Below, one piece after another: positions 1 to 64,000 of a DNA stretch of 64,000 bases (positions are counted from its first letter, which is position 1; each line of letters opens with the position of its first letter). The stretch spans positions 62,001 to 126,000 of the forward strand of contig ASRH01000001.1 of NCBI GenBank assembly GCA_000565255.1. Direction: 5' to 3'. The translations under genes and the position numbers were made by a program. Source of the stretch: Candidatus Aramenus sulfurataquae. Its GTDB lineage: Archaea; Thermoproteota; Thermoprotei_A; Sulfolobales; Sulfolobaceae. The notes under the pieces were generated by a model. The model did not search any database. It was not told the origin of the DNA and saw nothing but the letters and a program-made list of their open reading frames with translations.

Positions 1-95
1 ATAACATTCACGACATACTAAGGTCGATCCTTGGGAAGCTAAATGAGGCCGAGAGGAAGGGAATAGAGGAGTACTTGGTGAAGAACGTTGAGTAG
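1..95 (+). CDS. pyrE: C-terminal end of probable orotate phosphoribosyltransferase
   Basis: Only the last 30 codons are inside the window, in the frame of position 3, ending at TAG 93-95. The peptide ends in a charged helix (ERKGIEEYLVKNVE). Too little is present to identify a fold. The pyrE call rests mainly on context: the next gene is pyrF, overlapping by 8 nt, and pyrE-pyrF is the known gene pair in Sulfolobus. The enzyme would make OMP from orotate and PRPP. This is an inference. Confidence 0.5.
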   Translation, partial: NIHDILRSILGKLNEAERKGIEEYLVKNVE

Positions 96-750
96 GATCA
101 TCTTCTCCCTCGACGAGGTAGTCGACAAAGAAGTGCTTTTTTCCTTTTCTCCCCGTGTGGCCTACGTTAAGGTAGGGTGGCCTTTTATACTCAAGGCCGG
201 GATGGAAGGAGTAAGAGATGTGTCTAGGGTATTTGAAGGCAGGTTGATTTTTGACCTAAAGCTGGCCGATATAGACTCTACCATGAGCAAGGTAGTAAGC
301 TCGCTGACCCCTTACGGGGAAGGGTTCATCGCTCACGCGTTCGTGGGCTATGAAGGTGCATTAGATGAGGTAAAGGAGCTACTGGAAAAGGAAGGTAGGA
401 AGCTCTTCCTGGTAGCGTCAATGTCACACCGAGGCTGGAACGACAGCTTTTACCCATATTTGAAGGAGGTGATACACAAGGCTAATCCATTTGGACTGGT
501 GGCTCCAGCAACTAGGCTGGAAGTACTCAAGAGGATAAGGCAAGACTTCCCAGACAAGGTAATAGTTTCCCCAGGGGTTGGGGCACAGGGAGCTAGACCA
601 GGGGACGCTTTATGTGCTGGAGCCGACTACGAGATCGTGGGAAGGAGCATTTACGCGTCTCCTAATCCATTCAAGTCCCTCCTCGAGGTGGAAAGGACAC
701 AAGGGGAAAGGTTAAATGAGTGTAAAGGAGCAGAGGATCGACAGCAATAA
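88..750 (+). CDS. pyrF: Orotidine 5'-phosphate decarboxylase
   Basis: This enzyme performs the last step of UMP synthesis, decarboxylating OMP. The 220-residue protein has the single-domain TIM-barrel length of archaeal PyrF. The catalytic charged network is visible as DLKLADI at residues 56-62 (Asp56, Lys58, Asp61). The phosphate-binding end is seen in PGVGAQGARPGD and in VGRSIY. It starts at TTG 88, overlapping the preceding reading frame by 8 nt, which implies co-translation with the probable pyrE. The next gene overlaps its 3' end by 35 nt. Confidence 0.95.
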   Translation: MSRIIFSLDEVVDKEVLFSFSPRVAYVKVGWPFILKAGMEGVRDVSRVFEGRLIFDLKLADIDSTMSKVVSSLTPYGEGFIAHAFVGYEGALDEVKELLEKEGRKLFLVASMSHRGWNDSFYPYLKEVIHKANPFGLVAPATRLEVLKRIRQDFPDKVIVSPGVGAQGARPGDALCAGADYEIVGRSIYASPNPFKSLLEVERTQGERLNECKGAEDRQQ

Positions 751-1375
751 CAGGAGCAGGAAGATAGCGGAGCTCTACGGGCTTTTAACCCTGGCCGAGG
801 ATTTACACGAGGAAGTTGGAGAAGCCCCAACTACAGACCTTAAGAAGGTTTACGTCCAGTCGTCTCCCCCGGAGGGTTACGAGGGGGTAGAGATAGGGAA
901 AGCCCCACTATCTTACACTGTCCTCTACGATAAGATCTTCTCGGAATACGTAGAGTTCCTAAAGGAGGTAATGATTCCCTACGCTAGTAGGACCATGGAG
1001 ACCGGGATCGAGTTCATAAACGTGCTTTTGGACTCCGGGGAGTTCGCAATCTTCGAGGGAGAGGAAAACAGGGTCTCCTTACCTTTACCAAGCGGAATAG
1101 CCCTGGCCCACACTCACCCTGGGATATGCCTATTTTCGCACAAGGATCTAGAGACCGCAGACCATAACTTCATCCAGAGGTACGTGGTGGTGGCAGTTAT
1201 GAACACAAAGTGCAGTTCCTTTATCTTAAGGAAGGGACCTTACACGCCTGAAGACAGAGAAAGTCTACTGTGGCTTTCCAAGTCAGTCAAGAGGGCAAAA
1301 AGGCTAGAGGACCTCGTGGACAGCTACAAGGGTTTCAAGTCTGAGAACTTGATGTTTACGTACCTAGAGTTCTAG
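716..1375 (+). CDS. JAMM/MPN-like putative metallohydrolase
   Basis: The protein has 219 residues and is not firmly identified. The central stretch [19 protein letters not shown] resembles the JAMM zinc motif (H-S/T-H-x7-S-x2-D) of deubiquitinase-like and RadC-like proteins. His132, His134, Ser141 and Asp144 can be assigned, with Glu95 or Glu99 as the possible upstream acid. Only six residues separate His134 from Ser141, where the consensus has seven. The first 90 residues are helical and charged. It starts inside the pyrF 3' end (35-nt overlap), so it is probably co-transcribed with the pyrimidine genes. It meets the phoU-like gene tail to tail with a 4-nt overlap. Peptidase activity is unproven. 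Confidence 0.55.
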
Positions 1376-2388
1376 TCCTTCAGCTCCTCATACTCCATTC
1401 TCCTCTTTGCCAGAATGTTAATTGACGTTTCGGCCAGGTCCATCGAATACCTGCTTATCCTCCTGAAGGAGTCCGAAGCCATGAGGAAGCTTATCTTGTA
1501 AGGGGAGTCGGAGGAGAGGATCTTTGCCGACACTTGTCTGTGCATTTCAGCTATCTTTGCGTCCTCCTCTATCAACTTGTTGGCTATGTCCTTCCTCCCC
1601 TCAATGAAAGCCGAGGTGGCTCTCTTGTATACGTCTAAAACTAACTTCCCAAATTCTATCAAGTCCTTATCCCTTTGCCCGTTGAACTGTGGAATGAGTC
1701 CAGCTATCCTACTCGAGTGGTCAGATATCCTCTCGATAGACTTTATGGCGGAATGTATGTCGACGATCTGAGCAATGTTGTAGCCCTCCTCCTCCAAGAT
1801 CTCGAAGTTGGACACGCTGAGGCTTAACTGCCTAGATACGTAGAAGTAAAACCTGTCAACCTCGTCGTCCCTTTCCATCACTTCCCTTGCTATATCCACG
1901 TCCCAGTTCTCCATAGCAGTGATCACGTCCTTAAGCATGTTCTGAGATATGGTAGCGGCTCTCGATATGGCCCTAGAAATGGGCAGGTCTTTCTCGTTTA
2001 CCAAGAACTGCACAGTTAAGGAATCGGCGTCCTCCTCAACAACCTCAGCCCCCAAGAGCCTCTTCCTTATAGCGTCCTTTATTACGGATCTATCCTCGGG
2101 CTTCATTTTACCGCAGGAGAGCGACACGGTCACGTAGCCTGCCATGTAGTAGGCTATAAACTCTCTTATGGCGAAATCTGGCTTGAGGTTTTCACAACTT
2201 ATTACCGCTTTCTCTTGTTTCTGATCGGAAGTCCTAGGAGCAACGATCAACCTTAAGTTCTTATCCTGGGATATCTCTACCTCATCTCCTGGCTTCAAGG
2301 AAAGAAGTTTTACCCAACTCTTGGGCAAGGAAACTATATAGGTGGAGCCTCCCGTTAGCTGTACCTTTCTCACTATTTTTCCTGGCAT
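1372..2388 (-). CDS. AbrB-PhoU phosphate-regulation family protein
   Basis: The 338-residue protein has two parts. Residues 1-50 form a SpoVT/AbrB-type swapped-hairpin DNA-binding domain ([19 protein letters not shown], then KPGDEVEI). The rest is a helical PhoU-like region with repeated acidic and basic helices, for example [19 protein letters not shown]. Archaeal proteins with this architecture are annotated as phosphate-uptake regulators. No phosphate transporter lies nearby, so the target is unknown. It is the last gene of a minus-strand run, 23 nt after the ESCRT-III-like gene. Confidence 0.85.
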
Positions 2389-2411
2389 AAGTTACGTAGA
2401 TCTATATAGAT

Positions 2412-2900
2412 TTAAGCTTTTACTCCCTCTTCCCTCATTTTCACTATAGAATCGACTTCCTCTAGGACCTTTTTTGCCTCGTTAGTTGACCTTATCTTCA
2501 CTTCTTGCGGAATATCTATAGAGGTGTAGAAATCAGTATATATAGTATCTATAGCTAACGAGAACTCAGCGCTTAACGATGGTGTTATTCCCTTGAAGAG
2601 CTTTAAGGCTTCGATAACTGCAGGCGCGTCGTTTACCACCTTTCCCACCGTCATTACAGTCTCTATCTTTACCTCTAGAAGCTCTAAAAGGACGTCGAGC
2701 TTCTCCAAGTACTCTGAGATCTTCTCCAACTGCTCTGACTCCTTGGCGTACTGTTCCGCAAGTACGGAAAACCTAGTGGCGTTTTTTATAGACAAGCTCC
2801 TATATTGCTCTACCTTACTGGAAATCCTAGACCTCCAGAGCCTCAGCTTGTTTCTAGCAACCCTAACTTCCGTCAAGAGCTCCGCTAGGTTCTTCTTCAC
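2412..2900 (-). CDS. ESCRT-III-like protein, CdvB paralog (CdvB3-type candidate)
   Basis: The 162-residue, highly helical protein fits the Snf7/ESCRT-III core: a basic first helix (VRVARNKLRLWRSRI), a long coiled helix 2 with many Glu/Lys, then LLELLEVKIETVMTVGKV and a characteristic SAEFSLAIDTIYTDFY segment. CdvB-family proteins polymerise on membranes in Sulfolobales cell division and vesicle release. The protein ends soon after the core, without an obvious long tail for CdvA or CdvC (Vps4) binding, and its size matches the shortest Sulfolobus paralog, CdvB3. The paralog assignment is inferred from size. It sits between the winged-helix gene and the AbrB-PhoU gene on one strand. Confidence 0.75.
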   Translation of the reverse strand: MKKNLAELLTEVRVARNKLRLWRSRISSKVEQYRSLSIKNATRFSVLAEQYAKESEQLEKISEYLEKLDVLLELLEVKIETVMTVGKVVNDAPAVIEALKLFKGITPSLSAEFSLAIDTIYTDFYTSIDIPQEVKIRSTNEAKKVLEEVDSIVKMREEGVKA

Positions 2901-2924
2901 GGAATAAATATCGGGCGATAACGT

Positions 2925-3242
2925 TTAAGAGTATTTTGCCTCCTTTTCTAGTTCTTCTAAAATGTCCTTAAATAGCTTATAATCTGAGGAAAGCCTATAC
3001 CTTACCCCGTACTTTTTCCCGTCCTTTACCACGAGGTTGTTCTCCCCGAGGACCTCTAAGTGATGTATAACCGTTTTGTAGTCTAAGCCCAATGCCTCTG
3101 CTATTTGATTGGCGTTGAAGTTGCCTTCCTCGAGGAGTTTAACGATTCGTAGTCTCGTCCTCCCTCCCCTCGAGGAGAAAAAGAGAAATTTCAGCGCCTT
3201 CTTCACTTGTTTCCTTTCCTTTTCGTTCATTGAATTTGTCAT
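2925..3242 (-). CDS. Winged-helix transcriptional regulator (ArsR-like)
   Basis: This 105-residue protein is a single winged helix-turn-helix domain. A helical N-terminus (KKALKFLFFSSRGGRTRLRIV) leads to KLLEEGNFNANQIAEALGL, with recognition helix DYKTVIHHLEVLGENNLV and a wing at KDGKKYGVRYRLS. This is the pattern of archaeal ArsR-like regulators. No metal-binding cysteines are present. It lies 24 nt upstream of the ESCRT-III-like gene and 13 nt downstream of the lipoamide-dehydrogenase-like gene on the same strand, so it may control this run. The target is unknown. Confidence 0.8.
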   Translation of the reverse strand: MTNSMNEKERKQVKKALKFLFFSSRGGRTRLRIVKLLEEGNFNANQIAEALGLDYKTVIHHLEVLGENNLVVKDGKKYGVRYRLSSDYKLFKDILEELEKEAKYS

Positions 3243-3255
3243 ATGATTTAAAAGG

Positions 3256-4608
3256 TTAATATAATTCTCCGTGATAGAACCTCTGGGCTACTTCAGATAT
3301 AACCTCAGTCAGCGTTGGGTGGGAGAACGACACCTTGTATAGCTCCTTCATGGTCAAGTTGCCCTCCATTGCCAAAGCCATGGTGTTTATTATCTCAGTG
3401 GCGCCCTCGCCTATCATGTGGGCCCCCAGTATTTTACCTTCCTTGTCTACTACCACTTTGAGGAATCCCTCTGTCTCGTTTACCGTCCAAGCCCTAGGTA
3501 TCTCCCTCATTTCTACCTTTACCTCGGTTGCCTCCACGCCCTCCTTCTTAACGTCATCTAGGCTCTTGCCGACAAGCCCAATCTCCAGGTCGGCGAATAT
3601 GGAGATAGGTATGTACTTTGGCATGACGCTGTCCTTACCACCTATGTTGTCCCCTGCTACTATTCCCTGTTTCCACGCCTTGGTGGCGGAGAGCGGCATG
3701 CCTGCGCAGTCCCCCACAGCGTAAACCCTAGAGTTGGAAGTTCTAGTCCTCCCGTCCACCTTTATGTATCCCCTCTGGTCCGTTTCCACCTTCAAGTTAT
3801 TCAGTCCTAAGTTGTCGTTGTTGGCCTTCCTCCCTATAGTTATCACTGCCAAATCACCCTCCACAGTTTCGCTTGAGCTGGGAAGGGAAACGGAGAACTT
3901 GACCTTATCCTTCGAGTCAACTATCTTTGACTTAGCCTGGAGGTATATTTTTACTCCGTTCTCCTCTAGCCTTTTCTTAGTCTCGCTGGCTATATCTTTG
4001 TCGAAGCCGGGAAGTAGCTGGGGCATCAGCTCAAGGATAGTCACTTCTTTCCCAAGGGCCCTAAATAACGTAGCTAACTCTACGCCAGCCACTCCCCCTC
4101 CTACTATTACGATGGAGTTGGGAAGCGAAGGCAAGTTCATTGCAGTCCAAGGGTCAAGCACGTTCCTTCCGTTTAGTGGAAAGTCAGCTAGAGAGATCGG
4201 GGAGGAGCCTGTGGCTATTACTAGGTTGTCGAAGGTGATGGTTTTCTCTCCTACTTGCACTTCTCCGTGCTCGTTTACCTTACCTTCTCCTGCTATTACC
4301 GTTATGTTGTGCTTCCTCAAGTTCTCAAGTAGGTTGTTCCTTATTGCCTCTATTGACTTATTCTTGTGCTGGTTTAGGATTTCGTAGTCTATGCTGGCGT
4401 TAGCCTTAATCCAGGGGGACTTCCTTGTCCTCGAGACCAACTTTACGGCGTCAATGAGCGTTTTAGATGGTATGCACGCCCTATTTACGCACTCCCCTCC
4501 AATTACGTCTCTCTCCACTATTGCTACCTTTTTCCCCAGTTCCGCTGACCTAATTGCTGAGGCTAATCCTCCTACTCCACCGCCTATTACCACTACATCA
4601 AAGTCCAT
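3256..4608 (-). CDS. Dihydrolipoamide dehydrogenase-like flavoprotein
   Basis: This is a 450-residue pyridine nucleotide-disulfide oxidoreductase. The N-terminal FAD-binding site is VVIGGGVGGLASA. The redox disulfide lies in GGECVNRACIPSK (Cys-x4-Cys). The NAD-binding domain is IVIVGGGVAGVE, followed by an acidic residue (TILEL) that favours NAD over NADP. A second FAD contact is VYAVGDCAG, and the C-terminal dimerisation motif SHPTLTE supplies the catalytic His-Glu pair. It could serve a 2-oxoacid dehydrogenase, glycine cleavage, or another disulfide substrate; none is encoded nearby. The upstream gene overlaps its start by 11 nt. A second, shorter member lies at 37.7 kb. Confidence 0.88.
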   Translation of the reverse strand: MDFDVVVIGGGVGGLASAIRSAELGKKVAIVERDVIGGECVNRACIPSKTLIDAVKLVSRTRKSPWIKANASIDYEILNQHKNKSIEAIRNNLLENLRKHNITVIAGEGKVNEHGEVQVGEKTITFDNLVIATGSSPISLADFPLNGRNVLDPWTAMNLPSLPNSIVIVGGGVAGVELATLFRALGKEVTILELMPQLLPGFDKDIASETKKRLEENGVKIYLQAKSKIVDSKDKVKFSVSLPSSSETVEGDLAVITIGRKANNDNLGLNNLKVETDQRGYIKVDGRTRTSNSRVYAVGDCAGMPLSATKAWKQGIVAGDNIGGKDSVMPKYIPISIFADLEIGLVGKSLDDVKKEGVEATEVKVEMREIPRAWTVNETEGFLKVVVDKEGKILGAHMIGEGATEIINTMALAMEGNLTMKELYKVSFSHPTLTEVISEVAQRFYHGELY

Positions 4609-4978
4609 GCTTCCTATTCTCTCTAGTAAGTATAAAGGCTTTGAGCTTCCCCAAAGCCTCCTTGGCGTCTAAGTCCTTAACCTCGTCTAGGCAGTTCAAG
4701 GCAACGAACTCTAGCTCCGTGTAGACGCCGTATTTTTCGTGAATCTCCTCTAGGGAGAGGTCCATGTTCAAGTAGTCTCTAACGAACTCCTTACTGCACT
4801 TATTGGCGATGTAGAGGAAACCTAGGTCCACAGTCCTTCTCCTTCCCCTAACGTTTAGGAGAACCCTCGTACCTATGGGAATCTCCTTCATTTCCCCGCC
4901 TACCTCAAGATCTTCTCTTATCTCTATCTCCCTCTCTTCCCCTAGAAGAAAGAGCCTGTAAGCTTCCTCTATCTTCAC
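4598..4978 (-). CDS. Conserved-looking hypothetical protein
   Basis: The 126-residue protein is soluble and not recognised. It begins with a helix (IEEAYRLFLLGEE) and a charged beta region (REIEIREDLEVGGEMKEIPIGTRVLLNVRGRRR), then a helical half with two cysteines (NKCSKEF and LNCLDEV). No signal peptide or membrane segment is seen. Its 3' end overlaps the start of the lipoamide-dehydrogenase-like gene by 11 nt, so the two are likely translated together. It is the first gene of the minus-strand run and lies head to head with taw3, with only 34 nt between them for both promoters. Confidence 0.7.
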   Translation of the reverse strand: MKIEEAYRLFLLGEEREIEIREDLEVGGEMKEIPIGTRVLLNVRGRRRTVDLGFLYIANKCSKEFVRDYLNMDLSLEEIHEKYGVYTELEFVALNCLDEVKDLDAKEALGKLKAFILTRENRKHGL

Positions 4979-5012
4979 ATACTTTATTAGCCGGACTTTA
5001 GGAAAAAAGGTT

Positions 5013-5657
5013 GTGGAGAGCTGGGAAGAGCTTAAGCTGAAGGCCCTGCAGAGGATATATCACGACAAGGAAATAGGCTACCTAGATCCGGACATCTTCG
5101 ACCTTCTCATGGCCTTTTTCAAGAGGGAGAAAACCTACACCTACAGTAGCTGTAGCGGAAGAATAACTATAATAGACGGAGTCTACCCTTGGTCCAGGAA
5201 GGGCTCCACCATCGTATTCAAGGATCACTTGAAGGTAGAGGAAAAGGACCTAGCGAACACCATAAGCAAAGGACAGCTATATAGGCTATGGCTCACAGTA
5301 CAAGGTCCCATAATCCACGCTTATACAAAGGACGAGGAAGAGGCGTGGGAGGTTATTAGGCTAGCGAGGCTAGTGGGCTTCAAACATAGCGGTATATTAA
5401 CCAAGAACTCAAAGGGCGTCCTCGTGGAGCTCAAGACTGGGATAAAGTTCGTCCACTTGATTAGAGAGGACGAGAGACAGGAGGTGTCGTGGGAAGAGAT
5501 AGCAAGGCTCACAAGACTTTCCAACGAGATCCTACAGAGAGGGAAGGAGAAGATGAGGGAGCTTCAAAAGGTAATTGAGTCATCTGTATCCGAGGATTCT
5601 GTGAAGCTGGGGAAGAACCCTAAAGGGAAGACCTCTGCTAACTACGAAATCGCCTAA
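5013..5657 (+). CDS. taw3: tRNA(Phe) wybutosine-pathway methyltransferase Taw3
   Basis: Taw3/TYW3 N-methylates the tricyclic base at position 37 of tRNA-Phe during wyosine-derivative synthesis. The 214-residue protein carries the family signature SSCSGRI at residues 45-51, followed by WSRKGSTIVFKDH and the later FKHSGILTKNSKGVLVEL segment, both typical of TYW3. The start is GTG 5013, preceded by a G-rich stretch. Its last 26 codons overlap, on the opposite strand, the 3' end of queE; that tail (SEDSVKLGKNPKGK) is polar and looks non-essential to the fold. Confidence 0.9.
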   Translation: MESWEELKLKALQRIYHDKEIGYLDPDIFDLLMAFFKREKTYTYSSCSGRITIIDGVYPWSRKGSTIVFKDHLKVEEKDLANTISKGQLYRLWLTVQGPIIHAYTKDEEEAWEVIRLARLVGFKHSGILTKNSKGVLVELKTGIKFVHLIREDERQEVSWEEIARLTRLSNEILQRGKEKMRELQKVIESSVSEDSVKLGKNPKGKTSANYEIA

Positions 5658-6215
5658 CTGCCTCAAGGCCTTCATGTACTCCTCGTCTTTTAAGAGGCCG
5701 TTGGGTTGGAGTATAACTTTCGTGGGATTAATACCGTTGTCCTCCACGAACTTTAACACTTCGTCCACGTCCTCAAGCCTCGTGATCACAAACTTGTAGT
5801 AGGTCGCCCAGTCTTTGTGGAACTTGTAATTTATTTGGTACCCAGAATTCCTGAGCTTTGGGGACACGGAGAACACGTCCACTAGCTCCATTAACTCCTT
5901 TCTAGGCATTACAGTACCGTTAGTCTCTACTATGATCTTTTGCCCTTTCTCTTTCAACGCCTTTACAAGGGGATAGAGATCTTGGAGAAGCGGTTCCCCT
6001 CCTGTTATTGTCGTGTATGGCACCCTCAAGTCAAGCTTAGAGATTATCTCTTCTACCGTCATCTCCTTCCCGTCAGATCTAAGCCACGAGTACTTGGTGT
6101 CGCACCAGACGCACCTCAAGTTGCAACCGGCTAGCCTAACGAAGTTGGAAGGGTACCCCACTACTTCCCCTTCTCCTTGTATGGAGGTAAATATCTCAAT
6201 TACCCAGTACTTCAT
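5580..6215 (-). CDS. queE: 7-carboxy-7-deazaguanine synthase (radical SAM)
   Basis: QueE rearranges 6-carboxytetrahydropterin to 7-carboxy-7-deazaguanine, a precursor of preQ0 and hence of archaeosine in archaeal tRNA. The 211-residue protein has the radical SAM cluster motif CNLRCVWC followed by DTKYSW, the glycine-rich TTITGGEPLLQ SAM-binding segment, and IVETNGT. The start overlaps the upstream NOG1-like gene by 20 nt, giving a co-transcribed pair. Its 3' end runs 78 nt into taw3 on the other strand. Confidence 0.92.
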   Translation of the reverse strand: MKYWVIEIFTSIQGEGEVVGYPSNFVRLAGCNLRCVWCDTKYSWLRSDGKEMTVEEIISKLDLRVPYTTITGGEPLLQDLYPLVKALKEKGQKIIVETNGTVMPRKELMELVDVFSVSPKLRNSGYQINYKFHKDWATYYKFVITRLEDVDEVLKFVEDNGINPTKVILQPNGLLKDEEYMKALRQLGDFVVSRGLPFRVLPQLHRILGYR

Positions 6216-7176
6216 TTTTCAAGACTTCCATGATCTCCTTCTTAAGTTCTTCTAGCCCAACTCCCTTCTCTGCGCTTATCTCAAAGAACTTCTCCCTCAA
6301 CGCTGACGTTACTTGCTCGTAGATGCTCTGGTCTACTTCGTCTATCTTGTTCAACGCTGGGATTACCCTCTTGCCAAAGGACTTCACCTCTCCGTAGAGG
6401 TCCAACTGCTCCTTAGGAGAGTAGAGGGAGTACTTTGAGACGTCAAAGAGGAAGACCACGACGCCGTTCAAGTTCCTCAAGGCGTTTATTGCCTTCTTCT
6501 CTATCTCGTTCCTACTCTCCTGGGGCCTATCGAGGATTCCTGGGGTATCTATTACTTGAATTTTAGAGTAGTTCCACTCTATGTGACCCACGTGAATCTC
6601 CTTGGTTGTGAAGGGGTAGCTTGCCACCTCTGGCTTAGCAGAGGATATCCTCGAGACCAAGGTCGACTTGCCTACGTTTGGGGGGCCCGCAACTATTACA
6701 GTGGGTAACGAGGGGTCTATGCTCTTGAGCTTCTTCAGTTGTTTTGCCAAGTCTATTAGCCAATTAATGCAAAGGTCTTTTCTAAGGATTGAGGAAGCCC
6801 TACCGAAAGCCTCCCTCATTAGCTTGTTACTCGCTTTCTCGTCTGAAGCCTTTATCTTGCCTATGTACTGGTTAAGTATCTTCCTGGCGAGTTTTACGGA
6901 CTTCATTGCAACTGCCAGGCAGATCTTAATTTCTCTGGAACTCTTGCCTGCTACGATTTCCATGGACTCCCTGTAAAATGGGTGGAGATCATCGACGTTG
7001 GGGAAGGAGTTGACAAACTCCACGTATTTGTTAAGGTTATCCCTATAGGAAATTAGCCTCCTTATTTCCCTGTCCTTTATCGTCTCCCCAGAGATCCTTG
7101 AAAGTCTGTTGAGCTGGGACTTAATGAAGTCCTCGACTTTGGGCGGGCAATTGATCTTCTCAAAGGGGTTCAGCAT
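6196..7176 (-). CDS. NOG1-like ribosome-associated GTPase
   Basis: The 326-residue protein matches the archaeal NOG1 family of GTPases, implicated in large ribosomal subunit maturation. The N-terminal half is a helical NOG1 domain (DREIRRLISYRDNLNKYVEF). The G domain shows G1 GPPNVGKST, the switch region SYPFTTKEIHVGH, G3 DTPG in VIDTPGILD, and G4 NKID, ending in a short regulatory helix. It lacks the long C-terminal extension of eukaryotic NOG1, as expected for an archaeon. It overlaps the tRNA-binding gene upstream by 7 nt and queE downstream by 20 nt. Confidence 0.9.
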   Translation of the reverse strand: MLNPFEKINCPPKVEDFIKSQLNRLSRISGETIKDREIRRLISYRDNLNKYVEFVNSFPNVDDLHPFYRESMEIVAGKSSREIKICLAVAMKSVKLARKILNQYIGKIKASDEKASNKLMREAFGRASSILRKDLCINWLIDLAKQLKKLKSIDPSLPTVIVAGPPNVGKSTLVSRISSAKPEVASYPFTTKEIHVGHIEWNYSKIQVIDTPGILDRPQESRNEIEKKAINALRNLNGVVVFLFDVSKYSLYSPKEQLDLYGEVKSFGKRVIPALNKIDEVDQSIYEQVTSALREKFFEISAEKGVGLEELKKEIMEVLKNEVLGN

Positions 7177-7508
7177 ATTTTAGTGCCAGGTGGAACATCT
7201 GAGTCTGGAGTTAAAAGACTAGGCCTCACGCCCCTTTTCTCGTCTTCCTTACATCCCGCTGCAAGCACCATACCTTGGCTCTCGTAGCCCCTAATCACCC
7301 TAGGCTTCAAGTTAGTTAGCACAACTACCTTCTTGTTTAACATCTGCTCTGGCGTGTAGTACTCGGCTATCCCCGATATTATTTGCCTTTCCTCGCTTCC
7401 TAGGTCAACTATTAACCTAAGGAGTTTAGTGCCCTCAATTTTCTCAGCGAACTTAACCACACCCACCCTTATGTCGAGCTTGGCGAAGTCATCTATTGTT
7501 ATTTCCAT
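7170..7508 (-). CDS. MetG C-terminal-type tRNA-binding (OB-fold) protein
   Basis: The 112-residue protein consists only of the EMAP-II/Arc1p-like OB fold that is fused to bacterial methionyl-tRNA synthetases and free-standing in many archaea. Typical segments are FAKLDIRVGVV, LIVDLGSEERQIISGIAEYY, VVVLTNLKPRVIRGYESQGM and the terminal PPGTKI. It probably binds tRNA and may assist methionyl-tRNA synthetase. It is the first gene of the minus-strand run with the NOG1-like gene and queE, and shares a 108-nt divergent promoter region with the purine operon. Confidence 0.85.
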   Translation of the reverse strand: MEITIDDFAKLDIRVGVVKFAEKIEGTKLLRLIVDLGSEERQIISGIAEYYTPEQMLNKKVVVLTNLKPRVIRGYESQGMVLAAGCKEDEKRGVRPSLLTPDSDVPPGTKIC

Positions 7509-7545
7509 GGCAATTGAGGAGAGCCCATAGGCTATTTAATGCTTG

Positions 7546-7608
7546 TTTCCTTAACCAAGTAAATTATTAGGGAACTACTTAGAAGACTTTTTATATTAGT
7601 TAAGGAAA
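7546..7608. promoter_or_regulatory. Inverted repeat flanking the purC promoter
   Basis: A perfect 10-bp inverted repeat is present: TTTCCTTAAC at 7546-7555 and its reverse complement GTTAAGGAAA at 7599-7608, with 43 nt between. The right arm lies directly after the purC TATA box, between it and the start codon. The left arm lies about 40 nt upstream of the divergent tRNA-binding protein gene. The placement suits a repressor that loops or pairs between both promoters. No regulator is identified. Confidence 0.5.
7588..7597 (+). promoter_or_regulatory. TATA box of the purine operon
   Basis: A T/A-rich stretch (CTTTTTATAT) is centred about 25 nt before the purC ATG at 7617. That distance implies transcription starting at or next to the start codon, a leaderless mRNA as is common in Sulfolobales. 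Confidence 0.65.
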
Positions 7609-7616
7609 TCTGGGAT

Positions 7617-8324
7617 ATGGAATTTACGAAGCTTGGGGAAGGAAAGACAAAGGAAGTTTACTCCTTTGATGAGCAACACGTGCTCCTAAAGTTCAAGGAC
7701 ACCGTTACAGCAGGAGATGGGGCAAAGGTTGACGTGATAAAGGACAAGGGCGTAATTAACGCCCAAACTTCCGCCCTCTTCTTTAGGGCTTTGGAGAGGG
7801 AAGGGATCAAGACGCACTACGTTGGAATGTACGACGAGAGGACAATGATAGCCAAGAGGCTGAAGATGGTACCCGTTGAGGTGGTGCTCAGGAATTTGGC
7901 CACGGGGAGCATAGTAAAGAGGTTGCCAATAAAGGAGGGGGAGGTCTTCGACCCTCCCATAGTTGAATTCTTCTTGAAGGACGACGCTAGACATGACCCC
8001 ATGCTAAATTACCACCACATGGAGTTCCTGAAGCTGATGACAAGGAAGGAGGCAGAGCAGGTAGAGGAGGTAATGGTAAGGGCAAACAAGGTACTTAAGG
8101 GCTTAGTAGAGAGGATGGGCCTAGTCCTTTACGACTTCAAGTTGGAGTTCGGAAGGCTAGGCGATGAGCTCATCATAGGAGACGAGATATCCCTGGACTC
8201 CATGAGGGTAAGGGACAGAGAGGGGAGAATATACGACAAGGACCTCTACAGGAAGGGACAGCCCCTTGAGGTGGTGGCTTCTTCTTACGCTGAGTTCCTC
8301 GAGAGGTTGAAGAGGGTGGTCTGA
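7617..8324 (+). CDS. purC: SAICAR synthase
   Basis: PurC joins CAIR and aspartate, with ATP, to give SAICAR in purine synthesis. The 235-residue protein shows the family features [41 protein letters not shown] and the C-terminal [10 protein letters not shown]...[10 protein letters not shown]. It is the first gene of an eight-gene operon. The start codon lies about 25 nt after a clear TATA box. The stop overlaps the purS start by one nucleotide (TGATG). Confidence 0.97.
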
Positions 8325-8590
8325 TGTATAGCGTAGAGGTAATTGTCCTTAACAAGGAAGGGATAAGGGACCCAGAGGGAGAAGCGATAAAGAAGTACAT
8401 GGTAGACAAGGTGACCGACAAGGTTAAGGAAGTAAGGGCGGGAAAGTACGTACTTTTCAAGATAGACGCGGGGTCAGAGGAGGAAGCTATGAACATAGCC
8501 AAAAAAGTCGCCGACGAAAAGAGGCTCTACAACCCCATTGTTCACAAGGTGGAAATAAGGGTGAGGAAGGACGAAGACGGCGGTCATTAA
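8324..8590 (+). CDS. purS: FGAM synthetase subunit PurS
   Basis: PurS is the small structural subunit that bridges PurQ and PurL in the three-part FGAM synthetase. The 88-residue protein has the expected ferredoxin-like pattern: EVIVLNKEGIRDPEGEAI, a helix, VRAGKYVLFKIDA, then EEEAMNIAKKVADEKRLYNPIVHKVEI. The start overlaps the purC stop by one nucleotide. Its 3' end overlaps the probable purQ coding start at 8571. Confidence 0.93.
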   Translation: MYSVEVIVLNKEGIRDPEGEAIKKYMVDKVTDKVKEVRAGKYVLFKIDAGSEEEAMNIAKKVADEKRLYNPIVHKVEIRVRKDEDGGH

Positions 8591-9239
8591 GTTCCCTGGA
8601 ACCACTTGCGATTACGACGTCCTAAAGGCGCTGAGGGAGGCAAAGGTAGAGGCTGAGCTAGTGAGGTACAAGGACCTGGACCCAGATAGGTACTCCTCCG
8701 TTGTAATACCAGGGGGTTTCAGCTTTGGCGACTACTTAAGAGCAGGGTCAATAGCTGCAAGCACGGAGACCATGGAAATGATAAAGGAGATGGCAAACCA
8801 AGGGAAGACTGTGCTGGGTATATGCAATGGATTTCAGATCTTGACTGAAAGCGGTCTCCTAAAGGGAGCGCTCCTGCCAAACTTGAAGATGAGGTTCATA
8901 TCCAAATGGGTTTATGTGAAGGTGGTGAGGGACGACACTAGGCTCACTAAGAACCTACCAAAGAAGGTTTTGAGGATGCCAATAGCTCACGCAGAGGGCA
9001 GGTTCGTGTTAGAAGAGGAGGAAGCGAGGAGACTTATGGTGTTCCAGTACTCAAACGAGAAGGGGGAGGTTTCAGAGGACTACAACCCCAACGGCTCCGT
9101 GCTGAACATTGCTGGCATAGCCAACGAGGAGGGGAACGTAATTGGGCTAATGCCCCACCCCGAAAGGGCTTCCTTTTCCCTAACTTCAATTGACGGAAAC
9201 GTAGACGGATTACTTTTGTTGAGGGGATTGAGGTGGTAA
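8571..9239 (+). CDS. purQ: FGAM synthetase glutaminase subunit PurQ (non-standard start)
   Basis: PurQ is a class I glutamine amidotransferase that delivers ammonia to PurL. The nucleophile lies in VLGICNGFQIL (Cys85 if counted from 8571), and the catalytic His-Glu in LMPHPERA. The first ordinary start in frame is GTG 8661, but that would remove the conserved N-terminal strand (AVIKFPGTTCDYDVLKALRE), which is fully encoded upstream. Before it there is no ATG, GTG or TTG down to the in-frame TGA at 8562. ACG 8571 stands where a start is expected and gives Met-Lys-Thr-Ala-Val-Ile, with GTGAGG at 8561-8566 as a possible ribosome site. Length from 8571 is 222 residues, normal for PurQ. A base substitution or rare start is inferred. 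Confidence 0.85.
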   Translation, partial: TKTAVIKFPGTTCDYDVLKALREAKVEAELVRYKDLDPDRYSSVVIPGGFSFGDYLRAGSIAASTETMEMIKEMANQGKTVLGICNGFQILTESGLLKGALLPNLKMRFISKWVYVKVVRDDTRLTKNLPKKVLRMPIAHAEGRFVLEEEEARRLMVFQYSNEKGEVSEDYNPNGSVLNIAGIANEEGNVIGLMPHPERASFSLTSIDGNVDGLLLLRGLRW

Positions 9240-11344
9240 GCCTCTCAGAGTACGAACTAGACGTCGCTAGGAAAAGGTTGGGCAGGGACCCAAGCCCTGT
9301 TGAAGTTAAGGTAATTGACGCTTTATGGTCAGAGCACTGCTCCTACAAGTCGTCAAAGATATTCCTGAGGAGCTTTCCAAGCGAGGGCCCAAGAGTAGTG
9401 ATGGGAATAGAGGACTGGCAGGACGCTGGGGCAGTTGACATAGGAGATGGTTACGCGATAGTGCTAAAGGTTGAGAGTCACAACCACCCATCAGCTGTTG
9501 ACCCCTTTAACGGCGCGGCCACTGGCGTTGGCGGCATCATAAGGGACATAATAAGCAAAGGGGCCACGCCAATAGCTTTGCTAGACATGATAAGGGTAGG
9601 CGAGCTAAAGGATGACAAGAACAAGTGGCTCCTGAAGAACATTATCGCTGGGATAGGCTTTTACGGCAACAGCATTGGTATCCCGGTAGTTGGTGGAGAG
9701 CTCTCCTTTGACGAGTCCTTCTCAGACAACCCACTAGTCGACGTAGCTTGTGTCGGTATCGTCAAGAAGGACAAGATAAAGCCGAGCGTCGTCAAGGAGC
9801 CCGGGCTAAAGCTAGTTCTGGTAGGGCTCACTGGAATAGATGGCCTAGGAGGGGCGTCCTTTGCTTCCAGGAAGCTTAGCGGAGAGAACGAGATTGGGGC
9901 TGTGCAGATAGCCGACCCATTTGCGGGCAAGATAGTCATGGACGTTACGCTAGAGATAGCCGACAAGGTAGAGGCCATAAAGGACCTTGGTGGCGGTGGG
10001 TTAGCGGTAGCGGTGACTGAAATGGCCAATGGGCTGGGAGCCAGAGTATACGTCGACAAGGTACCCCTCAGAGTAAAGGACATGAGCCCGGAGGACATCA
10101 TAATCTCCGAAACCCAGGAGAGAATGCTCTTTGCAGTTAGGGAGGAAAACGTAGAATACGTCTGTAAGGCGTTTGAATATTACGAGTATCCTTGTGCGGT
10201 TATAGGCGAGGTAACCTCTGACAGCTTTATAAGGTTCATCTACGAAGGAAAGGAAATAGCTTCCCTTCCGTCTCAACTTCTCTTATCTCCTCCGCTTTAC
10301 GCGTGGCCAATAAGGGAGAAAGCGAGGAAAATAAACGTGAAACCGAACGTTGAGCTCGAACAAGCAGTGCGCTCTGTTCTCGCTCACCCAGACCTAGCAA
10401 GTAAAGAGTGGGCGTACTCCCAGTTTGACTACGAAGTTGGGACGTCAACGGTAGTGAAGCCGGGGGAAGCGGACTCCGCCGTAGTCTCCCTGCCCAATGG
10501 CAAGCTGTTGGCCATAAAGGGAGACGCGAACCCAGACCTCTGCGCTGAGGACGCTTACGAGTGCGGGAAAGCCATATTTGCTGAAGCGTATAGGAACTTG
10601 GCTGTTGTGGGAGCTAGGGGAATAGCTGCGGTCGACCACCTCCAGTTTGGCGACCCCAAGAAGCCCGAGATATACAGCGACTTCGTTGACGCGGTTAGGG
10701 GGATTGGAGAGGCGGCGAGGTTCTTCTCCATACCCATCGTCGGGGGAAAGGTATCCTTCTACAACGAGAACAAAAAAGGCGTAGCTATAAAGCCCACGCC
10801 CCTCGTCGTGATGGCGGGGCTAGTGGAGGGAAAATTGCTCAAACCGAAAGTAGAGGAGGGGAGCCTAGTGCTTATCGGGTACACCAGGAACGAGATGAGG
10901 GGGTCGCTCTTTGCCAAGCTGTTTGGTCCCTATGGCGAAGTTCCCAAGGCGAGGTTACAGGAGGACTACTTAGCGAGCGAGGTCGTTCTCGACTTAATCA
11001 ACCAGGGTACCATTCTCTTCGCAAAGGACGTGAACAGGGGAGGCCTTATGGGCTCCTTAATGGCTATCCTAAGCAAGGGCTACTCAGCTAAAGTTGACCC
11101 AGACAGGATCCTTGGAACTGATGACCTTATGGCTAAGTTATTCTCCGAGAACGGAGGGAGGTTTATTGTAATAACCAACTCTCCCGAAAGCGTAGTTGAG
11201 AGGGCAAAGAGGAGAGGGACGATAGCGTCAGTTATAGGGGAAGTGAAGAAGGGGAATTACCTCGAGATAGGCTCATGGAAACTTAACGTCAAGAAGGAGG
11301 TTGAGCACCACTCAAACTACCTGGAGGTGGAGATGAGTGATTAA
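9233..11344 (+). CDS. purL: FGAM synthetase subunit PurL (small type)
   Basis: PurL converts FGAR to FGAM with ATP and ammonia from PurQ. At 703 residues it is the short archaeal/Bacillus form that needs separate PurS and PurQ, both encoded just upstream. Features include the N-terminal WSEHCSYKSSK, the substrate and Mg sites around VLKVESHNHPSAV and DPFNGAATGVGGI, and the second half with DVNRGGLMGSL. Start GTG 9233 overlaps the purQ end by 7 nt, consistent with co-translation. Confidence 0.97.
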   Translation: MVSLSEYELDVARKRLGRDPSPVEVKVIDALWSEHCSYKSSKIFLRSFPSEGPRVVMGIEDWQDAGAVDIGDGYAIVLKVESHNHPSAVDPFNGAATGVGGIIRDIISKGATPIALLDMIRVGELKDDKNKWLLKNIIAGIGFYGNSIGIPVVGGELSFDESFSDNPLVDVACVGIVKKDKIKPSVVKEPGLKLVLVGLTGIDGLGGASFASRKLSGENEIGAVQIADPFAGKIVMDVTLEIADKVEAIKDLGGGGLAVAVTEMANGLGARVYVDKVPLRVKDMSPEDIIISETQERMLFAVREENVEYVCKAFEYYEYPCAVIGEVTSDSFIRFIYEGKEIASLPSQLLLSPPLYAWPIREKARKINVKPNVELEQAVRSVLAHPDLASKEWAYSQFDYEVGTSTVVKPGEADSAVVSLPNGKLLAIKGDANPDLCAEDAYECGKAIFAEAYRNLAVVGARGIAAVDHLQFGDPKKPEIYSDFVDAVRGIGEAARFFSIPIVGGKVSFYNENKKGVAIKPTPLVVMAGLVEGKLLKPKVEEGSLVLIGYTRNEMRGSLFAKLFGPYGEVPKARLQEDYLASEVVLDLINQGTILFAKDVNRGGLMGSLMAILSKGYSAKVDPDRILGTDDLMAKLFSENGGRFIVITNSPESVVERAKRRGTIASVIGEVKKGNYLEIGSWKLNVKKEVEHHSNYLEVEMSD

Positions 11345-12674
11345 AGAGCACTGCGGTGTGTTTGGAGTAAAGGGAGAGAACGCGGTAAGGTACGTGTATG
11401 AGGGGCTGAAGCTCCTCCAGCACAGGGGACAGGAATCTGCAGGTATATCCTTTGTGGAGAATGGTAGGTTGAAGACCGTGAAGGGACTGGGACTAGTTGA
11501 GGAGGCCTTAGGGGAAGGCATAGACAGTAACTCAAACGTGGGCATAGGCCACGTTAGGTACTCCACTACTGGGAAGACGACCTTGGAGGAGGCGCAGCCA
11601 CTGAGCAACGAAGTTCTAGCAGTAGCGTTTAACGGCACCATAACAAACTATTTCGAGTTCGGCAACTTCTCCACAGATACGGAGTTTATCCTAAAATTCC
11701 TCAACAAGGATCTGGAGGACGGGAAGAGTTTAGTTCAAACTATTAAGCATTTCGTAGACGTGGCTGACGGAGCCTACTCCTTGTTAGTATTGACTAGGTC
11801 AGGGGAAATCTACTCAGTGAGGGACCCGAAGGGCTTCAGGCCACTAGTGCTCGGGAGAATAGGAAAGAGCGTTGTGGTGTCGTCGGAAGACTCACCTATA
11901 AGGCAACTGGGAGGTAAGGTAATTAGGGACGTGTATCCTGGGGAGGTTGTCGTGATCAAGGAAGGGGAAGTCTACTCCGAGGTGTTGGCGAGGTCGGAAG
12001 TAAGCACTTGCGCCTTCGAGTACATTTACTTTTCAAGGGCTGACAGCGTGATAGACGGTATTTCCGTATATAAGGCGAGGGAGAGGCTCGGAGAAGTGCT
12101 TTTCGAAAGGCACCCAGTTGACGCAGACATAGTAGTCCCAGTCCCCGACTCATCTAGGCCCATCGCCATTGGCTTTTCAAGGAGGGGTGGAATACCTCTT
12201 GAAGAGGCCCTTGTGAGAACCTTGGCGTCAAAGAGGTCCTTCATAATGCCTACAAACGAGAAGAGGAACGAGGTTCTTGAGGAGAAGTTCGGCGTAGTGG
12301 AGGAGGTCATAAACGGTAAGAGGGTCGTCCTCATAGACGACTCCATAGTCAGGGGGAACACCATGAAGAGGCTTATCTCCCTCTTAAGGAACGCCGGAGC
12401 TAAGGAAGTGCACTTGAGGATAGGCTCCCCTCCAATAAGGTACCCATGTTACATGGGGATTGACTTCCCCAGGAGGAGTGAGCTAGTGGCCTACGGAAAA
12501 ACTGAGGAAGATATCGCCAGGGAGTTGGAAGCAGACTCCTTGGGCTACTTGACGGTGGAGGAAATGATTGAGGCAATAGGAAAGAATGCTCTGTGTACAG
12601 CTTGTTTCACTGGGAAATACCCACTAAAAGGTAAGTACCAAATGGAAAGACTAGAGATAGCTTTTAGGAGGTGA
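11337..12674 (+). CDS. purF: Amidophosphoribosyltransferase
   Basis: PurF catalyses the first committed step, making phosphoribosylamine from PRPP and glutamine. The 445-residue protein begins MIKEHCGVFG, so Cys6 would be exposed by removal of a short propeptide and act as the glutaminase nucleophile. Glutamine-binding residues are in HVRYSTTG and AFNGTITN. The PRPP loop is VVLIDDSIVRGNT. Four cysteines (STCAFEY, YPCYMG, LCTAC) match the Fe-S ligand positions of the Bacillus-type enzyme. Start GTG 11337 overlaps purL by 8 nt. A paralog without the nucleophile follows. Confidence 0.96.
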   Translation: MIKEHCGVFGVKGENAVRYVYEGLKLLQHRGQESAGISFVENGRLKTVKGLGLVEEALGEGIDSNSNVGIGHVRYSTTGKTTLEEAQPLSNEVLAVAFNGTITNYFEFGNFSTDTEFILKFLNKDLEDGKSLVQTIKHFVDVADGAYSLLVLTRSGEIYSVRDPKGFRPLVLGRIGKSVVVSSEDSPIRQLGGKVIRDVYPGEVVVIKEGEVYSEVLARSEVSTCAFEYIYFSRADSVIDGISVYKARERLGEVLFERHPVDADIVVPVPDSSRPIAIGFSRRGGIPLEEALVRTLASKRSFIMPTNEKRNEVLEEKFGVVEEVINGKRVVLIDDSIVRGNTMKRLISLLRNAGAKEVHLRIGSPPIRYPCYMGIDFPRRSELVAYGKTEEDIARELEADSLGYLTVEEMIEAIGKNALCTACFTGKYPLKGKYQMERLEIAFRR

Positions 12675-12679
12675 AGGGC

Positions 12680-13882
12680 ATGGCTGGGATAGTAGGAGTG
12701 TTGGCGTTTGACAAGGTATGGAACGTCTCCAAGTTTTTGTACTACGCCCTAATAGGTCTACAGCACAGGGGTTACTCCTCCAGTGGAGTTGTACTACTAA
12801 ACGGGGAGTTCTACAAGCACAGAGAAGACAAGTCTCCAGAAGACATGAGGCTCAACGGCGAGGGATGGGCTGGAATAGGCTACACTGGAAAGGAAAGGGC
12901 ATACCCATTGGTCTACGAGGACGTAGCAGTTGTAGTGGACGGGATATTGAAGAACCCGGAGGCCTTAAGGAGATTGCCTAAGGACCCTGAGAAGACGCTC
13001 TCTGAGCTAGAGGGAGCCTTCTCGCTTGTGGCCTTAACTAGGGAAGGACAGATGATAGCTTACAGAGACGAAAGCGGTCTAAAGCCATTGACCTTGGGAG
13101 GATTTGGCTTCGACATGGCAATCGTAGCGTCTGAGAACGTAGCAATAAACGTAATAGGTGGGGAAGCGAGGAGGGAGATTTCTCCTGGGGAGATGATAAT
13201 AGTTGACAAGTACTACATAGACTCTAAGAGGCTGAAGGAACCTAGGAGGAACTACTGCGCAATAGACTACGTCTACCAGTCCAGAATAGACGGCAAGATA
13301 AACGAGAGGGATATATATGCTTTGAGGGTTAGAATAGGGGAACAGTTGGCCAAGGAGAGGCCCATACAAGGAGACACAGTTATAGGAGTACCGGATACAG
13401 CGTTGCCGTTTGCAGTCGGGTACTCTAGGGCAACCGGTATACCCATTGACTTAGGGTTCACAAGGACTGGTAGTCCAATAAGGACGATGCTAGCGCAGGA
13501 CAGCTTCCTTAAGGTCGTTGGGGTTCAACTAAAGCTAAACGTAGTGAAATCTGCAGTTTTCGGTAAGAGGGTCATCTTGATTGACGACTCAATGGTCACG
13601 GGACTCACGTTGAAGAACACGGTTATGAGCTTGAGGAGAGCTGGGGCAAAGGAGGTTCACGTGCTGATAGGAAGCCCCAAGCTGGTCTCGCACTGCCCCT
13701 ACGGAGTTGACGTGCCCAAGTCTTCAGATCTAATAGCTGCTAACTTGAGCGACGAGGAAATAGCCAAGGTCATCGGAGCTAACTCCATTTATTGGCTAAG
13801 CTTGAAGGGGCTTTACGAGGTGATAGGAATTAACACAATATGCGTCGGATGTATGGTGGGGAGATACCCAAAGGTGATGTGA
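12680..13882 (+). CDS. PurF paralog lacking the glutaminase nucleophile
   Basis: This protein of about 400 residues aligns with PurF over its full length: LQHRGYSSSG near the N-terminus, PRPP loop VILIDDSMVTGLT, and cysteines in YCAIDY, SHCPYG and ICVGC that match the four Fe-S ligands. The N-terminus reads Met-Ala-Gly-Ile-Val-Gly, with Ala where the catalytic Cys should be. The glutamine-binding Arg (HVRYSTTG in PurF) is replaced in GIGYTG, and the oxyanion Asn of AFNGT is Asp in VVDGI. ATG 12680 is preferred because GGAGGTGA lies 5 nt before it; GTG 12671 is possible. It may be an ammonia-using or regulatory partner of PurF. Function is inferred only. Confidence 0.85.
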   Translation: MAGIVGVLAFDKVWNVSKFLYYALIGLQHRGYSSSGVVLLNGEFYKHREDKSPEDMRLNGEGWAGIGYTGKERAYPLVYEDVAVVVDGILKNPEALRRLPKDPEKTLSELEGAFSLVALTREGQMIAYRDESGLKPLTLGGFGFDMAIVASENVAINVIGGEARREISPGEMIIVDKYYIDSKRLKEPRRNYCAIDYVYQSRIDGKINERDIYALRVRIGEQLAKERPIQGDTVIGVPDTALPFAVGYSRATGIPIDLGFTRTGSPIRTMLAQDSFLKVVGVQLKLNVVKSAVFGKRVILIDDSMVTGLTLKNTVMSLRRAGAKEVHVLIGSPKLVSHCPYGVDVPKSSDLIAANLSDEEIAKVIGANSIYWLSLKGLYEVIGINTICVGCMVGRYPKVM

Positions 13883-15316
13883 ATGAAAGTCCTACTTATA
13901 GGCGACGGGGCCAGGGAAAACTCCCTTGCGTTCTCTATAGCCAAGTCTGGGAGATACCAGCTATACGCCTTTTCCTCTTACGTAAACCCTGGGATAAAGG
14001 AGAACGTAGACAAGACCAACGGGAAGTACTTCGTGGGCGACATCCTGTCAAAGGATGAGGTAAAGAGGGTAATTTCTCAAGTTAGCCCAGACTTTGGGGT
14101 CATAGGCCCAGAGGACCCGCTCTTCAACGGAGCTGCTGATGCCTTCAGGGAAGAGGGAATACCCGTAGTGGGGCCTTCAAGTAAGGCATCGACGATAGAG
14201 AAGTCAAAGGTATGGATGAGGAACTTGATGTGGAAGTACAACATCCCAGGGAGGCTTAGGTATAGGGCGTTCAACAACTTGGCGGACGCAGCAAAGTTCG
14301 TAGAGGAGTACGGCGGCTCAATAGCCATTAAACCCTCAGAGCAGGTAGGTGGTAAGGGTGTTAAGGTAGTCGCCGACATCCAGGCTTACCTCTCCCAAGA
14401 GAAAAGGAGGGCTGCAAGTAGGAGCGTCGACGAGATAGGCAGGTTGGTGAAGGACGAGGTGAAAATAATAATAGAGGAAAAAGTGGACGGTCCAGAGTAC
14501 ACCCTTCACGTCCTTACTGACGGGCGTAGCTTCCTGCCCTTGCCCCTGGCGCAAGACTACAAACACGCCTACCAGGACGGCATAGGGCCAGAAACTGGAG
14601 GGATGGGCTCTATCTCTGGTCCAGGCTATACGTTGCCCTTTATCGATGAGGACGAGTACAAAGCTACCTTCGAGATAGTAAAGCAGACTGCAGAAGCTAT
14701 AAAGAAGGAGACCGGGGATGAATACGTGGGGTTCATATCTGGTCAAATGATGTTAACAGAGCTATGGGGACCAACGGTCATAGAGTTCTACTCTAGGCTC
14801 GGCGATCCAGAGGCCTCAGCAATTGTTCCAAGAATAACCAGCGATTTTGGAGAAATCCTGGAGCTGGCAGCAACGGGGAAGTTAAACAAGGCAAAGCTTG
14901 AGGTAGATCCAAGGCCTTCCATAGTTAGGGCCATCGCCCCCTTGGGCTATCCGCTAAACAGGGACTTAGCAAAGGGAAAGGAGATATCATTGGACTTACC
15001 TAAAATGAAGGAGATAGGATGCCAAGCGTTCTTTGGGGCAATATCCCTATATGGAGGAAAGCTCATAACCACTGGCTCTAGGGCCTTAGAGCTTGTAGCC
15101 ATAGACGACACATACGAGGGAGCAGTGAAGAAGCTGGATCTGTGTACTTCCCTCGTGTCGTCAAACACGAAGCTCATATACCGCACAGACATAGGAAGGA
15201 CAATAGAAGAACAAGTGGAGAAGGCAGAAATAGTGAGGTACTCGTACAAGGACAGGATAAAGAGGGGAGTTCTCGGAGCCTCAATGGACTGGTCTCCAAA
15301 CGGTGGTCTCTGGTGA
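13883..15316 (+). CDS. purD: Phosphoribosylamine-glycine ligase
   Basis: PurD ligates glycine to phosphoribosylamine using ATP (second step of purine synthesis). The 477-residue ATP-grasp protein begins VLLIGDGARENSLAFSIAKS, has SKVWMRNLMWKYNIPG, the nucleotide loop EYGGSIAIKPSEQVGGKGV, and the metal-binding PTVIEFYSRLGDPEA late in the grasp domain. The start codon abuts the stop of the PurF paralog. It is somewhat longer than typical bacterial PurD (about 430 residues), with extra charged sequence near residues 165-190. Confidence 0.95.
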   Translation: MKVLLIGDGARENSLAFSIAKSGRYQLYAFSSYVNPGIKENVDKTNGKYFVGDILSKDEVKRVISQVSPDFGVIGPEDPLFNGAADAFREEGIPVVGPSSKASTIEKSKVWMRNLMWKYNIPGRLRYRAFNNLADAAKFVEEYGGSIAIKPSEQVGGKGVKVVADIQAYLSQEKRRAASRSVDEIGRLVKDEVKIIIEEKVDGPEYTLHVLTDGRSFLPLPLAQDYKHAYQDGIGPETGGMGSISGPGYTLPFIDEDEYKATFEIVKQTAEAIKKETGDEYVGFISGQMMLTELWGPTVIEFYSRLGDPEASAIVPRITSDFGEILELAATGKLNKAKLEVDPRPSIVRAIAPLGYPLNRDLAKGKEISLDLPKMKEIGCQAFFGAISLYGGKLITTGSRALELVAIDDTYEGAVKKLDLCTSLVSSNTKLIYRTDIGRTIEEQVEKAEIVRYSYKDRIKRGVLGASMDWSPNGGLW

Positions 15317-16278
15317 GCAAGTACACTGACGCAGGGGTGGACATAGGGAAGCAGAGGGAGCTCCACTCTAAGATAGCGGAAATGATCTCGTCCACGTACA
15401 GAAACGCCATAGTGGGGGCAGGCCACTACTCAGGGGTGGTGAAGGTAGGGACGCAGAACATAGCCATCCACGTGGACGGGGTGGGCACAAAGACCCTCCT
15501 CTCCCTAAAGACCGGGATATACGAACCCATCGGCGTGGACTGCGTTGCAATGAACGTTAACGACCTGGTCTCAATTGGGGCAAGGCCGGTAGCTTTGGTT
15601 GACTACCTAGCGCTAGAGAGGCCAATGGAAGACGTGGTGGAGCAGTTGACAAAGGGCTTGGTCAAGGGGGCTAAGGAGTCAGATGCTGAGATAGTAGGGG
15701 GAGAGACAGCAATAATGCCTGGAGTCATAAACGGCTACGACATTGCGTGCACAGCTATTGGCGTCGTTGATTCCCCAAAGCTGGGAAATGACGTGAGGCC
15801 AGGGGACGTGGTGCTAGGCCTAGGGAGCAACGGCGTCCACGCAAACGGCTTTTCGTTAGTCAGGAAGTTAATAGATGAGGGTAAGCTGTCCTTGAAGGAC
15901 TGGGGAGAGGAGCTAATGAAGCCGACGAGGATCTACGTTAGGGAAATCCTCGCAGTCCTTGACAAGGTTAAGGCAGTTGCGCATATCACTGGAGGCTCAT
16001 TTACCAAGCTCAGGAGAGTTACTAAATACGGGCTCGAGCTGAGGATGCCGGAACCACATGAAGTCTTTAAGGAAATAGAGAGGGCAGGGGTACCCCACGA
16101 CGAAATGTACAGAGTGTTCAACATGGGGGTGGGAATGGTGGTCTTTACTGATAGAGAGAACGCGGAAGTTCTTAAAAACTTTTTATCGAGATACCATGAA
16201 GTTTTTGAGTTAGGTCAAGTAACTGAGGGGGACAAGATAAAAATTATTACGTATAAGAACGAAATTCTCTACCTATAG
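15313..16278 (+). CDS. purM: FGAM cyclo-ligase (AIR synthetase)
   Basis: PurM closes the imidazole ring, FGAM to AIR, with ATP. The preferred start is GTG 15313, overlapping the purD stop by 4 nt (GTGA); it gives 321 residues and the usual N-terminus YTDAGVDIGKQREL. The frame is open further upstream, but that part is only purD read out of frame. Visible features are HVDGVGTKTLL, GVDCVAMNVNDLVSIGARP, VGGETAIMPG, VLGLGSNGVHANGFSLVR and AHITGGSF. It is the last gene of the purine operon. purE/K, purB and the final IMP-forming genes are not in the window. Confidence 0.95.
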   Translation: MSKYTDAGVDIGKQRELHSKIAEMISSTYRNAIVGAGHYSGVVKVGTQNIAIHVDGVGTKTLLSLKTGIYEPIGVDCVAMNVNDLVSIGARPVALVDYLALERPMEDVVEQLTKGLVKGAKESDAEIVGGETAIMPGVINGYDIACTAIGVVDSPKLGNDVRPGDVVLGLGSNGVHANGFSLVRKLIDEGKLSLKDWGEELMKPTRIYVREILAVLDKVKAVAHITGGSFTKLRRVTKYGLELRMPEPHEVFKEIERAGVPHDEMYRVFNMGVGMVVFTDRENAEVLKNFLSRYHEVFELGQVTEGDKIKIITYKNEILYL

Positions 16279-16315
16279 AATTTAATGTAGTCTTTTTAAA
16301 CTCTAAATCTCAATT

Positions 16316-16329
16316 GTCACTCTAGTGAC
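16316..16329. promoter_or_regulatory. Palindrome before the zinc-finger protein gene
   Basis: GTCACT at 16316-16321 and AGTGAC at 16324-16329 form a perfect 6-bp inverted repeat with a 2-nt centre. It lies between a TATA-like TTTTTAAAC (about 16292-16300) and the ATG at 16335. The position suits an operator, possibly autoregulatory because the gene encodes a DNA-binding-like protein. No binding data are available. Confidence 0.45.
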
Positions 16330-16334
16330 TATAT

Positions 16335-16784
16335 ATGAAACCTATAGATATAAAGTCTCTAATAAATTACGTAGCTTTGAAAATTTTGGGAGGTAGTGAC
16401 TACTTGCTAGACGCGCTAGAGGAGTACTTGGTTAACGGAGAGGGACCTGCGATCGTTGCCCATAAGTATAACATATCAAAACATCAGCTCAGAGGTTACG
16501 CCCAGAGGATCATTGAGAAGAGCGGAAGCGAGCTTAGAGCCAAGAAGGTCATACCGATACTCAAGGAGATATCAAAGGACGTTAAACCGATTGTAGTTAG
16601 AGACGAGAACGGCGTGTACACTTGTTCAGTGTGCTACACAGTAATAGCCAAAGAAGACGCTGAGGAGCACGTAAGAAAATATCATAAGGATGTCCTTACG
16701 CTTACAATCGCAAGGATGGAAGAGAAGCTTAATGAAATAAGGGCTAAAAAGGCTAAGCCAGTAATATTTACTTCTGCAAGTTAA
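16335..16784 (+). CDS. HTH and C2H2 zinc-finger protein
   Basis: The 149-residue protein appears to have an N-terminal helical region with a helix-turn-helix-like segment (EGPAIVAHKYNISKHQLRGYAQRIIEKSG; only partly shown by key residues) followed by a C2H2 finger at about residues 95-116, with Cys-x2-Cys in YTCSVCY and the His pair in EEHVRKYHKD. A basic C-terminal helix follows. The pattern suggests a sequence-specific DNA-binding regulator. It is transcribed alone from its own TATA box after the purine operon. The exact target is unknown. Confidence 0.7.
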   Translation: MKPIDIKSLINYVALKILGGSDYLLDALEEYLVNGEGPAIVAHKYNISKHQLRGYAQRIIEKSGSELRAKKVIPILKEISKDVKPIVVRDENGVYTCSVCYTVIAKEDAEEHVRKYHKDVLTLTIARMEEKLNEIRAKKAKPVIFTSAS

Positions 16785-16885
16785 AAACAAGTTTTTAAAA
16801 GTAGACAGATTTTTGCGTTACTTTTTTCGAGTTTCAGAAGTATAACATATTTATTTGCGTTTCGACCTATTTTTACTAGGTTGTT

Positions 16886-17029
16886 ATGCGAAAGGTGATT
16901 AGCGTTAGACTGAAAGAAGACGTATTAAGGGAAATAGATGAAAAGTGTCAAGCACTAGGTGTGGACAGTAGGACTGAGTTCATAAAAAAAGCTCTGGAAT
17001 ACTTCGTTCAAACTAAGAAGAAGTTTTAA
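16886..17029 (+). CDS. Small ribbon-helix-helix (CopG-like) regulator
   Basis: This 47-residue protein begins MRKVISVRLKEDVLREIDEK, the ribbon strand and first helix of CopG/Arc-type regulators, and continues with CQALGVDSRTEFIKKALEYF, the second helix with the typical S-R-T-E-F-I turn. It would bind DNA as a dimer through its N-terminal strand. A TATA-like ATATTTAT lies at about 16847-16854. It stands alone between the zinc-finger gene and argG and could regulate either. The single-domain size is common for archaeal members. Confidence 0.8.
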   Translation: MRKVISVRLKEDVLREIDEKCQALGVDSRTEFIKKALEYFVQTKKKF

Positions 17030-17085
17030 GGCAGTCCTTCAACATTCTCTATATTTAGAAAAACGTAAATTTCATTTTGTTGATA

Positions 17086-17095
17086 GTTTTTAAAT
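17086..17095 (+). promoter_or_regulatory. TATA box of the argG operon
   Basis: GTTTTTAAAT is centred about 27 nt before the ATG at 17119. The spacing supports a leaderless transcript starting at ATG 17119 rather than use of the in-frame TTG at 17110. Confidence 0.55.
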
Positions 17096-17118
17096 GAGCT
17101 GTCTGCCTTTTGAGTGAG

Positions 17119-18294
17119 ATGAAAATAGTCTTAGCTTACTCGGGTGGTTTAGACACAACAGTAGCCATAAGGTGGTTGAAGGAAACCTTCAACGCTGATG
17201 TTGTGACAGTCAGTGTAGATGTGGGACAGAGTGACGATTTTAAGAAGCTCGAAGAAAGGGCATACCTTGCTGGCGCAGTAAAGCACTACACCATTGACGC
17301 AAAGGAAGAGTTTGCAAAAAGGTTCATTGCATACGACATCATAATGAACGGTTTATACGAGGACGTTTACCCCTTGTCCACTGCTCTAGCAAGGCCACTG
17401 ATTGCAGAAAAAACTGTGGAGGTGGCCAAGAAGGAGGAAACAGAGTACGTGGCCCACGGTTCCACTTCAAAGGGAAACGACCAGGTTAGGTTTGACCTCG
17501 CCATAAAGGCCATGATGCCCAACGCTAAGATAATCGCGCCAGCTAGGATATGGAAGATGACGAGGGAGGACGAGGTAAAGTACGCAAGGGAGAGTGGCAT
17601 CCCAATCAAGGTGGAGAGCACAAAGTACAGTATCGACGAGAACTTGTGGGGGAGGAGTATAGAGGGGGACGAAATTGCCGACCCGAGCGTTGAGGTGCCA
17701 GAAGAGGCCTTCGAGTGGACAAGGAGGGTAAAGCAGGGCAAGTTAAGGTTGTCGATAGAGTTCGACCGCGGAATTCCAATCAGGGTAAACGGGGAGAAGA
17801 TGTCGCTCGTGGACCTCGTGAAGTTCCTAAACAGCGAAGTTGGGAAGTACGGGTTTGGAAGAGTTGAACATCTAGAGAACAGGGTAGTCGGTTTCAAGTC
17901 TAGGGAAAACTACGAGGTTCCAGCTGCCCTCGTCCTCATATCTGCCCACAAGGACCTCGAGAAGACAGTGTACACCCCCCTTGAGCTTAGGTTCAAAAAA
18001 GTAGCCGACGCCCAGTGGACTGACTTGGTTTACCAAGGCCTATGGTACGAACCTCTCAGGGAGACCCTCCAGTTAGTTGGAGAGCAGATGAACAAGTGGG
18101 TTTCAGGGGAAGTGAAGGTAGAGATTGATGGAAACGGAATGAGGATCCTTGGGAGGGACTCAAAGTACTCCCCGTACTCCGACAAGATTGCGAGCTACAA
18201 CAAGGGCTGGTACCCTACTGATGAGATGGCTAGAGGGTTCATAGAAATATGGGGATTGCATTCCCTGCTGACGAGGCAAGTGAGGTACGGCTAG
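17119..18294 (+). CDS. argG: Argininosuccinate synthase
   Basis: ArgG condenses citrulline and aspartate with ATP. The protein (391 residues from ATG 17119) begins with the PP-loop MKIVLAYSGGLDTTVAIRWL and contains YVAHGSTSKGNDQVRF (citrulline/aspartate site) and the KYSIDENLWGRSIEG segment typical of the family. ATG 17119 is chosen because it agrees with the family N-terminus and the TATA spacing; TTG 17110 would add three residues. argH follows after one nucleotide. Confidence 0.96.
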   Translation: MKIVLAYSGGLDTTVAIRWLKETFNADVVTVSVDVGQSDDFKKLEERAYLAGAVKHYTIDAKEEFAKRFIAYDIIMNGLYEDVYPLSTALARPLIAEKTVEVAKKEETEYVAHGSTSKGNDQVRFDLAIKAMMPNAKIIAPARIWKMTREDEVKYARESGIPIKVESTKYSIDENLWGRSIEGDEIADPSVEVPEEAFEWTRRVKQGKLRLSIEFDRGIPIRVNGEKMSLVDLVKFLNSEVGKYGFGRVEHLENRVVGFKSRENYEVPAALVLISAHKDLEKTVYTPLELRFKKVADAQWTDLVYQGLWYEPLRETLQLVGEQMNKWVSGEVKVEIDGNGMRILGRDSKYSPYSDKIASYNKGWYPTDEMARGFIEIWGLHSLLTRQVRYG

Positions 18295-18295
18295 G

Positions 18296-19642
18296 ATGCT
18301 GTACAGGAAGTGGGGGTCCAAGGAAGACGCTGTAATTAAGTACACCTCATCCGTTGACTCAGACTACGCTATCCTGGAACAGGTAAAGAAAGTCATGGAA
18401 GCTCACGTCGTAGAGCTATACTTGAACGGAGTCATAAGCAAAAAGACCGCAAGGGACATACTACTCGCAGTAAAGGAATTCAAGGAAATAAAGCAGGGTT
18501 ACGAGGACGTACACGAAGCGCTCGAGGACCACATCCTTACCAAGGTGGGGGAGGAAGGCGGATGGGTCGGAATGGCGAGGTCCAGGAACGATCACGTTGC
18601 TACTGCACTGAGGTTGAAAATGAGGGAGGAGATCCTTGAGATCCTAGAGGACCTACTGGAGTTGAGGAAAGTTGTCTTGAATAAGGCAATGGAACACAAG
18701 ACCACTCTGTTCCCTTCCTTTACTCACCTTCAACCCGCTCAGCCTACCACCTTCGCCCACTACCTCATGTACGTGGAGGAGGAGATAAGCTCTAGGTGGG
18801 GAGTCATCTTTAGCGTACTTAAGACGTTGAACAGGTCTCCACTAGGGTCTGGGGCAATCGTAGGTACTAACGTTAGGCTCAATAGGAAGAGGGAGGCGGA
18901 AATGTTGGGCTTTGACGGAGTAGTCGTTAACACCGTAAGCGCCACGTCCTCAAGGGCAGACATGATCTCGGCAATAGCTGAACTAGCTACCCTCATGCTA
19001 TCCCTTAGCCGGATCGCTGAGGACCTGATATTCCTCTCCTCCTCCTTCGTGGGGTACTTAAGGCTACCAGACTCGCAAGTAAGTACCAGTAGCTTGATGC
19101 CGCAGAAGAGGAACGCAGTTACCATGGAAGTCCTAAGGGCAAAGGGAGGCGAATGCGTGGGAATTCTAACCTCCACCATGGCCATGTATAAGGGACTTCC
19201 CTCAGGTTACGACTTAGACCTACAAGAGATGAACTCCTACTACTGGAAGTGCACCTCCATTGTCAAGGCCACGATAGAAGTCCTTAAAGACCTCTTCCAA
19301 GGCATCCAAGTAGTCAAGAAGGACTTAGATAGTTCTACGTTAGCAACTGACGAAGCTGAAAGGTTGGCCTTAAATGGAAAACCTTATAGGCAGGCTTACT
19401 TTGAGGTTAAGGAAATGGTTCTCAGCGATAAGTTTACAAGTAAGATAACCCTTGAGGAATCGGTGAAGCTCAAGGCAGTCGCTGGTTCTCCAAATCCCCA
19501 AATCTTGGAGGAAGACCTTAAGGAAGCTCTCACCAGACTCGAGAGGGACTCGAAGTCCTTGGACGATTACGAGAACTTGATCCTGAGCAAAATTGGTCAG
19601 CTTAGGGTGGTGGAAGATGACGTTATGCAAGAGGGGCTATAA
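18296..19642 (+). CDS. argH: Argininosuccinate lyase
   Basis: ArgH splits argininosuccinate into arginine and fumarate. The 448-residue protein contains the fumarase/aspartase superfamily signature SSLMPQKRNAVTMEVLRAK, as well as VGMARSRNDHVATALRL and the catalytic-His segment PSFTHLQPAQPTTFAHYL. It begins one nucleotide after argG. Its 3' end overlaps the carA start by 26 nt, so the arginine and carbamoyl-phosphate genes are joined in one transcription unit. Confidence 0.96.
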   Translation: MLYRKWGSKEDAVIKYTSSVDSDYAILEQVKKVMEAHVVELYLNGVISKKTARDILLAVKEFKEIKQGYEDVHEALEDHILTKVGEEGGWVGMARSRNDHVATALRLKMREEILEILEDLLELRKVVLNKAMEHKTTLFPSFTHLQPAQPTTFAHYLMYVEEEISSRWGVIFSVLKTLNRSPLGSGAIVGTNVRLNRKREAEMLGFDGVVVNTVSATSSRADMISAIAELATLMLSLSRIAEDLIFLSSSFVGYLRLPDSQVSTSSLMPQKRNAVTMEVLRAKGGECVGILTSTMAMYKGLPSGYDLDLQEMNSYYWKCTSIVKATIEVLKDLFQGIQVVKKDLDSSTLATDEAERLALNGKPYRQAYFEVKEMVLSDKFTSKITLEESVKLKAVAGSPNPQILEEDLKEALTRLERDSKSLDDYENLILSKIGQLRVVEDDVMQEGL

Positions 19643-20717
19643 GGGTTACCTCTACTTGGAGGACGGGACTTTAATAGAGGGATGTGGCTTCGGAGCAAGG
19701 GGAGTAAGGGCGGGGGAGGTGGTCTTTACAACGTCAATGAACGGCTATCCAGAGAGCCTCACCGACCCCTCCTACAAGGGACAGATACTGGTAATCACCC
19801 ACCCCCTAGTGGGAAATTACGGCGTGCCAAAGAAGGAGTACGAAAACGGCATCCTGAAGAACTTTGAGTCGGAGAGGATACAAGTGGAGGGACTAGTGGT
19901 GACAGAGGAGACAGATCCCAACAAGTGGAACTCATCTAAATCCCTCCATGAGTGGCTACAAGAGGAGGGAGTCCCTGGACTCTCTAACGTTGACACGAGG
20001 ATGATAGTTAAGAGGGTGAGAACCAAGGGGACTATGATGGGGGTCATAGCCAGTGGGTACGAATTGGAGAACCCACAGAGGTTCTTGGAGAAGAAGTACG
20101 ACGAGATCGACTTCACCCAGTTCACCTCCCCCAAGTCACCTATAGTGCACCCAAATAACGGAAAGACGATCGTATTAGTGGACTGTGGCATAAAGCATGG
20201 CATACTTTACGAGCTCTACTCCAGGGGCTTCACAATCGTAAGGGTTCCATGTAACTTCTCTGCTGATCAGATTATGGACTACATGCCCAATGGAGTGGTG
20301 TTTGGCAACGGCCCCGGGAACCCCAACCTAAAGCTAGAACTTGTTAACACAGTAAGGGGGGTGCTGGAGTACAAGGTTCCCGTAATGGGGATCTGCTTAG
20401 GTCATCAAGCTGTTGCCCTGGCCCTCGGCGGGAAAGTGAGGAAAATGAAGTACGGACATAGAGCGATAAATAAGCCCGTAGTTGACTTGACAGACAACAA
20501 GTGCTACATCTCTACCCATAACCACGGTTATGGAGTATACAAGGAGGACGTACCCTCCTCAATGAAGCCGTGGTTCTACAACCCCGACGACGGGGTTATA
20601 GAGGGCATGTACCACGAGAAGTTGCCCATAATCACAACCCAGTTCCACCCAGAGGCCCGGCCTGGACCTAACGACGTAACATGGGTCTTTGATAAGTTCA
20701 AGAAGATGGTGAGGTAA
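19617..20717 (+). CDS. carA: Carbamoyl-phosphate synthase small subunit
   Basis: CarA hydrolyses glutamine and passes ammonia to CarB. The N-terminal domain begins [18 protein letters not shown] and contains [19 protein letters not shown]. The C-terminal class I glutaminase has its nucleophile in [17 protein letters not shown] and the His-Glu pair in [14 protein letters not shown] 19617 is chosen; it gives 366 residues and overlaps argH by 26 nt. The frame is open slightly upstream without a better start. Confidence 0.95.
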
Positions 20718-20718
20718 T

Positions 20719-23700
20719 TTGGTGGAGAAGGTACTAGTCATAGGGTCTGGTCCAATAAAGATTGCCGAGGCAGCGGAGTTTGACTACAGCGGTAGTCAAG
20801 CGCTTAAGGCGCTGAAGGAGGAGGGAATTTCGACTATCCTCTTAAACTCCAACGTGGCTACGGTGCAGACAAGCTACAAAATAGCCGATAAAATATACAT
20901 GCAACCTGTTACGTGGTGGTCGGCTGAAAAAGTAATAGAGCAGGAAAGGCCTGACGGGATAATGATAGGCTTTGGAGGGCAGACCGCCCTCAATGTAGGG
21001 ATAGACCTATACAAAAAGGGTATCCTCCAGAAGTACGGGGTGAAGGTGCTAGGAACGCCAATTGAGGGAATTGAGAGAGCGCTGAGCAGGGAGAAGTTTA
21101 GGGAGACCATGATCCAAGTGGGTCTCACAGTCCCACCTTCGCTCTCTGCGAGGTCAGAGGAAGAGGCTCTAAAGAAAGCCAAGGAAATAGGCTACCCAGT
21201 CATGGTAAGAGTAAGCTTTAACTTAGGCGGTAGGGGTTCCATAGTAGCCTGGGACGAGGAAACGCTCAGGAAGAACATTGGCAGGGCCCTCTCGCAAAGT
21301 TATATTCACGAGGTGCTAATAGAGAAGTACCTCTACCACTGGAAGGAACTGGAGTACGAGGTAATGAGGGACAAGAAGGGAAACTCCGCGGTAATAGCGT
21401 GCATAGAGAACTTGGACCCAATGGGCGTTCATACCGGAGAGTCCACGGTAATAGCCCCATGCCAGACCTTGGACAACTACGAGTTCCAGAAAATGAGGAC
21501 GCAGAGCATAGAGGTAGCGAAGTCCATTGACTTGATAGGCGAATGCAACGTCCAGTTCGCGTTAGATCCAAAGGGCTATAATAGCTACGTCATAGAGACC
21601 AACCCAAGGATGTCTAGGTCAAGCGCACTCGCGAGTAAGGCAACTGGTTACCCACTGGCTTACGTCTCCGCTAAGCTCGCCCTCGGCTACACTTTGGAGG
21701 AGGTAATAAACAAGGTCTCCGGCTCCACGTGTGCCTGCTTTGAGCCGAGCCTAGACTACGTAGTTATTAAGATACCTAGATGGGACCTTCAGAAGTTTGA
21801 AGAAGTGGAAAACAGCCTAGCCTCTGAGATGAAAAGCGTAGGAGAAGTAATGAGCATAGGGAGGTCGTTTGAAGAGGCAATCCAGAAGGCGATAAGGATG
21901 CTGGACATAGGCGAGCCAGGTTTAGTAGGAGGAAGGATCTACAACTCTTACGTGACTAAGGAGGAGATGTTGGAGAAGCTGAAGAATAGGTACCCTTACT
22001 GGTTCCTGTACGCCGCAAAGGCTTTCCAGCTAGGGGCCACGGTGGACGAAGTTTACGAGGCAACTGGGGTTGACAAGTTCTTCCTTGAGAAGATTAGAAA
22101 GGTAGTGGAGTTCTACGAAGGCCTCAAGAAGCACAAGACTCTCACCAAGGACATCCTAGAGGAGGCAAAGAGGTTGGGCCTTAGCGACGAGCAAATAGCC
22201 CAGGCATTAACCATAAGGACGGAAGACGTAACCAAGAAGAGGCTAGAGCTAAACCTATTGCCAAAGGTAAAGCAGATAGACACATTGGCTGGAGAGTGGC
22301 CCGCTGTCACCAACTACTTGTATCTAACGTATAGTGGACAGGAAGACGACATAGAGTTCTCAGAGTCTCCCAATAAGCTACTCGTGATAGGAGCGGGAGG
22401 GTTCAGGATAGGCGTGTCAGTTGAGTTTGACTGGGGAGTTGTGTCGTTATACAACGCTGCCTCTAAGTACTTTGACGACGTAGCCATACTGAACTATAAC
22501 CCAGAGACAGTATCAACTGACTGGGACGTTGCAAAGAAGCTGTACTTTGACGAAATTTCCGTGGAGAGGATAATAGACTTACTCAAGAAGGAGAAGTTCA
22601 GATACGTCGCCACCTTCTCTGCAGGCCAAATAGGCAACTCCATAGCCAAATCCCTAGAGGACAACGGAATACAGCTCTTCGGTACTGCAGGGAGGAGCGT
22701 TGACGTGGCGGAGGACAGGGAAAAGTTCTCTGCCCTTTTGGACAAGTTGGGCCTCAGGCAACCTCCTTGGACCTCAGCTAGCTCAATGGAGGAAGCGAAG
22801 AAGTTTGTCGACTCAGTAGGTTACCCTGTGATAATAAGGCCAAGTTACGTGTTAAGTGGTTCTGCCATGGCGATTGCCTACAACGAGAGTGAACTAGTAG
22901 AGTTCCTAGGGAAGGCAACGGTGTCCACTAAGTACCCTGTAGTTGTCTCAAAATTCCTTGATAACGCCATCGAGGCAGAGATAGACGCAGTAAGCGATGG
23001 GAAAGGAGTAATAGGTACTGTACTGGAGCACGTTGAGGAGGCTGGAGTTCACAGCGGGGACGCTACAATGTCAATACCCTATAGGCAGTTGAGAGACGAC
23101 GTGGTAAGGGAGATGAAGGAATTTGCCTTAAGACTGGCTAGAGAAATAGGGATCAAAGGTCCCTTCAACCTCCAGTTCGTGGTAAAGGACAACTATCCCT
23201 ACATAATAGAGCTGAACTTGAGGGCCAGTAGGTCGATGCCCTTTACTAGTAAGGCTAAGGGAGTTAACTTAATAGAGAAGGCAGTAGACGGTATATTCAA
23301 GGGACTAGGATTGGACGAGTTCTACGACCCACCTTCCAAGGCATGGTCAGTGAAGTCACCACAGTTCTCCTGGGCTCAGCTCAAGGGAGCTTACCCGTTC
23401 CTTGGACCCGAGATGAGAAGTACTGGGGAAGCGGCGTCCTTTGGCTTTACCTTCCACGAAGCATTACTGAAGAGCTGGCTCTCGTCCTCTCCAAATAGGA
23501 TACCATCTCAGGGAAAAGTGGCAATAGTCTACGGGAAAGGGAATAAGGAATACTTAAAGGCCACGGCAGAGAACCTCTCAAAGCTCGGACTAGAGGTACA
23601 GACCCTCTCCGGCTTCGAGGCTGACGGCTTTGAAGGGAAGAGCGAAAAGGACCTGATTAAGGAGATCACTTCAGGAAAGGTGGACTTAGTCTTGACTAAT

Positions 23701-23859
23701 GGTTACTTAAAGGGAGTAGACTACGAGTTAAGGAGGACCGCCGTTGACTACAACGTACCTATAGTCCTAAACGCAAGGCTTGGCTACGAGCTCTCAAGGT
23801 CGTTTACCTTATCGTCCCTTACCTTTTACGAGATGAGAGTTTACGGAGGTGGTGTGTGA
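20719..23859 (+). CDS. carB: Carbamoyl-phosphate synthase large subunit
   Basis: CarB makes carbamoyl phosphate from bicarbonate, ammonia and two ATP for arginine and pyrimidine synthesis. The 1046-residue protein has the expected duplicated layout: a first half starting [20 protein letters not shown] with ATP-grasp segments [15 protein letters not shown] and [20 protein letters not shown]; a second half with [32 protein letters not shown] and [18 protein letters not shown]; and an allosteric MGS-like domain at the end. Start TTG 20719 or GTG 20722 lies just after the carA stop. Confidence 0.97.
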
Positions 23860-24704
23860 TTAAGGTAGCCTTAGTAGTAGATATAATAAGACAAGAAGAG
23901 AAATTGCTCGTAAAAACCCTAAACGACCACCAGATACCTTACGACATAATCAACGTAGGGCAAGAGTCCCTACCGTTCAACAAGGCCTTGAGCAGATACA
24001 ACGTCGGGATAATAAGGTCAGTGAGCATGTATAGGTCCTTATACGCAGCGGCAGTATTAGAGGGGGCTAACGTCCATACAATAAACTCGACAGAGGTAAT
24101 CACAGTCGCAGGGGACAAGATACTTACCTACTCGAAGCTGTTCAAGGAAGGTATTCCAATACCGGACTCCATTATAGCAATGTCTCCAGACGCTACGCTA
24201 AAGGCGTATGAGCAAATGGGCTACCCGCTAATTGACAAACCCCCAATAGGTAGCTGGGGTAGGATGGTGTCGCTGATCAGGGACATATTCGAGGGAAAGA
24301 CCATCATAGAGCACAGGGAGATGATGGGCAACTCAGCCCTCAAGGTCCACATAGTCCAAGAGTACGTCAAGTGGAAGGACAGGGACATAAGATGCATAGT
24401 GATGGGCAAGGAGTTGCTTGGCTGCTATGCGAGGAACATACCCCAGAATGAGTGGAGGGCTAACGTAGCCTTAGGAGGTAGCCCATCAAAAATTGAGGTG
24501 GACGACAAGTTAAGGGAGATAGCCTTGAAGGCGGCATCAGTGGTAAAAGGAGAGTTCATCTCCATAGACATCCTAGAGCACCCCAAGAAGGGCTACATTA
24601 TAAACGAACTGAACGACGTGCCGGAGTTTAAGGGCTTTATGCTGGCTACGGGGATAAACGTCCCAGAAAAACTCGTAGAGTACCTAAAGTCAAACTTTTC
24701 CTAG
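23856..24704 (+). CDS. argX: RimK-type ATP-grasp ligase, glutamate-LysW ligase ArgX candidate
   Basis: The 282-residue protein belongs to the LysX/ArgX/RimK ATP-grasp family: [40 protein letters not shown] (ATP loop), [23 protein letters not shown] and the metal-binding [14 protein letters not shown]. In Sulfolobus, ArgX attaches glutamate to the carrier protein LysW to begin arginine synthesis, while LysX uses aminoadipate. The position directly behind argGH-carAB (4-nt overlap with carB) and the Gly-Phe pair after EFK, where LysX usually has Asn-Thr/Ser, both favour ArgX. The motif rule is from memory of the family and should be tested. LysW itself is not in the window. Confidence 0.8.
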
Positions 24705-25286
24705 GCTTGCCAAGAACACGTCGTGTCTGCTCTCTTCCAGGATCTTCCTCAGTTGGTCTATTTTTTGCCTCAGTCCAGGAACTAAGGACTTAGGGTATTC
24801 CATCTTCCAGAGGTTCTCGTAAATCACGTCCATGTACTCTAGGATACGTTCTGCCTCTTTCACCCCATCCCCCTTTCTGAGTTTCTCCAGCAGCGCCCTC
24901 CTCATTTCCCCAACTGCGTCAGCTATCCCAGTTATGTAGTATATGTCCGGAATACCCAGGTCGTTAGGTAGCCTCAGCTCTACGTCGAAGTAAAACGACA
25001 GCACTATTGACGCCTCAGCTAGCTCCTGGAATGCCGTTCCCACATCTCCGTAGAGCAGTTCAGGGTAGTTGGAGACTATCTGCTCAATCTCCCTTGCCTT
25101 GTTGACAGCTTCTTGGAACTTCTTCAAGGCCTCTTCCTTTTTCTGCCTGTGGGTAAGAGAAATGGTCTCTCCGCAGAGCCTAATTAGCTCCCTAGACTTC
25201 AAGAGGAGCTGTTCCCTACTGTCAGACCTAGCGGAGAGCTTTGGTTCAATGTTGTTCAAGAAGTCGATTATTTTGTCTACGTCCAT
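24690..25286 (-). CDS. Translin family protein
   Basis: The 198-residue, all-helical protein fits the translin family of oligomeric RNA/DNA-binding proteins. Recognisable segments are [52 protein letters not shown] and a C-terminal [22 protein letters not shown], which matches the translin helices near the acidic nuclease site of the TRAX subunit. In archaea the role is not established. The end overlaps argX tail to tail by 15 nt. It lies head to head with the hydroxyacyl-CoA dehydrogenase gene. Confidence 0.85.
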
Positions 25287-25332
25287 AGGTATATAGGGAG
25301 GCGTGTAAATAAAAATTAAACGTGAGAAATGT

Positions 25333-25358
25333 ACTTATACTCCTTAAACAGTATAAGT
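25333..25358. promoter_or_regulatory. Inverted repeat at the hydroxyacyl-CoA dehydrogenase promoter
   Basis: ACTTATACT at 25333-25341 and its exact reverse complement AGTATAAGT at 25350-25358 enclose an 8-nt spacer. The left arm coincides with the likely TATA box, about 25 nt before ATG 25363, and the right arm reaches the expected transcription start. This is the layout of an archaeal repressor operator. The first 18 bp reappear with two mismatches before the cupin gene. Confidence 0.55.
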
Positions 25359-25362
25359 GTCT

Positions 25363-26319
25363 ATGATAAAACGCGTAGCCGTAGTAGGCGCTGGGTTAAT
25401 AGGTTCAGGTTGGGTAACTCTCCTCGCAAGTAAAGGGTACGAGGTCACTTTCTATACGGATAAGAAGGAAACGCTTGACAAGGGACTAGCGAAGGTCAAA
25501 GGGTACTTAGACGTTATGAAGAACTTGGGGCTAGTGGAGAAATCCTCAGAGGAATACGTGAAGAACGTAAAGCCCACCACTAACCTCGACGAGGCGATAA
25601 ACGGGGCAGATTACGTAATAGAGGCGGTTATAGAGGACTATGACGTTAAGAAGAAGCTCTTCTCCTACTTGGACGAAAAACTAGGTAAGGAGGTGGTGCT
25701 GGGAAGTTCAACCTCTGGTCTGCTAATGACGGAAATACAAAAAGCGATGAAGAGATACCCTGAGAGGGGAATCATAATACACCCATGGAATCCACCCCAC
25801 TTATTACCCCTAGTCGAGATCGTCCCCGGAGAGAAGACCTCCCAAACCGCGATAGACGTGAGCAAGGAGTTCATGGAGTCCTTGGACAGGGTCGTAGTAG
25901 TCCTCAAGAAGGAAGTACCAGGCTTCATTGGCAACAGACTAGCCTTTGCCCTCTTTAGAGAAGCTGTTTACCTCGTTGACGAGGGAGTGGCGACTGTGGA
26001 GGATATAGACAAGGTCATGACGGCAGCAATAGGCCTAAGGTGGGCATTCATGGGTCCCTTCTTAACTTACCACCTTGGCGGAGGCGAGGGAGGACTGGAG
26101 TACTTCTTCAGCAGGGGATTTGGCTACGGAGCAAACGAGTGGATGCACACCCTCGCTAAGTACGACAAGTTCCCCTACACTGGGGTAATGAAGGCAATAC
26201 AGCAAATGAAGGACTACCAATTCATTAAGGGAAAGACGTTCCAAGAGATATCGAAGTGGAGGGACGAAAAACTGTTCAAAGTGTACAAGTTAGTATGGGG
26301 AGAGAAAACAGGAAAATGA
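25363..26319 (+). CDS. 3-hydroxyacyl-CoA dehydrogenase family protein (lambda-crystallin type)
   Basis: The protein (318 residues from ATG 25363; GTG 25357 is possible) has an N-terminal Rossmann fold [19 protein letters not shown] and the catalytic segment [19 protein letters not shown], whose His and Glu form the active pair, with the conserved Asn in [18 protein letters not shown]. The C-terminal [20 protein letters not shown] resembles lambda-crystallin/L-gulonate 3-dehydrogenase more than fatty-acid beta-oxidation enzymes. It should oxidise a 3-hydroxyacid or its CoA ester with NAD; the substrate is unknown. An inverted repeat covers its promoter. Confidence 0.85.
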
Positions 26320-26333
26320 CTTTTTTTCCTATT

Positions 26334-26873
26334 TTACTCTTCTTTGAACTCCAGGATTCCTAGGTTCTCTAATAGACCCGAGTCCGTGATGTCGAACAAT
26401 ATCGCGTCTTCTTCTCCAGTATTTACATGGCTGTGCACAGCGTTTGCTGGAACCACGAAGACGTCGCCCTCTTCCCAGTAATACTTCTCCCCGTCAATTA
26501 CGGAGTATCCCTTACCCTTGACTACTAGATATATTGAAGCCATGTTGTGAGAGTGGGGCTTAGTGCTCATCCCCTTCTGGATGTATTGGAATCCAGCCAT
26601 CATTGTCGGGGTAAGACCCCTAGACCTCCCTGTCGATGGAGAGTATAGCATGATCTTGGCAACTCCCTTCTGCACCTTCCCCTCCTCAGCTATTAGTCTG
26701 AGGAGCTTTACTACCTTGTCGAATTTAATAACCTTCGGTTTTACTTTCTCTGGAGGCGTGGTATACTCCATGAAAGTTACTACCTTTAGGTCATCTCCCT
26801 CTATTTCCTGGACTAGATCCTTTACTTTTTCTGTGAACTCCTTTTGTCTGTCAACTCTTTTAAGGGACTGCAT
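26334..26873 (-). CDS. Cupin-fold protein, ring-cleavage dioxygenase-like
   Basis: The 179-residue protein has one cupin domain at about residues 95-165: [21 protein letters not shown] (first motif, with metal His), then [19 protein letters not shown] (second motif). The pattern recalls the gentisate 1,2-dioxygenase-like single cupins, but the substrate cannot be set. The N-terminal 80 residues are charged and partly helical. It is convergent with the hydroxyacyl-CoA dehydrogenase gene (14 nt apart), and its promoter shares an 18-bp element with that gene, which suggests joint control. Confidence 0.75.
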
Positions 26874-26877
26874 ATTA

Positions 26878-26895
26878 TGTTTAAATAGTATAAGT
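26878..26895 (-). promoter_or_regulatory. 18-bp element shared with the hydroxyacyl-CoA dehydrogenase promoter
   Basis: On the minus strand, positions 26895 to 26878 read ACTTATACTATTTAAACA, identical at 16 of 18 positions to 25333-25350. It lies a few bases upstream of the cupin start codon, in the short divergent region shared with the Cys-rich protein. In the plus direction its AGTATAAG may also serve as TATA box for that gene. Confidence 0.45.
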
Positions 26896-26914
26896 AGTTT
26901 AAAAAGGTGATTGT

Positions 26915-27106
26915 ATGTATATACAGTGTTATATTAAAGAAGGAGACCAAACGTGCGTAGAAATATGCGGTAAAATAATTTGCGATCCAGAGACGGTTAA
27001 GGACTACGGCGCGCTTTGCGAGAAGTGTAACAAGGGAGACAGGAAATCGTGCCAGGAGATGATGGCGCGTTTTGGTTGCTGGAGTACTACTGGTTGGTGG
27101 CTCTGA
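26915..27106 (+). CDS. Cysteine-rich miniprotein
   Basis: The 63-residue protein is not recognised. It has eight cysteines (5, 14, 18, 23, 35, 38, 46, 55), including [10 protein letters not shown] and CEKC, enough for two four-Cys metal centres or several disulfides. There is no signal peptide. The C-terminus is aromatic (CWSTTGWWL). GGTGAT at 26906-26911, a strong match to the 16S rRNA tail, lies just before the ATG. It shares a 41-nt divergent promoter with the cupin gene. A metal-binding or redox role is a guess. Confidence 0.65.
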
Positions 27107-27112
27107 TCTGCT

Positions 27113-27661
27113 CTAACGACTTATCAACGCTGTTATTAAAACCGTTACCACTCCAGCTATGAATATAATCACTCCAGAGATGAGCTTTTCCTTCAAGTCC
27201 CCCTCGTAAAGCACCCCTAGAACAAATAATGAGGTCAAGGAAGTCCCTACGCCCAACATAACGCTTCGTGTGTAGGTGTAAACTAAAATTGGTATTAGTC
27301 CCAAGAAAGGTGAGACGCCATGAAGCAAAGCAGAGAGCACTATGGTGGACTTCATCCCGTACTCGTATATTGTGCCGTCTAGTTTTCTCATCATTTGCCT
27401 TTCCAAGTCCCTGAACTCCTTTTCCCTCTCCTTTGCCTCTACCACTAGGGCGTTCCACGTGGAAGAGACCGCTATGGCTATGATTCCGCTAGTCACAGAC
27501 AAAAATATGTCTTGAGGGAGTATTTTGACTGCACTGCTAGATATTAGTATCCCAGTTGCCAAAAGTATACCGTCGAACGCCCCAAGGATTGTGTACCTCC
27601 TTAAGACGGACTTATCATATTTAAATGAGTACCTTAGACCTTGGATTACCTTTTCCAGCAA
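27113..27661 (-). CDS. VIT/CCC1-like membrane protein
   Basis: The 182-residue protein has an N-terminal helix rich in charge, then several hydrophobic segments: ILGAFDGILLATGILISSS, IFLSVTSGIIAIAVSS, a charged cytoplasmic helix (VVEAKEREKEFRDLERQMMR), STIVLSALLHGVSPFLGLI and two more. The arrangement, with Asp in TM1 (GAFDGILLATG) and an amphipathic acidic linker, resembles VIT1/CCC1 iron or manganese transporters, but it is short. Substrate unproven. It lies 6 nt from the Cys-rich gene, tail to tail. Confidence 0.6.
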   Translation of the reverse strand: MLEKVIQGLRYSFKYDKSVLRRYTILGAFDGILLATGILISSSAVKILPQDIFLSVTSGIIAIAVSSTWNALVVEAKEREKEFRDLERQMMRKLDGTIYEYGMKSTIVLSALLHGVSPFLGLIPILVYTYTRSVMLGVGTSLTSLFVLGVLYEGDLKEKLISGVIIFIAGVVTVLITALISR

Positions 27662-27727
27662 CCCCGTTACGCTCCTCCTTATACTGATTCGTTTTAAATA
27701 TTAGTGTTTTGTAGTTTACTATGAACC

Positions 27728-28117
27728 ATGAACAAGGTATTACTTCTTGGCCTAGGGGTCTTAATCTTAGTGCTCACCTTTGCTGGCGTTTACCTTGCCT
27801 CAGGATACAAGACCACTCTAACGATATCCACAATTTCTACTACCCCACAAGATGATAACTACGTCCTAGAGGTCAAGGTGATAGTGAACTACGGTCCGTT
27901 TGGCGGAGAGTCTCCGCTGAGTAACGCTGTAGTGTGGGTAAAGGGAGCTAACGGATCCTTCTACCAGAACTACACTAACTCAGACGGCATAGCGACCTTT
28001 TACTTACCTCCAGGCAGCTACACGGTGGAAATAACTCAGCTTGGACACTACACTGTGCACGTGGAGTTAAATGCCAACAAGGAAGTCACGTTAAATTACG
28101 CCTATCTCTACGAATAA
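27728..28117 (+). CDS. Membrane-anchored extracytoplasmic beta-domain protein
   Basis: The 129-residue protein starts with a hydrophobic anchor or signal segment at about residues 4-25 (VLLLGLGVLILVLTFAGVYLA) — key features are Leu/Val/Gly runs with one Lys before them. The rest is a beta-sandwich of the carboxypeptidase-regulatory-like type: VKVIVNYG, SNAVVWVKGANGS, TNSDGIATFYLPPGSYTVEI. Such domains occur on cell-surface proteins. It carries N-x-S/T sites (NGS, NYT) that could be glycosylated outside the cell. Specific function unknown. Confidence 0.65.
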   Translation: MNKVLLLGLGVLILVLTFAGVYLASGYKTTLTISTISTTPQDDNYVLEVKVIVNYGPFGGESPLSNAVVWVKGANGSFYQNYTNSDGIATFYLPPGSYTVEITQLGHYTVHVELNANKEVTLNYAYLYE

Positions 28118-28149
28118 AACATTTTAATCCCTTTTCCTAACATTTTACT

Positions 28150-29001
<852 letters not shown>

Positions 29002-29033
29002 GTTTATATCCTGAGATTGAGAGTATATAATTA

Positions 29034-30089
29034 ATGAGCAAGGAAGCAACTCTTTATAGAAAAGAGAACGGTAGAGTTAGGTGCTTGGCCTGCGCTAGGA
29101 GGTGCCTTATAGGCGAGGGACAGACTGGCTTCTGCGGAGTGAGGACTGTGAGAAACGGAAAGCTCTACTTAGACGTTTACGGAAAGGTTGCAGCGGCGCA
29201 CGTGGACCCAATAGAGAAGAAGCCTTTAGTCCACTTCAACCCTGGGTCCAAAGTGTTCTCCTTTTCCACCTATGGGTGTAACTGGATGTGCATGTACTGC
29301 CAGAACTACGACATAAGCCAAAGGAGAAGGGCTGAGGGGACCGAACTAACCCCAGAGGAAATAGTGGAGATGGCGATATCCTACGAGAGCGAGGGAATCA
29401 CGTACACATACAATGAGCCTGCAATTTTTGCTGAATTCGCTCACGACGTTGGAGTGATCGCAAGGAAAAAAGGGCTCTTCAACACCATGGTTACAAATGG
29501 CTACTGGACGCCAGAACTAGTGGACTACGTAACTGATTTCCTTGACGCAGCAACAGTGGACTTTAAGGGTAACGGGGAGCCAAAGTTCATGAAGAGGTAT
29601 ACTGGAGCTTCAGGGCCGGAGCCGATTTTGGAGACAATCCAGGAGCTGCACAAAAGAGGTATACACGTGGAGATAACTGACCTAATTGTCCCGCAGATAG
29701 GGGACAGCCTAGAGTACGCCAAGGTTCTGTTGAAGAAGATATACGATATTCTTGGTCCAGACGTCCCTATACACTTCCTAAGATTTCATCCTGACTACAA
29801 GCTCAACTACCTACCTTCGACCCCAGTGGAAACACTTGAGGCCCACTACAAACTGGCCAAGGAGATGGGCTTCAAGTTCCCCTACATTGGCAACGTGCCT
29901 GGACACCCGTTTGAGAACACCTATTGCCCTAACTGCGGGAGAATGGTAATAAGAAGGTATGGGTTCCAGATACTTGAGTGGCACCTTACTGACGACATGA
30001 GGTGTAAGTACTGTGGGTATAAGCTCCCCATAAAGGGGAAGCTGTCAAAACACGCATTTGACGACAGGTTTGAGCCTGTGTTTATATAA
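29034..30089 (+). CDS. amrS: AmmeMemoRadiSam system radical SAM enzyme AmrS
   Basis: The 351-residue protein has an N-terminal Cys cluster ([20 protein letters not shown]), a radical SAM motif CNWMCMYC in [18 protein letters not shown], the downstream TYTYNEP segment, and a C-terminal Cys-x2-Cys pair repeated (YCPNCG, CKYCG) that looks like a rubredoxin-type zinc ribbon. This is the AmrS/PflA-like family found with the Memo and AMMECR1 proteins; neither partner is encoded nearby. The reaction is unknown. ATG 29034 follows a TATATAATT element closely. Confidence 0.88.
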
Positions 30090-30098
30090 AAAGATAGC

Positions 30099-30889
<791 letters not shown>

Positions 30890-30939
30890 AAAAGATATTT
30901 AAAATAACGCTTTAATTCCGGTAGTTGGTAATATTAATC

Positions 30940-31503
30940 ATGCAAGAGCTGGAAAAAGGAAGTATACTAACTTCTTTGACCTCTGCAGTGCCCATGGTCG
31001 GAGGCCCTATTACGGGGTTCCTGCTCGGAAGAAAGCTCAGGGACTTTGAGGAATCCCTGCCGTATCTGTTTATTTCTCTTCCGCTCTTCGTAATATCCTC
31101 TTCTCTAGTTTCCTTCTTCTTTATCAGAAGCTACCTCTACTTAGTGCTCATATACTCAGCCATCTCGCCAGTTTTAGTGAACTACTTGACCTCCAGGAAA
31201 TACGAGAACATGACCATAAACGTAAACGAGTACTACATCGAGATCAAGTTCGACCTTCCAATGGACATGGAGAACTTTAGTGACCCCAACGAGGTATTCG
31301 AAAAGTTGCTCCACAAAGCCTTGAAAAAGATGAGGAACCCGTACTACTACTACAAGTTAAAGTCTTCCGGTTCATGTTCCAGCCTAAAGATTTCCCTTTC
31401 TGAGGACAAGATGGTACTGAGGAAGAGATGTGGTGACCTAATCATTGAGATAGAGATAAACAATAAGAAAATAGCCAACATGAAGGTGACAATTTCTTAT
31501 TAA
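30940..31503 (+). CDS. Membrane protein of unknown function
   Basis: The protein (187 residues from ATG 30940; TTG 30925 also possible) has two or three N-terminal hydrophobic segments: VPMVGGPITGFLLG, then LPYLFISLPLFVISSSLVSFFF and YLVLIYSAISPVLVNYL. A soluble C-terminal domain follows, rich in Lys/Glu beta strands (YYIEIKFDLPM, LKISLSEDKMVL, LIIEIEINN). I do not recognise the family. It is divergent from the crotonase gene and stands alone. Confidence 0.6.
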   Translation: MQELEKGSILTSLTSAVPMVGGPITGFLLGRKLRDFEESLPYLFISLPLFVISSSLVSFFFIRSYLYLVLIYSAISPVLVNYLTSRKYENMTINVNEYYIEIKFDLPMDMENFSDPNEVFEKLLHKALKKMRNPYYYYKLKSSGSCSSLKISLSEDKMVLRKRCGDLIIEIEINNKKIANMKVTISY

Positions 31504-31630
31504 CCAAGAACAACCTTCTTTTCTCTCGTTCTCCACGTAAGCTATTAATGAAGGAAGAAGAGTAATTTTACTGAAAAGAGCGTTTTCACTTAACGCAGAG
31601 GGAAGATTCCTTAGTTGGCTTGAAAAATCC

Positions 31631-32497
31631 TTAAATAATACTCATTAGCCTGATGATTATGACAGTTATAAGGAGGACGGCCAGGTATGGAGAGGAAACC
31701 TTAAACGAAGTCCACGCCTCTTCGGCATTTGGATTCCTCATGAGTCTAACGCTAAAGTACATGAGTACTGCAGACATAACAGAGGACACAATTAAGTAGG
31801 TAGTTCCAAGGTAAAAGTATAAGCTCAGAGCAAAGGGTATCATTAAGGTATTCGAGATGGCTATCATTTTGGCTGAGAAGTTTTCAGGCATAATTACAGG
31901 GAGCATTGGTATTCCAGCTTTAGCGTAATCCTCCTTATACCTTAGGGCAAGGGACCAGAAGTGCCCTGGAGTCCACATGAATATAAGGAAGCCCAGTAGG
32001 AATGAAGCGAGGTCAAACTTGTCTACCATGGCTGCGTACCCTGCCCACGCTGCAGCGCTGCCCGCAAATCCTCCAATGACTATGTTAAGGGGAGATCTAG
32101 GCTTTAGCCAAACTGTGTAAACCAGGATGTAGATTAGCCCTCCCAGTAGAATGAAGAACGAAGTCAGAGGGTTGGCTATTAGCCCAATAGCTGTACCTAA
32201 AAGCAACATAATTGAGCCTACCACTATTGCCTCCTTTTTATTCACATAGCCCATCACTGTAGGTCTCCTCGAAGTCCTCTTCATTACCTTGTCCTTCTCT
32301 ATCTCTATTCCCTCATTTACGATCATCGATCCCCCTGAAGCTAGTGTACCCCCTATCAAAACTGCCGCGAGGTTCAACGGTAAAATTCTACCAGCTAGGA
32401 ATGCACCTGCCAGAGCTGCTAAGTCTAGTAACCATATTATTCTAGGCTTACTTAACTTCGCATAATAGATTAACTTTGGCGTAAAACCCAGAGCCAT
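31631..32497 (-). CDS. ctaB: Protoheme IX farnesyltransferase (heme O synthase)
   Basis: CtaB adds the farnesyl chain to heme B, giving heme O, the precursor of heme A-type cofactors for terminal oxidases. The 288-residue UbiA-family protein has about eight or nine membrane segments and the prenyl-diphosphate motif [19 protein letters not shown], corresponding to N-x3-D/E-x3-D-x2-M-x-R-T-x2-R-P of CtaB/CyoE. The second site is around [17 protein letters not shown]. The doxBCE oxidase genes, which need such heme, lie 25 kb away in the same window. Confidence 0.93.
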
Positions 32498-32629
32498 CTT
32501 CTCGTGTTTAATTTCTGTCCTGAGAATAAAAATTTTTTTACAAGACGCTTGACTACATTGTCATTATTATAATTTCATATTAACTTTCCTTGAACTCAGT
32601 TATACTATCTGAAATAAAATTAATATGAA

Positions 32630-33562
32630 TTACAGTAGTTCAGCCCCATTAATTATCAAGGATAGGTCGCTAAGGGCTCCGTAGGCGGCGTTTAATGGAC
32701 CTGCTCCTGGTCCAATAATAGTGACCTTCTGGACGTCAGTCTCCACTTGCAGTGCGTTGTTTACTCCATCGACGTTGTATAGCTCGTCCCCTTGCCTTAT
32801 CATCTCTGGACTAACCTTAATTACGTTCCTGTCCGCATAGGCCACTAGCTTTACCTTTGAGTTTTCCCTCTTAGCCCTTTCTATGTCCTCTTTAGTTACC
32901 CCCTTAATGCCAGTGAACTTCACGTCGTTAATTGTTACCCTGGACTTCAAGTACACGTTAGCAAGAATTGCTAGCTTCGCTGCGGCGTCGAAGCCGTTAA
33001 CGTCCAGCTCTGGATTTGCTTCCGCATATCCCTTTGCCTGCGCTTCTTTTAATGCCTCCTCGTAGCTAAGCCCCTCGTACATTTTAGTCAATATATAGTT
33101 AGTGGTCCCGTTGAGTATCCCCCTAAGCCTTATTGTCTGCACGTAAGGCATGACCCTCGCCAAGTTTATTGAGGGCGTTCCGCTCATGACAGTCGCTTGA
33201 AAGCCCACCTTAGCGTTATGTCTTTTAGCTGTGTCCATTATCTCCTGGAACTTCAAGGCCAAGGGAGACTTGTTGGTAGTAATCACATGTATTCCTTGGC
33301 TTAACGCCCTCAAGTACAAGCTAAGCGACGGCTCTCCGTCCCTGTAGTTGGCTACGCTCATGTCCACCACTACGTCAGGCTTTACCTCCTCCAATGCTTC
33401 TAATGCGGTTAACCTCTTCTCCGTCGCAAACTCCTCCGCGTCTCTAAACATGACCCCCCTGCTAGTCACTATGGCCGAAATCGTTGCGTTTACCTTTTTC
33501 TCGTGCAACAACTTCCGAAACGCCTTTCCCACGTTGCCATATCCCACGAGCATTAGCCTCAA
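32630..33562 (-). CDS. hom: Homoserine dehydrogenase
   Basis: This enzyme reduces aspartate semialdehyde to homoserine for threonine and methionine synthesis. The 310-residue, aspartokinase-free form has the NAD(P)-binding [28 protein letters not shown], the signature [16 protein letters not shown] and [21 protein letters not shown]. It lacks an ACT regulatory domain. Its start overlaps the B3/B4-domain gene by 4 nt, placing it last in an operon headed by nikR. Confidence 0.93.
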
Positions 33563-34221
33563 GTTATAACGACCTCGTGAGCAATTTTACCCCCTATCTT
33601 AGATAAAAGATTAGATGTGATCTGGACAGCCTCTGCAACCAGTTCGTTTCTTACGTTTGGCACTCCAGCCCCTATTACTAGGACGTCCTTAGTGTTTAGG
33701 TCGACGCTAGTCAAAATGGAGTCCCTGTGGGGATAGATATGCATTACCCTCCCTTCGCCATCAACAAGAATGGGTATCCCCTTCTCCACCTTTTCTGGGC
33801 TCTTTTTGCCTATTCCAAGGAACTCCTCGTCTCCCTTAGATATAACCAAGGAGGGTTCCCCCATTATCTTTGCCAAGTCGTATATTCCTATTGGCACCAA
33901 CGTTTTAGCGCTAGCAATGTTCCCTGCGTCCACTATATCGTTTATTCTCGGAAGTTTCCCGTTCCTCGCAATCCTCCTCCTTAATGCCTCTCCGCTAGGC
34001 CTAACCTTAGTTGGGTCCACGCCAATCCTCCAGTAGAAGTCCCTATAAGCCCTCACAACTGGGTCGTTCTTCAGCGAGTCTGGGTCTTGTCCCGAGAACT
34101 CCTCTTCAATCCTTCTGATCTCTTCCTCTAAGTTGCCCTGCCCGTTCCTTAAACCCAGAACTTCTGTGTAGGCTATGAAAATTCCCATGTCTTTGCATTC
34201 CTTTGAGACTGTTACTCTCAT
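33559..34221 (-). CDS. B3/B4 tRNA-binding domain protein
   Basis: The 220-residue protein resembles the stand-alone B3/B4 domain of phenylalanyl-tRNA synthetase beta subunits: [62 protein letters not shown] and late [16 protein letters not shown]. In PheRS this domain edits mischarged tyrosine. Free-standing copies may edit or bind amino acids. Neighbours nikR and hom overlap it by 4 nt at each end, so all three are co-translated. Confidence 0.85.
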
Positions 34222-34613
34222 CTTACCTCATAAGAAATAAGTAGCCTGGACTTTTTAACGCCTCTTATTTGTGAAAGCTTCGAGTTAAGATTTACAAGTT
34301 CGCTCCTAGTTCCCCTTACAGCTATCGCCTCCATGCAGTCCCTCTCATTTAAGTGGAGGTGCATAGTGGAGATTATTCTGTCTAGGTACTCGTGCTGGAG
34401 TTCTAGGAACATCCTGGAGGCTTCGTGCTCGTCGTACACCACATTTATTATACCGTATACCACCGTATCGTCCTTTTCGTTCTCGTCCAGGAAGTTCCTC
34501 AACGCTATTTGGAAGATCTTTGACCTATCCCCTATCGCGTTCTCCTCCATGAACTTATTCAGCTCTTGTACCAGCTCTTTTGGCAGTGACACACTAAGTT
34601 TTTCAACGTTCAT
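34218..34613 (-). CDS. nikR: NikR-type nickel-responsive regulator
   Basis: The 131-residue protein has an N-terminal ribbon-helix-helix ([19 protein letters not shown]) and a C-terminal ACT-like metal domain. The metal ligands of NikR are all visible and correctly spaced: His in LQHEYLD, then eleven residues on HLHLNERDC, giving His-x-His-x5-Cys. NikR binds DNA as a tetramer when nickel is present. It heads an operon with the B3/B4 gene and hom, not with a nickel transporter, which is unusual. The promoter region is shared with tldD. Confidence 0.9.
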
Positions 34614-34616
34614 ATG

Positions 34617-34625
34617 CTATATTTT
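34617..34625 (+). promoter_or_regulatory. TATA box of tldD
   Basis: CTATATTTT lies about 24 nt before ATG 34644. The spacing supports a leaderless start there and argues against the in-frame ATG at 34614, which would lie upstream of the promoter. Confidence 0.55.
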
Positions 34626-34643
34626 GTCGGTGAAGCTTTTAAA

Positions 34644-35981
34644 ATGCATGAGCTATTGACAGAGGCAGAGAGAGAAGGAGCGTCGTTTGCTGACTTGAGG
34701 TACTATAAGGTAAAGGAGGTATCCCTAGTTGTGAGTGAGAGCAGGAAGTACGTCCCAGTGAACGGGGTAGAGGAGGGGTACTCTCTAAGGGTACTCTACA
34801 ACGGTAACTGGGGCTACTCCAGCTTTGTGTCTGGGGGGAAGGAGATGGTTAAGAGTGCGATCGACAGCGCGATCGGGGACTCGAGGGTCAACATAGTTTT
34901 CCTGCCTTCAAAGAAGGACGAGGTAAAGGTAAAGGAGAGGGAGCCCCTGACTAAGTCAATAGAGGAAGTGGCGAAGGACTTGTCTATGCTGAAGGACGAG
35001 CTGATGAGGGACCAGAGGGTGAAGTCGGTTAACGTTAGATACTACAACGACGTTTTCCACAAGGAGTACTTCAGCAGCGAGGGGAGGGAGATACTCCAAG
35101 AGTACTCCCTTTCTGGGATATACGTGACGGTAATAGCTAGGGAAGCAGACAGAGTTGCCTCAGCCTTTATAGGGAAGTCCACAGTCTTGGGCTACCCACT
35201 GGAGGTGTTTGACGTCAACGAGATCATCTCCACGATTAGGAGGAGGATTGAGAACCAGCTGAAAGGAGTCATCCCCAAGGCCGGGACTTACGAGACAGTC
35301 CTAGCCCCAGATGTAGTAGGGGTCTTCTCCCACGAGGCTCTAGGTCACTTAGCTGAGGCAGACTTGGCGACAAACGGGATACTGGAGTCCCTAAAGGGAA
35401 AGAGGATAGCCCCAGAGTTCGTCAGCGTCTCCGACTCCCCTTCCCTCCCCTACGATATGGCAATTGGGATCACCCCATACGACGATGAGGGAGTGGAGGG
35501 CAGAGAGGTGAAGATCATAGAAAAGGGGGTAGTTAAAGAGTTCATGACTGATAGGTACTACTCCGCCTATCTGGGACAAAAGCCCACGGGAAACGCTAGG
35601 GCTGAGAGCTTTAGGATGCCAGTGCTAATTAGGATGAGAAATACCTTCATGTACCCGGGCGACTGGAAACTGGACGAAATGATCAAGGAAGTGAAGGAAG
35701 GGTACCTCTTGTTCTCCCCCTTGGGCGGTCAGACAAGCCCAGACGGCTCTTTCCAGTTTGGAATACAAGAGGGGTATAGGATAGAAAAAGGGGAGGTAAA
35801 GGAGCCCCTCAGGAACGTTGGTATCTCCGGCTACACCTTAGAGACGCTCAACAACATATCGGCGGTATCCAAGGAGTTCGACGTTTGGCCAGGCTTCTGC
35901 GGTAAAGGCGGACAAAGCGTCCCAGTGGGCACTGGTGGCCCGTACATTAAGGTAAAGGTAAAGGTGGGAGGAGTTGCTTGA
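34644..35981 (+). CDS. tldD: TldD family metallopeptidase
   Basis: TldD is the catalytic subunit of the TldD/TldE(PmbA) protease, which degrades unfolded or modified peptides. The protein (445 residues from ATG 34644) shows the zinc motif HEALGH in [15 protein letters not shown] and conserved blocks [17 protein letters not shown]-like PTGNARAES and the C-terminal [15 protein letters not shown]. The upstream ATG 34614 is rejected on promoter spacing. tldE overlaps its end by 8 nt. Confidence 0.92.
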
Positions 35982-37209
35982 CAAGGTAATCTCAAAGGCA
36001 AAAAACCTAGGCTTCTCAGCGGAGCTATTTTACGTCAAGAGGAGGGAGTTCTCAGTGAGGATAGAAAGACAATACTCTTCCAAGGACCTCTTCGAGGAAG
36101 GATACGGACTAAGGGTGTTCAAGGAAGGGAAGATGGGCTTCGCTTTTTCCACCAGACCAAGCGAGAGCCTAGTGGAGGATGCCATAAGCGCGTGGAAGGT
36201 CTCAGAGGAGGACGAAGCAAACCAGATTCCCCTTCCGTCTAAGGTAAACTACTTGCCGCTCGCCAAGGAATTCGATCTAAGGGAGGTAACGCTGAAGTAC
36301 GTGGAGACTCTGAGGGAGCTCTACGATTCGGTAAACGTGATAACGATCCACTCAGAGGCCTACGAAAGCACGGTGGGCTTGATAAACACTGAGGGCCTTC
36401 ATGTGGAAGAGAGGAGAAAGGGAATTAGCGTAGTGGTAATGGCAAACAGCAAGGAAGGGACCAACGTTTCTCCGGAGATCGTGGAGTACAAGTCTTTCAG
36501 AGACCCTTCCACGGACGTCGGTGACTTAATTGAGGAGGTAAAGGCCAAGGTTGACGCGACCAAGAACAGGGAGAAGATTAAAGGAAAGGTTGACGCTCTA
36601 ATACTTACGCCAAAGGCAGTTGCGGAGCTGGTTTTCCCTCTCCTATCTCACGCCGTTAGCAGGGAAAACCAGTTCAGGGGGAAGAGCCCCTTAAGGCAGG
36701 GGATGCAGGTAAACGAAGGCCTTAAGGTATTTGACGACCCGACCCTCCAAGACTCCGTGTACTCTAGGTCTTTCGACGGAGAAGGGCAGGGGTCAAGGAT
36801 TAACGTGGTAATAGACAAGGAAGTAAAGGGATTCCTCAGCAATTGGTTCTGGGCGCTGAAGTCCAAGAGCGAGCACACGGCCTCAGCTTCCAGGAGCTAC
36901 CTCACTACTCCTGGCATATCTCCCTCAAACTTGGTCATAGAGCACAAGGACCTTCTAGAAAGCGGAGAGAACTACCTCGTAGTAGATCAAGTTCAGGGAG
37001 TCCACACGAGCAACTTTGACACGGGAGAGTTCAGCGTAACAGCTCCAGTGGCGTGGTTCTCCAAGGACATGAAAGGAGTAAGAGACGTCATAATCACCGG
37101 CAACCTAGTTGACTTACTGAGGGGTATAGAGGCGGAAGGGAAGGAAAGGAAATTAGTAGACAATGTATTGTCTGGAGAGCTTTTAATAAGAGGATTGCAC
37201 GTCTCCTAA
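35974..37209 (+). CDS. tldE: TldE/PmbA family protease partner
   Basis: The 411-residue protein is a PmbA/TldE-like partner of TldD. It shares the fold ([51 protein letters not shown]) but has no HExxxH metal site, as expected for the non-catalytic subunit. Start TTG 35974 lies inside the tldD end, so both subunits are co-translated. Confidence 0.92.
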
Positions 37210-37251
37210 TCAGTAATTAAATTTAATATTTCTTTTCTCCAATAAGAATTC

Positions 37252-37677
37252 ATGTTCTCCCATATACTCGTAGCTTATGACGGTTCGGAAAACTCAAAGA
37301 GAGCGCTAAACGTCGCCATAGAACTAGCTTCAAAGTACTCGGCCAAACTGGACGTTGTGGAGGTCGTTGACTCGACGATTTTTGCTGGTGCAGGTATTGC
37401 TCCAGTCCCTGCAGAAGTGATTGAGAGTGTCTACAACAAGGCTAAGAGCGACGTGGAGGAGGCAAAGAAGCAGGCAGCCTCTAAGGGGGTAAACGCCGAA
37501 GGAGTGGTACTTGAAGGGGAACCAGCTGGGGCAATCCTCGACTACGTGGCTAAAAACAAGGTTGACCTTATAGTCACAGGGAGCAGAGGTCTTTCTACAT
37601 TTAAGAGGATCCTATTAGGTAGCGTATCCACTAGGATTGTCGAGGAGGCCAAGATACCGGTACTCGTTGTAAAGTAA
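37252..37677 (+). CDS. Universal stress protein (UspA family)
   Basis: The 141-residue protein is a single Usp domain. It begins HILVAYDGSENSKRALNVAIEL and ends with the ATP-binding signature GSRGLSTFKRILLGSVS (G-x2-G-x9-G-S) followed by IPVLVVK. It probably binds ATP and responds to stress. It is 42 nt after tldE and 29 nt before the second lipoamide-dehydrogenase-like gene, and may be co-transcribed with it. Confidence 0.92.
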   Translation: MFSHILVAYDGSENSKRALNVAIELASKYSAKLDVVEVVDSTIFAGAGIAPVPAEVIESVYNKAKSDVEEAKKQAASKGVNAEGVVLEGEPAGAILDYVAKNKVDLIVTGSRGLSTFKRILLGSVSTRIVEEAKIPVLVVK

Positions 37678-37706
37678 TTTTTATACCTCTTTTTCCATTA
37701 TACCAA

Positions 37707-38906
37707 ATGAGAGTAGTTGTAGTTGGGAGCGGGCCCGCAGGACTTTACGCAGCAATAACAGCCAGCTCATATGCTAAGGTGAAGCTAATAGAAAAAGATG
37801 AAAAGCTTGGGGGAACTTGCGTCCTCTACGGTTGCATACCGTCCAAGGCAATGCTCCACCCTGGGGCGATTGCGTATCAGCTCGGAAGGCTTGGCAAAAA
37901 AGTAGAGTTCTCCTTTGAGGATGCTAAAAAGTTAGCGAAGGACGCCATTAACAGGCTGTCAAAGGGAGTTGAGGCGACCTTGGAGAGCTACAGCGTGGAG
38001 GTTGTGCATGGCTTAGCCTCCCTTAGCTCTGGTAAAATAAACGTGGGTGGGCAGAGCATGGAGGCAGACTCTGTGGTGCTAGCCCTTGGTACTGAGAAGC
38101 CCAACCTTAAGGGAACAATAGCCTCAGACGACATTCCCTACTTAGACGGACAGTTTAACGTGGTAGGGCTAATAGGCGGAGGAGTTGGGGGAGTCGAGTA
38201 CGGATGGCTTTTCAAGACGCTGGGAAAGGAAGTTCACATATTTGAAAAGGAGAACAAGCTATTGCCTTACTTAGATGACGACTTAAGATCCGAGGTCACC
38301 AAGTATTTCCAGAGACTTGGAGTAAAGTTGCACCTAGGCGACTTAGCGAAGGTAGATGAGAAAAAGGTCTTGTTCGGTAATGAAACCGTTAACGTGGACC
38401 TAGTAGTATTCACGTTCGGGAGAAGGCCTTCCTTGAAGGGGTTCGATGGGATGTTCTCTAGCTGGATAAAAACAGACGAGAGGATGTACACCGGAGTAGG
38501 CAGCATATACGCGGCAGGTGACGTAACTGGGAGCTTTACGGCACACGAAGCAATACACAAGGGGATAATAGCCGGGAAGAACGCTGTAGGCATTAAGGAA
38601 AAGTACGTGGGCGAGATGGTACCAAAAGTCATCTATACCGAGCCCCAGATAGCGTACGTTGGTAAAATGGAGGGTCAATGCGTCAGGGTGAACATGACTG
38701 AAAACCCTAGGGCCATAGCCGAGAAGGAGACGGAAGGCTTCGTAAAGGTCTGTCAAAAAGAAGGAAGGATAACTGGAGCAGTGGCCTTCAGTGAGAGGGC
38801 GGAGGAAATAGTGACAATAGCGTCGGCACTATCCAAAATGCCTCTTTCAGAGGCAAAGGAATTCTTCGCCCCCCACCCCTCTTACCTTGAGTCGCTCTGG
38901 GAGGCT

Positions 38907-38927
<21 letters not shown>
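37707..38927 (+). CDS. Second dihydrolipoamide dehydrogenase-like flavoprotein
   Basis: The 406-residue protein has FAD site VVVVGSGPAGLYAA, redox disulfide GGTCVLYGCIPSK, NAD site GLIGGGVGGVEYGW with acidic IFEKE (NAD preference), second FAD contact IYAAGDVTG, and C-terminal HPSYLE. It is about 40 residues shorter than the 450-residue form at 3.3 kb, mainly in loops of the FAD and NAD domains. A TATA-like TTTTTATACC precedes it. It may serve a different complex or a non-lipoyl disulfide substrate. Its 3' end overlaps birA by 21 nt. Confidence 0.85.
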
Positions 38928-40866
<1,939 letters not shown>

Positions 40867-41376
40867 GTGACTGAAGAGCTATTGTTAGTTGGAAACGTGG
40901 AGGAGTCAGCCAAAAAGGCGGCCCAATGGCTAATAAACAGGAAACCCATCAGGAAGCTCATAGACTGGGGAATTTCCTTCTCGCTGTGGCCACCTCACCT
41001 TACCACCAGTTGCTGTGGAACTGAGTTCGGGGCCTTTGCCGCAGCAAGGTTCGACGGGGAAAGGTTTGGCCTTCTTCCGTTCTCCTCAGCAAGGCAATCA
41101 AACTTGCTCGTGATTGAGGGGACTATGACGAGGAAGATGGCCAGAGCGGCGAGGATAGTGTGGGAACAGATGCCGGAGCCCAAGTATGTAATATCCATGG
41201 GTGCGTGTAGTTTAGAGGGAGGGATATTCTGGAATTCCTATAACACGGTCTTGCCATCGGAGATAGGGATCCCAGTCGACATCTACTTACCAGGCTGTCC
41301 AACAAGACCTGAAGCTATAGCCAGAGGTCTCTTAATGCTACAGAAGAAGATAAGGAATCACGAGATAAGCAAGTAG
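40867..41376 (+). CDS. NuoB-like [4Fe-4S] subunit of a complex I-type oxidoreductase
   Basis: The 169-residue protein matches the NuoB/20-kDa family that holds the N2 cluster next to quinone. All four ligand cysteines are present: the pair in TTSCCGTEFG, one in SMGACSLEGG and one in LPGCPTRPEA. It starts at GTG 40867. No other complex I or hydrogenase subunit is adjacent: upstream is sua5 and downstream the convergent glycerate kinase. It may work with subunits encoded elsewhere or be a second copy. Confidence 0.9.
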   Translation: MTEELLLVGNVEESAKKAAQWLINRKPIRKLIDWGISFSLWPPHLTTSCCGTEFGAFAAARFDGERFGLLPFSSARQSNLLVIEGTMTRKMARAARIVWEQMPEPKYVISMGACSLEGGIFWNSYNTVLPSEIGIPVDIYLPGCPTRPEAIARGLLMLQKKIRNHEISK

Positions 41377-42560
41377 ACGTTGTTTACGTTAGTGTATGTT
41401 AGCCCAGTTTTTACTGTTACCCCGTACTTCTCCAGCAACTCGTAACTGGAGTGATTTGCCAGGGCTTCGTTTATCTCTCTGTAGCCTAGGTCAAGTCCTT
41501 CATCTATAACGCAACCGGCGTATTCGCTGTTGCCGTCTATACCGTCAGTGGCTATGGCGTACAGCTTGAACCTACCCCTTTTTCTTACCCACTTTAGGAA
41601 GGATAACGCGACTTCTCCGTTTCTCCCTCCCTTTCCTACCCTCTCCCCCTTCCTTATGGTGACCTCTGGCTCCCCTCCAACTATTAGTGAAAACCTACCG
41701 GAAAAGGGGATCGAGTACTCCATTGAGGAGTTGTAGATCGAGGCAAGGTTTTCCCCAAAGCTACTTGCCTCACCCCTTATTTCTGAAGTAAGTATAAAGG
41801 GGTTTGGGAGGATCTGAGAGAGGCGTTTTAGCACCTGCATATTGTCTAAGATAACGAAGTTCCTGACGTTTTCTAGATTCTTTGGCGTCTCCTTCAAAAA
41901 GGGCGAGTACTTTTCGAGGCCTATCCTGGAGAGGATTTCTCTTGCATCCTCCACCGTGGAGGGGTCTGGGGCTGTAGGTCCGCTGCCGATGCTACTCAAG
42001 TCGTTCCCTGGGACGTCGCTGACTATAAAGGTGACCACGGGGGCCTTGGACAGTAGGGCCAAGTTGCCTCCCTTGACCGTGGAGAGGTGTTTCCTAACTA
42101 CGTTGATCTCGTTTATGGAAAGTCCAGAGGAGACTAGGGTCCTGTTGAGCTCGTAAAACTCCTCCAAGGGTATAATGGGATCCTCCATGAGGGCAGATGC
42201 ACCGCCAGAGAGTAAGAAGAGGACTAGGTCGTAGTTCTCCTTTGCTAGAGCTTCCTTTATCTCCCTTGCCGACCTCACGCTGAGCTCGCTGACGTTGGGA
42301 TGCGTGGACTCTATGACTTCGGCATCGAGCACCACATTTGAGCCCTTGGGGGTCACTACTACGCTTCTCACCGGCTTTACCCTCTCAAGGAAGAACTTGG
42401 CCATCTTATATGAGGCCTTTCCAACGGAGATAAGCAGGGGCCTCTCGAAGGTAACGCTAAAGTTCCCATAGGTGAGCTTGTTGCCCTCAATCTTCACTTT
42501 TTCCTTCAGCACTAGGTAAGGGTCTGAGAACTCCAAGATCTTTCTTACTATTTCGTCCAA
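41358..42560 (-). CDS. garK: Glycerate 2-kinase (MOFRL family)
   Basis: Glycerate 2-kinase phosphorylates D-glycerate in the branched Entner-Doudoroff pathway of Sulfolobales. The 400-residue protein has VGKASYKMAKFFLE, STHPNVSELSVRSAREI, LFLLSGGASALMEDP, FIVSDVPGNDLSSIGSGPTAPDPST and VGKGGRNGEVALSFL with IATDGIDGNS, all typical of the family. The start at 42560 lies 74 nt inside the MFS gene upstream on the same strand. Its 3' end overlaps the nuoB-like gene by 19 nt. Confidence 0.92.
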   Translation of the reverse strand: MDEIVRKILEFSDPYLVLKEKVKIEGNKLTYGNFSVTFERPLLISVGKASYKMAKFFLERVKPVRSVVVTPKGSNVVLDAEVIESTHPNVSELSVRSAREIKEALAKENYDLVLFLLSGGASALMEDPIIPLEEFYELNRTLVSSGLSINEINVVRKHLSTVKGGNLALLSKAPVVTFIVSDVPGNDLSSIGSGPTAPDPSTVEDAREILSRIGLEKYSPFLKETPKNLENVRNFVILDNMQVLKRLSQILPNPFILTSEIRGEASSFGENLASIYNSSMEYSIPFSGRFSLIVGGEPEVTIRKGERVGKGGRNGEVALSFLKWVRKRGRFKLYAIATDGIDGNSEYAGCVIDEGLDLGYREINEALANHSSYELLEKYGVTVKTGLTYTNVNNVYLLIS

Positions 42561-43653
42561 TTCCTATCAAGAGTATTCCGAACAAGATAATTAAAAACCC
42601 TAAGATATCTAGTGCTGTTCCTGGATATACAGAGAACGCGGAGTAGACTACGCTAAACGCTCCCCCTAATATTGAAGAGAGCGTCTTCACGCTACCCCAG
42701 ACCCTTCCCATCACTTGGTTTGGAACGTTAAGCCTCATTATCGACCTCCAGCTCACGTTCTGGAACGACGTAAAAATTCCCCTAATGACAACTAACGTAA
42801 AGACAGTGTAGTCCTTGAATAGGGACATGGAGATCATGGATACCCCCAACCCTAGGGCACCTAGTGTTGCAGTGGAAAAGAGAAACCTCTCGCTGAACCT
42901 CGAGGACAGGAAAGCTCCAACTCCGCTACCCACAGTGGTAAACGCCGACACCAACGCTAAGCTCTGCTCATCCTTGAAGACGTCAAAGGCGTAGCTGTTT
43001 ACAATAACGGGAGCTATGCCAACAAAGGCAAAGGCCACGGAGAACACGAGTATTGAGAGCTTCATATTGCTCAGCGAAAGGCTTTCTTTTTCCACCCTTC
43101 CCTTGCTGAGCGGGATTAGTGAAATGAACACAGCCGAGAGTACTCTCGTCGCAGAGATGAGGAACAAATAGGCTAGGGTTCCAAGGAAAGGAAAGGCTAA
43201 AGCTAGGACTCCTCCTGTCAACGAGAACAGGGATATGGTAAGGGAGTTTAAGGATGTTGCCCCTATTACCTCTCCCCTCTTAAGCACGGACTGAATTATC
43301 CCTGCGGAGAAGGGAGAGGAAAAGGAGACCAAGAAGGTTACTGCCAAGTAAGATACTACTAAAGCGGAAACCCCAAAGGAAGAAGAAATAATGAAGACCC
43401 CCTGTAGAACCCTTAGCAGGACAAGCGTCCTCTTTCTGTTTACCCTGTCAGCTAGGAAGCCCGAGGGGAACGGCGCTAGGGCGGATATCACCATGGATAT
43501 TCCAGACACTCCGGCGTATAAGGGTGTGGAGAGGCGAAGCAGAAGATAGGCCACTGCTATGGTGTACATTACCCCAGAGACGTGCATAAGGGAAGTAGCT
43601 AACCAGTAATACCTATACCCCTTATTTTCCCTTAACGCCTTTACTAGTTTCAT
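42487..43653 (-). CDS. MFS transporter
   Basis: The 388-residue protein has about 12 hydrophobic segments. A loop 2-3 motif of the major facilitator type is visible in FLADRVNRKRTLVLLRVL. The sequence resembles efflux-type MFS proteins. The substrate is unknown. Its start overlaps the small winged-helix gene by 32 nt, and its tail overlaps the glycerate kinase start by 74 nt, so all may be on one mRNA. It could export a metal or drug, or import a sugar acid for the kinase. Confidence 0.85.
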   Translation of the reverse strand: MKLVKALRENKGYRYYWLATSLMHVSGVMYTIAVAYLLLRLSTPLYAGVSGISMVISALAPFPSGFLADRVNRKRTLVLLRVLQGVFIISSSFGVSALVVSYLAVTFLVSFSSPFSAGIIQSVLKRGEVIGATSLNSLTISLFSLTGGVLALAFPFLGTLAYLFLISATRVLSAVFISLIPLSKGRVEKESLSLSNMKLSILVFSVAFAFVGIAPVIVNSYAFDVFKDEQSLALVSAFTTVGSGVGAFLSSRFSERFLFSTATLGALGLGVSMISMSLFKDYTVFTLVVIRGIFTSFQNVSWRSIMRLNVPNQVMGRVWGSVKTLSSILGGAFSVVYSAFSVYPGTALDILGFLIILFGILLIGIGRNSKKDLGVLRPLPSAEGKSED

Positions 43654-43969
43654 TTTCCCTAAACTCCTTGTACAGCTGTGAGGCCGCTCTTCTACCTTCC
43701 TTCGTTAGGTCAAAGTATATGCCCTTAGGTTTGTGTCCCATTTCCTTTGCCTTTACCTTTAGCCAGGGTTTAACTGAAGAGGTTACGGATTTCTTTAACG
43801 CCCCCTGGAACCTAGTGAGGTATCCCATCTTCTCAAGCTCCCTACAGGCTAAGTCTATTTCGTCCTCGTTGTACTTTGGGGCCCAACCGCTCTCTCCTAA
43901 GAGCCTCCTAGCCATATACCAAGGATTATCTGGGCCGTACTTGTATATGTGCACGAGAATTTTCTTCAT
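43622..43969 (-). CDS. Small winged-helix-like hypothetical protein
   Basis: The 115-residue protein starts with ILVHIYKYGPDNPWYMARRLL and has a helix-turn-helix-like YNEDEIDLACRELEKMGYLTRF, then a basic region and YFDLTKEGRRAASQLYKEF, a form common in winged-helix regulators of archaea (PadR- or DUF2250-like). It lies between dtxR-like and MFS genes on the same strand and overlaps the MFS gene by 32 nt. It probably regulates locally; this is inference. Confidence 0.55.
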   Translation of the reverse strand: MKKILVHIYKYGPDNPWYMARRLLGESGWAPKYNEDEIDLACRELEKMGYLTRFQGALKKSVTSSVKPWLKVKAKEMGHKPKGIYFDLTKEGRRAASQLYKEFRENETSKGVKGK

Positions 43970-43982
43970 TAGTTCGTTTAGC

Positions 43983-44612
43983 TCAGGCGTTTACCATCAC
44001 CTGCTCTGCGAGGGCCCTTGGCACTTCTACTAGATTACCGTCTACCATCACAAAGATCTTATCGCCCTCCTTCTTGACGGATATTGTCCTCCCTGGGATT
44101 AACCCCATCTTTTCAGCCTCCCTTAGTATCCACTCCTCTTCCTTTACTATCATGACTACCTTGTACGAGCCCGACTGAGCTTGAGAAAGCGGAGTTCCCT
44201 TCACCTCTCCCCTTCCTGGTATTGGGTGCCCGTGTGGGCACGTTGACGGGAAGCCCAAGACTGCGTCTATTCTGTCTAAGACGTCGTTTGGCCATATGTG
44301 CTCCAACTTGTGAGCTATTTCATGGGCCCTAATCCAGTCGAGGCCCAAGACGTCCGTCAACAGCCTCTCTGAGAGCCTATGAGACCTTATCAACCTCTCG
44401 GCCAGTTGCTTTCCCTCTGGCGTAAGCCTTATCCCCTTTCTGTCCCTCACTATTAGCCCGAGGAATTCCAGCCTGCTTATTGCCTTGCTTATGGTCCCCG
44501 GTGATACACTAAAGGCCACGATCAAGTCGGAGACCTTAGCGTGGCCCCTCTGGGTCTCTATCTCATATATCTCCTTCAAGTAGTTTTCCAGGGGCTCGGA
44601 GAGTTCAACCAT
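43983..44612 (-). CDS. DtxR/MntR family metal-dependent regulator
   Basis: The 209-residue protein has the N-terminal winged helix of DtxR regulators ([44 protein letters not shown]), the metal-dimerisation domain ([44 protein letters not shown]) and a C-terminal SH3/FeoA-like domain ([14 protein letters not shown]-like [10 protein letters not shown]). It would repress iron or manganese genes when metal is bound. It neighbours the MFS transporter and an 88-residue unknown, 4 nt away. Confidence 0.92.
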
Positions 44613-44616
44613 TATA

Positions 44617-44883
44617 TTAAGCTTTGACTTTGGCTTTAATAATCTCGATAAGCCTACATACTGACTCCTCCTTGGCGAAGACCTCTATGTGAGTGTCGAA
44701 CTTGCCGTTTATACCGTTGTTTCTTAAGTACCGCTTGAGGTTCTCTATAGCCTCGTCTACTGCTGAAGAAATGTGCGGATGAAATCCAGATTTAGTCACA
44801 ACCTCAGGTAGATCCAAGTTATCTACCCTCACGACTGCGTAGAATTTTTTCCTATCTAAGTCCATGGCGGACTCTCCAAACAA
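44617..44883 (-). CDS. Small hypothetical protein with ferredoxin-like pattern
   Basis: The 88-residue protein (or 82 from the internal Met, [11 protein letters not shown]) alternates strands and helices: [10 protein letters not shown], a helix after [27 protein letters not shown], and a final [14 protein letters not shown]. The beta-alpha-beta layout recalls ACT- or GlnB-like folds, but no family is recognised. It begins the minus-strand unit with the DtxR gene, 4 nt upstream of it, so it may be metal-regulated. It is divergent from another small gene of similar N-terminal pattern. Confidence 0.55.
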
Positions 44884-44968
44884 TTACTTGGCATTGTATG
44901 TAAAAAGGTTAAGGTTAACAATTCGAACTTAAGAAAGTTATTAAAGGTGTTTTCTCAAACTAGAATGT

Positions 44969-45391
44969 ATGTATAAGTTAGTTGTGAAGGTGGATAGCAA
45001 ATCCTCTAGGAGCTCTTTGTTAACGTTCAAGAAGGCCGGGTTCATCCCACTCTATTACAGAAAGGATGGCAACAGAGAAGTTTACACGGCCCTATATAAG
45101 TCCAACGATATCAACGAATTGAAGGAGGCACTAGTTGACTTAGCCTACCTACTTTCCAGGGAGGGGAAGACGGGAGGGCACGACTTCGCTGTAGTCTATC
45201 AAGTTCAAGACAAGTACTTGGGTAAAGGCCTAGGTGGTGCACTTGGCGCTGGTGTAGGATGGCAACTTGGCGGAATTGGCGGAATGATACTGGGTTTACT
45301 AGGTGGGCTTATTTTGGGCGAGTTAATAGATATAGAGATGGGAGAAAGACTGGTAGGTGTATGGGGATGGCCAATCTCGATAGCGTATTAG
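44969..45391 (+). CDS. Hypothetical protein with a glycine-zipper membrane segment
   Basis: The 140-residue protein has a soluble alpha/beta part (YKLVVKVDSKSSRSSLLTFKK, AGFIPLYYRKDGNREVYTALY) and then GLGGALGAGVGWQLGGIGG followed by MILGLLGGLILGELI, a glycine-rich segment that could insert in a membrane and oligomerise. No family is recognised. ATG 44969 is preceded by ATG 44965, which opens only three codons. The next gene overlaps its end by 31 nt. Confidence 0.6.
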   Translation: MYKLVVKVDSKSSRSSLLTFKKAGFIPLYYRKDGNREVYTALYKSNDINELKEALVDLAYLLSREGKTGGHDFAVVYQVQDKYLGKGLGGALGAGVGWQLGGIGGMILGLLGGLILGELIDIEMGERLVGVWGWPISIAY

Positions 45392-45780
45392 CCAACAGAC
45401 TAGGCAGTTCTCTAATAGGATTACTGATGTTTGGCAGCGCTCTATACTTGGTTCTGACAATTCACTTTAGCCTTAGCCAGCTTCTGGGCGTTGCGCTGAA
45501 CTTCAATCCATACCCCTTCTACTTTGTAGGCCTCGTAATAGGCTTTGAGAGGCTAATCTTCGGGATCACAGGTGACAAGAGGCTTTACTACCTTATCATG
45601 GGGGAGAAGAGCGACCTAACTATTTACTTCATTCAAAGCATATTCATATTCGGGATAATAATAGGGGCTTACATAGGTGCATACGCGCTGTTCTTAAGCG
45701 GTATACTCGACAGGTTAGCTGAACTCGGAGAAGGAGTAAGTTTCGTCCTCTTCGCCATATCGCTCCTAAAAATGCCTTGA
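45361..45780 (+). CDS. Small membrane protein of unknown function
   Basis: The protein (139 residues from ATG 45361; ATG 45367 is nearly as good) has three or four hydrophobic segments: LGSSLIGLLMFGSALYLVL, PYPFYFVGLVIGFERLIFG, FIQSIFIFGIIIGAYIGAYALFL and FVLFAISLL. I recognise no family. It overlaps the glycine-zipper gene by 31 nt in another frame and is probably co-expressed with it. The convergent methyltransferase overlaps its end by 15 nt. Confidence 0.6.
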   Translation: MGMANLDSVLANRLGSSLIGLLMFGSALYLVLTIHFSLSQLLGVALNFNPYPFYFVGLVIGFERLIFGITGDKRLYYLIMGEKSDLTIYFIQSIFIFGIIIGAYIGAYALFLSGILDRLAELGEGVSFVLFAISLLKMP

Positions 45781-46479
45781 TTTTTTACACTTAAGTAGAA
45801 GCCAAGGGCCCATCCTTTTACTGTCCTCCAATTCAAGGCCAGCCTCCTTGATCGAGGAAAGGTAGAAGTCCCTGTGCTTTAGGCTGATTTTCCACCACTT
45901 GCCCAAAATGGAAGCAATGAAGTTTCCGCTAGTCAATATAGCTATAACGCAACGAGCATCCCTCTTCATCACTCTCGAGATTTCGTGGACTGCTAAGGAC
46001 GGGTTATCCAACATGTGCAAAACAAACAGCGACGCTACTCCATCAAACACTTCTGCCTTGAAGGGGAGCTTCCTTGCATCCCCTTTCACAGCGATCACTT
46101 TGGACCTCTTGGAGAGCATTACCCTCAGAAACTTGGTTGATATGTCTAGTCCTACGCACCTCTCGCAACCGGTGTAGTCGAAAAGCTTTCCAGTACCCGT
46201 GCCCACATCCAGAACGACCTTCCCGCTGACGTAATTCCCAGCCTCTTCCATAATCGAGGAGTAAGTCCTCCCAGCAGTGATTAAGAAGCCTAGGGGGGCC
46301 CACACGTTCTCATATATGGGCGTAACCTTTTCCAACACGTCGTGAGTCTTCAATTCTTTGCCCAAAAAGTCGTAAATGCCGTCTATGTACGAAAACCTAT
46401 GTCCCTTCTCACAGGTTAGGTTAGCGTCAATCTTCGTACCGTCGATTGGGCAGGCGAACATGTCGAGAATTTCAGACAT
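45766..46479 (-). CDS. SAM-dependent methyltransferase with N-terminal zinc-ribbon-like segment
   Basis: The 237-residue protein starts with a Cys motif (FACPIDGTKIDANLTCEKGHRFSYIDG), similar to the zinc-binding head of RlmA-type methyltransferases. The class I methyltransferase fold follows: VLDVGTGTGKLFDY (SAM motif I), CVGLDIS, KGDARKLPFKAEVFDGVASL and VMKRDARCVIAIL. The substrate is unknown. Its start overlaps the CBS-domain gene by 8 nt, placing it third in the mobB operon. Confidence 0.8.
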   Translation of the reverse strand: MSEILDMFACPIDGTKIDANLTCEKGHRFSYIDGIYDFLGKELKTHDVLEKVTPIYENVWAPLGFLITAGRTYSSIMEEAGNYVSGKVVLDVGTGTGKLFDYTGCERCVGLDISTKFLRVMLSKRSKVIAVKGDARKLPFKAEVFDGVASLFVLHMLDNPSLAVHEISRVMKRDARCVIAILTSGNFIASILGKWWKISLKHRDFYLSSIKEAGLELEDSKRMGPWLLLKCKKSRHF

Positions 46480-47155
46480 TAGCCAAATATTTGATGAAGT
46501 CCTTTAAAGTAATTATCTTTTTTCCGTTAACATAAAGGCTCCCAATGTTTTTGTTTTTCATTAAATTTACAGCTCTATTTAAACTGGACTCCTCGTCAAC
46601 GGCAACTAGTCCCGGGGACATTACTTGAGATACTGATACATCGACCTCTAGCTTATCCACGTAAAAGTAAACTATGTCCCTAGCAGATATCATTCCCCTA
46701 GGCTCCTTCTCCACTACTGGCAAGTGCCTTATGGAGTGAGTAGTCATTATCTCAATAGCCGTGGAGAGGCTAGTGAAGCTCTCCACGGTAATGGCAGGCC
46801 TAGCCAAGAATGATACCTTCTCACTTCCCCAAGACATCGAGAAGACCATGTCTTTTTCGGTGACTATTCTGTCCTTGTAGAGCACTGCGTCAACGTTGTT
46901 CTTTACCATCGCAGTTGCTATCTCTCTTGGCTCGTTAACCTTAACGTAGACTAAGGGCTTTAACTTGACGTCTCTTAGTCTCGTCTCCGTGGAGAAGAGT
47001 ATTTGTCTAAGTGCCTCGTCCACGGTAAATAAGCCAACGGGCTTTCCATCACACGTTATAACTACTCTCCTTATGTTTCGACTCTTCATGAAAAACATGG
47101 CGTCAAGCGCTGAGGCACTGCACTCTAGCGACACTATCTCTGAACCTTCAATCAA
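46472..47155 (-). CDS. Four-CBS-domain protein
   Basis: The 227-residue protein consists of two CBS pairs. Repeats are visible as SALDAMFFMKSRNIRRVVITCDGKPVG, PREIATAMVKNNVDAVLY, SLSTAIEIMTTHSIRHLPVVE and SSLNRAVNLMKNKNIGSLYVNG. CBS pairs bind adenine nucleotides and act as energy or ligand sensors. No catalytic domain is fused. It overlaps mobB by 8 nt upstream and the methyltransferase by 8 nt downstream. Confidence 0.88.
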   Translation of the reverse strand: MIEGSEIVSLECSASALDAMFFMKSRNIRRVVITCDGKPVGLFTVDEALRQILFSTETRLRDVKLKPLVYVKVNEPREIATAMVKNNVDAVLYKDRIVTEKDMVFSMSWGSEKVSFLARPAITVESFTSLSTAIEIMTTHSIRHLPVVEKEPRGMISARDIVYFYVDKLEVDVSVSQVMSPGLVAVDEESSLNRAVNLMKNKNIGSLYVNGKKIITLKDFIKYLANV

Positions 47156-47630
47156 CTAGTTTGACCTCCCTGATGTTGAGATGCCTCATCAAATTAAATA
47201 TTATCAAGTTCTCGAAACTTCTCTCAGCTTTTCTCCCGTTTACCTCCATCTTAACTTCTTGCGCGCATTCCTCAGCCTCCTTCACTATCTGCCTCGCTAT
47301 CTCTTCCGCCTCTTCTACCTTGGTTATCTCGAACTTCTTTCCTAAATTCAAGTCCTTAAACCCCTCAATTATGACTACGTCAACTGGGAGTAGCCTTAGG
47401 TAATCAAAGCAGGGGAAGAAGATAGCGCAGTCGTTGCTGTGAAAGAGCACTACCTTTGCTCCAGCCCTCATAAACCTTGAGGTGTCCTTGTTCTCGGGGT
47501 TTATCACGTGATGTGAATGCTTCACTGTGGCAATGAAGAGGCCCTTCTGCGTCAACATCTTAGTAGCAAGCTCGATGGCCTTTGTCTTTCCAGCATCCTT
47601 CTTACCTACCACTTGGAATATGCAGACCAT
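47148..47630 (-). CDS. mobB: Molybdopterin-guanine dinucleotide biosynthesis protein MobB
   Basis: MobB is a P-loop GTP-binding protein that assists MobA in making the guanine dinucleotide form of the molybdenum cofactor. The 160-residue protein has VVGKKDAGKTKAIEL (Walker A), ATVKHSHHVINPENKDTSRFMRAGA and VVIIEGFKDL, typical of the family. It is divergent from moeA with only 24 nt between the start codons. Confidence 0.93.
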   Translation of the reverse strand: MVCIFQVVGKKDAGKTKAIELATKMLTQKGLFIATVKHSHHVINPENKDTSRFMRAGAKVVLFHSNDCAIFFPCFDYLRLLPVDVVIIEGFKDLNLGKKFEITKVEEAEEIARQIVKEAEECAQEVKMEVNGRKAERSFENLIIFNLMRHLNIREVKLVD

Positions 47631-47637
47631 ATATATT
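47629..47637 (+). promoter_or_regulatory. TATA box of moeA
   Basis: ATATATATT sits at 47629-47637, about 22 nt before the tandem ATG codons at 47655 and 47658, at the start codon of the divergent mobB. The spacing predicts a leaderless moeA mRNA and rules out the open frame upstream of 47655. Confidence 0.55.
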
Positions 47638-47654
47638 TCTTTGAGGACTTGTTA

Positions 47655-48806
47655 ATGATGCTTATCCCATTAGAGGAAGCGAGGAAAAAGATCGAGGAAT
47701 TGTCCTTCACGCCTAAGGTAGCTGAGGTAGACCTACTTGAGGCCGTTGGGCATTTGGTGGTTGAGGATATCTACAGCGAGATAGACATCCCAGCAACTAA
47801 CGTTTCGGCCATGGACGGCTTTGCGATAAACGTCAAAGACTCTGGAAAAAAGCTCAAGATAGCGGGCAAGGTATACCCCTCAACCAAGGAGGTTCCAAAG
47901 CTCAAGGAAGGAGAGGCGTACTACGTAACTACTGGTGCCCCAATTCCTGAGGGGGCGAACTGCGTTGTAAGGGTTGAGGGAGCAAAGGTAATTGGCGATT
48001 ACTTGGAGGTGGGGGAAAAGACCTTCGAAGGGAAAGACATCGTGAGGAAGGGGGATAACGTCAAGAAGGGAGAACTGATCATCAGGAGAGGAGAGGAAGT
48101 TAGGCCGTACCATCTAGGCATCTTGTCTTACCAGAGAAAGAAGAGGCTAAGGGTCCTTGACTTGTCCTTTGCTGTGTTCGCAAACGGGGACGAGATAGTT
48201 GAAATGGGAAAAGAGGGCGAAGGCATACCGGACTCTATCTCACCCATACTCTTCCCCTTGCTTAGGCACTTTGGGAGGCCAGTTTACCTAGGGGTGGCGA
48301 GGGACAGGGAAGACAGCGTTGTCGAGATGATGAAGAAGGCAATAGAACACGACTTTGTGATCTCCATTGGGGGATCGTCAATGGGAGAGAAGGACTACGT
48401 GAAGAGGGTTATAGAGAGGATGGGACGGCTGCTCTTTGAGGGCGTCTCAGTTAACGTAATAAAGAGAGGAGGAGTAGGGCTAATACAGGGAAAGCCAGTT
48501 TTGGTCCTGCCCGGACAAGTGGTCTCGGCAGTGACTTCCTTCCACGAGTTCGGGCTTGGGCTAATTTCCCGGTTCCTTGGCGTTGATGTCAGGAGGTACG
48601 AAGAGGTGGAGTTGGCAATCGACGTTGAGGTGAACCACAAGATGGACTCGGTCTACCTCTTCTACGTTGACGGCGGTAAGGCGTTTCCACTGAGGTGGGG
48701 TGTAGGCCTATATAACGAAATAAATAAGGCTAACGCTTTTGGAGTGCTGAAGAGAGGGATTAAGTATAGGAAAGGTGACAAAGTTATTGTGCAGAGACTT
48801 CTATGA
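47655..48806 (+). CDS. moeA: Molybdopterin molybdotransferase MoeA
   Basis: MoeA inserts molybdate or tungstate into adenylylated molybdopterin. The 383-residue protein has the N-terminal PLEEARKKIEEL...EAVGHLVVEDI, the signature DIPATNVSAMDGFAIN, YVTTGAPIPEGANCVVRVEG, and the MoCF-binding domain with DFVISIGGSSMGEKDYVK and VLVLPGQVVSAVTSF. It carries the usual C-terminal domain IV. mobA overlaps its end by 32 nt. Confidence 0.94.
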   Translation: MMLIPLEEARKKIEELSFTPKVAEVDLLEAVGHLVVEDIYSEIDIPATNVSAMDGFAINVKDSGKKLKIAGKVYPSTKEVPKLKEGEAYYVTTGAPIPEGANCVVRVEGAKVIGDYLEVGEKTFEGKDIVRKGDNVKKGELIIRRGEEVRPYHLGILSYQRKKRLRVLDLSFAVFANGDEIVEMGKEGEGIPDSISPILFPLLRHFGRPVYLGVARDREDSVVEMMKKAIEHDFVISIGGSSMGEKDYVKRVIERMGRLLFEGVSVNVIKRGGVGLIQGKPVLVLPGQVVSAVTSFHEFGLGLISRFLGVDVRRYEEVELAIDVEVNHKMDSVYLFYVDGGKAFPLRWGVGLYNEINKANAFGVLKRGIKYRKGDKVIVQRLL

Positions 48807-49359
48807 CGTTGTTATCTTGTCCGGTGGTTTCTCAAAGAGGTTTGGTAGCGATAAGTGCGAGTTCTGCATTTCAGGAAAGAGGATGATAGAGAGAGTAGCC
48901 GAGGTTTTCGACCGTCCCATAGTGGTCTCCCACGTTGACAGGAGGCTTAAGATGGACCACATCTTCGTTGAGGACAAGGAGAGAAGGGGGCCAGGGTACG
49001 CGCTGAAGCTCGCAGTACCGTTTCTGAAGAGGGAAAAAGTGTTCGTAACGGGGTGCGATTTTCCTTTTATAAAGAAAGAGGTAGCAGATCTAATATGCTC
49101 CAAGAACTTCGACGTCTCCATGCCAATAACAGAGGAGCCTCAGCCCCTTCTAGGGTGCTACAAGGCGGAGCTAATAAGACGTTACGACGTGAGAAGACTC
49201 ATGGATCTGATAGAGGTAGCTAGGAGCGTGTACCTAGTGGGTACAGAGGAAATAGCGTTCGTTGACCCAAACCTCCTCTCCCTTAGGAACGTCAACACCG
49301 TGAGCGACCTAGGAAGGAGGTGCAGGGTATTTACTAAGTCGAGAATAATATTTAGGTGA
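48775..49359 (+). CDS. mobA: Molybdenum cofactor guanylyltransferase MobA
   Basis: MobA transfers GMP to Mo-molybdopterin. The 194-residue protein has the nucleotidyltransferase signature VVILSGGFSKRFGSDKCEF (L-x-G-G-x-S-x-R-x-G-x2-K), then RRGPGYALKLAVPFL and VTGCDFPFIKKE, where Asp holds Mg. Start GTG 48775 overlaps moeA by 32 nt; TTG 48787 is a second possibility. With mobB and moeA, it points to enzymes using the dinucleotide cofactor. Confidence 0.9.
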   Translation: MTKLLCRDFYDVVILSGGFSKRFGSDKCEFCISGKRMIERVAEVFDRPIVVSHVDRRLKMDHIFVEDKERRGPGYALKLAVPFLKREKVFVTGCDFPFIKKEVADLICSKNFDVSMPITEEPQPLLGCYKAELIRRYDVRRLMDLIEVARSVYLVGTEEIAFVDPNLLSLRNVNTVSDLGRRCRVFTKSRIIFR

Positions 49360-49383
49360 GAGGCAGGTTATGATAGTAGGTAA

Positions 49384-49848
49384 ATGACCTTGCTAGTACC
49401 ATTTGTACCTTCACCGCCGGAAGTTGTAGAGGAAATGCTAAAGTGCGCTAACCTCAGCAAAGACGACGTGTTGCTTGATTTAGGCTGTGGAGACGGCAGG
49501 ATAATAAAGGCGGCAAAAAAGAATTTCCACGTAAGGATGGCAATAGGGGTGGAAATAAACAACGACCTCTGCTTAGAGGCAAGGGATCCAGACGTTGAAG
49601 TGGTCTGCGGGGACATGGTTCTACTCTTGGAAGTGTTAATGCCTAGAGTGACAGTCATAACCGCGTACCTCTCCACTAGGACTAACGAGATAATCCAGGA
49701 GAAAATACTCAAGCTGGGCAGGAAGGGACTTAGGATAGTTAGCCACGACTTTGTCTTCGAAAAATTGAGGCTAAAGGAGACGAGGAGGGTAAAGGCAATG
49801 GGACTCCTTGGCTGGACTGAACACACCATCTACTGTTACGAGCTATGA
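49384..49848 (+). CDS. aKMT-like class I methyltransferase (protein lysine methyltransferase candidate)
   Basis: The 154-residue protein is a minimal class I methyltransferase with [17 protein letters not shown] (SAM motif I), AIGVEIN and [11 protein letters not shown]. The head [20 protein letters not shown] and tail [12 protein letters not shown] and RIVSHDF resemble aKMT, the broad-specificity lysine methyltransferase of Sulfolobus that modifies many chromatin and enzyme surfaces. It is slightly shorter in the middle, so it may be a paralog. It overlaps dph6 by 4 nt. Confidence 0.6.
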
Positions 49849-50516
49849 GGATCTGCGCCCTCTTCTCCGGAGGAAAGGACAGCACTTATGCCCTCCATTG
49901 GGCTGTAATGAAGGGGTTCAAGATAGCGTGCCTAATAACCATGTTGCCGGAGAGGGAGGACTCATGGATGTTCCAGCACCCCAACGTCCAGTTCGCTAGA
50001 TACCAGAGCGAAGTGATGGGCTTTCCCCACTTCTTTCAGAGGACTTCTGGGAAAAAGAACAAAGAGCTAGACGACCTAAGACACGCTTTCCTGAAGGCCA
50101 AGGAGATAGGCGCAGAGGGAATAGTAACTGGAGCTCTTCTCTCAGACTACCAAAGGCTTAACGTAAACTTAATAGCCGAGGAAGTAGGGCTCAAGGCTTA
50201 CTCACCTCTCTGGAGGAAAAACCAGGAAGAGTACATGAGGGAGCTAGTGAGGGAGGGCTTTTCTTTCATTATAACTTCGGCATCAGCCTACGGCTTCCCC
50301 TTTGACCTTGTGGGCAAGGAAGTGGTCGAGGATGACGTTGAGAGAATAATCTTCTCAGCGAAGAAGTACGGCTTCAACTCGGCCTTTGAGGGAGGGGAGG
50401 CTGAGACGTTCGTGGTTAACGCCCCCCTCTTCAAGAAAAAGCTAAAGGTGGAGGGAGAAAAGGTAAAAGTAGGAGAATTCGAGTGGAAGTTCGTAATAAG
50501 ACGTATACTCTTGTGA
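49845..50516 (+). CDS. dph6: Diphthine-ammonia ligase family protein
   Basis: The 223-residue PP-loop ATPase begins [19 protein letters not shown] and contains [26 protein letters not shown] and [15 protein letters not shown], signatures of Dph6, which amidates diphthine on elongation factor 2 in the last step of diphthamide formation. It lacks the C-terminal RidA-type domains of eukaryotic Dph6. It overlaps the upstream methyltransferase and the downstream amidohydrolase by 4 nt each. Confidence 0.92.
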
Positions 50517-51721
50517 AGTGCAAGTTGCTTCTAGACGCCAGGGGAGTCAAGGAAAACGTGAACGTGGTTGTGGAGGACGGGGTTATAAAGGACATAGGGA
50601 ACTCTAGAGAGGGAGATGAAGTAGACTGCAGCAACCTCGTAGTAACTCCGGGCTTTGTCAACTCCCACACGCATACTGCCATGATAGCCCTGAGGGGCTA
50701 CTACGACGACGCTGAATTACAGGAATGGTTGCAGAGGATGTGGGACTTCGAGAAGCGAATGTCAAGTAGGCTAATGAGGCTGGGGAGCGAGATAGCGATT
50801 CTGGAGATGTTGTCCTCTGGTACTACTGCTTTTGTGGACATGTATTTTAACCCAGAGGACATCAAGGAGTTGGCTGAGAAGTACAAGGTGAGGGGCTTTG
50901 CAGGGTACACCTTTCTGGACTCCATGTTAGATCCAGAGGAGGTCGCAAGGAGGCAAGAGGGACTCCGAGACTCTAAGCACTTCAAGGCAATCGTTAACGT
51001 CCACTCAGTTTACTCTGTGGAGGAGGATACGCTAAAGTTGGCGAAAGAATTGGCTGAGAGCGAGGGCACTTGGATTCACATACACGTATCTGAAACCAGG
51101 AAGGAAATCTATGACGTGAAGAGGAGGACAGGCAGGTTCCCTGTAGAGTACTTGCGAGACCTTGGCCTAACGTCGCTAGTTAACGCAGTACACTTGGGCT
51201 GGGTGGCCAGCTGGGAAATCGAGGAACTCAAGAAAGCTAGGGCGACAACGCACTGCCCGACCTCTAACATGAAGCTAGCCACTGCTGGCGCATTCCCCTT
51301 TTTCGAGATGATGGAGGGAGGAATAAACGTGACGCTTGGGACAGATGGAGCCTCGAGCAACAACAGCTTGGACATACTGGCGGAAATGAAGAACGCCGTT
51401 CTCCTCCAAAGGCATAATTACTGGGATACAAGGATAAAGGCCATACATGCTTTTAAGGCCGCCACAGTAAACGGCTACAAGCTACTTGGGATAAAAGGAG
51501 GGTTACTGGAAAAAGGATACGCGGCTGACATGGTTCTCTTTGACGCGTCCCTCCTCTACCCTCTTACTAGAGACAGACTGCTCTCAAACATAGTGTATTA
51601 CGCGGGGCAGGACGCAGTTGTGGCTACTATTGCTGATGGAGTAATATACAGTAGGAGTGAGCTCGTGCAGAGGAGAAGGAAATTAGGAGAGGAATTGAAC
51701 AGGGAACTAGAGAAACTTTGA
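50513..51721 (+). CDS. Amidohydrolase, SAH/MTA deaminase-like
   Basis: The protein (402 residues from GTG 50513) is a TIM-barrel amidohydrolase: [21 protein letters not shown] (metal His pair), [22 protein letters not shown] and the metal Asp in [15 protein letters not shown]. This subtype includes 5-methylthioadenosine/S-adenosylhomocysteine deaminases (MtaD) and related guanine or chlorohydrolase enzymes. The start GTG 50513 overlaps the dph6 stop by 4 nt; GTG 50483 is less likely. The methyltransferase upstream would produce S-adenosylhomocysteine, but that link is speculative. Confidence 0.8.
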
Positions 51722-52762
51722 GATCTCGTCGTATAGCCTTGACTTGAACTTTGCCGAGGAAAAGTCTTCCGCCCTTTTCGACATCTCCCTCCTCAGCCCG
51801 GCGTCTGCGTTTAAAAGCTGCTTCAGCAAACTTGAGGCCTCCTCCAAGGTAGTATATGAGAACTCCGGTACTACTTCTTGTCCACCGCTTTCCTTTGGCA
51901 CTATTGGAATAAGTCCAGCAGACATGGCCTCAACTATGGGAATGCCAAAGTGCTCTCCCACGGTGGGGTGGAAGTAGACTGAGGCCCTCTTCATTACCTC
52001 GAGCAACTCCTCCCTTGGTAGGTTCACTAGGAACTCTACCGGGGCTCTTAGCTTCCCTGAGAGCCCCCTCAAGTAGTTGAGGTATCCCTTGTCGCCTAGG
52101 GAGCCAACGATAACCCCCTTTACCCCGGAGATTGCAGAGAGCCTCACAGCGTTCTCCAGGCTCTTCCCCCTTTCTATTCTACCTATGGAGAGGAAGAAAG
52201 GCTCTTTGCTCTCGGAAAAGGCGTTCCTGTAGAACTCCACGTCAACTGGAGGGTAAATGACCTTCTTGGCTTCAGCCCCATAGGCCTCCTTTATGAGATT
52301 TGCTGAGTACCAAGAGTTGGCTATAATGTAAGCCTTCCTGGCCTCCTCAGCTAGCCTCTTAGCTATGGACTTAAAGGGAAGGAGATAAAGCTTCCAAAAG
52401 AGCGACCTGGAGTACTTAGTAGGCGCTGAAGCTATTGCCGGACCTCCAGCGTAGATTACGTGGGGGGCTATTTTAGATAACGGAATGGGAACACCGGACA
52501 AGTTGAGGTAAAGGGATGGCCTCAGCTTCCTTGCGGGAAACCAAACAAGGAGCCTTTGATACTTGTCGAACCTTCTAATCCTAAATGGGAGGAAATAAGC
52601 GCTTTTTCCTTCCTTAGGCTTTGAGAAGGAGACTATTACGTAGTCCACTCCCCTTTCCTTTAGGGCGGAGATCCCCTCAAGGTAAACTTTGCCCTCCCCG
52701 CTGTACCCTCTCATAGCCCCGTATCCGTGGGCAACGACTGCTACTTTTTTACCTTGACTCAC
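51707..52762 (-). CDS. Glycosyltransferase, GT4-like
   Basis: The 351-residue GT-B protein has an N-terminal acceptor domain ([18 protein letters not shown]) and a C-terminal nucleotide-sugar domain: [52 protein letters not shown], and the E-x7-E-like [19 protein letters not shown]. It likely transfers a sugar in N-glycan or surface polysaccharide synthesis. It is divergent from a GT2 gene with 12 nt between. Its tail overlaps the amidohydrolase by 15 nt. Confidence 0.85.
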
Positions 52763-52774
52763 GAGTATAGAGTT

Positions 52775-53662
52775 GTGGTGGAGATATTAATTCCAGTGGG
52801 GCCAAAGGACAGGGTTGACTGGGTAGAGAGGGCCATTTCGTCAGCGGTAAAGCAGGGGAGGGTAATAATCTACGACAACTCAGAGAGGGAGGACTTGTCA
52901 GCGCTAATAGACAAGTACAACGTTAAGCACGTAAAAGCACCTAGACTAAAGAAGGTCAACATGGCAAAGCTGAGGAACGAGATGCTCAAGTACGCCTCTG
53001 ACAGGTTTGTGGTCTTCCTGGACAGCGACGTCGTCCTCCCGGAAAAAGGAGCGGAGAAAATGGAAAGCTCCCTGAAGAAGGGCCTTGCATTTACTTGGAT
53101 GCACTACGCTTATTCAGAAGAGGAAATTAACGTTCCACTTTCCCCTGGGGAGGAAAACCCGAACTTAGGTTGCGCTGCGTTAGACCTAGACGCCCTAAGG
53201 AAGGTGGGGATGTTCGACGAGAAGTACGAGAGGGACGAGGACGTGTGGGTTTACTCCAAGTTAAAGAAGGTGGGCTTTAGGGTTGGGCCCACAGAAGGGA
53301 GGTGTCTCCACCTAAACAAGGTACACTCTAGGGAAGACCTTGCCTCTTCCTTGGAGGAGGCCAAGAGGAACTTCTGGAGGTCAAAGTACGACATGATGCT
53401 TGTGTTAGACGGGCTGACAGACGTAACCTTCCTCACTGGCTACGGTTATTACGGCATGTACTACGTGCTGGGCATAGCTGGGGCATTCTTTTACCCAGTG
53501 TTGCTGGGTTACGTGCCTCTCGTAGCGCTTGGTATAAGGTACTACCGGGGCGCGAGAAAGTTCCTTTACAACTTGATCCCAGGATTGGCGTTAGCGATAT
53601 CCCTTCCTTACGGACTCGTCTACGCTTACCTAAAGGGAAGGAGAAGGAAAGAGAGCGGCTGA
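52775..53662 (+). CDS. Glycosyltransferase family 2 with C-terminal membrane segments
   Basis: The protein (295 residues from GTG 52775, or from GTG 52778) has a GT-A fold: EILIPVGPKDRVDWVERAI, VIIYDNSE, NMAKLRNEMLKYASDRFVVFLDSDVVLP (here Asp-Ser-Asp is the metal site) and KYERDEDVWVYSKL. Two or three hydrophobic segments near the end (VLGIAGAFFYPVLLGYVPLV and LIPGLALAISLPYGLV) anchor it in the membrane. It is followed after 27 nt by a GT4 gene. Confidence 0.85.
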   Translation: MVEILIPVGPKDRVDWVERAISSAVKQGRVIIYDNSEREDLSALIDKYNVKHVKAPRLKKVNMAKLRNEMLKYASDRFVVFLDSDVVLPEKGAEKMESSLKKGLAFTWMHYAYSEEEINVPLSPGEENPNLGCAALDLDALRKVGMFDEKYERDEDVWVYSKLKKVGFRVGPTEGRCLHLNKVHSREDLASSLEEAKRNFWRSKYDMMLVLDGLTDVTFLTGYGYYGMYYVLGIAGAFFYPVLLGYVPLVALGIRYYRGARKFLYNLIPGLALAISLPYGLVYAYLKGRRRKESG

Positions 53663-53689
53663 GAAGTAGCAGCGGAGCGTAGGTTAACC

Positions 53690-54919
53690 ATGAAACTCGG
53701 AATAGTTTACGATAACTTCTTGTCTTCTAAGTTTGGGGGAGGTGGGGCGGTACATGCATATGAGGTAACAACTAGGCTAGCCAAGGAATTTAAGGTTGTT
53801 TTGTACCCCCCTAGGACGGCGTTTAGGTTCGACAAAGAGGACATCTTGAAGAGGGCCAAGGAACTAGAAACTAGGGGGATTAAGGTAGCTGACGATTTTT
53901 ATCGCCTCCTTGACCAGGCTGAAAAGTACAAGGCAACACGAATCCAGAGGTTATTATTTCAAGAGAAAACTTTGGCAGAATACGTGAAGAACTTTAACGT
54001 TGACGTGGACTTCCTCTATGAGCCAGACCACACCTCTCTGGACGTGTTTTTCTTTGGCGAAAAACAGAGGTTTGGCCTAACCATCCACGAGCCTCTCTTT
54101 TACGCCGATTCCATGGAGTACTTAAGAAGGCTTTGGAAGTTCTATAGGTTTAACCCCTCCACTAAAAAGGGGTTCTACACTAGGTTCCTCTACAACGAGC
54201 TAGTGGCAAAGCCGAAGTACTCCAAGTTGTTAAGGTCGCACAAGCCGACGTTCATAGCGTCAGTAAGCGAAGGTAGTCTAGCCTGGACTGGGATAAAGGG
54301 GGAAGTGTTGAGGCCAGGAAACGCGTTTGAGCCAGAGCTTTTAGCTTACAGAAATAAGGGAAAGGAGGACTACGTCGTCTTTTGGAGCAGGCTTAACCAG
54401 GATAAGGGAATACAAGAAATCCCCGAGGTTATGAAGGTTATAAACTCTAGTAGGCCGACTAAGTTGATGCTAATGGGGAAATTCTTCGATAAATACAACG
54501 AGAGGGCCTTCTGGAAAAAGGTAAACAAGTATAACTTGCACGTAGAGTACTTGGGCTTTGTGGAGAGGAAGAAGTTAATCGACGTCGTCAGTAGAGCCAA
54601 GGTCCTAGTTTACCCATCCCACGTTGACGGCTTTTCCCTTGTGGTCTTGGAGTCCTTGGCTCTGGGAACTCCAGTAGTGGCCTACGATATACCCACTGTC
54701 AAGAGCGTCTACAGTGACCTTCCTGGAGTGGCCTTTGTTAGAGAGTTTGACGTAAGGGGGATGGCAGAGAAGGCCCTTGACTTCCTAAGAAAACCTGAAA
54801 AGGAAATAGACGACTTAATGAACGACGAGAGACTTGTAAAATTTCTCCAAATTCACTCCAGCTGGGACAACGTAGCCAGAGCAGTAAAAGACCTTCTCCT
54901 CAAGTACGTTAAGGCTTAA
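53690..54919 (+). CDS. Glycosyltransferase family 4-like
   Basis: The 409-residue GT-B protein begins GIVYDNFLSSKFGGGGAVHAYEV (glycine-rich acceptor loop) and has a C-terminal donor domain with VVFWSRLNQDKGIQEIPEV, LMLMGKFFDKYNERA, VEYLGFVERKKLIDVVSRA and the E-x7-E element in SHVDGFSLVVLESLALGTPVV. With two glycosyltransferases upstream it forms a glycan-assembly group. The Lrs14-type gene overlaps its end by 11 nt. Confidence 0.85.
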   Translation: MKLGIVYDNFLSSKFGGGGAVHAYEVTTRLAKEFKVVLYPPRTAFRFDKEDILKRAKELETRGIKVADDFYRLLDQAEKYKATRIQRLLFQEKTLAEYVKNFNVDVDFLYEPDHTSLDVFFFGEKQRFGLTIHEPLFYADSMEYLRRLWKFYRFNPSTKKGFYTRFLYNELVAKPKYSKLLRSHKPTFIASVSEGSLAWTGIKGEVLRPGNAFEPELLAYRNKGKEDYVVFWSRLNQDKGIQEIPEVMKVINSSRPTKLMLMGKFFDKYNERAFWKKVNKYNLHVEYLGFVERKKLIDVVSRAKVLVYPSHVDGFSLVVLESLALGTPVVAYDIPTVKSVYSDLPGVAFVREFDVRGMAEKALDFLRKPEKEIDDLMNDERLVKFLQIHSSWDNVARAVKDLLLKYVKA

Positions 54920-55292
54920 ACTCCTGGTTTACTAGGTCTGCCATCTTTGCAGCGCAGTCCTTTATGTCGTCTAGGATCTTGTTCTTTAGCTCCGCGTAGT
55001 CTTTTGACTTGTACAAGTACCTTGGCCTGCCTGCCTTGTTCCCGGGCTCCTTTATCCTCATTACTAGGGCCATCTCGAGTAACTTGTTTAGGCTCCTATT
55101 AATAGACGCCTTAGACAACTTCAGCTCGCTCTCGAGCTCCTCAGTTCCTCTAGCATCTCCCCTCATCAGCGCCATTAACACTTGTACGTCAGTCTCAGAT
55201 AGGCCGTAGCAAAACGACAGTATATCTACTAGACCCGCGTCCTTACCTGAGGGAAGCTTTATTCTTGTACCAGAAATCTGAGTTTGTTCCAT
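54909..55292 (-). CDS. Lrs14-type winged-helix regulator
   Basis: The protein (127 residues from ATG 55292) matches the Sulfolobales Lrs14-like family: KLPSGKDAGLVDILSFCYGLSETDVQVLMAL, ELESELKLSKASINRSLNKLLEMALVMRI and the wing KAGRPRYLYKSK, then a C-terminal coiled helix for dimerisation. AbfR1 of S. acidocaldarius, a regulator of biofilm and motility, is of this type. A start further upstream at 55364 would precede the TATA box (minus strand, 55324-55333), so 55292 is preferred. Inverted-repeat sites lie upstream. Confidence 0.85.
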   Translation of the reverse strand: MEQTQISGTRIKLPSGKDAGLVDILSFCYGLSETDVQVLMALMRGDARGTEELESELKLSKASINRSLNKLLEMALVMRIKEPGNKAGRPRYLYKSKDYAELKNKILDDIKDCAAKMADLVNQEFKP

Positions 55293-55537
55293 TTTGACCA
55301 CATATAAAGAATGTAAATTCTCATTTATATATTTTTTCCTTGTAGATAAAGGATTAGATTTCAACTTTTCCTTTCAAATAAGCCTTTATACAAAATACCT
55401 TACGCTCGTACTTTATATATAAGTGAGAATTCTTTCCATGTAGAAGAATTTCTCACTTATAAGCTTCAAGTTATAATTTTCATAGGGAAAAAAGATTTAA
55501 ATAACAGTGCAGTAAATAGGTAACATAGTGAACTAAT
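55293..55537. other. Divergent control region with repeated TGAGAAT-type sites
   Basis: This 245-nt AT-rich stretch separates the Lrs14-type and mini-AbrB genes and has no gene. It holds an Lrs14-gene TATA box (55324-55333), a single ATAAATGAGAA-like site on the minus strand (about 55316-55327), a long inverted repeat (55419-55460), and a TATA-like GATTTAAATAA (about 55494-55504) for the plus-strand gene. The sites look like binding positions for a dimeric regulator. Confidence 0.5.
55419..55460. repeat. Inverted repeat with 16-17-nt arms
   Basis: ATAAGTGAGAATTCTT (55419-55434) and AAGAATTTCTCACTTAT (55444-55460) are reverse complements except for one extra T/A in the second arm, with a 9-nt loop. 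A further ATAAATGAGAA-like copy lies about 100 nt away, near the Lrs14-gene promoter. It could be two operator half-sites or an RNA stem. Confidence 0.6.
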
Positions 55538-55705
55538 ATGGCTAACGTGGAAGAAGTAGTAAAAGTAAGCAGGAACTACCAAGTTACTATACCGGCTAAG
55601 ATAAGGCAAAAGTTCCAGATAAAGGAAGGAGACCTAGTTAAAGTAGTTTACGACGAAAACGAGAACGCAGTAAAGATAGTGCTCATGAAGGAACCCTGGA
55701 AATAA
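55538..55705 (+). CDS. Miniature AbrB/SpoVT-domain protein
   Basis: The 55-residue protein is one swapped-hairpin AbrB domain: EEVVKVSRNYQVTIPAKIRQK, then FQIKEGDLVKVVYDENENAVKIVL. Such small proteins act as dimeric DNA-binding regulators or antitoxins in archaea. No PIN-domain toxin is next to it, so a transcription-factor role is more likely. It stands between the Lrs14-type gene region and tatD, 30 nt before tatD, and may be co-transcribed with it. Confidence 0.85.
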   Translation: MANVEEVVKVSRNYQVTIPAKIRQKFQIKEGDLVKVVYDENENAVKIVLMKEPWK

Positions 55706-55735
55706 ATTTTATCTGCTCTCTTCATTTTTCTTTTT

Positions 55736-56455
55736 ATGCTTATTGACGTCCACGCGCATCTTCACACGAAGGACTTTGATCAGGATAGAGATAAGGTATT
55801 GGCAAAGTGCAACGTGAAGGTTGTAGAAGCTGGAGTGGACCTAGAGAGCGACTTAAGGGTAATTGAGCTCTCTAGCAAATATGGGTTGGTTCCAGCGCTT
55901 GGCTTCCACCCGGAATTCGTAGAAAGGAGCAATGAAGTGGATGAGGTACTAAAGCTCCTTGACAAGGCCAAAGCTATAAGCGAGGTTGGGCTCGATTACT
56001 ACTGGATAAAGGAAGAGGAGTTGAAGAGGAAGGAAGTCCAAGTATTGGAGAGGTTCCTTGAGGAGGGCGAGAGGAGAAACATCCCGGTAATAATCCATAG
56101 TAGAGGAGGTAATAAGGACCTCTTGTCGATCCTTCCTTCGTATAAGGTAAAGTTCGTCATTCACGCCTACGAGGGGAGCGTCAAGGACGCACTAAAGTTC
56201 GTGGATTTAGGAGGGTTCATCTCCTTCCCCCCGGTTATAGTGAGGGACAAGTTCAGACAAGCTATAGCGAAGGAAGTGCCCTTGGAGAACGCGTTTACTG
56301 AGACAGACTCCCCTTTCCTTGGGGTAGATAAAGGAACTAGGAACGAACCATGTAACGTCATATACGCATTAAAGAAGATAGCGGAACTGAAAGGGGTAGA
56401 ACAAGAGGAAGTAGAGAGGAAGATAGAAGAAAACTTCAAAAAAATATTCCCTTAG
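55736..56455 (+). CDS. tatD: TatD family metal-dependent hydrolase
   Basis: The 239-residue TIM-barrel protein starts LIDVHAHLHTKDFDQDRDKVL (metal His pair) and contains PALGFHPEFVE, AISEVGLDYYW, PVIIHSRGG, FVIHAYEGSVKDAL and TETDSPFL (metal Asp). TatD enzymes are Mg-dependent 3'-exonucleases or phosphoesterases; the natural substrate in archaea is uncertain. It meets doxE tail to tail with a 4-nt overlap. Confidence 0.9.
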   Translation: MLIDVHAHLHTKDFDQDRDKVLAKCNVKVVEAGVDLESDLRVIELSSKYGLVPALGFHPEFVERSNEVDEVLKLLDKAKAISEVGLDYYWIKEEELKRKEVQVLERFLEEGERRNIPVIIHSRGGNKDLLSILPSYKVKFVIHAYEGSVKDALKFVDLGGFISFPPVIVRDKFRQAIAKEVPLENAFTETDSPFLGVDKGTRNEPCNVIYALKKIAELKGVEQEEVERKIEENFKKIFP

Positions 56456-56646
56456 TGGTGGGACTCCTCCTGTGGCGCGAAGTAGGTGAACAGGAAGAAG
56501 GCTACAAACCCTATGAAAGCCATTGCAGTAAACAGTCCTACATACTGCACAGCGACTCCGTGGAGGGTCTCCTCTACAAGCTCCCACACTAGCAGGAGTA
56601 TTGCCATCACGTACCCTATTCCGAGCAGTTTGAAGAAGCTCACCAT
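56452..56646 (-). CDS. doxE: Quinol oxidase small subunit DoxE
   Basis: The 64-residue protein has two membrane segments (LGIGYVMAILLLVWELVEE and YVGLFTAMAFIGFVAFFLF) and a short polar tail. Size, hydrophobicity and position after doxC match DoxE of the Acidianus ambivalens aa3-type quinol oxidase. The ribosome-site-like GGTGGTGAG lies just before its ATG, within the doxC end region. It follows doxC after one nucleotide. Confidence 0.8.
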   Translation of the reverse strand: MVSFFKLLGIGYVMAILLLVWELVEETLHGVAVQYVGLFTAMAFIGFVAFFLFTYFAPQEESHH

Positions 56647-56647
56647 T

Positions 56648-57688
56648 TCAGCTCACCACCAGGACCGATCCCCAGTATCCCATCACGTATCCCTTCTGGA
56701 CTCCAATTAGCGGACCTATCTTAGACGAGAGATCTAGCGGGTTGTAGTTGTAGTACACAGGGGTCACTATTCCGTACAAGTAAGCTGGGGCGTTTGCAGT
56801 AAAGTGGAAGGTCATCGTAGTGTTGTATGAGATGGGCTCCATGGCTACTGGAGTAATGGTTCCATTCCACCATACAGCGTAAATGCCTACCATTACGTTA
56901 TTAACGAAGTAGCCAGTGCCAGTGGGGGTGTAATTGTACAGATAATCTAACTCGCTAGCTATTGCTGGAATATACATGCTTATGGTCACATTAGCCCCGT
57001 TCTCAACCACCAGCGTTGGCCCAGGAACTGAGTCGTTAAACATGGCCTCCTTTGATCCCTGCAAGTAGAAGCTTGGAGTCATGGTATTATCCTGGACAAC
57101 TATGGGCGGATTGTAGGGGTCACCTACGAGGGTGCTAGTCTGAGACGTCTGAGTCTGGGATATGTACTGGCTGAGGTCAGACACAGGGATGTAGCCCGAG
57201 GAAGGTATGTCTATAAGTAACCCTGTCTGATAGCTAAACCAAGGCCCGTTGTATTCCCCTCCGAGGAACGTGTAGACGCCAGTGATGTTTGGCACAGGTA
57301 ATACGTCGTACGCCACCAATCCAGGAACAATCTGGTCCGTTACTACTCTGTCGCTGTAGTCAGGGAAGTAGAAGTTAGAGGTCACGTCAGCAGAAGTCAT
57401 GCTGATGTTCAAGTATTCCCCTGGGTGACCTACTATGACGTTATAGTAGAAGGGACTCCCCATCATATTGGAGTTTACTGGGCCACTCTCTTGGACTTTA
57501 AATAGGTACTGGTATGACGTTATGTGGACGTTTACGACGTCTGAGCTAGACACGCCGTTTAGTGCGCTTAACACGCTTGGTACGCCACCTACTTGAAAGT
57601 CCAACGGGAGCGTTCCTGCAATCACTATGGCGAAAAGGATTATTACGAACGCAACCCATATTAATTCCCATCTTTCCTTTTTGTCCAT
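56648..57688 (-). CDS. doxC: Quinol oxidase subunit II, DoxC
   Basis: The 346-residue protein has one N-terminal membrane anchor ([20 protein letters not shown]) and a large extracytoplasmic beta domain rich in Tyr, Asn and Thr, as in subunit II of the DoxBCE oxidase. No CuA cysteine pair (C-x3-C) is present, as expected for a quinol rather than cytochrome c oxidase. GGTGAT (minus strand, 57694-57699) precedes its ATG by a few bases, and a TATA box lies upstream, so it has its own promoter with a short leader after doxB. Confidence 0.85.
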
Positions 57689-57725
57689 CTAAATCACCTA
57701 CCATCTGAGAGTAGAGTTTACGAGG

Positions 57726-57734
57726 TTTTATAAC
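57726..57734 (-). promoter_or_regulatory. TATA box in front of doxC
   Basis: On the minus strand the sequence is GTTATAAAA, about 40 nt before the doxC ATG. A transcript from here would have a leader of about 15 nt containing GGTGAT, a good match to the 16S rRNA tail. This lets doxCE be transcribed apart from doxB. Confidence 0.5.
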
Positions 57735-57749
57735 TTTTTATTAAAAAAA

Positions 57750-59522
<1,773 letters not shown>

Positions 59523-59765
59523 ATTAGATCATGATAGTATTTGAGGGATGCTTTTATCCTTTTCCTCATAAAGCATTAATATATTTTCTTTAACACGGTT
59601 AGATAGTATAAGATAAATTAAAATAACTTAGTATTAAAAGAAAATAGACTAAAAAAGTCGAAATAGGCGATGATTCATAAGGGGTGTTCAAGGACATACT
59701 GCTTAAGGGCACAAGTTTTGCGAATACAACCATCCACGAATAAGCAGACTACTAGAAATGCATAG
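59523..59765. other. AT-rich spacer between doxB and tRNA-Ser
   Basis: This 243-nt stretch carries the doxB promoter at its left end. No gene of reasonable length is visible on either strand. The right half (59690-59760) has a more mixed composition, but I see no RNA motif that can be supported. Confidence 0.5.
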
Positions 59766-59866
59766 CGCCGGGGGCGGGACTTGAACCCGCGCGGGGTGAC
59801 CCCCAACGGCTACCTGCTTGATTAAAATAGCAGGCCGCCGCCCTAACCAGGCTAGGCGACCCCGGC
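59766..59866 (-). tRNA. tRNA-Ser(GCU) with 16-nt intron
   Basis: On the minus strand the acceptor arm GCCGGGG pairs with CCCCGGC, with discriminator G at 59766. The D arm, a long variable arm (GGGG-GTCA-CCCC) and T arm GCGGG-TTCAAGT-CCCGC define a class II tRNA. The anticodon stem GCGGC/GCCGT encloses CTGCTA, giving anticodon GCU for serine. Discriminator G separates it from tRNA-Leu. A 16-nt intron (59812-59827) lies after position 37, and intron sequence AGCAGG can pair with CCTGCT to form the bulge-helix-bulge splice site. CCA is not encoded. Confidence 0.92.
59812..59827 (-). other. Archaeal intron in tRNA-Ser(GCU)
   Basis: Removing these 16 nt leaves a standard 7-nt anticodon loop (C-U-G-C-U-A-A). 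Position 37/38 is the canonical archaeal insertion point. Confidence 0.8.
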
Positions 59867-59888
59867 AATTGTTATTTTTCCCACATCG

Positions 59889-59897
59889 CTTATAAAT
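59889..59897 (-). promoter_or_regulatory. TATA box of tRNA-Ser
   Basis: The minus strand reads ATTTATAAG, centred about 27 nt before the tRNA 5' end at 59866. Confidence 0.6.
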
Positions 59898-60343
59898 GTT
59901 ATTGGTCTAAAAGGACTAGGAAGCGCAGAGAAAAGTAAAGCCGACAACGCGGAGCCAGAAATTCCTGTGAAAACGTCTTCGGAGATAAATGTATGACGAG
60001 CACCTCTTATCCCGTCAACTTTGGCGTTCCTTAGTAGATGAAAGCTCATGTTAAACGTTCTAACAACGTCTTAAGTCCCCAGTCGTAATAAAGCAATAGT
60101 TAGGCCCATTTCTTTTTCGCCACTTTCACCTTCGCACCATCGAGTTGGAAACTAATCTATCGCGATACCTAATTAAGGACGAAACGTCAGCCTTATGAAA
60201 ACTATAGGATTGGAGATGGAACCTTCTTCTCTAGTTTCCCTTCAGGTAGAAACCTGCATACTGATGTCGTCATGTTTGCATTAGCTTGCCAGTCATTGAG
60301 CAAACGCGATTAAATTCAAAAGCTGGCACGAGCACTATATTAT
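59898..60343. other. Non-coding stretch between tRNA-Ser and SRP RNA
   Basis: About 445 nt without a gene I can support. A 65-codon frame on the minus strand (59852-60049) overlaps the tRNA and has codon use unlike its neighbours, so it is not called. A TTAAATT element near 60310-60316 may be the SRP RNA TATA box. No C/D or H/ACA RNA pattern is convincing, nor any terminal repeat of a mobile element. Confidence 0.45.
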
Positions 60344-60650
60344 GGGTCGGGTAGGGTGGGGAGGCTCGCCACCTCCTGTACCCGCGTGGCGTAAGGCGGG
60401 CACCAGTAACCTCTTCCCCACGGCAAGGAATAGCCTAGGTCCAGACCGTACGATGAGGATCGCCCAGTAGGGTTAACGGCTATGGGCTTTCCCTTCGGAG
60501 GAAGGGAAAGTACCATACTTACCGGGTGAATCGGCCAGGCCCGGAAGGGAGCAACCGTAGCCGGACGTTAGCGCTTACTGGTCACCGGTTCGAGGAAGGT
60601 CTGGGTTAAGCCTGGGTTATTCACTACCGCGGGGGAGGGGGGCCGACCCG
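60344..60650 (+). ncRNA. Signal recognition particle 7S RNA
   Basis: The conserved SRP54-binding helix 8 is plain at about 60525-60562: GGTGAATCGGCCAGGC, then CCGGAAGGGAGCAACC. The ends pair, GGGTCGG (60344-60350) with CCGACCC (60643-60649), as in the closed archaeal 7S RNA. The helix 6-like hairpin with CTTTCCCTTC and GGAAGGGAAAG lies around 60488-60510. Length of about 307 nt is normal for archaea. Exact 5' and 3' ends may differ by a few bases. It guides membrane proteins to the translocon. Confidence 0.93.
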
Positions 60651-60656
60651 CAAAAG

Positions 60657-60667
60657 CTTTAAAATAA
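60657..60667 (+). promoter_or_regulatory. TATA box of tRNA-Pro
   Basis: CTTTAAAATAA is centred 27 nt before the tRNA-Pro 5' end at 60689, directly after the SRP RNA. Confidence 0.6.
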
Positions 60668-60688
60668 CGTAACCAAATGAGAATACGT

Positions 60689-60764
60689 GGGGCTGTAGTC
60701 TAGCCTGGACTAGGATGCCAGGCTTGGGCCCTGGTGATCGAGGGTTCAAATCCCTCCAGCCCCA
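60689..60764 (+). tRNA. tRNA-Pro(UGG)
   Basis: Acceptor GGGGCTG pairs with CAGCCCC, discriminator A at 60764. D stem G-U-C-U pairs with G-G-A-U. Anticodon stem CCAGG/CCTGG encloses C-U-U-G-G-G-C, so the anticodon is UGG. T arm GAGGG-TTCAAAT-CCCTC. No intron. The following bases 60765-60767 are CCA, so the tail appears to be encoded, unlike in the tRNA-Ser nearby. Confidence 0.93.
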
Positions 60765-60767
60765 CCA

Positions 60768-60972
60768 TTATTCGGCAACTTTCACTTGGATTTAACTTGA
60801 TGTAAGGGGGGCCAACTTTCCGCGTAAAATCACCGTGGAAAACGGAAAGGTCCTTCAATACTTCCATCTGACGCTCTTTTAACTACATAAGAAGAAAAGG
60901 CGCTATTCTTGAGTTTCTTCGCTTAAAGGTTACTTTGGCGTTAGAGCGCATAGGTTTGGATTGGCCGCCCCT
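60768..60972. other. Spacer between tRNA-Pro and aglH
   Basis: About 205 nt without a gene. I see no supported RNA motif. T-rich tracts near the tRNA end could terminate transcription, but none stands out. Confidence 0.4.
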
Positions 60973-61935
60973 TTACAGTTTTATCACCGTGGTTTGAAGG
61001 TATACCGCGAGGACTGCAAACGCTATTTCGAGCCCCCAAAGTATTAACACTACTTGATACTCCTTAAAGTGGCCCATCTTCATCACTACGTGTGTCAAAG
61101 AATTGGGTTTTCCGTCCCAGTAAAGGTAGCCCTCTGGGGTAACCTTGCCAAATGAGATGCCCTTAAACTTCGTCCTAGCCTTTAGGACGAACTCTGCAAC
61201 GTAGGGCAAGTAAAGGACCGCCAGCGCAGTAAGCATGAACCCAGATATACCAATGGCGCCTATTGCAGACCCAATGAAATACGTGCCTATGTTCCCGAGA
61301 AATACCTTCGCTGGATATTTATTGTAAAAGAGAAAAGCGACGAGCGACGCCGCTAACACCAGGGCCAGCTCTCCCGCTATGTATGTCTGCCCCGAGCCCC
61401 TAAGCCCAATAAACGCGAGGGTTGCCGCCATTATGATTCCCATGCCAGTCCCAAGCCCGTTAAGCCCCTCTAGCATGTTGAAGGCGTTAGCGGAGATTGT
61501 CAAAGCTGCAGGGATTACGACCACGTAATATAGGAGGCCTAAGTTTACGAAGCCGAGGAAAGGTATTGAAATCACGGAATGTCCCACGCTGAAGATAGCC
61601 AGGGGAACGGAGGCGAAGGTGGGCGTCAAAGCCCTCACTGATTGCCTTATGTTCAAGACGTCGTCTAGCAATCCAAGGAAGGCTACAATGAGGGACGATA
61701 TGAGGGAAGCAAGGATGATGGTCTCGCTAACCTCGCTCTGGTCGTCAACCAAAAGCGCAAACGATCCTCCTACGAATCCGGCAACTATCCCCACTCCTCC
61801 CAGTACTGGCACTTCCGGCTTGTTTGGCTTATTCACGTCCTTCCCTACGAATCCTCTAGCCTTAGATACCTTGATTATCCAAGCTGTGACTAAGAAAGTG
61901 ACTGCGAACGAGACTAGGGGGGCTACATAGTCCAA
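60973..61935 (-). CDS. aglH: GlcNAc-1-phosphate transferase of the MraY/WecA/Alg7 family (AglH type)
   Basis: The 320-residue membrane protein has about ten hydrophobic segments and the family motifs NKPNKPEVPVLGGVG, FLGLLDDVLNIRQ (Asp-Asp metal site), ANAFNMLEGLNGLGTGMG and VFLGNIGTYFIG. AglH of Sulfolobus transfers GlcNAc-1-phosphate to dolichyl phosphate, the first step of N-glycosylation. The start appears to be TTG 61935. It is one nucleotide downstream of the prenyl synthase gene, which fits supply of the lipid carrier. Confidence 0.88.
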   Translation of the reverse strand: MDYVAPLVSFAVTFLVTAWIIKVSKARGFVGKDVNKPNKPEVPVLGGVGIVAGFVGGSFALLVDDQSEVSETIILASLISSLIVAFLGLLDDVLNIRQSVRALTPTFASVPLAIFSVGHSVISIPFLGFVNLGLLYYVVVIPAALTISANAFNMLEGLNGLGTGMGIIMAATLAFIGLRGSGQTYIAGELALVLAASLVAFLFYNKYPAKVFLGNIGTYFIGSAIGAIGISGFMLTALAVLYLPYVAEFVLKARTKFKGISFGKVTPEGYLYWDGKPNSLTHVVMKMGHFKEYQVVLILWGLEIAFAVLAVYLQTTVIKL

Positions 61936-61936
61936 G

Positions 61937-64000
<2,064 letters not shown>

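Follow-up and report, generated by a model that had tools for sequence, protein, structure and literature searches.

PurF', a PurF paralog with a degenerate glutaminase site and a conserved PRPP site, accompanies PurF in the purine gene cluster of Candidatus Aramenus sulfurataquae and in many other archaea

The 64,000-nucleotide stretch of Candidatus Aramenus sulfurataquae DNA analyzed here (the window) carries on its forward strand, to which the window coordinates below refer, a purine biosynthesis cluster in the order purC-purS-purQ-purL-purF-purF'-purD-purM. The upstream part of the cluster, purC to purL, occupies 7617-11344 and is followed by purF (11337-12674), which encodes canonical glutaminase and phosphoribosyltransferase (PRTase) domains and scores 420.9 bits on the NCBIfam purF model, i.e. 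above its cut-off of 350. A second PurF-like gene, purF' (12680-13882), comes directly after it, with an intact frame of 400 codons running from an ATG at 12680 to a TGA at 13880-13882. A Shine-Dalgarno-like element, AGGAGGTGA (12666-12674), lies 5 nt upstream of the purF' ATG and overlaps the purF stop codon; purD (13883-15316) begins at the first base past the purF' stop, and purM is assigned to 15142-16278, the bounds of its longest open reading frame, the real start probably being further inside. An earlier note on this DNA had described a full-length PurF relative preceded by a ribosome site, and both parts of that description hold. PurF' and the upstream PurF share 34% identity (BLASTP, 431 columns, E 7e-77), and the PurF' score of 222.4 bits on the purF model (TIGR01134) falls under the curated equivalog cut-off of 350.

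Alignment with Escherichia coli PurF reveals that the glutaminase half of the window PurF' has lost most of its catalytic determinants. Ala2 (GCT, 12683-12685) replaces the catalytic Cys1, Gly70 (12887-12889) the glutamine-binding Arg73, and Asp87 (12938-12940) the oxyanion-hole Asn101, so that the three losses reported in the earlier note are real. Where PurF has Cys1, Arg73, Asn101, Gly102 and Asp127, the window protein has A, G, D, G and N, respectively, and it also lacks Tyr74 and Thr76. The comparison across Sulfolobales that the earlier note had proposed reveals that PurF' proteins across the order and beyond have likewise lost the glutaminase residues; the Asp at the Asn101 position, for example, is present in 79 of 120 PurF' sequences.

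The PRTase half, by comparison with E. coli PurF, retains the flexible loop (residues 263-287, 13466-13540), in which Arg268 and Lys285 correspond to R332 and K349, as well as the PRPP loop VILIDDSMVTGLT (residues 298-310, 13571-13609), which carries the DDSxVxGxT signature. The latter is not wholly canonical because Arg371, invariant in PurF, is a Thr, a refinement of the earlier description of a retained loop. Four cysteines, i.e. Cys193 (13256-13258), Cys339 (13694-13696), and Cys388 and Cys391 (13841-13852), are putative Fe-S ligands, matching in the alignment the ligand cysteines of Bacillus subtilis and Arabidopsis PurF; cysteines of this B. subtilis type are 92-98% conserved among the PurF' proteins of the order. 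An AlphaFold2 model of the window PurF' (mean pLDDT 90, pTM 0.89) has the PurFs of B. subtilis, Arabidopsis and E. coli as its top structure matches, with query TM-scores of 0.85-0.89 and 1ao0 as the best PDB match (E 6e-42). Since the model matches full-length PurF, an Ntn fold is still predicted for the dead half.

The window gene belongs to a known family. PurF' was described for Crenarchaeota as a second PurF-like cluster, in which the Cys is replaced by Ala or Val and the gene clusters with purine genes; it was proposed to be an ammonia-dependent PRPP aminotransferase, the purF duplication being without an established explanation (Brown et al. 2011, Biol Direct 6:63, PMC3261824). A search for later work on PurF' found none in the literature covered. 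The interpretation offered in the earlier note was sound with respect to the absence of decay, selection on the PRPP site and a likely tie to PurF, but it did not recognize the gene as belonging to the PurF' family. What is added here to the 2011 description is the range of PurF' outside Crenarchaeota, the grouping of 120 PurF' sequences in a single clade, the loss of Arg73 and Tyr74 before that of Cys1, a quantification of PRPP-site conservation and glutaminase-site drift, and dN/dS values.

Among 147 genomes of the order searched, 62 of the 64 that bear PurF carry a PurF' ortholog (our own count), and the two that do not are 56% and 77% complete. Outside the order, roughly half of the genomes of the phylum that bear PurF were found by profile searches to have PurF' as well (46, our own count), as were 13 of the 47 Asgard genomes in which PurF gave a match and 4 genomes from the phylum containing Theionarchaea. 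Several families, including f18, which we guess to be ammonia oxidizers, have a single PurF. Named PurF' records include Jordarchaeum, Theionarchaea, Bathyarchaeota and Methanomethylicota; they come from an alignment-based contig scan, a single-protein scan with the window protein having given no match. No case of PurF' without PurF was found in any genome searched, whether in the order, in the phylum outside it, in Asgard archaea or in the phylum of Theionarchaea. Both genes were present at 104 loci: in 93 they are neighbors on the same strand, in 2 they are neighbors on opposite strands, facing each other, and in 9 they are separated by ~9 kb; in the genomes of family f7 and in genome G018 they are far apart. 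The Bathyarchaeota genome G317 (locus L101) has, in addition to PurF', a PurH split into two adjacent genes. In family f25, the genomes of which are ~2 Mb, PurF' is shorter, with frames of 376-424 residues (L181, L184, L186, L190, L194, L195, L197, L199, L204 and L207), and the dead domain is reduced further.

Phylogenetic analyses place all 120 PurF' sequences in one group, with a support of 1.0 in a FastTree tree of 281 sequences and a UFBoot of 100 for the corresponding bipartition in a maximum-likelihood tree of an 83-sequence subset. Neither Arg73 nor Tyr74 is present in any of the 120, yet eight Asgard PurF' sequences, forming a nested group (UFBoot 100), retain Cys1, Asn101, Gly102 and Asp127. 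These sequences (L096, L222, L224-L227, L229 and L230) have S/C-P in place of Arg73-Tyr74. They may be at an intermediate stage or, alternatively, be amidases with another substrate. The earlier note had named orthologs with an intact Cys, as a sign of local mutation, as what would speak against its reading; such orthologs do exist, solely in Asgard archaea, but because Arg73 and Tyr74 are already lost in them they reflect an older stage and not a mutation local to the window. Provided that Cys1 was never regained, the sequences suggest a PurF' ancestor that was without glutamine binding and still had the Cys, which would then have been lost later and several times, being replaced by Ala, Ser, Thr, Gly, Pro or Val. 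Because deep branches of the 83-sequence tree have supports of only 65-77, the tree does not fix exactly how often the Cys was lost. In sequences with an unambiguous start, Cys1 has almost always given way to one of these six, which are the small residues that permit removal of the initiator Met. Apparent cysteines in four PurF' sequences of family f8 (L039, L041, L061 and L063) were rejected as alignment artefacts lying upstream of the real start.

The contrast between the two halves was quantified by comparing the entropy of 8 glutaminase and 12 PRPP-site positions, chosen on the basis of what is known of E. coli PurF, with that of 10000 random sets of positions from the same domains. The choice of R73, T76, G102, R342, K349, T333, T374 and R371 is backed by published contact tables (PMC7953260). 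In PurF, both sets are far tighter than random (0/10000). In the 120 PurF' sequences the glutaminase positions have an entropy of 2.38 versus a domain mean of 2.36, with 5009 of the 10000 random sets being as low, whereas the PRPP-site positions have an entropy of 0.32, versus 0.44 in PurF, and no random set is as low. The glutaminase site of PurF' has therefore drifted to background variability, while its PRPP site is conserved as in PurF. R332 and K349 are retained in all 120 sequences, R342 is R or K in all, D366, D367, S368, G372 and T374 are retained in 97-99%, and Y258 in 99%; of these and the other tested residues, simulations of E. coli PurF show K349, R342, T333 and T374 touching the PRPP analogue (PMC7953260). 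Changes in the PRTase half are seen in nearly all PurF' sequences on the ammonia side, where F334 is Ala or Met in 96% of the sequences and Y329 and R328 are lost, and at R371, a contact to the PRPP phosphate, which is Thr or Ser in 56%.

Among close relatives, using pairs for which dS was not saturated, PurF' has dN/dS values of 0.03-0.11 for its glutaminase half and 0.016-0.08 for its PRTase half; comparing the window gene with its nearest relative gives 0.082 and 0.016, respectively. Together with the entropy values, these results reveal strong purifying selection on the PRPP site, as the earlier note had supposed. The PRTase half is about as well conserved in PurF' as in PurF over 5356 genome pairs (identity 0.482 versus 0.484), less so in Sulfolobales other than Sulfolobaceae (0.496 versus 0.559), and better within Sulfolobaceae (0.747 versus 0.683).

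The paired PurFs have features of their own. Only Sulfolobaceae PurF has lost the loop residues R328 and Y329: nearly all of the PurFs of this family (window 11337-12674; loci L001-L022) lack the flexible-loop sequence KNRYVGR and have RTLASKR, RTISSKR or similar instead, Tyr329 being invariant in single PurFs and in bacteria. A reciprocal loss, in which PurF would be losing its PRTase activity, was considered on account of EEKFGVV replacing KLN in PurF and was rejected; a PDB PPAT chain (9q0n) also has KKFGV and, moreover, the PRTase residues of the paired PurFs are mostly kept. In one metagenome-assembled genome (G132; L043:8446-9844) PurF itself is glutaminase-dead, with Cys1 changed to Gly, Arg73 to Gly, Tyr74 to Asp, Thr76 to Ala, Asn101 to Asp and Asp127 to Pro, its frame being intact and its PRTase half retained, whereas the PurFs of congeneric relatives are normal. 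Since PurF and PurF' are both dead in this genome, its phosphoribosylamine synthesis may depend on ammonia, although the assembly is 83% complete and a third PurF copy could lie in the missing part.

We favor, at about even chances, the reading that PurF' is an ancient PurF paralog with a dead, folded glutaminase half, which serves as a PRPP-binding and probably PRPP-aminating companion of PurF. The sequence comparisons establish what this reading builds on, i.e. glutaminase loss, retention of the PRPP contacts, selection on them, and obligate co-occurrence with PurF; from these we infer PRPP binding and turnover. The PRTase half would bind PRPP with a closing loop and probably aminate it, with PurF' acting beside PurF in phosphoribosylamine synthesis, most likely within a shared complex. 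E. coli PurF lacking its Cys still uses ammonia (PMC3261824), and the wall of the internal ammonia channel is formed by Tyr74 and Ile335 (PMC7953260). The evidence speaks against a functional glutaminase in PurF', which also means that, with Tyr74 gone, one side of that wall is missing; the ammonia would have to come from elsewhere, either from PurF in a mixed complex or from solution; both the mixed oligomer and the ammonia source are speculative. Some observations sit uneasily with the favored reading. The changes on the ammonia side (F334, Y329 and R328) and at R371 could mean another nucleophile or no turnover, the two genes are far apart in the f7 genomes and G018, and a plain ammonia-dependent enzyme should sometimes occur without PurF, which it never does here.

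A possible, though on balance unlikely, alternative is that PurF' is a regulatory subunit, which binds PRPP or purine nucleotides at its intact site without turnover and tunes the activity of PurF. Its obligate pairing with PurF is consistent with such a role, as is the replacement of R371 by Thr or Ser in more than half of the sequences. PurF is, moreover, a classical feedback-controlled step, with nucleotide sites that overlap the PRPP site (PMC7056826). However, the loop-closure residues K349 and R332 are kept in 120 of 120 sequences, and over so deep a divergence one would expect a pure sensor to have dropped some of the catalytic loop residues.

A stronger version of the companion reading, which we advance tentatively and consider rather unlikely, is that PurF and PurF' together form one obligate mixed PRPP amidotransferase as its two subunits, an enzyme that would be ancestral in much of Archaea, with PurF giving the ammonia and PurF' supplying or sharing the aminating site. 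It is doubtful that PurF' is instead a stand-alone phosphoribosyltransferase joining PRPP to an acceptor other than ammonia; the acceptor side has indeed undergone a conserved, PurF'-specific remodelling (N327 to T, R328 to G, F334 to A or M, Q/H347 and W372), but the constant position in the purine cluster and the fact that PurF is always present do not point to any other pathway.

PurO, the archaeal IMP cyclohydrolase, is an Ntn-fold protein without a nucleophile. As the IMP cyclohydrolase step is without a known gene in Crenarchaeota (PMC3261824, PMC6797443), and PurF' likewise combines a nucleophile-less Ntn domain with a nucleotide-binding domain, we considered whether PurF' might be the missing enzyme, which appears very improbable. 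In favor of this proposal, a family search found PurO and PurH absent from all 45 Thermoproteota PurF' genomes tested, with two weak partial matches to PurH. It is disfavored by the co-occurrence of PurH with PurF' in at least nine genomes (8 of the 13 Asgard genomes and G317, the latter with the split PurH), and genomes with a single PurF, as well as some Thermococcales, are without PurO, PurH and PurF' alike. The diphosphate-binding loop residues would, furthermore, be unneeded for such a reaction, PurO does not appear in the list of the 50 best structure matches to the PurF' model, and the PurO model TIGR01922 has no match in PurF' or in genome G000. Finally, the absence of the catalytic Cys and of most other glutaminase residues might suggest a decaying duplicate, which the earlier note had dismissed on the basis of the intact frame and the ribosome site, or a strain-local mutation. 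Both can be dismissed because orthologs are present in 62 of 64 genomes of the order with the two exceptions incomplete, and because PurF' forms a single clade across archaeal phyla (UFBoot 100) with an invariant PRPP site and dN/dS values of about 0.02-0.1 in both halves, far below 1.

Since 2011, PurF' has stood without explanation as a second copy of the enzyme with which purine synthesis begins. The overall results narrow the question to a protein with a PRPP site as strict as that of a working enzyme and a drifting glutaminase site, in a pair that is inseparable over much of Archaea. Were the companion reading of PurF' to extend to a mixed enzyme, a two-protein enzyme would catalyze the first committed step of the purine pathway in these lineages, and these archaea, relatives of eukaryotes among them, would regulate purine synthesis in a way that departs from the textbook scheme.

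With respect to known systems, the window gene differs in nothing of kind from the PurF' of Brown et al. (2011), sharing the missing N-terminal Cys, the place adjacent to purF in the purine cluster, the separate sequence cluster, and the presence of one PurF and one PurF' per genome. With the PurF/GPATase enzymes (TIGR01134; B. subtilis 1ao0, E. coli 1ecb and Arabidopsis 6lbp), PurF' shares the PRPP and diphosphate loops, the flexible loop and, as modelled, the full-length fold, with the B. subtilis-type Fe-S ligand cysteines being common to the window PurF'; it differs in being without Cys1, Arg73, Tyr74, Thr76 and Asn101, and in the changes at Y329, F334 and R371. Mlab_0150 of Methanocorpusculum labreanum is likewise a PurF duplicate, but has a Ser at the catalytic Cys and is set apart by its description as a recent duplicate of that organism's own purF (PMC3261824). 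PurO, like PurF', belongs to the purine pathway and has a nucleophile-less Ntn-hydrolase fold but, unlike PurF', is without a PRTase domain.
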